Source: a virus. Taken from it: a stretch of 22,006 nucleotides of DNA. Within the stretch, counting starts at the first letter, position 1, and each line of letters begins with the position of its first letter. A program made the translations under genes and the position numbers. The stretch is from positions 1 through 22,006 of the IMG/VR virus record IMGVR_UViG_3300003267_000193; one strand, 5' to 3'. Below are positions 1 through 22,006 of the stretch, piece by piece. Under the pieces are notes generated by a model. That model had not been told where the DNA came from. It ran no database searches and was given only the letters and a program-made list of their open reading frames with translations.

Positions 1-2
1 TC

Positions 3-191
3 CTCCTGCGCTGGTCCGGCACGCAGCGCTACGATGCGGCGACCAAGGTATGGATGCTTCCGAAGCCAGCGCAGATCAGCCGGAATGCACCCAAACCCGG
101 CCGCGCGCGGCGCAACCTGCTGCGCACACTCCGACAAGCGGCGATCCGCACGCCACGCGGACACCTGAGCAATCCGACGGTGCTGCGATGA
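3..191 (+). CDS. C-terminal end of an unidentified protein (start outside window)
   Basis: An open frame enters from the left edge and gives 62 codons, beginning LLRWSGTQRYDAATKVWMLP and ending NPTVLR, before a TGA. The stop overlaps the next start as ATGA, the same coupling used by the genes that follow, which is the main support for this frame over the two others. The visible part is basic, with many Arg residues, and shows no domain I recognise. The competing frame that begins at 50 is only the upstream extension of the next gene. Confidence 0.5.
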   Translation, partial: LLRWSGTQRYDAATKVWMLPKPAQISRNAPKPGRARRNLLRTLRQAAIRTPRGHLSNPTVLR

Positions 192-487
192 CGATCTACC
201 ACGGCGAGCAGCCGCACCGCATTGCTATGGGTCCGTTCGGTTGGGAGTGGTGCGAGAAACACCAGGAGCCCCGGCCGGCCGGCGCGCCGTGCGCGAAATG
301 CAATGCCGCGATCAATGCGCCCGCGATCGAGCAGCAGCTTGCCGATCTGCGCGACGAGACCCGCGATCTGCGCACGCGCGTGAGCGCGCTCGAACACGAT
401 CGCGATCTGCTGGCCGGACTGTACAACCGCCTGGCCGAGCAGTTCGACGCGCTGATGCTCGACCTGGCCGGCGAAGTCCTGCTATGA
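188..487 (+). CDS. small zinc-finger-like coiled-coil protein, unknown function
   Basis: Codes for 99 residues. I chose the ATG at 188 over an upstream in-frame ATG at 50 because it overlaps the preceding stop (ATGA) and because the N-terminal extension from 50 is low-complexity Pro/Thr/Ala sequence. Residues 22-38 hold C22-x2-H25-x9-C35-x2-C38, a plausible zinc site. Residues about 45-90 form an amphipathic helix rich in Glu, Arg and Leu (QQLADLRDETRDLRTRVSAL) typical of a coiled coil. The gene is coupled to the next one by ATGA. Function is unknown; a small DNA-binding or regulatory phage protein is possible. Confidence 0.6.
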   Translation: MTIYHGEQPHRIAMGPFGWEWCEKHQEPRPAGAPCAKCNAAINAPAIEQQLADLRDETRDLRTRVSALEHDRDLLAGLYNRLAEQFDALMLDLAGEVLL

Positions 488-714
488 AGGGCTGGACGTT
501 CGCCTATCAGCTGGATGCCGCGGGCCGGGTCCGGCTGTTCGCCTCTGAGGCCGGGCGGGAACCGCCGGCCGGCTTCCGGCGCTGCACGTTCAAGCGCTAC
601 ATGCAGGCCTGGCGCGAGCGCGACGCCCTGGACATGGCACGCCTGCGCGATCGCGTGCTCTTAGAAGCCGCCGCGCGCGCGGCCGCCGCATCGAGCGGGA
701 AGGGCCGGCGATGA
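484..714 (+). CDS. small hypothetical phage protein
   Basis: Codes for 76 residues starting MKGWTFAYQLDAAGRVRLFA. The ATG overlaps the preceding stop by four bases, and the TGA overlaps the next ATG in the same way. The N-terminal 35 residues look like a short beta-rich fold (FAYQLDAAGRVRLFASEAG); the rest is a charged helix ending in an Ala/Arg tail. No family recognised. Longer upstream extensions of this frame lie inside the previous gene and have the Arg-rich look of shadow translation. Confidence 0.55.
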   Translation: MKGWTFAYQLDAAGRVRLFASEAGREPPAGFRRCTFKRYMQAWRERDALDMARLRDRVLLEAAARAAAASSGKGRR

Positions 715-947
715 GACACCACTGCCCAACATGCCGATCGATTGTATCGATCGAGCGTATCAACGAGCAGGCGATCGCGCGCTGCCCCTGGTGCGGGGAT
801 GTGCCCTGGCGCGCGGTGTTCGCAGGTAGAGAACCGCTGACGATCGATGACACTGAGCACACTCCTGACCTGTCTCGCCGCCGCGCTCTGGCTGTGCGGC
901 GCGCGCAGCATCGCGCGGGCATTGTCCCGCTGGATGAAACCGTATGA
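711..947 (+). CDS. small zinc-ribbon protein
   Basis: Codes for 78 residues. C5-P-T-C8 and C25-P-W-C28 form a classic rubredoxin-type knuckle pair for one zinc ion, as in many small phage and bacterial zinc ribbons. The C-terminal half (DLSRRRALAVRRAQHRAG) is basic. Both ends overlap neighbours as ATGA. The fold is suggested by the Cys spacing alone, and the role (nucleic-acid binding, or a folding unit of a larger complex) cannot be told. Confidence 0.6.
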   Translation: MRHHCPTCRSIVSIERINEQAIARCPWCGDVPWRAVFAGREPLTIDDTEHTPDLSRRRALAVRRAQHRAGIVPLDETV

Positions 948-1021
948 TTGTCGTGCTGGTCGTGCTGGGCCTGATCGTCATCCTGGCATTCTGCAGCGCA
1001 GGTCGAAGCGACGATGATTGA
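944..1021 (+). CDS. tiny single-pass membrane peptide
   Basis: Only 25 residues: about 17 continuous hydrophobic residues (MIVVLVVLGLIVILAF) followed by a short polar tail ending SAGRSDDD. The ATG overlaps the preceding stop as ATGA and the 3' end overlaps the next start by eight bases, so it fits the coupled gene string. It could be a small membrane regulator or a minimal lysis-related peptide. With this length a chance open frame cannot be excluded. Confidence 0.4.
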   Translation: MIVVLVVLGLIVILAFCSAGRSDDD

Positions 1022-1100
1022 CCGCGAGGAACTGCTGCTGCTGGCGTATCTGCCGATCTGGATGCTCTTGATGTGCCTGGGGAAACGTTCGCATGGCTGA
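1014..1100 (+). CDS. tiny membrane peptide
   Basis: 28 residues: a charged start (MIDREE), a hydrophobic core (LLLLAYLPIWMLLMCL) and a basic tail (GKRSHG). This topology predicts one membrane helix with the C terminus in the cytoplasm. It overlaps both neighbours by eight bases. It pairs with the preceding peptide of opposite C-terminal charge, but no known two-peptide system is recognised. The evidence is gene packing and hydrophobicity only. Confidence 0.35.
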   Translation: MIDREELLLLAYLPIWMLLMCLGKRSHG

Positions 1101-1278
1101 CTGGCAAAAAGCTGACCGCTCGAAGCTCGACATCACCTATGAGGATGCGTGCATCGCGTTCGTGTGTCAGTGCGGCGAAAGCGTCGAGCTGAGCGATGAG
1201 CCACGGCGCTGCGAGTGCGGCCGGGTCTATCGCTACGTCGTGCAGTTGCAGGTGTGTGATGCCGAACGCGCTGCTTAG
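1093..1278 (+). CDS. small CxC..CxC zinc-ribbon protein
   Basis: 61 residues with C25-Q-C27 and C40-E-C42, each followed by Gly, and Tyr residues after the second pair (CECGRVYRYVVQLQV). This CxCG...CxCGxxY layout is common in small actinobacterial and phage zinc-binding proteins. C20 may be an extra ligand. The start overlaps the preceding short gene by eight bases and the end overlaps the next gene by 20 bases. Function unknown. Confidence 0.55.
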   Translation: MADWQKADRSKLDITYEDACIAFVCQCGESVELSDEPRRCECGRVYRYVVQLQVCDAERAA

Positions 1279-1435
1279 CACGCTGCTCGTGATTGCCGTG
1301 GCGGTCTGGTGGCGACTGCGCCAGGCCGACGCACCGCCGATCACAACGATCTGCCCCGGCTGCGGCCACCCGATCCGGCATCTGCCCGGCCTGCTGTTTG
1401 TCTGCCCGGACTGTGGAAGGTGGCGGCTTGGATAG
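1259..1435 (+). CDS. membrane-anchored zinc-ribbon protein
   Basis: 58 residues. Residues 5-18 (LLSTLLVIAVAVWW) are a membrane anchor or uncleaved signal. C32-P-G-C35 and C49-P-D-C52 form a zinc ribbon at the C terminus. I chose the ATG at 1259 because it gives a hydrophobic N terminus; an in-frame ATG at 1196 would add a Ser/Cys-rich stretch lying inside the previous gene. It is the last of the small-gene string before terminase. No specific family is recognised. Confidence 0.5.
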   Translation: MPNALLSTLLVIAVAVWWRLRQADAPPITTICPGCGHPIRHLPGLLFVCPDCGRWRLG

Positions 1436-1436
1436 T

Positions 1437-1456
1437 TTTTGCGGACTTTTGCGGAC
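1437..1456 (+). repeat. tandem 10-bp repeat upstream of the small terminase gene
   Basis: Two exact head-to-tail copies of TTTTGCGGAC lie in the only gap (29 bases) between the small-gene string and the small terminase start at 1465. The run is AT-richer than its surroundings. Small terminase subunits often bind repeated sites near their own gene (pac or cos regions), but nothing here shows binding. Confidence 0.6.
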
Positions 1457-1464
1457 TCAGAGCG

Positions 1465-2175
1465 ATGCCTCGACTCCCGGTGCTCATTCGCCAGAATAAG
1501 GTTTTTGAGCTGGTCGTTGCGGGCCGGACCTATACCCAGATCTGCCAGCAACTGCACATCAGCGAGGACACGATCGCCCGCGACATGGCCGCGATCGGCG
1601 AGGAGGTGCAGCGACTCGTCCGCGAGCGCGCCGGCGAGATCGTCGCGGTGGCGCTGGCCACCTATCAGAAGGTGATTGACGAGGCCTGGCGCGAGTATTA
1701 TGCCGCCGCACAGCGCGAAAAGGACTGGTACGCCGGCCACCTCGACTTCGAACACGAAACGATCGCCACCAAGACGCTGGCGATCGAGGCCGATGAGACC
1801 GACGAAGGACGGCGAAAGCCGAACAAGGACGCTGCCGCCCGCGCTGCGATTAGCGCGCTGGCCATCGAGAGTGAGTCGCAGCCGCTGGAGGTGACCCGCA
1901 CCCGCAAGGCGGTGCGGCCCGCACTCGTGAATAGCGGCCGGCGTGAGTGGCTCCAGGTGATTATGGAGGCCACGCGCGAGATCACCGAGCTGACCGGCGT
2001 GAAGAAGCTGATTGTCGAACATAGCGGGCCGAGCGGCGGCGCAATCGAGGTAACCACTACCGCATTAGAACAGGCCGCGCGCGAGCTACAGGAATGGCGA
2101 CACCAGATGACACAGCAGTTGAGTATGCCAAATGTGCCGCCGACGCCGCCTACTTCACCGACACCTATGGAGTGA
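1465..2175 (+). CDS. terS: terminase small subunit-like protein
   Basis: 236 residues. The N terminus (residues about 10-50) is a homeodomain-like helix-turn-helix: KVFELVVAGRTYTQICQQL followed by HISEDTIARDMAAI. This resembles the DNA-recognition domain of phage small terminases, which select viral DNA for packaging. A long charged helical middle follows. The C-terminal tail is Pro/Thr-rich and its last 27 codons are shared in another frame with the large subunit. The position directly before a clear large terminase gene is the strongest support. I took the ATG at 1465 as start because the upstream extension of the frame lies in the previous gene; no good ribosome-binding site is visible. 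Confidence 0.75.
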   Translation: MPRLPVLIRQNKVFELVVAGRTYTQICQQLHISEDTIARDMAAIGEEVQRLVRERAGEIVAVALATYQKVIDEAWREYYAAAQREKDWYAGHLDFEHETIATKTLAIEADETDEGRRKPNKDAAARAAISALAIESESQPLEVTRTRKAVRPALVNSGRREWLQVIMEATREITELTGVKKLIVEHSGPSGGAIEVTTTALEQAARELQEWRHQMTQQLSMPNVPPTPPTSPTPME

Positions 2176-3566
2176 TCGACGACGCGCAGGGACACGGCGA
2201 GGGCGATGGCACGATGCCGTTCAAGCTCTGGCCCGCCCAGATCGGCGTGATGTGGCAGCTCATGGTCGAGCGGCTGATCATCATCCTCAAAGCGCGGCAG
2301 CTCGGGATTAGCTGGATCTGCTGCGCGTACGCGCTCTGGCTCTGCCTCTTTCAAGCTGGCAAGTTCGTGCTGATCTTCTCCAAAGGCCAGAACGAAGCCA
2401 ACGAGATGCTCTCGCGCATCCGCAAGCTGTATGAACGGCTTCCGGATTGGCTCAAAGCCGCCGCGCCGCAGCTCATCAAGAGCAACACGACCGAGCTGGA
2501 GTGGTCGAACGGGTCGCGCATCGAAAGCCTGCCGGCGACCAAGAGCGCCGGGCGTAGTCTCACCGCCACCCTGGTCATCTTGGATGAGGCGGCATTCCTA
2601 CTCTTCGCCAGCGAGCTCTACACGGCACTCAAACCGACGATCGACGCTGGCGGTCAGCTCATCATCCTGTCGACGGCCAACGGGATCGGCAACCTGTTTC
2701 ATCAGCTCTGGACCCGTGCAAGCGCTGGCCTCAACAAGTTCAAGACGATTTTCCTGCCCTGGTGGTCGCGGCCAGGCCGAGACGCGGCGTGGTACGCGGC
2801 GCAGCTGGCCGAGTATACCGATGGGGCGATGGTCAAGCAGGAATACCCGGCGACCGCGATCGAGGCGTTTTTAGTCAGCGGCCGCGTGCGCTTCCAGCAG
2901 GCATGGATTGCCAAGCAGGCGCCGCATCTGATTGACCCGATCGACCTTGCGCACGCGCCGGAACGCTTTCGCCCCGCGCTCGCCGCGATCGATGGACTCC
3001 TCTTCTACGCACCACCGCAGCTCGGCCGGCGCTACATCCTGGCCGCCGACGTGGCTGAGGGAACCGAGACGGGCGACTACTCGGCCGCAGTCCTGATTGA
3101 CGCCGAGTCCTGGGTCGAGCTGGCCAGCCTGCACGGGCATTGGGAGCCCGACCAGTACGCCGCGTATCTCTGGGCACTTGCACAAGTGTACGGCGCCGAG
3201 ATCGGCGTCGAACGCAATAACCACGGCCATGCGGTGCTGGTCGCACTCAAGAACCTGGGCGCGCACAAGATCGCGCTGGGCCACGATGGCAAGCGCGGAT
3301 GGCTCACGAACGCACAGACCAAGCCCCAGGCGATCGATCTCCTGGCGCAGGCGCTGCGCGATGGCTCGCTCGCCGTGCGCACGCAGGCCGCGCTCGAAGA
3401 GATGGCAATCTACCGGACCCTGAAGGATGGCGACACGGGCGCGCCGAACGGATACCACGATGATTATGTGATGGCCTGGGCGATCGCGCTGATGCTGGCC
3501 CGCCGGCCATCCACCAGCACGACCAGCAAAAGCCGCGTCGTCACCGCCGAGCAACTAGGACTCTAA
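2094..3566 (+). CDS. terL: terminase large subunit (ATPase and nuclease of DNA packaging)
   Basis: 490 residues, the usual size for the family. The ATPase domain has a deviant Walker A motif KARQLGIS (66-73), a Walker B LVILDEAAF (D164/E165) and a coupling motif LSTANG. The C-terminal RNase H-like nuclease shows its acidic residues in AADVAEGTETGDY (near D319), GVERNNHG (near E373) and YHDDYVMAWAIAL (near D456/D457). The protein pumps DNA into the prohead through the portal and cuts the concatemer. Its start lies 82 bases inside the small-subunit gene, and AGGA sits almost against the ATG, so translational coupling is likely. The stop overlaps the portal start (TAATG). Confidence 0.95.
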   Translation: MATPDDTAVEYAKCAADAAYFTDTYGVIDDAQGHGEGDGTMPFKLWPAQIGVMWQLMVERLIIILKARQLGISWICCAYALWLCLFQAGKFVLIFSKGQNEANEMLSRIRKLYERLPDWLKAAAPQLIKSNTTELEWSNGSRIESLPATKSAGRSLTATLVILDEAAFLLFASELYTALKPTIDAGGQLIILSTANGIGNLFHQLWTRASAGLNKFKTIFLPWWSRPGRDAAWYAAQLAEYTDGAMVKQEYPATAIEAFLVSGRVRFQQAWIAKQAPHLIDPIDLAHAPERFRPALAAIDGLLFYAPPQLGRRYILAADVAEGTETGDYSAAVLIDAESWVELASLHGHWEPDQYAAYLWALAQVYGAEIGVERNNHGHAVLVALKNLGAHKIALGHDGKRGWLTNAQTKPQAIDLLAQALRDGSLAVRTQAALEEMAIYRTLKDGDTGAPNGYHDDYVMAWAIALMLARRPSTSTTSKSRVVTAEQLGL

Positions 3567-4963
3567 TGCCCTCGTTCATCCAGCGCATCACGAATTTCAT
3601 CCGCGGCACTCGGGCAGGGTCTGCGACGACCACCATCGACCTGACGCCCGCGCCGCCGATGCCGACCGCCGAGCTCCAGCGCTTCGCGGTCGAGCGCGAT
3701 CGCACGGCGATTATCCAGATCGTGCGGCGGATGGTCGACGAAGACCCGCGCGCCGCGCGCCTTGTTGCCGATCTGGCCAGAGACGCCACGCGCGGCGGCT
3801 TTAGTGTCAAAGTCCAGCGCGGCAATGGCTCCGCGCGGGCGAATGCCGAGGCGGCCGCCCTGATCGAGCGCCTGGGCCTGGCCGAGGCGGTGATGGACTG
3901 GGCGAAGTTCGCGTTCAAAGAGGGCGATGCGTTTCTCGAGATCGGCGTCGACGCCAATAACGATATCGTCGCCGTCACGCGCAAGCCAGTCCTGCAGATG
4001 CACCGCCAGAGCGACGACCGCGACCAATTTCCCGATCCCACGCGCGCCTACTGGTGGGCCGATGAGCTCTGGATGGGCATGGACGCCCCGCGCGATGCCG
4101 TCTGGTTTGCCGATTGGCAGATCCTGCATGTCCGCTGGGACCACGACAGCGCGCAGCGCTACGGGCGCCCGCTGTTTGCGAGTGCGCGCAAACAGTGGAA
4201 GCGCGTGGACGAGGGCGAGACGGACATGGCCGTGCGGCGCAAGACCCGTGCCGGCCTCAAGTACAATCACAAATTCCCCGACGGCACCGCGCCGGATGTC
4301 ATCGAGACCTACAAAGAGCAGAACAAGGACGCGCTCGGCAATCCGACCGCGGCGATAAGCGACTTCTTCGGCACGACCGATATCACGGCGATCGAGGGCG
4401 ACGGCCGCCTCGCCGAGATTGGCGATGTCAAGCACCATCTCGCGACCTGGGGATTGGCCTCACCGCTCCCGCTCTCGCTGCTCGGCTACGGCGAAGACCT
4501 CAACCGCGATGTGCTGGACGACCAGAAGAAACAGTACGACCGCGCGCTCGACGGCGTGTGCCTCTGGATTGACAAAGAGATCATCCAGCCGCTGATCGAA
4601 CTGCAATGGCTCCTCAAGGGTATCTGGCCCGCATCGCTTACGTATCAGATCACCCGCCCGAGCCGCAACCCGATCACCCCGGCTGACCTGGCCTCGGCCG
4701 GCGATGCTGCTCAGAAACTCAAAGAGACCGGCGTGATTGCCGACGTGCTGCTGCTGCGGTTTCTCGCGCAGATCATCCCGAATCTCGATCCCGAGGAGGC
4801 CATGCAACTGCTCCAGCAGCAGCAGGAAGAACAGGCCGCCCGCCAGCCAGCACCGCAACCGCAGGTGCTACCCGGTAGCAACCAGGGCAATCAGCCGCCA
4901 GGCCAGGGAGACCAGGGCCAGCAGGGCGATGGGCAGCCGAGCGGCGAGGGTCAGCAGCAATGA
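3566..4963 (+). CDS. portal protein
   Basis: 465 residues. The portal forms the dodecameric ring at the capsid vertex through which DNA enters and to which the tail is joined. Support comes from its place right after the large terminase, its length, and portal-like stretches such as DWAKFAFKEGDAFLEI (about 110-127), WQILHVRWDHDSAQRYGRPL (about 187-206) and LGYGEDLNRDVLDDQKKQYD. The last 60 residues are low-complexity Gln/Pro/Gly, a common portal tail. A TGCTAC-CCG-GTAGCA hairpin repeat lies inside this tail coding region at 4866-4880. The start shares one base with the terminase stop; the end overlaps the next gene as ATGA. Confidence 0.9.
   Translation: MPSFIQRITNFIRGTRAGSATTTIDLTPAPPMPTAELQRFAVERDRTAIIQIVRRMVDEDPRAARLVADLARDATRGGFSVKVQRGNGSARANAEAAALIERLGLAEAVMDWAKFAFKEGDAFLEIGVDANNDIVAVTRKPVLQMHRQSDDRDQFPDPTRAYWWADELWMGMDAPRDAVWFADWQILHVRWDHDSAQRYGRPLFASARKQWKRVDEGETDMAVRRKTRAGLKYNHKFPDGTAPDVIETYKEQNKDALGNPTAAISDFFGTTDITAIEGDGRLAEIGDVKHHLATWGLASPLPLSLLGYGEDLNRDVLDDQKKQYDRALDGVCLWIDKEIIQPLIELQWLLKGIWPASLTYQITRPSRNPITPADLASAGDAAQKLKETGVIADVLLLRFLAQIIPNLDPEEAMQLLQQQQEEQAARQPAPQPQVLPGSNQGNQPPGQGDQGQQGDGQPSGEGQQQ
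4866..4880 (+). repeat. TGCTAC-CCG-GTAGCA hairpin, copy inside portal gene
   Basis: A perfect 6-bp stem with a CCG loop. The identical 15-mer recurs at 15590-15604 and 19522-19536, and a variant at 11921-11956. This copy is translated as part of the low-complexity portal tail (VLPGS), a place that tolerates insertions. Confidence 0.7.
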
Positions 4964-5157
4964 ATGTAGAACGCTACATTACGCTCTTACACTTCGCGCA
5001 ATGCCTCTATATGCGCTACATCATAGAAATTGCAATCGCGCACTACGTAGACGCACATCAGATCGCCGATGATACCCGCTCGGCGCATATGAGCACCGCC
5101 CTGGCAACCTATAAGCAATTCTGTGCTCGGCACGATATCGAGACAGGACTCCGATGA
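4960..5157 (+). CDS. small hypothetical protein after portal
   Basis: 65 residues, MNVERYITLLHFAQCLYMRY onward, mostly helical with many Tyr, His and Ala. The ATG overlaps the portal stop and the TGA overlaps the next ATG, so it is part of the head operon. The strand has less extreme GC at the third codon position than its neighbours, and the translation has normal composition, which supports a real gene. No family recognised. Confidence 0.55.
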   Translation: MNVERYITLLHFAQCLYMRYIIEIAIAHYVDAHQIADDTRSAHMSTALATYKQFCARHDIETGLR

Positions 5158-5453
5158 TCATCCACGCCAAGCAGGCCACCGTCGAATTCTCCAACGACGG
5201 CGAGATGTGGGAGCCCTTACCCGCCTTCGATGGCTTCATCGAACGCGAGTGCAAGCCGATCAAGGTGCTCTACACCGAGCCCGCCGAGCCCTTCACGATT
5301 GAGATCGAGTTCAAGGCTCCCAGTCGATCGAAGATTAATCGCCTCTACCGAACACTGCGCCGCCTAACCGGCTATGGTCCGGCCGGCAAGCGCGGTACAT
5401 CCCCACGACGCGCCGCGCGCCGGCGCCACCATCGGAAGCTCAAGCGACGCTAA
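5154..5453 (+). CDS. small hypothetical protein with basic C-terminal tail
   Basis: 99 residues. The first 65 are a likely beta-rich domain (MIIHAKQATVEFSNDGEMWE...KVLYTEPAEPFTIEIEFKAP). The last 30 are strongly basic (RRAARRRHHRKLKRR) and could bind nucleic acid. It is coupled to the preceding gene by ATGA. A noncoding stretch of 226 bases follows. The function is not recognised; a minor head protein or packaging accessory would fit the location. Confidence 0.6.
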   Translation: MIIHAKQATVEFSNDGEMWEPLPAFDGFIERECKPIKVLYTEPAEPFTIEIEFKAPSRSKINRLYRTLRRLTGYGPAGKRGTSPRRAARRRHHRKLKRR

Positions 5454-5457
5454 TCAT

Positions 5458-5538
5458 CGCGGCGCCCTGCTAGCGGGCACCAGGATAGACCAGGAAGCGC
5501 ACGACCTGGGGCTGGTTCGAATCCGGCAGCCGCGACCA
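5458..5538 (+). other. tRNA-like element 1 (degenerate)
   Basis: The 3' half looks like a tRNA: T-arm GCTGG-TTCGAAT-CCGGC (5511-5527, five pairs with one G-T), then AGCCGCG (5528-5534), a discriminator A and an encoded CCA (5536-5538). CGCGGCG at 5458-5464 pairs with six of the seven acceptor bases. The middle does not fold as a normal D-arm and anticodon arm: CCAGG and CCTGG pair around a ten-base loop that lacks U33. It is therefore a relic or a tRNA-like structure, not a confident functional tRNA. Confidence 0.4.
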
Positions 5539-5560
5539 AACGTTACACCGTACTTTCCAT

Positions 5561-5656
5561 CGCGGCGGCTGCACTCCGTCCTGCGGAGTCACTGGCGGCC
5601 AATAGGTAAAGCCGGGTATGTCTCGGCGAAGTGGTTCGAATCCGCGGCCGCGCCCA
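5561..5656 (+). other. tRNA-like element 2 (atypical, possibly D-armless)
   Basis: The T-arm GTGG-TTCGAAT-CCGC (5631-5645) is followed by GGCCGCG, C and an encoded CCA (5654-5656). Two 5' partners are possible for the acceptor strand. GGCGGCC at 5594-5600 (six of seven pairs) gives a compact 60-base form with no D-stem, a ten-base linker and an anticodon arm GCCGG-GTATGTC-TCGGC (5611-5627). CGCGGCG at 5561-5567 gives a 93-base form that also encloses the hairpin ACTCCG-TCCTG-CGGAGT (5573-5589). Neither is canonical, since base 37 would be T in the compact form. The element shares its 5' and 3' ends with element 1. Confidence 0.35.
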
Positions 5657-5679
5657 TCCCCCCTACATCGGAGCACCCC

Positions 5680-8358
5680 ATGAAGAAATCCAAGATCGCC
5701 AAAGGCCAGCCGCTCGCCGAGCTGGCGAAAGGCTCCCTCGAATATACCTCAACGATGATCCACCAGGCATTCCGGTCGCAATTCCGCGCCGACGATATGT
5801 ACTGGAACTGGATGATCTGCGAGATCTTCGCCGAGTACGTGATCGTCTATGACTCGCAGCTGCCGCCGGATGAATACTGGCGCGTGCATTACACCACCGC
5901 CCAGACGAGCTATCAATTCGCGTCCCGCGATGCGTGGGAATTGGTCGAGCTGGCCTACCAATCGGCCGCACGCGACGAGGCGATCCGCGTCCACCGCGCG
6001 CCGAGTATTGCGGCCAGTTTCACTACAAGCGGCGACGGCATCCCGCTGGTCGAAAGCCTCGATCGTACCCGCCTCGAACTCTGCGAGGCGCAGGCCGGCA
6101 AACCGCGCCGAATTCGAGCGCGCGGCATGACCGCCGATATCATCAACCGCAATAATCGGCGCTATGCAAGTGAGGTGCTACGCGCGGCCGTCGCCGAGGC
6201 GCAACCCCTGGCCGAGCGCGGCGAGCTGCTGGCCGAGTCAGGGCACCCCACCGATAAGCCGAGCGGCACGGCCGATATCTTAGAATCGCTCGTCCGCTGG
6301 GATTCGATCGTCTTCGACGGCGGCGAGGTGCTGCTGGAAGGTGAGATCATCCCCACATCCAAAGGCCGCGACCTGATCACGATCATGGAAGCCAAGGTCT
6401 ACCCGCGACTCAGCCAGCGCGCCTACGGCAGGGCCGAGCAGGTCGAAGAGGGCGGCCGGCGCTTCCTGGATATCAAGGAACTCCACATCACCGGCTACGA
6501 CCTGGTGATGGACCCCGGCGACCCCACTGCCGCCACCCTGGCATTCGAATCCTTCAACCCACAACCTATCACAGGAGATCCCCCCACTATGGACCGTCTG
6601 ACCCTAGAAGCCCTGCGCACCGAGTATCCCGAGCTGGTGGCGCAGATCGTCGCTGAAAGCAATGCCGCGCGCCGCGCGGAGCTGGAATCGGAGTTGGAAG
6701 CGCAGCGCCAGGAGAAGGCGCGCGAGCAGGAGATCATCCAGGCGCGCGAGCGCACGCTACGCGAGTCGCTGGGTCTCGGCGAGACCGACGACCTGGCCGC
6801 AGCCATCGAGCGCCAGAACACCGAATTGCAGCGCTTGCAGGAAGCCGAGCAGGCCCGCGCCGTCGCGGCCTACATCGCCGAGGAGTGCGGCAAGATCAGG
6901 TATGCCGAGATCCTCAAGCCGCAATTCGCCAAGCGCGTCGAGAACGCTCACGCCAAGACGATCGAGGAAGCCAAGCAGGCGATCGTGGCGGCCCGCGCCG
7001 AGTACGACGCGCTGCAGGCGAGCATCGAACTGCACGCGCGCGGCCGCGGCCAGCTCTCGATCCTCGGCCCCGTGCTGGAGTCGGAGCTGGGCGTGCCGGA
7101 GTTCGCGCGGGCCAGCTACGAGCTGACCGAATCGCTCATCCGCCACGGCCAGGCCGAGCCGCGCAACCTGCGCAAGCCATCGAATATTAACGAGCGCTTC
7201 ACGGTGCAATACCTGGAGCGGTTCGACAGCGCCTACCGCCACCACCTGGCCAACGAGGCGCGGCTGTTCAACGAGGCCGAGCAGACCAGCGATCTCAACC
7301 TGCCCTACTCGGTCATGCGCACGATCATCGCCGAGGCGCTGCCCGAGCTGGTCGCCCTGTCGATCTTCGACGTGCAGATGGTCGACATGGCCCCAACCAC
7401 CAATATCTGGTTCGAGAATTACGCGGCCGAGTCGGGCGCGACCGGCAGCGTTACCGATGAGGTCGTGACCGCCGCGCTCAACACCTGGGTGAACCTGGCC
7501 AACGCGCATCTCGATCCCGGCTCGGTCGTCCTGACCAACTCGGGCGCGACCGTCACGTACACCGAGGGCACCGATTACGTGGTGGATTACCTGGGCGGCC
7601 GCCTCATGGCGATCGCGACGATCACCAACGGCCAGTCGCTCAAGATCGACTACACCTACCAGGCCATGCGCCGCGGCGAGATGGCCGCGATCAAGCGCGG
7701 CAAGAACCAGCTGACCAGCAAGTCGCTGACCATCGCGGCCGATCGCCTGGCCGTTGAACTCTCGACCGAGTCGATCCAGTTCAGCCGGGCGGCGCTGGGC
7801 TACGACGCCCGCGCGCGGCTGCTGGCGCGACTCGTGCGCCAGATCCAGAACAAGATCGACGGCGGGCTGTTCTACCTGGCCCTGGCCGCCGCACTGCAAG
7901 TCGCGTCCAACAGCGGCGGCACCTGGACGGCCGCGAGCGATGATCCGGCGCTGCTGGCCAAGTACATCGGCGTGGCGAAGGTCAAGATCGCCAACCGCAA
8001 CTACGAGCCAACCGCCGTGCTGATGAGCAAGACCAACTCGGATCGCCTGGCGAACTGGGACGGCTACACGCAGGCGGGTTCGCGCGTCGATGCCGATCTC
8101 AACAGCGCGGGCTACTCCGGGCGGGTCAAAGGCTTGCCCGTCTTCGATACCACGAACTTCACCGACGGCTACGTGCTGCCGATCAACCGCGAGGTCGTGC
8201 TGTATCGCATCGCCCAGCCCATGCAGATCAAGGGACCGATCCCATCCTTCGACTTCTCGGCTGGCCAGGTCGTCGCCGGCGAGCAGTACTACGTCGAAGA
8301 GTTCAACGGCGCCGAGGCGCCCGTGCCGCAGAAGGCCGCGAGCGTCAAGATCGCCTAA
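5680..8358 (+). CDS. prohead protease - scaffold - major capsid protein fusion
   Basis: 892 residues in one uninterrupted frame. Residues about 145-290 look like a T4 gp21-type (S77) prohead protease: NRNNRRYASEVL, then SGHP with H189, SQRAYG with S245 as likely nucleophile, and ITGYDLVMDP. Residues about 304-470 are a charged coiled coil (EAQRQEKAREQEIIQARERT) typical of scaffold or delta domains. Residues about 480-892 fit an HK97-fold major capsid protein, with LPYSVMRTIIAEALPELV and a beta-rich insertion (VTYTEGTDYVVDYLGG). The ATG at 5680 has GGAG nine bases upstream; the frame is open further upstream by chance. The protease would mature the shell after assembly. The main uncertainty is whether the whole fusion or mainly a shorter internal product is made. 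Confidence 0.88.
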   Translation: MKKSKIAKGQPLAELAKGSLEYTSTMIHQAFRSQFRADDMYWNWMICEIFAEYVIVYDSQLPPDEYWRVHYTTAQTSYQFASRDAWELVELAYQSAARDEAIRVHRAPSIAASFTTSGDGIPLVESLDRTRLELCEAQAGKPRRIRARGMTADIINRNNRRYASEVLRAAVAEAQPLAERGELLAESGHPTDKPSGTADILESLVRWDSIVFDGGEVLLEGEIIPTSKGRDLITIMEAKVYPRLSQRAYGRAEQVEEGGRRFLDIKELHITGYDLVMDPGDPTAATLAFESFNPQPITGDPPTMDRLTLEALRTEYPELVAQIVAESNAARRAELESELEAQRQEKAREQEIIQARERTLRESLGLGETDDLAAAIERQNTELQRLQEAEQARAVAAYIAEECGKIRYAEILKPQFAKRVENAHAKTIEEAKQAIVAARAEYDALQASIELHARGRGQLSILGPVLESELGVPEFARASYELTESLIRHGQAEPRNLRKPSNINERFTVQYLERFDSAYRHHLANEARLFNEAEQTSDLNLPYSVMRTIIAEALPELVALSIFDVQMVDMAPTTNIWFENYAAESGATGSVTDEVVTAALNTWVNLANAHLDPGSVVLTNSGATVTYTEGTDYVVDYLGGRLMAIATITNGQSLKIDYTYQAMRRGEMAAIKRGKNQLTSKSLTIAADRLAVELSTESIQFSRAALGYDARARLLARLVRQIQNKIDGGLFYLALAAALQVASNSGGTWTAASDDPALLAKYIGVAKVKIANRNYEPTAVLMSKTNSDRLANWDGYTQAGSRVDADLNSAGYSGRVKGLPVFDTTNFTDGYVLPINREVVLYRIAQPMQIKGPIPSFDFSAGQVVAGEQYYVEEFNGAEAPVPQKAASVKIA
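6573..6591 (+). promoter_or_regulatory. internal Shine-Dalgarno and ATG at the protease/scaffold junction
   Basis: AGGAG at 6573-6577 precedes an in-frame ATG at 6589 (codon 304) by 11 bases. The C-rich spacer resembles that of the separate gene at 18320 (AAGGAG, C-rich spacer, ATG). The site falls exactly where the protease ends and the coiled coil begins. Confidence 0.6.
6589..8358 (+). CDS. predicted internally started scaffold - major capsid protein
   Basis: Translation from the internal ATG would give 589 residues, starting MDRLTLEALRTEYPELVAQI: a coiled-coil scaffold followed by the HK97-fold capsid domain, without the protease. This would let the phage make many capsid subunits per protease, as lambda does for scaffold Nu3 inside protease C. 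The support is the well-placed AGGAG and the domain boundary. A protease site between scaffold and capsid is likely near residues 470-485, where acidic stretches such as VLESELGVPEF occur, but I cannot fix the cut. Confidence 0.55.
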   Translation: MDRLTLEALRTEYPELVAQIVAESNAARRAELESELEAQRQEKAREQEIIQARERTLRESLGLGETDDLAAAIERQNTELQRLQEAEQARAVAAYIAEECGKIRYAEILKPQFAKRVENAHAKTIEEAKQAIVAARAEYDALQASIELHARGRGQLSILGPVLESELGVPEFARASYELTESLIRHGQAEPRNLRKPSNINERFTVQYLERFDSAYRHHLANEARLFNEAEQTSDLNLPYSVMRTIIAEALPELVALSIFDVQMVDMAPTTNIWFENYAAESGATGSVTDEVVTAALNTWVNLANAHLDPGSVVLTNSGATVTYTEGTDYVVDYLGGRLMAIATITNGQSLKIDYTYQAMRRGEMAAIKRGKNQLTSKSLTIAADRLAVELSTESIQFSRAALGYDARARLLARLVRQIQNKIDGGLFYLALAAALQVASNSGGTWTAASDDPALLAKYIGVAKVKIANRNYEPTAVLMSKTNSDRLANWDGYTQAGSRVDADLNSAGYSGRVKGLPVFDTTNFTDGYVLPINREVVLYRIAQPMQIKGPIPSFDFSAGQVVAGEQYYVEEFNGAEAPVPQKAASVKIA

Positions 8359-8368
8359 TCCATCCCAC

Positions 8369-8410
8369 GAGCGAGGGATGGGCGCGTACCCCAACGCCCA
8401 TCCCTCGCTC
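8369..8410 (+). other. perfect 16-bp stem-loop after the capsid gene
   Basis: GAGCGAGGGATGGGCG (8369-8384) and its exact reverse complement (8395-8410) flank a ten-base loop. No T-run follows, so it is not a textbook intrinsic terminator. It may protect the 3' end of capsid mRNA, or partly stop transcription before the next genes. A 26-codon frame (ATG at 8378, stop at 8458) starts inside the stem and its TGA overlaps the next start, so ribosomes reading it would open the hairpin. Confidence 0.75.
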
Positions 8411-8454
8411 GGCGGTCCTATGATCGCCATCATTCCAGCACAAGGCATACCATC

Positions 8455-8832
8455 ATGATCACGGTTCGCTACATCGGCCCCGATGAGGCCATCCTGGCCG
8501 GCGCCTACATCCAGCACGGCGAGAGTCGGCGCGTGACGCCGGCGGCGCTGGCCGCGGCGCAGCAGTATCACCCCGATGGCTTCATCATTCTGGTGGCTGC
8601 CAGCGCCGAGGATGCCGGGCGCGAGGGTATCACCGCGTTTGTGCAGGCGCTCGCCCAGCCGACCCCGGCCGCCGAGCAGGCGCCGATCGACCCCGATCTG
8701 CTACCCACTCGCAGCGCCGAACTCGAGCCGCCGAGCGAGCCGCCCCCTTCACCGCCGGCCCATCCGGCGCCCACACCACAACCCAGGCAACCCAAGCAAC
8801 CCGCGCATCGCCGCGATCGGCGCAGCCGCTAA
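8455..8832 (+). CDS. small head- or neck-associated protein, unknown
   Basis: 125 residues. The N-terminal 70 residues form a compact domain (MITVRYIGPDEAILAGAYIQ...SRRVTPAALAAAQQYHPDGF) like short proteins often found right after phage capsid genes. The C-terminal 55 residues are a Pro/Ala/Glu-rich linker that ends in a basic tail (HRRDRRSR). AAGG lies eight bases before the ATG, and the ATG overlaps the stop of a possible 26-codon leader. The exact role is not known; decoration or head completion are guesses from position. Confidence 0.6.
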   Translation: MITVRYIGPDEAILAGAYIQHGESRRVTPAALAAAQQYHPDGFIILVAASAEDAGREGITAFVQALAQPTPAAEQAPIDPDLLPTRSAELEPPSEPPPSPPAHPAPTPQPRQPKQPAHRRDRRSR

Positions 8833-8913
8833 TCCTCACGCTACCGAGTCGCTCGACCGTGCCGCGCTCGGCCAGGCCGACGTCGCCCGCGCGAGCCATC
8901 AGAAGGAATTCCC

Positions 8914-9318
8914 ATGGCAATCCAGTACAGCACCACGATCCGCAATAACCAGCTTGATCAGGTCGAGTCGACCGCCGGCGCCTCGGCGAAGCTGCGTATC
9001 TGCACCGGCTCGGCGCCAGCCGATTGCGCGACCGCGCAGAGCGGCACGCAGTTGATCGAGATCGCGCTGCCGTCCGACTGGATGGCGGCGGCCGCATCCG
9101 GCTCGAAAGCCAAGAGCGGCACCTGGTCGGGCACGGCCAGCGCCACCGGCACGGCCGGCTACTTCCGTATCGTCGACAACGCCGGCACGACCTGCCATAT
9201 GCAGGGCACCGTCACGGCGACCGGCGGCGGCGGCGACTTGACGCTCGACAATACCTCGATCGCCAATGGCCAAACCGTCACGATCTCGACCTTCACCATC
9301 AGCGCCGGCAACGCCTAA
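8914..9318 (+). CDS. phage surface or decoration-type protein
   Basis: 134 residues, rich in Thr, Ser, Ala and Gly. It has the pattern I know from a widespread phage structural family: start with RNNQLDQVESTAGASAKLRI, then CTGSAPADCATA, LPSDWMAAAASGSKAKSGTW, YFRIVDNAGTTCHMQGTV and a GQTVTISTFTISAG end. It is probably an all-beta domain. AAGGA lies seven bases before the ATG. The function of the family is not established to my knowledge. Its stop overlaps by four bases the stop of the antisense gene that comes from the right. Confidence 0.7.
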   Translation: MAIQYSTTIRNNQLDQVESTAGASAKLRICTGSAPADCATAQSGTQLIEIALPSDWMAAAASGSKAKSGTWSGTASATGTAGYFRIVDNAGTTCHMQGTVTATGGGGDLTLDNTSIANGQTVTISTFTISAGNA

Positions 9319-9650
9319 TCAATCACTGGCGCGATCCTGATCGTATCGCCGGCATCCATCGGCAATCCGATCACCGCGATCGGCCAGCGCTCGGCGGCAT
9401 CGGCACTGCGGAAGACCGCCACGCCGAGCACGGCGACCGGGATACATTCCCATGTAATGCTGGCCAGGAGCGGCGCCCCCGCCGTGTCCAGCGCGCTGAT
9501 GGTTCGCTGCCGCGCCTGGTAGTCCACCTCCCGACCATCCCAGAGCGAGAGATACCAGTCGCTCGGCCATGTGAGTTGGAAGCCGACCAGGAGCGGCGGC
9601 ATGCGCCGCCTGGCGCGGATGAGCGCCGCAGCTACGTGTTTGATCTTCAT
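9315..9650 (-). CDS. antisense structural-type phage protein, own promoter
   Basis: 111 residues on the minus strand, in a gap that has no + strand gene. The composition looks like a real protein: MPPLLVGFQLTWPSDWYLSL, then ITWECIPVAVLGVAVF and GLPMDAGDTIRIAPV. The last part resembles the GDT-type end of small phage tail or surface proteins that often neighbour the family encoded at 8914. I chose ATG 9650 because a strong -10-like box ends six bases upstream; a further in-frame ATG at 9710 lies inside the divergent spike gene. The TAG overlaps the preceding + strand stop. Function unknown. Confidence 0.55.
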   Translation of the reverse strand: MKIKHVAAALIRARRRMPPLLVGFQLTWPSDWYLSLWDGREVDYQARQRTISALDTAGAPLLASITWECIPVAVLGVAVFRSADAAERWPIAVIGLPMDAGDTIRIAPVID

Positions 9651-9656
9651 GGCCTC

Positions 9657-9692
9657 AGTATAGCAGCATAGCAAAGGCTCGCCCCATGTCCA
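9657..9692 (-). promoter_or_regulatory. minus-strand promoter for the antisense gene
   Basis: Read on the minus strand: an extended -10, TGC-TATACT, has its TATACT at 9662-9657, six bases before the ATG at 9650. Transcription would start almost at the ATG, giving a leaderless mRNA. A second choice is TGGACA (9692-9687), 16 bases, TATGCT (9670-9665), which would leave a short leader with TGAGG. The two candidates overlap. Confidence 0.5.
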
Positions 9693-11917
9693 CCTCGTAT
9701 CCTGGCGCACTCGATGCGTTCAATAATCCGAGCAGCAGCGATAACCTCAATACCGCCGGCGTCCTGCACGATGTGCAGCATAGCGATGCCAACGATGCGA
9801 TCGAGGCACTCGAACGCAAGCTCGGCATCGATCCGAGCGGGCCGACGGTGCTCACCGGACGCGGCAGCATCGATAGCCTGGTGCGCGCGTATTACGACAT
9901 CCGCGCCTATGGCGCCGTGCCCGATACGATCGTCTTTGATGCGGTGATTACTGGTGGCAGCCGCACCATCACGAGCGCGACCGCCAACTGGCAGGCCGGG
10001 GATGTCGGGAAGACATTCTATATCCGTGGGAAAAACGTCGGGTATGCGGCGGGCCTCCACGCGCGGCACGTGTACCACTCCACGATCGAGACGCGCAATA
10101 GCGCCAGCTCGATCGTCGCGCTCTCGACCGACGAGGCGCCATTTGCCGGCGTCGGCGCGGCGATGATGGGTTGGGGCAGCGATAACGGCCCGGCCATCCA
10201 GGCAGCGATCGATGCGGCTGCAGCGGCTGGCGGCGGCACGGTGCTCATTCCCTCGGGTTCCTGGCTGACCAACCAGACGATCGTGCTCAAGCTCGGCGTG
10301 CAGCTCCAAGGCACGGGGCGCTTGGCCTCGGTCATCCGCCTGGGTCGTGGGGTCAATAATCCGATCATCAAGAATGATCCCGGCAATAGCACGACCACCC
10401 CACCGCAGCGCGTCGCCGCCCTGACCGGAATCTTCGATCTCCAGATTGACGGCAACTGCGATCGGCAGAGCGGCAGCGCGACCACCGCGCACGGCGTCTA
10501 CTTCTCGGCCGATCCATTTTGGGCGCAGAATACCACGGATGTCGAATTCGATACGCTGCACCGCCTGCACAATGTCTACATCGTGAACGTGCGGAATACT
10601 GGCTACCGCACCGATGGCCGCCAGGTGACGAAGCTCTCGAATGTCGATACCTATTTCTGCAACGGCAACGGCTTCGATCCCGGCGTCGACCATCACATGG
10701 TCAACTGCGAGGCCGGACAATCGGGCCTGGAAGGATTTTTGCTCAACAGTCCCGGCGTGACCCTGGCCAGTTGTAAGAGCTTCTACAGCGGCAATATCAC
10801 CGCATCGCGCGGCGATGGCTTCCTGATCGATGGGGTCACCGGTGGCATGAACGCGCTCGCCGCATGCGAGGCACAGGATAATAAGGCCCACGGCTACCAT
10901 ATCAAGAACAGCCGGGCGGCCTCGCTCTCATCGTGCGGCGCCGAGTCGAATTCGACCAGCAGCGCCGGAACCTATGTTGGCTTCTGTCTCGACGGCTGCT
11001 TTGAGTGCATCGTCGAGGCCGGCACCGCGACCGAGCGATTCGATACGACCAGTAGCACGCAGCGATCGGCGGTCATGCTGATCAACAGCGCGGTCGATAA
11101 CCGCATTAGCTGCTCGTTCGGCTTCACCTTCGCGACGGCCTCGAAAGGCCCGGCGATCCATAGCTCATCCACGGCGATCGAGAATAACGACGTGCGTATC
11201 AATGCGCAGCAGGGCGTGCAGACCGTCGCCTATGCCGCCACGATTACGCCGGATGTCTACCGGGGCGGCACGATCAAGGTCGGCGCGCTGACCGGCAACC
11301 TGACCGTCAATGCACCCTCGACCGGGCACACCGGCTGCGAGTTGACCTTCCTCTTCGTCCAGGATGCGACCGGCGGCCGCACGATTACCTGGAACAGCGC
11401 CTTCAAGTCGGCCTTCCAGCCGAATAGCAAGGCCTCGTCGCGCTCGGTCGTCAAGTTCAAGTACGACGGGACCAACTGGCTGCAGATCGGTTCCGATGGC
11501 ATCGATCGCGCGGTCGGTGCGGCGCGCTGGCATGAGACGATCACCTTCACGAATATGCAGGCGCCGGGCGGATCCGCGATCAGCGCGAACACCTGGGGCA
11601 ATATCTTCGTCGGCGCGAACGGCCAACGCCAGGTGGCCAACTTCACCGGGTACACCCAGTACCGCGTGCTGCTGCACTACAACCAGCCGGCGAGTGGCGC
11701 CGGCACACTGCAATTCCGCGTGGTCGACCAGGTGACGCAGACGAACGTGCTGCATAGCTTCGCCGGGAATACTGGCACCGGCGAGATCGAGTCGGACTCC
11801 GGCTGGGCCGATCTGCCCGCCTGGGCCGGCGGCGATGCCTTCATCGTGCCACAAATCCAGGCGAACAATACCACCACCGATCCGATCTTCCGCTCGCTCG
11901 CCGTCTACCTCCGCTAA
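9686..11917 (+). CDS. beta-helix tail spike-like protein
   Basis: 743 residues. The N-terminal 60 residues (LGIDPSGPTVLTGRGSIDSLV) look like a virion-attachment segment. A pectate-lyase-like right-handed beta-helix follows, with IRAYGAVPDTIVFD near residue 72, AIQAAIDAAAAAGGGTVLIP near 170-190 and many short Asn/Ser/Gly-rich rungs to about residue 500. The C-terminal 200 residues are beta-sandwich-like domains, including GGRTITWNSAFKSAF and a final domain that starts near ITFTNMQAP. Such spikes bind or degrade surface polysaccharides; no catalytic residues can be named from sequence alone. AAAGG lies eight bases before the ATG. The gene diverges from the antisense gene across 35 bases. Confidence 0.8.
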   Translation: MSTSYPGALDAFNNPSSSDNLNTAGVLHDVQHSDANDAIEALERKLGIDPSGPTVLTGRGSIDSLVRAYYDIRAYGAVPDTIVFDAVITGGSRTITSATANWQAGDVGKTFYIRGKNVGYAAGLHARHVYHSTIETRNSASSIVALSTDEAPFAGVGAAMMGWGSDNGPAIQAAIDAAAAAGGGTVLIPSGSWLTNQTIVLKLGVQLQGTGRLASVIRLGRGVNNPIIKNDPGNSTTTPPQRVAALTGIFDLQIDGNCDRQSGSATTAHGVYFSADPFWAQNTTDVEFDTLHRLHNVYIVNVRNTGYRTDGRQVTKLSNVDTYFCNGNGFDPGVDHHMVNCEAGQSGLEGFLLNSPGVTLASCKSFYSGNITASRGDGFLIDGVTGGMNALAACEAQDNKAHGYHIKNSRAASLSSCGAESNSTSSAGTYVGFCLDGCFECIVEAGTATERFDTTSSTQRSAVMLINSAVDNRISCSFGFTFATASKGPAIHSSSTAIENNDVRINAQQGVQTVAYAATITPDVYRGGTIKVGALTGNLTVNAPSTGHTGCELTFLFVQDATGGRTITWNSAFKSAFQPNSKASSRSVVKFKYDGTNWLQIGSDGIDRAVGAARWHETITFTNMQAPGGSAISANTWGNIFVGANGQRQVANFTGYTQYRVLLHYNQPASGAGTLQFRVVDQVTQTNVLHSFAGNTGTGEIESDSGWADLPAWAGGDAFIVPQIQANNTTTDPIFRSLAVYLR

Positions 11918-11920
11918 TCC

Positions 11921-11956
11921 TGCTACCCGGCCCGCCCCGACGCTGTCGGGGTAGCA
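11921..11956 (+). repeat. nested hairpin repeat between spike and fibre genes
   Basis: TGCTACC (11921-11927) pairs with GGTAGCA (11950-11956). Inside lies CCCCGAC-GCT-GTCGGGG (11935-11951), a second hairpin that shares its last bases with the outer arm. The outer arms match the TGCTAC...GTAGCA repeat seen elsewhere in the window, and the inner hairpin recurs at 19653-19669. Confidence 0.7.
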
Positions 11957-11972
11957 GCCGCAGAGACGCACG

Positions 11973-12794
11973 ATGCCCACCGAACAATTCGCCAATAATG
12001 CGACGACCACGCTGAATGGTGCGATCTCCAGCACCAGCGCGACCAGCATCACGGTCGCGAGCGCGTCGGCATTCCCATCCGTCGCGCAATTTCGCATCCT
12101 GATCGAGAGCGAGATTATGCTGGTGACGGCCGGCGCGGGCTCGACGACCTGGACCGTCACGCGCGGGATCGAGGGCACCACGGCGGCCACACATGCCGAC
12201 GGCGCGACCGTGCGGCAGATCCTCACGGCCGGCGCGCTCAAAATCTGGACGCCGAGTCAGGTGATCGCGCCGCGACATCATGGCCTCAAGGCCTGGAATT
12301 ACGATCCGGGCACCACCAGCTCGAGCTCGGCGAATGTCTCGGGCACGATCTACGCGCAGAAGATCTACCTCCCCGAAGATATGCCGATTACCAACATCGT
12401 CTTGGTGATTGGCACGGCCGGCGCCACGCTGACCAGCGGGCAGAGCCTGGTCGGCCTGTACTCGCAGACCGGCACGCAGATCGGCGTGAGCGCTGACCAG
12501 TCGGCCAACTGGACATCCAGCGGCGTCAAGACGATCGCGCTCACGAGCGGCCCCTTCAGCGTCTCGGGCGGGCCGGATAATTACTGCTATGTCCTGGTGA
12601 TGTGCAATGGCACGACGCCGGCCGCGTTCACGCGCGCCAGCGCGAACTTCAACGCCGGGAATGTCGGCCTGGCCGCCGCCGATGGCTTCCGCTTCGGCGT
12701 GCAGGGGACGAGTCAGACCGCACTCCCATCCTCGTTCACGGTCAGTAGCCTGACGACCACCAACGCCCTGTGCTTCTGGGTCGGCCTCAGCTAA
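11973..12794 (+). CDS. tail fibre or baseplate-type adhesion protein
   Basis: 273 residues. Residues about 10-90 (LNGAISSTSATSITVASASA, MLVTAGAGSTTWTVTRGIEG, then THADGATV) match a small beta domain that is frequent at the N terminus of phage fibre and spike proteins. The C-terminal 170 residues form a predicted beta-sandwich (LKAWNYDPG, IYLPEDMPITNIVLVIGTAG, FTVSSLTTTNALCFWVGLS) suited to ligand binding. It lies between the spike and the repeat protein, so the three probably form the receptor-binding apparatus. No strong ribosome-binding site is seen upstream. The stop overlaps the strong site of the next gene. Confidence 0.7.
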   Translation: MPTEQFANNATTTLNGAISSTSATSITVASASAFPSVAQFRILIESEIMLVTAGAGSTTWTVTRGIEGTTAATHADGATVRQILTAGALKIWTPSQVIAPRHHGLKAWNYDPGTTSSSSANVSGTIYAQKIYLPEDMPITNIVLVIGTAGATLTSGQSLVGLYSQTGTQIGVSADQSANWTSSGVKTIALTSGPFSVSGGPDNYCYVLVMCNGTTPAAFTRASANFNAGNVGLAAADGFRFGVQGTSQTALPSSFTVSSLTTTNALCFWVGLS

Positions 12795-12807
12795 GGAGGT
12801 CGGCATG
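12793..12807 (+). promoter_or_regulatory. strong Shine-Dalgarno of the repeat protein gene
   Basis: AAGGAGGT (12793-12800) is a near-perfect match to the 16S rRNA tail, four bases before the ATG at 12805, and overlaps the TAA of the previous gene. It fixes the start and suggests high translation with reinitiation. Confidence 0.8.
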
Positions 12808-15030
12808 GCGACAGCGCTCTACCTCACGAGCATCAGTTCGGATGTCAACCCGGGCAGCGAGGACGAGCGCCTGGCGCAGCTGACGCGCGGTAGCGGCGTC
12901 ACATCCTCGGATGCGACCGCGACCGTCGCCGGACCAACCGCTGGCGTGCAGGCGCAGCTGAGCGGCGCGGGTCTCACCTGGCTCTCCAACCCGCTGAACG
13001 GTGTCACGATCAGCGGGACGATTACCTTTAACATCTGGGGTTCCGAGTCGGCCGCGCAGGCCAATGCCGGCTTCGATGTGCTCGTCGAGCGCTGCAATGC
13101 CTCGGGCGTCGTGCAATCCACGATCCTGCGCTCGGAGCGCGGCACCGAGATGGGCACCACGTCCAGCGCGAACACCTGGACCGGCACGCCGACCTCGACC
13201 ACGCTGAGTACGAACGATCGCATCAAGATCACCGTGTTCGCCAATGACGCCGGCGGCACGATGACGGCCAGTAGCCGGACCTTTACGCTGCGGTTCAATG
13301 GCTCCAGCAGCGGCGCCGACGGCGATACCTTCGTTCAGTTCACCGAGACGCTGACCGAGAACCTGGCGACACGGACCGGCGATCTGAGCCAATCCCAAGC
13401 GAATCAGACGCTCAATCCCAACGGAGCCGGCGCCGTGGCGATCGCCGGTTCCCTTTCGGCCAGCCAGGCGGCCGAGACGCTGAGCGCGACGATCGAGTCT
13501 CCCTGGCAGGCACCGACCGCTTTCACCGCGCAACTGGGCACGCCGTATAGCGTGCTCGCCGGGATTGTCCTGGGCAGCGATCTCGATACCGGCGCGCGGA
13601 TCGGATCGCTCACGCAGACCCAGGCCGCCGAGACACTGAGCGCGGCCGGTGCGGTGGCCCTTGCCGGCTCCCTTTCGATCACCCAGGCCGCCGAGACACT
13701 GAGCGCGGCCGGCGTCGTCGGCGCAGCCGGCATCATTGGCGATGCCAGTATCACCCAGGCGGCCGAGACACTGAGCGGGGCCGGCGCGGCCCTGATTGCA
13801 GGAAGCGCCGCGCCAAGCCAGGCCGCCGAGATGCTGAGCGCGGCCGGCGCCGTGGCCCTGGTCGGCTCCCTTTCGACGACCCAGGCCGCCGAGACCCTGA
13901 GCGCCAGCGGCAGTACGACGACCAACGGCACCTATCGCGGGTCGTTCGGCTACCAGGACGCACGCACCTATCAAGGCACGGCCAGCAGTATCACCGGGAG
14001 TGCCACGCCGAGCCAGGCGGCCGAGACGCTGAGCGCGGCCGGTGCGGTGCTGATTGCAGGAAGCGCCGCGCCAACCCAGGCCGCGCAGACCCTTGCCGCC
14101 ACGGCGACCGGCGCTATCGCCGGTTCCCTTTCGAGCACCCAGGCGGCCGAGACGCTCAGCGCCAGCGGCACGAACCCGATCGCCGGCGCCCTCGCACAAA
14201 CCCAGGCAGCGCAGACCCTTGCCGCCAGCGCTGCGGTCGCCCTGGTCGGCTCCCTCACGAAGACCCAGGCCGCCGAGACGTTGAGCGCGGCCGGGAGCAC
14301 TGGATCGGGCACCGGCACCTATCGCACGGCAGTGGGCTACCGGGCGGCGGTCAATTACCTCTCGGGCGCAAGCGCGATCGTCGGTACCCTCTCGACCACC
14401 CAGGCGGCCGAGACGCTGAGCGCGGCCGCAACGCACCCGGTGAGCGGCGCCCTGGCGAAGACCCAGGCCGCCGAGACACTGAGCGCGGCCGGCGCGGTCA
14501 GCGGCGCCACCGGCATGTACCGATCGGCGTACGGCTACCGCGACACCCTTTCCTATCGCGGCAGCACGGCAGCCACGATCGGAACGCTGGCGAGCAGCCA
14601 GGCCGCCGAGATCCTGAGCGCCAGCGGCCGAGTCGCGATCGCCGGCGTCCTCTCGACCAGCCAGGCCGCCGAGACACTGAGCGCAGCGGCGATCCATCCG
14701 ATCGTCGGCGCACTCGCAGCCACCCAGGATGCCGAGACGCTGAGCGCCAGCGGCAGCAGCCTCGCCATCCGTACCGGCACACTGGCCGCCATCCAGGATG
14801 CCGAGACACTGAGCGCGACCGGCCTGATCGCGGCCACCGTGCGCGCCCGGCTCCACGGCCGCACCGTTGTCGAGACGGTCATGCGTGGGACGGCCAGAGT
14901 GGAGACCCGGCTGCACGGCGCCGCCCACCGATCGGTCACGCGCATGAGCGCCAGCGCCACCCCCGCCACCTTCCTGCACGGCCGCACCACTCGATCCGCG
15001 ACTCTCACCGGTACGGCGCAAAGGACATAG
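12805..15030 (+). CDS. large repeat-built fibre-like structural protein
   Basis: 741 residues in three parts. Residues 1-192 are a globular beta-rich head domain (GVTISGTITFNIWGSES, DVLVERCNASGVVQ, RIKITVFANDAGGTM). Residues about 193-672 hold 18 copies of a unit of roughly 21 residues with core TQAAETLSAAGAV. Three of the copies carry an inserted Tyr/Arg-rich cassette of the type GTYRGSFGYQDARTYQG. Residues about 673-741 are a basic tail of ten-residue repeats (LHGRT, MRGTA, LHGAA). The repeats suggest a long fibrous stalk, perhaps a beta-solenoid. The gene follows the spike and fibre genes. Similar ATQA..TLSA repeats occur in other phage proteins, but I know of no structure. Confidence 0.7.
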   Translation: MATALYLTSISSDVNPGSEDERLAQLTRGSGVTSSDATATVAGPTAGVQAQLSGAGLTWLSNPLNGVTISGTITFNIWGSESAAQANAGFDVLVERCNASGVVQSTILRSERGTEMGTTSSANTWTGTPTSTTLSTNDRIKITVFANDAGGTMTASSRTFTLRFNGSSSGADGDTFVQFTETLTENLATRTGDLSQSQANQTLNPNGAGAVAIAGSLSASQAAETLSATIESPWQAPTAFTAQLGTPYSVLAGIVLGSDLDTGARIGSLTQTQAAETLSAAGAVALAGSLSITQAAETLSAAGVVGAAGIIGDASITQAAETLSGAGAALIAGSAAPSQAAEMLSAAGAVALVGSLSTTQAAETLSASGSTTTNGTYRGSFGYQDARTYQGTASSITGSATPSQAAETLSAAGAVLIAGSAAPTQAAQTLAATATGAIAGSLSSTQAAETLSASGTNPIAGALAQTQAAQTLAASAAVALVGSLTKTQAAETLSAAGSTGSGTGTYRTAVGYRAAVNYLSGASAIVGTLSTTQAAETLSAAATHPVSGALAKTQAAETLSAAGAVSGATGMYRSAYGYRDTLSYRGSTAATIGTLASSQAAEILSASGRVAIAGVLSTSQAAETLSAAAIHPIVGALAATQDAETLSASGSSLAIRTGTLAAIQDAETLSATGLIAATVRARLHGRTVVETVMRGTARVETRLHGAAHRSVTRMSASATPATFLHGRTTRSATLTGTAQRT
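13381..14820 (+). repeat. coding tandem repeat array, 18 units of about 63 bp
   Basis: Units of about 63 bases, many sharing the core ACCCAGGCCGCCGAGACNCT or close variants, are arranged head to tail. The array is broken by longer units at about residues 230-265, 373-390, 502-520 and 568-585 of the protein. High DNA identity between units makes copy-number change by recombination likely, and also makes short-read assembly errors possible here. Confidence 0.85.
14827..15027 (+). repeat. coding ten-residue repeats at the C terminus
   Basis: The last 65-70 residues of the repeat protein read as about six degenerate ten-residue units beginning LHGRT, MRGTA, LHGAA, MSASA, LHGRT and LTGTA, each followed by Arg/Thr/Val-rich residues. 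The alternation is different from the upstream 21-residue units, so this is a second repeat class in the same protein. Confidence 0.6.
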
Positions 15031-15033
15031 ATC

Positions 15034-15339
15034 ATGATCGACACCCTGACCATCGACCTCGGCGACGGCGCCAAACTCGATATGACCTTCAGCGTCGACG
15101 ATGTCGATACCGACCCCGCCACGATCACGATCGAGCTGAAGAGTCCATCGAACGCCGTCACGACCTACACCTTTGCCGCGAGCCAGATCACGAAGATCGC
15201 GACCGGGCAGTATCGCAAGATCCTCGGCGCATCCATCCTGAACGCGGCCGGGCAGTGGCGCTACTCCTGGATCGGCACCGGCACCGCCGAGGGCGCCGAG
15301 CAGGGTCTGATCGTCGTCAACGCCCGCGCCAGCGCGTAA
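15034..15339 (+). CDS. small Ig-like beta-sandwich phage protein
   Basis: 101 residues with alternating beta strands: LTIDLGDGAKLDMTFSVDD, ATITIELKSPSNAVTTYTFA, YRKILGASILNAAGQWRYSW and a GAEQGLIVVNARAS end. This layout (strand, Pro-containing turn, GQWRYxWxGTG, VV end) is common in small phage proteins of the fibre or surface region. AAAGGA lies eight bases before the ATG. It directly follows the repeat protein by three bases and is probably translated with it. The precise role is unknown. Confidence 0.65.
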   Translation: MIDTLTIDLGDGAKLDMTFSVDDVDTDPATITIELKSPSNAVTTYTFAASQITKIATGQYRKILGASILNAAGQWRYSWIGTGTAEGAEQGLIVVNARASA

Positions 15340-15359
15340 CCATGAAAGGTTCCCAACCG

Positions 15360-15584
15360 ATGAAGCCCATTACCTCGAATGAGACGCACGAAGCACTCGC
15401 GCGCATGCTGCATGCCGATCGCGTGCAGCTCGCCGGCCTGATCGAGCGACTCCCGATCCACCGGGATATCCTCAAGAGCCCGGCCGCGACGATCGCCGAG
15501 CTGGAGACGCAGGCCGAGCAATCGGTGCGCGTGATCGAGTATCTAGAGAAGCGCCTGGCCGAGCTTGGCCCGGTCGAGGCGTAA
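15360..15584 (+). CDS. small helical protein, unknown
   Basis: 74 residues, MKPITSNETHEALARMLHAD onward, nearly all helical, with a heptad-like C-terminal half (IAELETQAEQSVRVIEYLEKR). I prefer ATG 15360 over the in-frame ATG at 15342 because GAAAGG lies ten bases upstream of the former and nothing lies upstream of the latter. It may be a small coiled-coil chaperone or accessory of the preceding surface proteins. No family recognised. Confidence 0.55.
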   Translation: MKPITSNETHEALARMLHADRVQLAGLIERLPIHRDILKSPAATIAELETQAEQSVRVIEYLEKRLAELGPVEA

Positions 15585-15589
15585 CGCCT

Positions 15590-15604
15590 GCTACCCGGTA
15601 GCAG
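15590..15604 (+). repeat. TGCTAC-CCG-GTAGCA hairpin, intergenic copy
   Basis: An identical 15-base hairpin repeat, five bases after the stop of the preceding gene and 16 bases before the adaptor gene. It could act as a processing or stalling site between the fibre and connector blocks. Confidence 0.7.
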
Positions 15605-15619
15605 CCCCCGAGCATTCCT

Positions 15620-16264
15620 ATGAGCAGCAGCCTCACCAGCATGGCCGATATCCTGGCCGCCGACGTGCCGCCCTACGGCAACGTGCCCACGACCGAGCAC
15701 TATCTGCGATCGGTCAAGGATGCCGTGGCCGATCTCAGCCGGCGCGCGGCGCTGATCAAGATCGCCACACTCGCGATCGTGAGCGGCACGGCCAGCTATG
15801 ACCTACCGGCCGACTTCCTGCGCCTCATCCGGCTCGATACGGCCAATGGCTACGGCTCCAACGGCGTGCTGTATAGCGCCGAGGGGCTGGTGCCGCTCAC
15901 GCCCTGGTCGAGCCAGAGCTGCGAGCGCACCACGATCGCGCACGGGGCGATCACCTTCACGCCGACGCCGGCCTACACGCTCGATCGGCAACTTACCTAT
16001 GCGGCCGCCTACGCCCTCGACGGCGACGACTATGCCGATCTGGATGACGACCTGGCGCAGATCGCACTCCTCAAAGCGCGGGCGATCTGCCTGCTGCTAC
16101 AAGCCGCCAAGGCGGCCCGCGATGCCTGGGTATCCGAGCTTGGCCCCGAGAAGCGCGACAAGACCAAGCAGGCGCCGGAACTGCGCGCCGAGGCCGCCGA
16201 ATTCGAGCGGCACTACCTCGCCGCACTCAACGCACGCAGTGGCCCATACGGGAGTCGATCCTGA
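15620..16264 (+). CDS. head-tail adaptor (connector) protein
   Basis: 214 residues. The segment VSGTASYDLPADFLRLIRLD (about residues 54-73) is typical of phage adaptor proteins that dock on the portal ring. The following beta-rich middle and the helical C terminus (LAQIALLKARAICLLLQAAK) fit as well. It is the first of four consecutive connector genes, ordered adaptor, stopper, gp10-like and tail terminator as in HK97-like phages. The stop overlaps the next start by one base. The family assignment rests on pattern and order, not on a search. Confidence 0.7.
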   Translation: MSSSLTSMADILAADVPPYGNVPTTEHYLRSVKDAVADLSRRAALIKIATLAIVSGTASYDLPADFLRLIRLDTANGYGSNGVLYSAEGLVPLTPWSSQSCERTTIAHGAITFTPTPAYTLDRQLTYAAAYALDGDDYADLDDDLAQIALLKARAICLLLQAAKAARDAWVSELGPEKRDKTKQAPELRAEAAEFERHYLAALNARSGPYGSRS

Positions 16265-16638
16265 TGCCAGCGCTGAATGCAGAAGACCGCGCTGCACTGG
16301 CGGCCGATGCCGCCGAGATGATCGCCGATGGCGAGCTCGTCACGCTGGCCCGCGCGCCAAAAGGCATGCGCAATCGCGGCGATGCCGAGGCCTTCGCCAC
16401 GAACGTGCCCATGCAAATCTGGTCCACGAATGGCAACAGCGATCCGCGCATCCTGGAAGCTGTACCGGCGATTGGCGGCCAGCGCGTCGCCGCCGTCGGC
16501 TATGCGTCGGCCGGCACCGACCTGCAGGCGGGCGATGAAATCTGGACCGCGAGCAAACGATATAGCGTGCTGGGCGTGGGAATCTGGCGCGGCAGCGTGG
16601 CGGCCGCGCTCAATGAGATTGTGCCGAGGGCATCGTGA
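16264..16638 (+). CDS. head closure (stopper) protein
   Basis: 124 residues. The C-terminal half has the usual small barrel pattern of SPP1 gp16-like stoppers: QIWSTNGNSDPRILEAVPA, AGDEIWTASKRYSVLGVGIW and RGSVAAALNEI. The protein closes the portal channel after packaging and receives the tail. It shares one base with the adaptor stop and its TGA overlaps the GTG of the next gene. Confidence 0.7.
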   Translation: MPALNAEDRAALAADAAEMIADGELVTLARAPKGMRNRGDAEAFATNVPMQIWSTNGNSDPRILEAVPAIGGQRVAAVGYASAGTDLQAGDEIWTASKRYSVLGVGIWRGSVAAALNEIVPRAS

Positions 16639-17027
16639 CAGGGCTGAAAGTTGAAATCCTGCACCTGCCCGAGGTGCAGGCCGCGCTCAGAGCCAAGGCC
16701 GATCGCCTGACCCCGGCGCTCAATGATGCCGCGACGGTCGGCCGCCGGCTGCTCGTCGAGCAGTTGACCAACTACCCGCCGCCCCGGCAGGGCCAGCGCT
16801 ATGTACGAACCTTCCGCTTGAAACGTGGATGGGAGCGCGCCACGCCGATCACCGGCGGCCGCGGCTTCCAGCTGATCAACCCGGTCGAGTATGCGCCGGC
16901 GGTGCAGGGCACCAACCAGCGCCCCGCCTTCCGTGGCCGTTGGGAGAATGTGGCCAGTATCGCCAAGCGCATGCAGGCCGAAGTCATCGCCGCGTATGTG
17001 CAGGCGGTCAAGCAGGCGGTTGAATGA
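16635..17027 (+). CDS. HK97 gp10-like tail completion protein
   Basis: 130 residues from a GTG start that overlaps the stopper stop as GTGA, with GAGGG four bases upstream. The N terminus (VEILHLPEVQAALRAKADRL) and the middle (YVRTFRLKRGWERA, EYAPAVQGTNQRP, RGRWENVASIAKRMQAEVIAA) follow the gp10 pattern, with the YAxxV(Q/H)G motif near residue 88. These proteins act at the head-tail interface. The end overlaps the next gene as ATGA. Confidence 0.75.
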   Translation: MTGLKVEILHLPEVQAALRAKADRLTPALNDAATVGRRLLVEQLTNYPPPRQGQRYVRTFRLKRGWERATPITGGRGFQLINPVEYAPAVQGTNQRPAFRGRWENVASIAKRMQAEVIAAYVQAVKQAVE

Positions 17028-17482
17028 GCGTCAATCCCACCACGATCCGCACCACCCTTGCCGAGCTCTTGAGAGCGGGCTGCCCCGACGCCATGCGCGT
17101 CTATCCCGACGAGCCCGGCGACCTGGGCAAGAAGAGCCCGATCATCGTCCTCTCACGGCGCGGCCGCGGTCGGAATAAGCAGGGCCAGGCGCTGCGCACC
17201 TTCCAGACCAAGATCAAGCTCTGGCTCGATGTGTATGTGGCCGCGCCGGATGGCCGCGACTACACCGACGCCGAGGCGGCCGCGCTGCTGGACACCATGG
17301 CCTACCAGATCGACGCGGTGATCGACCAGTACCAGACCGCGATCGATAGCGAGACGCAGGCCAAGCTCTGGCAGGCGATCGAATACGACATCGATAGCGA
17401 GATCGAGTTCGGCATCTTCAACGACGATGGCGTGCCGCGCTGGCGCGAGCACATGGGCCTGGTCGTGACGGTCTTCGCCTAG
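17024..17482 (+). CDS. tail terminator protein
   Basis: 152 residues. Size, position after the gp10-like gene and pattern suit the tail terminator (gpU or SPP1 gp17 type): helical start (TTIRTTLAELLRAGCPDAMR), beta strands (IIVLSRRGRG, FQTKIKLWLDVYVAAPD) and a final strand HMGLVVTVFA. It caps the tail tube at its head end. Its TAG overlaps the antisense gene stop in the palindrome CTAG. The assignment is from order and secondary-structure pattern. Confidence 0.65.
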   Translation: MSVNPTTIRTTLAELLRAGCPDAMRVYPDEPGDLGKKSPIIVLSRRGRGRNKQGQALRTFQTKIKLWLDVYVAAPDGRDYTDAEAAALLDTMAYQIDAVIDQYQTAIDSETQAKLWQAIEYDIDSEIEFGIFNDDGVPRWREHMGLVVTVFA

Positions 17483-17824
17483 TTCAGATCCTCATGCAGC
17501 GCGGGCGGCTGCGCGGTATACAACGCCAACCCAGGATTCGGGATGAACAGCGAAGGCGTGCGCAACGACTCAGGAGCGGCCGCCTGCTCCGCACAGCGCC
17601 GCAGCAACGCCGGTATCTCGATCGGCGCCTCACGCACAAAGCGATCGAGGATCGGCTGCGCCTGGAGCAATGGACGGCCCATCACCCCACCGACGACCAG
17701 ATGATCGATCACCGTCAGCAGCGCCCGGTATTGCAGCGGCGGCGGCAGCTCACCCAAGCCCCCCCAGGAGCGCCAGATCGATCGGTCGGAGTTCTTCCCA
17801 GCGGATCCGTGGAACCCTCGGCAT
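17479..17824 (-). CDS. antisense tail-assembly-chaperone-like gene, frame break at a G7 run
   Basis: A strong AGGAGGG (17835-17829) fixes the minus-strand start at 17824, giving MPRVPRIRWEELRPIDLALL and then a TGA at 17752-17750 after 24 codons. In the +1 frame, entered at or near the G7 run (17765-17759), translation goes on as GELPPPLQYRALLTVIDHLV to a TAG at 17479, about 114 residues in total. The segment VIDHLVVGGVMGRP matches VLDRLVVGGILGRP of the chaperone gene at 19001, so the two look homologous. The break may be a programmed +1 shift at GGG-TGA, a real mutation, or a homopolymer error. The function of the product is unknown. Confidence 0.55.
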
Positions 17825-17828
17825 GCAT

Positions 17829-17854
17829 CCCTCCTGTTTCTATCAATCCTACCA
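17829..17854 (-). promoter_or_regulatory. minus-strand promoter and ribosome-binding site
   Basis: On the minus strand an extended -10, TGG-TAGGAT (17854-17846), is followed by AGGAGGG (17835-17829), with ATG at 17824 four bases further on. No convincing -35 is seen, which is allowed for extended -10 promoters. This gives the antisense gene its own expression signals. Confidence 0.4.
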
Positions 17855-17908
17855 CACAGAACGCGCCCCCGTCTGCGTTCGATACCATCCCGATAAGGAG
17901 AATCCTCA

Positions 17909-18256
17909 ATGGCTCGTGCAGCACTCACCAAGCAGACCATCACGCACGCCGGCCAGGCGCTGACCTACACCGCCCCGACCGGCGCTGGCGCCAACAACGG
18001 CTGGACCTGGGCCAACACCGGCGCCGAGATCCTCGAAATCAAGAATACCGACACGGTCACCCACACGCTCACGCTCAAGGCCAGCGCTTCGCTCGCCGGC
18101 ATCGCGCTGCAAGATCAGACCGTCACCGTCCCGGCCGCCGCGGCCGGCGCCCCCGGCTACGTCAAGGTTAAGCTGGCGACGGTCGCGTTCGGCGCGACCG
18201 GCAACGCCGATATCGATGTGGTTACCGGCATCACGGCCGCGCTGATCAGCGCGTAG
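17909..18256 (+). CDS. small Ig-like structural protein before the tail tube
   Basis: 115 residues, beta-rich: ITHAGQALTYTAPTGAGANN, AEILEIKNTDTVTHTLTLKA, DQTVTVPAAAAGAPGYVKVK and a final ADIDVVTGITAALIS. The pattern suggests one Ig-like or beta-sandwich domain of a virion surface protein. AAGGAG lies eight bases before the ATG. It sits just before the probable tail tube gene, so a tail or head decoration role is likely. A 63-base gap without a gene follows. Confidence 0.6.
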   Translation: MARAALTKQTITHAGQALTYTAPTGAGANNGWTWANTGAEILEIKNTDTVTHTLTLKASASLAGIALQDQTVTVPAAAAGAPGYVKVKLATVAFGATGNADIDVVTGITAALISA

Positions 18257-18319
18257 CAGCCCCCGCTGTTCCTCTTCCCGCGATCCCTCACTCACCCCAC
18301 TTCTAAGGAGTAATCCCCC

Positions 18320-18769
18320 ATGACTATCGTTAGTGGTTTTGGTTCGGCCGTCGATGCCTACGTGGAGATCTCCACGAACGGTACGAGCTGGACGAACATC
18401 AGCGGCGCGACCAACGCGCTCGAACCCGATCCCGTCAAGCGCAAGTTTGGCGAGGCCTATGTGTTCGGCGCTGCCGATCCCGGCGTCACCGTCGGCAAGA
18501 ACGAGTCGGTCGAAATCAAGATGAGCGTGTTATTCACGCAGGGCGCCAGCGATGCCTTCGCGACGGTCAAGGCGGCCTTCGATAACAAGACCGATGTGTA
18601 CTTCCGCTGGACGCCGTTCGGCAATGTGGCAGGCAACGCCCGCTTCACGACCGGCGCCGGCAAGGTGCTCGAATTCATGTATCCGAAGATCAACGCGGAA
18701 TCGGCCGACGCGATTATGTGCGAGCTGAAGATCCGCGCGGCCGGTATCACCCAGGACGCAACCCCATAA
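18320..18769 (+). CDS. major tail tube protein (probable)
   Basis: 149 residues. The order tail terminator, tail tube, chaperone pair, tape measure places the tube here, and the sequence fits: a beta-rich start (GSAVDAYVEISTNGTSWTNI), a long central region (VTVGKNESVEIKMSVLFTQG, ASDAFATVKAAFDNKTDVYF) and an ending strand (ADAIMCELKIRAAGITQ). Hexamers of this protein stack to form the tail tube. AAGGAG nine bases before the ATG suggests strong expression. It ends before a structured gap that may lower expression of the next genes. Confidence 0.75.
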   Translation: MTIVSGFGSAVDAYVEISTNGTSWTNISGATNALEPDPVKRKFGEAYVFGAADPGVTVGKNESVEIKMSVLFTQGASDAFATVKAAFDNKTDVYFRWTPFGNVAGNARFTTGAGKVLEFMYPKINAESADAIMCELKIRAAGITQDATP

Positions 18770-18776
18770 GAACGAT

Positions 18777-18804
18777 GAAGGCTGAAGGCTGAAGGCTGAA
18801 GGCG
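18777..18804 (+). repeat. heptanucleotide tandem repeat GAAGGCT x4
   Basis: Three exact copies of GAAGGCT and a fourth ending in G, starting eight bases after the tail tube stop. GATGAAGG at the left edge (18774-18781) is exactly complementary to CCTTCATC (18837-18844) in the next heptamer array, so the two arrays can pair. Confidence 0.8.
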
Positions 18805-18831
18805 CATTGCGAGCGCTGTACTCTTAGCCTC

Positions 18832-18859
18832 TTCATCCTTCATCCTTCACTGTTCATCC
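18832..18859 (+). repeat. heptanucleotide tandem repeat TTCATCC x4
   Basis: TTCATCC, TTCATCC, TTCACTG, TTCATCC, in exact seven-base phase. It is close to the reverse complement of the GAAGGCT array upstream (six of seven bases). Confidence 0.75.
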
Positions 18860-18864
18860 TTTCC

Positions 18865-18902
18865 CCAGGCGTCTCCGCCTGGCGCCGGGAACCCGCCCGG
18901 CG
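18865..18902 (+). other. two adjacent stem-loops after the tail tube gene
   Basis: CCAGGCG-TCTC-CGCCTGG (18865-18882, 7 bp) is followed with no gap by CGCCGGG-(6 bases)-CCCGGCG (18883-18902, 7 bp). No T-run follows. They may slow transcription or protect the abundant tail tube message from 3' decay. Confidence 0.65.
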
Positions 18903-18917
18903 TGGGCGCTCGCTATA

Positions 18918-18950
18918 CCTGGGCGGGTCGATCGATCGCATCCGCCCAGG
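18918..18950 (+). other. 9-bp stem-loop before the chaperone gene
   Basis: CCTGGGCGG (18918-18926) and CCGCCCAGG (18942-18950) pair perfectly around a 15-base loop that contains the palindrome TCGATCGATCGA-like core. With the two hairpins before it, it forms a three-hairpin cluster in the 231-base gap. Confidence 0.65.
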
Positions 18951-18964
18951 ACCCGATCCCTCGA

Positions 18965-18992
18965 TTCTTCATTCTTCATTCACCATTCTAGG
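18965..18992 (+). repeat. heptanucleotide tandem repeat TTCTTCA x4 running into the ribosome-binding site
   Basis: TTCTTCA, TTCTTCA, TTCACCA, TTCTAGG in seven-base phase. The last unit runs into AGGAGG (18990-18995), the ribosome-binding site of the chaperone gene at 19001. Confidence 0.65.
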
Positions 18993-19000
18993 AGGTTCCC

Positions 19001-19306
19001 ATGCCCCGTGGACGCAAACCCAAGACCACCCAGGCGATCACCGCCACGCCCGCGACCGTTGTTCTGTCCGCCCCGATCGTCGTCGATCGCTCGCGCCTGA
19101 CGCTCGGCGATATGCTGACCTTCTCGAAACTGAGCACCCTCGGCCAGGCCGACGCAGCTGCGCAGAATGCCGCGATGATTGAGATCCTGCCGGTCCTCGA
19201 TCGCCTGGTCGTCGGCGGCATCCTGGGCCGCCCCGCGACCGAGCTGACCGCGATCATGGAAGCGGTCGGCCAGCAGCTCAACGAGACGGCAAACCCAAAG
19301 ATCTAA
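19001..19306 (+). CDS. tail assembly chaperone (G protein)
   Basis: 101 residues in the zero frame, with AGGAGG five bases before the ATG. The N terminus is basic and low in complexity; residues about 45-90 (LTLGDMLTFSKLSTLGQADA, then VLDRLVVGGILGRP) form the helical core. Position just before the tape measure, small size and the frameshift signals at its 3' end identify it as the equivalent of lambda gpG. It would coat the tape measure during tail assembly and is absent from the finished virion. It shares its core with the antisense gene at 17479-17824. Confidence 0.8.
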   Translation: MPRGRKPKTTQAITATPATVVLSAPIVVDRSRLTLGDMLTFSKLSTLGQADAAAQNAAMIEILPVLDRLVVGGILGRPATELTAIMEAVGQQLNETANPKI

Positions 19307-19349
19307 GGCTGCGGATGATGAAACACTTCATGGGCCGACATCCGCAGCC
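19291..19349 (+). promoter_or_regulatory. programmed -1 frameshift site with stem-loop
   Basis: In the zero frame the codons read A AAC CCA AAG, so both A-AAC-CCA (19291-19297) and C-CCA-AAG (19294-19300) are in-phase X-XXY-YYZ slippery heptamers. A six-base spacer, which contains the zero-frame TAA (19304-19306), leads to the stem GGCTGCGGATG (19307-19317) with CATCCGCAGCC (19339-19349): eleven perfect pairs. The 21-base loop can itself form ATGAA-ACAC-TTCAT. Spacing and geometry match known stimulators of -1 shifts. Confidence 0.85.
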
Positions 19350-19512
19350 CTATGAATACCTCACGCTCATCCTGTGCCGGGATATCTACCACTGCACCCC
19401 CAGCGAGCTCGCCCGGCAAGACCCACAGGTCATCCTGGCGCACCTCACCGCGCTGGATGTCGAATCCGACTACCGCAGCATGCACAACGCCCCCAAAGTT
19501 GATGCCGCGTAG
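19300..19512 (+). CDS. T extension of the tail assembly chaperone (reached by -1 frameshift)
   Basis: After the shift translation continues DLRLRMMKHFMGRHPQPYEY and on through LTLILCRDIYHCTPSELARQ to a TAG at 19512, adding 70 residues. The full GT product would have about 170 residues. The frame is open through the slippery site with no stop, as a fusion requires. An ATG at 19315 lies within this frame, but it has no ribosome-binding site and sits inside the stem, so independent translation is less likely. In lambda the T part recruits the tail tube protein to the tape measure. Confidence 0.8.
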   Translation, partial: DLRLRMMKHFMGRHPQPYEYLTLILCRDIYHCTPSELARQDPQVILAHLTALDVESDYRSMHNAPKVDAA

Positions 19513-19521
19513 TCGTCCCCC

Positions 19522-19536
19522 TGCTACCCGGTAGCA
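19522..19536 (+). repeat. TGCTAC-CCG-GTAGCA hairpin, copy before tape measure
   Basis: Third exact copy of the 15-base hairpin, ten bases after the T stop. Related fragments follow: CCCCGC-TTT-GCGG near 19541-19553 and CGGTAGCAG near 19563. The 193-base gap up to the tape measure is filled with such elements and holds no gene. Confidence 0.7.
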
Positions 19537-19572
19537 TCTACCCCGCTTTGCGGTGGCCCACGCCGGTAGCAG

Positions 19573-19593
19573 ACTCCGCACTCCGCACTCCCC
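19573..19593 (+). repeat. heptanucleotide repeat ACTCCGC x3
   Basis: ACTCCGC, ACTCCGC, ACTCCCC in seven-base phase, a fourth heptamer array in the window with a sequence different from the others. Confidence 0.55.
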
Positions 19594-19634
19594 ACCCCCA
19601 TCCCGCTCGGCAGCCTCGCCGCCCCGCATTAGCA

Positions 19635-19694
19635 CGCCGCGCGCACTCTCCACCCCGACTCTGTCGGGGCATCCACCGGAGCCCGCGCGCGGCG
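19635..19694 (+). other. large nested inverted repeat before the tape measure start
   Basis: CGCCGCGCGC (19635-19644) and GCGCGCGGCG (19685-19694) are perfect ten-base arms. Between them lies CCCCGAC-TCT-GTCGGGG (19653-19669), the same seven-bp hairpin seen at 11935-11951 with one loop base changed. The outer arm ends eleven bases before the tape measure ATG, which has no Shine-Dalgarno of its own; the nearest GGAG (19678-19681) is inside the structure. It may limit tape measure translation. Confidence 0.65.
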
Positions 19695-19705
19695 TTCCGC
19701 ATCCT

Positions 19706-22006
19706 ATGGCTGATACGCAGATCCCCATAGTTGTCACCGTCATCGACAACGCATCGGGCGCGCTGAACCAAATTTCGACCGGCGCCCTGCGCTCCTTGGG
19801 CGATGCCGCGGTCAACATTGCCGGCCAGGCCGTTCAGGCCATGGCCGGTTTTGGTGCGTCCAGCCTGCAGGTCGCGGCCGACTTCGAAAAGGCGACCAGC
19901 ACCTTCGCCTCGGTGGCCGGCGGCGCCTTGAAGGATGCCGGCTTCACGCTCGACGACGTGAAGAACAAGGCGCTGGAGCTTGGCGCGCAAACCCAGTTCA
20001 GCGCAGCCCAGGCCCAGGAGGCGATGATCAACCTGGCCAAGGGTGGCGTGCCGGTCGCCGACATTATGGGCAAGGCGACCGATGCAACGCTGGCCCTGGC
20101 AGCGGCCGGCGATGTCGAGCTCGCGCCGGCCGCCGATATCGTGGCCAAGCAGCTGGGCGTGTGGGCCGATACCGGCGTGCAGGCGGCCGATGTCGCCAAC
20201 CTCATGGCCCAGGCCGCCAATGCCAGTACGGTCGATGTGCAGGAACTGGCGCTTGGTCTCTCGGCGGTCGGCGGCGTCGCCAAAGTCTCGGGCGTGTCCT
20301 TCCAAGACCTCACGCAGACCATGGCGCTGCTGGCGCCCGGGTTCTCGAGTGCATCGGATGCCGGCACCAGCTTCAAGACGATGCTCCTGGCGCTGCAAGG
20401 CAAATCGTCCGACGCCGTTGGCGTCATGAAGCAACTCAATATCATCTCGACCGACTGGGCATCGGTCGCCGGCGATCTCGGGATTGCCTTCGATGGCTCG
20501 GCGGCGAGCCTGGCCAAGGTCAAGGATGCGGCCATGCAACAGGTCGCGGTCCAATCGAAGGCCGCGATCGGGACCAAGGACTGGCAGAAGGCATGGGACG
20601 CCTTCCTGGGTGACTTCCAGACGAATGCTTTTTATGACCAATCCGGTCAGATGAAAAGCATGGATCAGGTCGCGCAGATTCTCCAGAACTCCCTCGCCGG
20701 CCTATCGGAAGAACAAAAGACGGCCGCGCTCAATACGATGTTCGGCACCGATGCGTATCGGGCCGCCGCGTTCATCGCGCAGGCTGGAGCGGCCGGCTTC
20801 CATCAGATGGCCGACTCTATGACCGCCGCCGGGAGCGCTGCCGAGCAGGCCGCCGTCCGGAATCAGAATTTCAAATTTGCGTGGGATTCGCTGCTCGGGA
20901 CCATCGAGACGATCCAGATCGTGATCGGCTCGGCGCTGCTACCCATCCTCACGCAGCTGACCAACGATGTCATTATCCCGGCCGCCAATGGGGTCTTGAC
21001 CTTCGCGCAATCGATCCTCTCAGCCAGCGATCCGATGGCCACGCTGACCGCCAGTATCAACAGTGCGGTGCCCGGGTTCGATTCCTTCGTTACCAGTATC
21101 ACGCAGATCATCAGCCAGGCCGCTGCGTTCCTCTCGACTGGTAATAATCTCGAAGCCGTGCTGGCCGGTATCGGCGTGGCGATCGCGGTCGGTGTGCTGC
21201 CGCCACTGGTCGCCGCTGCTGCTTCCTTCCTGGCCCTGGTCGCTCCGATCGTCGCCCTGATCGCGGTGGGCGCCCTCCTCTATAGCGCCTGGACCAATAA
21301 CTTCTTAGGTATCCAGGAGATTATCGGCAGCATCGTCGGCGTAGTCACGTCGATCATCTCACCGATTATCAGCACCTTCACTGCGATCGCATCCTTCGTT
21401 AGCGCCAATCTGATGCCGATCCTGGCCGGGGTCGGTACCGTCGTCGCCGGGCTGCTCATCCCGGCGCTGGCCTCGATCGCCGCGTACATCGCATTCGCTG
21501 CGCCGATCATCGCCGGGTTGTTCGCCGGGTGGGTGGTCGGCGCCGTCTCTGCTGCCGCCGCCACGCTGGCCGCCGCCGCGCCGCTGCTCCTGATTGGCGC
21601 CGCCGTCGCGCTCCTGTTCGCCGCCTGGCAAAATAACTGGTTCGGCATCCGCGATATCGTCGCCGCCGTCTGGGCCTATCTCCAGCCAATCTTCGCCCAG
21701 ATCGGCGTGTTCTTCACGTCCACACTACCCGCCGCGTTCTTCTCCGCCGTGGCCGCCGTGCAGCAATTCGCTGCACAGGTGCAGGCCGGCTGGGGCGTCC
21801 TGGTCGCCGGCGTCATGCAGTTCGTCGCCTCAGTGCAGGCCGGTTGGGGTGTGGTCGTCGCGGGTATCAGTTCCTTCATTTCCTCGGTGCAGGCGGGATG
21901 GGGCGTGGTCATCGACGGCGCCTCGGCGGCCTGGGCGGCAGTGGTTGCGGTCGTGCAGGGCGCGATCGCTGGCCTGGTCGGGATCTGGAATCAGATTACG
22001 GCTGGC
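19706..22006 (+). CDS. tail tape measure protein (3' end outside window)
   Basis: The frame stays open for 767 codons to the right edge. It begins MADTQIPIVVTVIDNASGAL and has the TP901-type core at residues about 60-115 (FEKATSTFASVAGG, LDDVKNKALELGAQTQFSAA, QAQEAMINLAKGG), followed by helical repeats (VWADTGVQAADVANLMAQAA). Two long hydrophobic stretches lie at about residues 487-531 and 569-642, each ending in AW-x-NN-x-x-GI. Three copies of an 18-residue unit starting VQAGWGV follow from residue 692. The protein sets tail length and is ejected with the DNA. Start is ATG 19706; a weak start fits low-copy expression. Confidence 0.92.
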   Translation, partial: MADTQIPIVVTVIDNASGALNQISTGALRSLGDAAVNIAGQAVQAMAGFGASSLQVAADFEKATSTFASVAGGALKDAGFTLDDVKNKALELGAQTQFSAAQAQEAMINLAKGGVPVADIMGKATDATLALAAAGDVELAPAADIVAKQLGVWADTGVQAADVANLMAQAANASTVDVQELALGLSAVGGVAKVSGVSFQDLTQTMALLAPGFSSASDAGTSFKTMLLALQGKSSDAVGVMKQLNIISTDWASVAGDLGIAFDGSAASLAKVKDAAMQQVAVQSKAAIGTKDWQKAWDAFLGDFQTNAFYDQSGQMKSMDQVAQILQNSLAGLSEEQKTAALNTMFGTDAYRAAAFIAQAGAAGFHQMADSMTAAGSAAEQAAVRNQNFKFAWDSLLGTIETIQIVIGSALLPILTQLTNDVIIPAANGVLTFAQSILSASDPMATLTASINSAVPGFDSFVTSITQIISQAAAFLSTGNNLEAVLAGIGVAIAVGVLPPLVAAAASFLALVAPIVALIAVGALLYSAWTNNFLGIQEIIGSIVGVVTSIISPIISTFTAIASFVSANLMPILAGVGTVVAGLLIPALASIAAYIAFAAPIIAGLFAGWVVGAVSAAAATLAAAAPLLLIGAAVALLFAAWQNNWFGIRDIVAAVWAYLQPIFAQIGVFFTSTLPAAFFSAVAAVQQFAAQVQAGWGVLVAGVMQFVASVQAGWGVVVAGISSFISSVQAGWGVVIDGASAAWAAVVAVVQGAIAGLVGIWNQITAG
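21779..21940 (+). repeat. 54-bp repeats inside the tape measure gene
   Basis: GTGCAGGC recurs at 21779, 21833 and 21887, exactly 54 bases apart, coding for VQAGWGVLVAG, VQAGWGVVVAG and VQAGWGVVIDG. Repeats of this kind with a regular Trp are common in tape measure proteins and can change tail length if copies are gained or lost. Confidence 0.75.

Follow-up and report, generated by a model that had tools for sequence, protein, structure and literature searches.

Two arrangements of phage head genes are already known: tripartite fused head genes (reportedly in Gifsy-2, and as models in NCBIfam and PHROG) and nested head-gene starts (in lambda and in T4 gene 21). Gifsy-2, on which Effantin et al. 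are said to have reported in 2010, is described as carrying one gene for a protease, a central scaffold-like region and an HK97-fold capsid protein, and the protease of this tripartite gene is said to be ClpP-like. In lambda C/Nu3, the final part of a longer protease gene has a nested in-frame start, from which the abundant product is made; this product is scaffold only and the capsid protein has a separate gene, whereas the nested product proposed below would be a scaffold-capsid protein. Fusions of protease and capsid protein are also represented by the NCBIfam models NF045540 (ClpP-like) and NF045541 and by PHROG 4523 (prohead protease/major capsid fusion). In T4, the head genes for gp21, gp22 and gp23-gp24 are separate. 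T4 gene 21 has a second in-frame start at Met45 (PMC9026906), which suggests that internal starts are not foreign to this protease lineage. The internal start of T4 gene 21 shortens the protease and releases no capsid subunit, unlike the start proposed here.

The present analysis concerns a viral record of 22,006 bases, which is referred to in its complete length as the window, and a gene on its + strand in which protease, scaffold and capsid parts share one frame. The window protein has the protease fold, the protease family and the best capsid matches in common with T4, but differs from it in being a fusion. With the Gifsy-2 type it shares the layout, a likeness which does not amount to family membership; the window protease is T4 gp21-like, as against the reportedly ClpP-like protease of Gifsy-2. 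The fusions of NF045540, NF045541 and PHROG 4523 have the same layout too, and searches with the window protein, with its short form and with three relatives gave no match to either NCBIfam model at E values up to 1. A full-length relative of the window protein with the same fusion, at 39% identity, is encoded by gene Rctr41k_30 of Virus Rctr41k (KX853513). Its annotation, 'putative phage capsid protein and protease', names no nested start; its border between protease and scaffold likewise carries such a signal, AAGGAG 8 nt before an in-frame ATG. The accessible part of the Rctr41k paper gives a prohead protease among three head-assembly proteins and names no fusion (PMC5099504). A search of the open-licence literature, which says little about subscription journals, found no fusion of this kind for which a nested capsid start is described.

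Gene organization

The frame at 5680-8358 is uninterrupted over 892 codons plus stop, so that the single 892-codon frame noted in the sequence-only reading is borne out, and the layout of this complete tripartite protease-scaffold-capsid gene (892 aa) recurs in homologues. A GGAG at 5670-5673 (+), the putative ribosome-binding site of the long product, lies 6 nt ahead of ATG 5680, and homologous proteins align from about this codon. A start at 5374, taken from the mechanically delimited open reading frame of 994 aa, was dropped, the extension being without support from any homologue. Upstream of the gene, a terminase large subunit is encoded at 2094-3566 and a portal/head-morphogenesis protein at 3566-4963. 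Beyond the capsid gene, large genes with pectate-lyase-like and tail-fibre-like matches occupy 9686-15030, and weak head-tail connector matches occur at 15034-17482; the position of the large genes between these connectors and the capsid gene is an unusual order. Long open frames are also seen on the - strand at 6757-8571 (604 aa), antisense to the capsid gene, and at 12787-15021 (744 aa), antisense to another large gene; both are probably a by-product of high G+C.

Domain architecture

The part encoded by 5680-6588 (+) comprises an N-terminal domain (about residues 1-105) and a T4 gp21-like Peptidase S77 protease (residues 118-284), as indicated by Pfam, profile and model. The sole Pfam match of the long protein is PF03420 (Peptidase_S77) at residues 119-284, with a score of 41.6 bits, which rises to 44.7 bits when residues 1-303 are used as the query (cut-off 27 in both cases). 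A profile of 35 relatives of residues 1-303, compared with solved structures, matched T4 gp21 (PDB 5jbl) at an E value of 1.3e-12. The predicted model of the same residues (pLDDT 81) superimposes on 5jbl with Z 16.4 over 147 residues (rmsd 2.4 Å; TM-score 0.71 by target length), the next entry scoring Z 4.7. Within the stretch aligned to gp21, H189 and S245, which we take to be the catalytic positions, are unchanged in 35 of 35 aligned rows; the 5jbl chain presumably has an alanine in place of the catalytic histidine. Residues 118-284 are therefore assigned to Peptidase S77 with a predicted gp21 fold, in agreement with the protease recognized earlier from its motifs.

The N-terminal domain (5680-5994) is fused in 48 of 63 relatives, was not found in 14, some of which start at a contig edge, and lies in a separate frame in one, the frameshifted locus L064. 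Structural comparison of its model gives Z 4.7 to the NTF2-like protein 3ub1_C and Z about 3.6 to cystatins, and on so weak a likeness the domain is given no name.

The scaffold and capsid parts follow. A helical, delta-domain-like scaffold is predicted at about residues 304-454 of the long product (6589-7041, +), where the short form has long predicted helices spanning residues 14-61, 69-102 and 125-150. A linker and the HK97-fold major capsid domain are encoded by 7042-8358 (+), the structural matches spanning residues 232-589 of the short form. The model of residues 304-892, built with 53 relatives (pLDDT 85), displays long helices and then an HK97 fold. Its capsid part best matches the T4 head chain 7vrt_he (Z 18.8, 243 residues, 3.1 Å), then further T4 chains at Z 18.3 and 17.7 (the latter gp24), and matches HK97 prohead II (8cfa_G) with Z 16.5 over 219 residues at 3.5 Å. 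Comparison of the capsid profile with solved structures by sequence gave chance-level matches only. The scaffold region and the HK97-fold capsid domain of the sequence-only reading both find support in these models. The same reading considered a T4-like protease beside a siphovirus-like tail set unusual; the protease stands, but the contrast is weak because T4 head chains are also the best structural matches of the capsid model, and the 22-kb record stops too early for a complete tail module to be assessed.

The capsid domain carries an Ig-like or tail-tube-like insert at about residues 583-669 (about 7426-7686, +), which is matched by phrog_807 ('major tail protein with Ig-like domain') in 53 of 53 relatives scanned and also by the tail-tube model NF052337. 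Because of this insert, an annotation program could mistake the capsid protein for a tail protein.

Candidate cleavage sites were considered in the light of the T4 gp21 motif L/I-X-E, after which the chain is cut (PMC9026906). The candidate site LTE484 conforms strictly to the motif in 45 of 60 relatives, and at residue 290 the motif is loosely kept in 44 of 60. Strict motifs average 10.6 per protein, and columns within the protease domain score equally high; no cleavage sites are claimed because the motif is too common throughout the protein.

Conservation of the fusion

Homologous loci were collected by searching viral contigs with the long protein (4 relatives), by a profile scan (best 80 of 229 relatives taken) and by a scan with the protease profile (best 80 of 137), and bacterial genomes added three loci, all in Anaerolineales assemblies. 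In total 156 loci were examined, the window included and its own copy (L001) excluded. Both parts lie in one frame in 143 of the 143 loci that hold both, among which some are the same contigs fetched twice; the remaining 13 of the 156 hold one part only, being cut by the contig end. The 143 include L064 (1653-4448), in which frameshifts break the fusion into three overlapping frames, one of which still holds both parts; the breaks are probably sequencing error or decay. The search for split-gene homologues, put forward earlier as a check, thus returned no copy with protease and capsid in separate genes among these 156 loci, which were drawn from the best-ranked matches.

In bacterial genomes, both domains are fused in 7 of 7 distinct places (8 loci, L168 repeating L160). 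Among 396 genomes of the class to which one Anaerolineales assembly belongs, 9 match, 3 of them by the Ig-like insert alone. Plasmid records gave no match. A full-length match occurs in one of 50,697 phage records, that of Virus Rctr41k; with the short form as query, two of the 50,697 match, one via the insert alone. Of the 117 phage records that match in all, 29 were listed besides Rctr41k, and in these the match is confined to about residues 112-284 of the long protein. The earlier statement that protease and capsid are usually separate therefore holds for T4-like phages, but fused head genes are an already known kind.

Putative nested start at the protease/scaffold border

AGGAG at 6573-6577 (+), inside the coding frame, is a putative Shine-Dalgarno (SD) sequence 11 nt before an in-frame ATG at 6589-6591 (+), the comparatively proposed start of a nested scaffold-capsid product of 589 aa. 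Both elements are present at the protease/scaffold junction as the sequence-only reading had it, with a rather long gap. The window site is weaker than most, as its SD is of 5 nt and its gap is among the longest of the family. The predicted folding energy of its border RNA is -5.9 kcal/mol, as against -10.6 elsewhere.

The first five distinct homologues, the window included, differ in their linkers, yet each carries an SD-like stretch at the border, together with an ATG or GTG in frame. Seventy-nine loci were reduced to 63 distinct homologues by identity of the last 300 residues, and a signal was defined as an SD match of at least 5 nt placed 4-12 nt before an in-frame ATG or GTG, between -10 and +22 codons from the protease end. 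An initial border range of -30 to +60 codons had given 60 of 63; the range was then narrowed to -10 to +22 and kept for the held-out set. Under the narrowed rule the signal is present in 59 of the 63 (ATG in 51, GTG in 8). Elsewhere in the genes, such an SD precedes 264 of 4005 in-frame ATG, GTG and TTG codons (6.6%), and synonymous codon shuffling of the 63 genes gives a mean of 30.1 (sd 3.8; maximum 39 in 100 shuffles). Shuffles thus yield about half of the signal, probably owing to the frequent use of GAG for Glu near the border.

The same rule, applied to held-out homologues fetched by protease similarity, found the signal in 38 of 40, against a background of 210 in 2874 and shuffles of 16.8 ± 2.6 (maximum 24). 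The protease end in this set was located with profile A4, built from rows cut at the assigned starts, a profile which may help to locate that end but cannot create an SD. Overall, 97 of 103 junctions pass. All six misses, four in the first set and two in the held-out set, have GGAG 8 nt before an in-frame ATG, the starts of the four first-set misses having been assigned by motif, by eye. As the homologues are related, the counts are not independent; at 70% protease identity they form 33 clusters, with the signal in at least one member in 32 and in every member in 31.

GGAG occurs in all three codon registers (46, 16 and 1 of 63), and the residues encoded there vary (Lys-Glu, Gln-Glu-Glu, Gly-Asp, Arg-Arg and others), which argues against a conserved amino-acid motif as its cause. 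The predicted RNA folding is an independent indication of initiation: for 40 nt around the start the energy is -4.5 kcal/mol, compared with -9.7 elsewhere in the frame. The border RNA is predicted to be more open than the gene's own mean in 63 of 63 homologues and in 37 of 38 held-out ones, and the GC content around the start is 0.45 versus 0.60 elsewhere in the frame. The nested start, at first a suggestion from one site, is thus supported by comparison: over the family as a whole, the sequence signal greatly exceeds the chance level, the single site of the window being of modest strength.

A second fusion family in Chloroflexota

Relatives of NF045541 were found in 76 of 400 Chloroflexota genomes (E ≤ 0.001), every one under the curated cut-off, and 30 loci from these matches (L169-L198) were examined. 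Six of the proteins were scanned, and have a Phage_capsid_4 match and no Peptidase S77 match; for the five compared with PHROGs, the matches are to head maturation proteases and to 'major head and protease protein'. Three of the 30 loci, without a recognisable protease-end motif, were excluded, one of which (L189) has an SD and ATG at residue 201, and L171 was read in its capsid frame, its longest frame being antisense. In 24 of the remaining 27 loci, which form 14 clusters at 70% identity, an SD and in-frame ATG lie 5-75 codons downstream of the protease end, a range set after a first look at the data. The corresponding background is 63 of 1016, and shuffles give 9.5 ± 1.8 (maximum 14). The border RNA is predicted to be more open in 24 of 24. 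The misses (L179, L191 and L195) retain the Met with a weaker SD.

The capsid profiles of the second family and the window family gave no alignment, and direct comparison of the second family with the window gave nothing, with E values of 0.4 or worse; the second-family protease profile aligns weakly with that of the window family over the whole domain (29% probability). It is somewhat more likely than not that nested translation is a general design rule of fused protease-scaffold-capsid genes: in at least two lineages with unalignable capsids the protease border retains a putative ribosome-binding site and a start, and the ratio of initiation rates, rather than a separate gene, would set the number of proteases per procapsid.

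Proposed mechanism and alternative explanations

It is highly probable, in our judgement, that one message gives two nested proteins, a long one that co-assembles and doses the protease, and a short one that is the bulk procapsid subunit. Initiation at 5680 would give the 892-aa protease-scaffold-capsid chain as a minority product, and initiation at ATG 6589 the 589-aa scaffold-capsid chain as the bulk building block of the procapsid. A few long chains would join the short ones via their common scaffold and capsid parts, by which the gp21-like protease would be placed inside the shell at a dose given by the two initiation rates. The protease would then free itself, and removal of the scaffold would follow before DNA packaging. 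The fusion, the SD and the start are conserved by comparison, and the folds and open RNA are predicted; the synthesis of two proteins, their ratio, their co-assembly and their cleavage sites are what we infer.

A different possibility is that only the full 892-aa fusion is made, so that every subunit carries a protease that is cut off at maturation, and the SD-like stretch either slows the ribosome between domains, as a translational pause site, or simply results from the codons chosen in a Glu-rich linker. The border is indeed rich in Glu codons, synonymous shuffles alone reach about 30 of 63, and fusions of the Gifsy-2 type have reportedly been described only as composite genes. However, pausing would require neither open RNA nor an in-frame ATG or GTG at 4-12 nt, and both are found; the spread of GGAG over three codon registers and the return of the signal in the held-out set also speak against this explanation, and a full complement of protease in one procapsid would presumably be bulky. 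Synthesis of the fusion alone is accordingly considered improbable.

The short product could instead arise from an internal promoter or from message processing, rather than by initiation within the long message. One sigma-70-like match does lie upstream of ATG 6589, at 6127-6156, but 0.8 such matches are expected by chance, which leaves this origin very improbable; an internal promoter would still need the internal start and would therefore alter the transcription and not the two-product outcome. The least probable explanation, with a likelihood close to nil, is that an assembly or sequencing error joined two genes. It draws on the separate protease and capsid genes of T4-like phages (the 29 listed protease-only matches, of 117), but is opposed by the single frame of every two-domain locus, by the seven bacterial places and by the deposited Rctr41k record, and it is rejected because no split homologue occurs among the 156 loci. 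By comparison of sequences, the fusion is genuine and not a sequencing error.

Implications

As far as the literature search reaches, two things are new: a large, conserved family of S77-type fusions, and a conserved nested start, in two fusion families, that would release a capsid subunit. Annotation pipelines give one long 'capsid protein', of which the shell subunit probably starts only some 300 residues in; mass spectrometry of virions and predictions of capsid size that use such entries would therefore be misled. A procapsid has to acquire its protease in the right amount and at the right moment. With a conserved nested start, a single fused gene would meet both needs: the protease would be recruited by riding on a capsid subunit, and its dose would follow from the relative strength of the two ribosome-binding sites. 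This leads to a simple prediction that can be put to the test in a phage group hardly represented among annotated records, as well as in fused capsid genes generally.

Follow-up and report, generated by a model that had tools for sequence, protein, structure and literature searches.

We propose, with a probability of about one half for the reading as a whole, that the tail operon of this virus contains a real minus-strand gene between the genes for the tail terminator and a small tail protein, and that its product is related to the G part of the tail assembly chaperone but lacks a T part. In the present copy its reading frame is interrupted near the start, at a run of seven G residues. The window analysed here covers the whole of a single metagenomic IMG/VR virus record, which is 22,006 bases long.

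On the plus strand, a head-to-tail and tail operon extends from 15.6 kb to the end of the window. It begins with an adaptor gene (SU10_adaptor match), which is followed by a gene at 16264, a neck-type gene at 16635 and a gene of the tail terminator or head-completion type (17024-17482). The latter has weak family matches and a homologue in the phage contig L004, which carries the same operon without the antisense gene. Further downstream are the genes for a small tail protein (17909-18256; phrog_16194, E 2.7e-7) and a candidate major tail protein (18320-18769; 34% identity to the L004 gene at the equivalent position), the sense tail assembly chaperone with its G part (19001-19306) and T part (19294-19512), and the tape measure gene starting at 19708. 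No plausible plus-strand gene fits the gap between 17482 and 17909. The minus-strand gene, which is divergent from the small tail protein gene, occupies this gap; all else in the tail operon runs one way. The antisense gene is located between the tail terminator and the small tail protein, and not, like the sense chaperone, between the major tail protein and the tape measure.

Several other features of the window were recorded. The terminase (2094-3566) shows 68% identity to a terminase of Herpetosiphon aurantiacus DSM 785 (L015) and of contig L005, and 63% identity to one of L016, a contig binned as Isosphaeraceae. These identities point to a Chloroflexota host, the virus being probably a phage of Chloroflexota-type bacteria. 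The gene at 12805-15030 encodes 741 aa with a QAAETLSA-type repeat in many copies and has an AGGAGG start. Judged by its look, the open frame of 994 aa at 5374-8358 may combine a prohead protease-like first half with a capsid-like second half. The spacer upstream of the sense chaperone (18770-19000) is non-coding and contains the short tandem repeats GAAGGCTGAAGGCTGAAGGC and CTTCATCCTTCATCC.

The original prediction described a minus-strand gene with its own ribosome-binding site, the frame of which breaks after 24 codons and is then open in +1, and we found the sequence to be as described. The Shine-Dalgarno sequence AGGAGG at 17835-17830 is located 5 nt before the ATG at 17824-17822, so that the start reads AGGAGG-GATGC-ATG (17835-17822, minus strand); the spacing is the same as that of the sense chaperone at 19001. 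The zero-frame part (17750-17824, minus strand) consists of 24 codons beginning with ATG (MPRVPRIRWEELRPIDLALLGGLG) and a TGA at 17752-17750. It breaks in the context CTG GGG GGG CTT GGG TGA, which includes the G7 run (17765-17759). The +1-frame part (17479-17751, minus strand) holds the chaperone-like core (17712-17671) and stays open until a TAG at 17481-17479. This stop and that of the convergent tail-terminator gene, also TAG, overlap in the sequence CTAG. The joined protein has 114 aa, and no T-like sequence follows its stop on the minus strand. We found no consensus promoter or terminator for this gene, the promoter consensus being that of sigma-70, which may not be the one used by the host. 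An unbroken alternative, the ORF with a GTG start at 17943-17479, was rejected: it is without a good Shine-Dalgarno sequence, crosses the start of the gene at 17909 and does not include the helix-1 motif discussed below.

The sense chaperone contains a -1 slip heptamer, C_CCA_AAG, at 19294-19300, through which the T part with the family motif D[IV]YHCTP is entered. L004 has the sequence CCCAAAAAAC (5210-5230) at the equivalent place, and in many relatives GGGAAAC or CCCAAAA is found immediately 5' of the stop. The T part is common to at least 94 viral stretches (window 19294-19512; L101-L180). In these it is preceded by at least three unrelated-looking types of G part (DSKLTIGDL; VQGEGSW...WNWxDD; two-domain IYDIDAIRVDR), and the presence of several G-part types before a shared T part suggests that G parts have been swapped in this family. 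The sense G and GT proteins had no match in PHROG, Pfam or NCBIfam, the T piece alone reached phrog_9001 with E 0.096 in PHROGs, and neither PDB sequence searches nor Foldseek with the sense model revealed a relative.

The homology between the antisense protein and the sense chaperone was also part of the original prediction, and it is supported by the following data. The antisense core VIDHLVVGGVMGRP (17712-17671) aligns with VLDRLVVGGILGRP at 19193-19234 in the sense gene. Local alignment of the two proteins gave a score of 71, which was reached by none of 2000 shuffles (mean 27, sd 4.5). This pairwise similarity is confined to the 14-residue core, while the flanks are at shuffle level. At the DNA level, seven of the 11 differences within the core are at third codon positions.

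To go beyond the pair, we aligned the T part of the window with that of L004, and the T part alone then retrieved 80 contigs, in which the ORFs upstream of T include G chaperones of the window type. An independent profile was built from 17 G relatives, with the window sequence and L004 left out. When applied to all six frames of the window, it gave the sense chaperone 43 bits and, next in rank, the joined antisense protein 11.6 bits (E 0.0084 for Z=500), above the best of 5000 shuffles (7.7 bits). The only further six-frame segment to pass E 10 was the +1-frame part itself. In the reciprocal direction, phmmer with the antisense protein against 17,449 segments of about 90 loci returned the G chaperone of L133 as the top match (E 0.0021). 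Searches of PHROGs, Pfam and NCBIfam yielded no family for the antisense protein. The homology to G-type chaperones is real but modest, and it is weak in absolute score.

The zero-frame part seems to belong to the same protein. With it included, the profile gave 11.6 bits instead of 9.2, and its residues 7-23, IRWEELRPIDLALLGGL, resemble the helix-1 motif of the family (shuffle p 0.027), although this match is weak when taken alone, since equally high scores were obtained by 22 of 815 further pieces of 37 residues from the window. When this DNA is read in +1, the motif is not matched. The helices predicted for the antisense protein (9-21, 28-44 and 50-65) and for the sense protein (35-46, 52-69 and 79-97) are in the same order, both at low-to-moderate confidence (AlphaFold pLDDT of 45, which is poor, and of 67, respectively).

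Could the frame nevertheless be open by chance, in DNA that is non-coding or decayed, and its match of 14 residues be fortuitous? The length of the ORF is uninformative in this respect, because the window is GC-rich and has many long shadow ORFs, and the antisense frame differs in codon preference from the sense genes of the phage. A log-odds test based on phage codons did not separate coding and shadow frames for this gene. On the other hand, the profile match and the reciprocal match to G chaperones, the Shine-Dalgarno sequence and start, a codon-position GC of 0.74/0.45/0.79, which is the pattern of a coding frame, and the third-position pattern of differences in the core speak against a spurious frame. 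Counting both strands, the window has only three occurrences of the motif AGGAGG-N3..10-ATG, versus about 1.2 expected by chance; besides the antisense gene, they mark the starts of two real genes, the sense chaperone and the 741-aa gene. The four-fold sites of the antisense frame have 45 G and 14 C on the minus strand, and those of the sense genes 1272 C and 884 G; the plus-strand C excess is seen in every sense gene. The G excess at the third bases of the antisense frame fits a minus-strand gene that took on the local strand composition. We consider it quite unlikely that the frame is not a gene.

Relatives of the antisense gene were searched for at several levels. No orthologue was found in IMG/VR, in genome contigs of 84,980 species or among named phages, by scans that mostly reach close relatives. 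A DNA pattern allowing other lengths of the G run retrieved no second record, and no second chaperone copy, antisense or unbroken, was seen in about 90 related loci. In a survey of the plus-strand gaps of 66 related tail operons, including that of the window, no credible antisense gene was detected, but this survey was crude and missed the one in the window itself. Finally, a profile of three chaperones had only two matches in 400 Chloroflexota genomes, both inside unrelated genes.

The evidence for the reading frame switches somewhere from about residue 16 to about residue 26. This stretch includes the G7 run, which is longer than every other homopolymer, of whatever base, in the 22-kb window. 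Runs of seven G are cited as sites of indels and of low-level slippage (PMC5009743). Since the break is at the longest homopolymer, an ordinary indel is favoured, and most probably the frame was broken by a one-base change in the length of the run rather than being shifted in a programmed manner. Such a change would break the frame in the present copy, and therefore the full-length protein would not be made except by rare slippage. The broken frame may then represent a recent relic, the OFF or ON version of a homopolymer switch, or a wrong run length in the consensus.

The original prediction regarded GGG-TGA as a plausible site for a +1 slip. With a programmed +1 ribosomal frameshift of the kind used by the RF2 gene prfB, the full protein would be made in regulated amounts: the G run would act as an internal Shine-Dalgarno sequence, the ribosome would stall at UGA, and the glycine tRNA in the P-site would move from GGG to GGU. 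The string GGGGGGG CTT GGG TGA, present once in the window, has the prfB spacing of a G-rich run, 3 nt, the P-site codon and UGA, and its UGA is codon 25, compared to codon 26 in E. coli prfB (PMC12421855, PMC5009743). The pattern G6-N6-TGA, expected 0.2 times per window, was seen once, at the antisense gene, and +1 shifts are used by structural genes of phages such as Listeria PSA (PMC5009743). However, the site has GGGU instead of the nearly universal CUUU and UGAG instead of UGAC (PMC12421855), chance alone should give a looser prfB-like pattern about three times per window, no homologue was found that would show conservation of a shift site, and the coincidence with the longest homopolymer favours an indel. 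The local layout is thus suggestive, but the proposed slip has no support beyond it, and we regard programmed frameshifting as rather unlikely. It is also unlikely that the gene is real and its frame intact in nature, with the length of the G run being wrong in the contig consensus. The origin of the window from a single metagenomic virus record and the coincidence of the break with the longest homopolymer would agree with such an artefact, but short-read platforms seldom miscall 7-base runs, and no second record was found.

What could be the role of a minus-strand chaperone relative at this place? In lambda, gpG coats the tape measure and gpGT recruits tube subunits, and their ratio of approximately 30:1 matters (PMC5009743). 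In the noncontiguous operons of staphylococcal phages, nested genes on the opposite strand show reciprocal expression (PMC11087260), and Tai and Tab are prophage proteins described as blocking tail assembly (PMC11364771). The antisense gene, as an opposite-strand gene nested in one operon, has the arrangement of a noncontiguous operon. We infer that the antisense protein is a chaperone paralogue which, as gpG does, could attach to the tape measure or to tail proteins. Its synthesis from the minus strand would take place while the late operon is silent and, following the logic of noncontiguous operons, would be shut off by convergent late transcription. Being G-like and T-less, it could occupy sites on the tape measure without recruiting tube protein. 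With this timing of expression, it could act as a decoy which disturbs the tail assembly of competing phages, or it could tune the balance between G and GT. We read the product as a chaperone paralogue that lacks T and is encoded in the manner of a noncontiguous operon. The three precedents combined make it a possible tail-assembly decoy; this function is a conjecture, for which the promoter scan offered no support. That a T-less mimic is made by a prfB-like programmed +1 shift and directed against the tails of competing phages appears very improbable to us.

The original prediction further held that an antisense copy of a tail chaperone inside a tail operon was not known to have been described, and in the literature searched we likewise found no description of a chaperone paralogue reversed in this way. 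Immunity switches are now connected with antisense genes that lie within phage operons, and phages are known to attack one another at the stage of tail assembly. A chaperone paralogue reversed among the tail genes would be an obvious candidate for interference of this kind. The arrangement is unusual, but with only one copy, and that a broken one, it is a lead and not a demonstrated system.

Among the known systems, the G-T chaperones of lambda are similar in that the antisense product is small, predicted to be helical and related to the G part, and the sense copy of the window has the classic -1 arrangement (C_CCA_AAG) into a T part. In contrast to the lambda type, the antisense gene is reversed, is located upstream of the tail tube genes and has no T part, and its frame change is +1 and near the N-terminus instead of -1 and C-terminal. 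With prfB (PMC12421855), the antisense site shares the G-rich run, the 3-nt spacer, the following codon and an early UGA at about codon 25; it differs by GGGU in place of CUUU, by UGAG in place of UGAC, and by not being part of an RF2 gene. The tha/ith pair of Staphylococcus aureus phages (PMC11087260) also has a single opposite-strand gene nested in an operon. There, however, the nested gene inhibits a defence protein, belongs to the lysogeny region and has been shown to be transcribed, while the antisense gene is a relative of a structural chaperone in a tail operon. Tai targets central tail fibre or tail needle proteins, and in the available part of that report (PMC11364771) it is not described as a chaperone relative. 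The likeness to Tai and Tab is by outcome alone: a prophage-borne protein which, as proposed here, would disturb the tail assembly of other phages.

Follow-up and report, generated by a model that had tools for sequence, protein, structure and literature searches.

The 22-kb IMG/VR virus record analysed here, referred to as the window and possibly a fragment, very probably encodes a lambda-type G/GT pair of tail assembly chaperones produced by programmed −1 ribosomal frameshifting, judging from its sequence and that of its relatives. This is the most likely interpretation because a −1 relation between the two reading frames, slippery heptamers, downstream stems and neighbouring tape measure genes recur among the relatives, some of which lack a start codon for the T frame, and because a distant Bacillus phage homologue is annotated as a joined chaperone. 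The mechanism and its place in the genome are textbook, while the T family itself is poorly annotated.

All features of the locus lie on the + strand. The predicted short form of the chaperone, a 101-residue G-like ORF (19001–19306), was identified from the ORF list, a G homologue and an alignment with the G ORFs of ten relatives, and its last zero-frame codons are GCA AAC CCA AAG ATC TAA. The sequence AAACCCAAAG (19291–19300), in frame at the 3′ end of this ORF, has a single copy in the window and did not arise in 100 shuffles. It contains A_AAC_CCA (19291–19297) and C_CCA_AAG (19294–19300), both in the X_XXY_YYZ phase and with four bases (CCCA) in common, exactly as placed and phased in the earlier note. 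The six-base spacer said to hold the zero-frame stop can be read directly (ATCTAA, 19301–19306, ending with TAA at 19304–19306). The overlapping −1 frame is open from 19183 to 19509, straight through the slip site, and its post-shift part (19300–19512) comprises 70 codons from GAT 19300 to the stop at 19510–19512. The description of this part as a T-like domain is upheld by 28 relatives found by sequence; it carries the conserved motif LCRDIYHCTP, and changes in the T frame among 25 close relatives show a third-position bias. The structure model of T is helical and confident (pLDDT 90) and that of G is of low confidence; a fold search of both models against viral structures returned nothing significant.

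The predicted stimulatory stem-loop (19307–19349) immediately follows the spacer. Direct reading and folding agree with the earlier description of a perfect stem with an inner mini-hairpin: the outer stem, GGCTGCGGATG/CATCCGCAGCC, pairs perfectly over 11 bp (19307–19317/19339–19349) and encloses a 5-bp inner hairpin, ATGAA/TTCAT (19318–19322/19327–19331), with a 7-base bulge on the 3′ side. Folded alone, the element has an energy of −21.9 kcal/mol (z = −5.1), and 0 of 200 shuffles fold as well; in a longer fold (116 nt) the minimum-energy structure differs and this hairpin is the centroid. Folds 3′ of the site in the relatives have a median z of −2.8, with 15 of 25 below −2 and many stems of 11–20 bp, and in most relatives the stem is placed directly 3′ of the site, being very long in L098, L068, L061 and L071. 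A structure at this position is a common, though not universal, feature of the G/GT class. An Rfam search gave a single sRNA match inside the G ORF (E = 0.034), which lies below the gathering score and was taken as chance.

The location directly before the tape measure gene, expected for G/GT, is established by the 3′ neighbour, an ORF that matches the PHROG tape measure family (E = 3 × 10−60) and the Pfam family PhageMin_Tail (5 × 10−31). Its start was taken as ATG 19706, the frame being open from GTG 19553, and it continues beyond the end of the window (19706–22006). On the other side of the G-like ORF a tail protein (PHROG 16194) is matched at 17909–18256, so that the putative chaperone is flanked by a tail protein gene and a tape measure gene; no major tail protein was identified by profile in the window. 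The intergenic region at 18770–18860 contains four exact TGAAGGC repeats (18776–18803) followed by TTCATCC-type repeats able to pair with them, and is possibly a terminator.

Relatives were drawn from IMG/VR, in which the window T retrieved 28 loci by sequence and 80 by profile, and the window G retrieved one (L003/L033; 36% identity, E = 2 × 10−12). Including the window, 68 loci were carried forward and were reduced to 33 with less than 85% T similarity, and an upstream ORF overlapping T is present in 25 of these and absent from the data for the other eight. In 23 of these 25 diverse families T is in a −1 relation to the upstream ORF, and in 22 of the 23 the final 16 codons contain an in-phase heptamer whose second triplet is of A or T, where about four would be expected; the types observed are CCCAAAG/A/C, GGGAAAC/G and AAAAAAC/A. 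Over all 25 families 23 heptamers were observed against 4.5 expected when codons were resampled with the amino acids kept (never more than 14 in a million draws), a count that includes the +1-related L103, whose heptamer is probably therefore due to chance; the two wrong phases gave four and three. All ten downstream ORFs tested matched tape measure families (L091 only modestly). Together these counts strongly back the predicted lambda-type −1 cassette before the tape measure gene. They also indicate that CCCAAAN, GGGAAAN and AAAAAAN replace one another freely as slippery motifs in a single T family while the −1 relation stays. The stop codon in the spacer, previously regarded as less usual, turns out to be the rule in this family, since 16 of 22 families have a zero-frame stop that starts no more than 3 nt past the heptamer.

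Several relatives depart from this arrangement. In L095 (2693–3186) and L096 the −1 relation is followed by a GC-rich stem and the end of G, TCG GGG TCG TAG, has no A/T-type heptamer. In L055 (2649–3207; same contig as L018) T is in a +1 (or −2) relation to G and the overlap reads GGG AAA TTT CGA, in which UUU_C agrees with the pattern UUU_Ynn, named as +1-prone (PMC5009743); this single contig may reflect either an assembly indel or a change in the direction of the shift among members of one T family. The low-GC contigs L103 and L105 (about 2660–3186) have a G/T overlap in a +1 relation with the ATG of T just before the stop of G, and may represent plain overlapping genes, and in the low-GC T relatives L097, L101 and L106–L110 no sufficiently long overlapping G is seen. 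A first scan of bacterial genomes found nothing; a second found one Elusimicrobia MAG contig with a matching layout (L114, about 3900–4180), in which AAAAAAA and TAG are followed by a T-like −1 frame with the YHCTP motif, a possible prophage and a possible hint to the host of part of the T family.

Homology to annotated chaperones was found at the level of the family. Neither G nor T of the window alone has a significant match to any curated family: G matches nothing in Pfam or PHROG, a Pfam search with G and T gave nothing, DNA and protein searches against 50,697 phage records gave no match and a sequence search of solved structures produced nothing credible. PHROG 9001 ('tail assembly chaperone') is matched by ten of 30 T-family members (best E = 5.6 × 10−7) and by the T of the window only with E = 0.12. 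The T of L036 aligns weakly with Bacillus phage proteins (E = 0.06 and 0.02; 27.6%), and hhalign of the T-family profile against the T half of the Bacillus phage protein gave a probability of 95%. In the records of Bacillus phages 019DV002 and 276BB001 (MN176220 and MN176231) a joined tail assembly chaperone CDS lies between the major tail and tape measure genes, with a site that reads GAAAAAAAGTAA.

The earlier note described two overlapping slippery heptamers; the present comparison does not support a reading in which both work. When all 64 X_XXZ_ZZN motifs were measured in E. coli (Sharma et al., 2014; PMC4066793), C_CCA_AAG was the highest of the 64, reaching 54% with the IS3 pseudoknot (cf. 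PMC5009743), and only A_AAC_CCA and two other motifs remained below threshold even with that pseudoknot, although the host of this virus may differ. An overlapping second heptamer is present in four of 22 families, where chance predicts 2.85 (P about 0.32). The proposed check for conservation of both heptamers among relatives favours CCCAAAN, which recurs close to the stop of G in L032, L033, L037, L038, L039 and L045; in L033, whose G is the nearest to that of the window, CCCAAAA is retained but AAACCCA is replaced by GAACCCA. C_CCA_AAG is thus most likely the working heptamer, because A_AAC_CCA stays below threshold in E. coli (a host that may not be representative) and is lost in L033, and because double sites are no more frequent than chance; by geometry A_AAC_CCA qualifies as a heptamer, and it is probably not slippery.

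The use of both overlapping heptamers as a tuned double site is a variant compatible with the G/GT reading, and an improbable one. All 12 distinct G sequences of the L039 group carry the double AAACCCAAAA unchanged; however, none of the four-fold sites of codons 65–70 varies in that group, so that the first A does not stand out. Further doubles occur in L033 and L071, and the literature searched yielded no phage example of overlapping or tandem slippery sites. There is a slim chance that in the real host both heptamers slip, giving two successive opportunities and one junction peptide; if so, the level of GT could be set to one that a single heptamer would not give. The peptide NPKDLR results from a slip at either heptamer and is unable to distinguish them, because AAG in the zero frame and AAA in the −1 frame both encode lysine.

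The main rival to frameshifting is translational coupling, in which ribosomes that terminate at TAA 19304 would begin again at ATG 19315 in the −1 frame, making T a separate small protein. In the window itself this is possible by direct reading, as TAAGG lies six bases before ATG 19315 (19304–19317) and three in-frame ATGs (19315, 19318 and 19330) fall within 19315–19332; an early ATG or GTG is also present in several relatives. However, no ATG, GTG or TTG precedes the conserved motif in the T frame of L033, L036, L054, L058, L061 and L071, and L032, L068 and L088 have only late T starts. Similarity of the T-frame protein begins at the heptamer, ahead of ATG 19315, this ATG sits within the stem, and a restart would leave the heptamers unexplained, which together make coupling a very unlikely source of T. 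Slippage by RNA polymerase rather than the ribosome can be set aside almost entirely, since runs of seven or eight A are seen in relatives L034, L056 and L091 but the site in the window has no run of more than three equal bases and most relatives use CCCAAAN or GGGAAAN.

For programmed frameshifting we infer the following course. Most ribosomes would translate the 101 codons of the G frame to TAA 19304, whereas a minority would be paused by the hairpin at 19307–19349 with tRNA-Pro on CCA and tRNA-Lys on AAG, move back one base at C_CCA_AAG and read 70 more codons, producing a GT fusion joined at ...NPKDLR. The tendency to slip on AAG should vary with the lysine tRNA that decodes it. By analogy with lambda, G would coat the tape measure protein and the T part would recruit tail tube subunits, and neither G nor GT would be expected in the virion.

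Two other regions of the window are unusual. A single 994-residue ORF (5374–8358) matches a head maturation protease over residues 244–406 (PHROG 207, E = 7 × 10−18) and an Ig-like-domain family over residues 687–771, and may be a protease–capsid fusion. A 741-residue protein with no PHROG match (12805–15030) is composed of numerous imperfect repeats, each about 21 residues long (SQAAETLSAAGAV..., 63-bp units), and the opposite strand carries an open frame that is nearly as long (12787–15021).

With these results, an environmental tailed-phage family that is largely missing from curated profile libraries would join the known G/GT frameshift class. The T motif LCRDIYHCTP and a heptamer followed at once by a stop provide a signature by which annotation could join the two ORFs.

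Among known systems, Bacillus phages 019DV002 and 276BB001 share with the window a distantly homologous T half, a stop directly after the heptamer and a G/GT-type gene order, but have an A_AAA_AAG heptamer and a very divergent sequence. The −1 sites of the IS3 family combine a slippery heptamer of the same kind with a downstream structure, and C_CCA_AAG has been measured in the IS911 and IS3 contexts (PMC4066793); the genes are unrelated, however, and the structure predicted in the window is a simple hairpin. The −1 frameshift of lambda G/GT (Levin 1993; Xu 2004, 2013, as cited in PMC5009743) is, as far as that account describes it, alike in its shift at X_XXA_AAG close to where a small gene before the tape measure gene ends and in its short protein with a C-terminally extended form, both the shift and the two products being predictions for the window. 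The window differs from lambda in having C_CCA_AAG for G_GGA_AAG, a strong stem six bases further on and the zero-frame stop within the spacer, and the likeness seen here between its G and T and those of lambda is one of layout.
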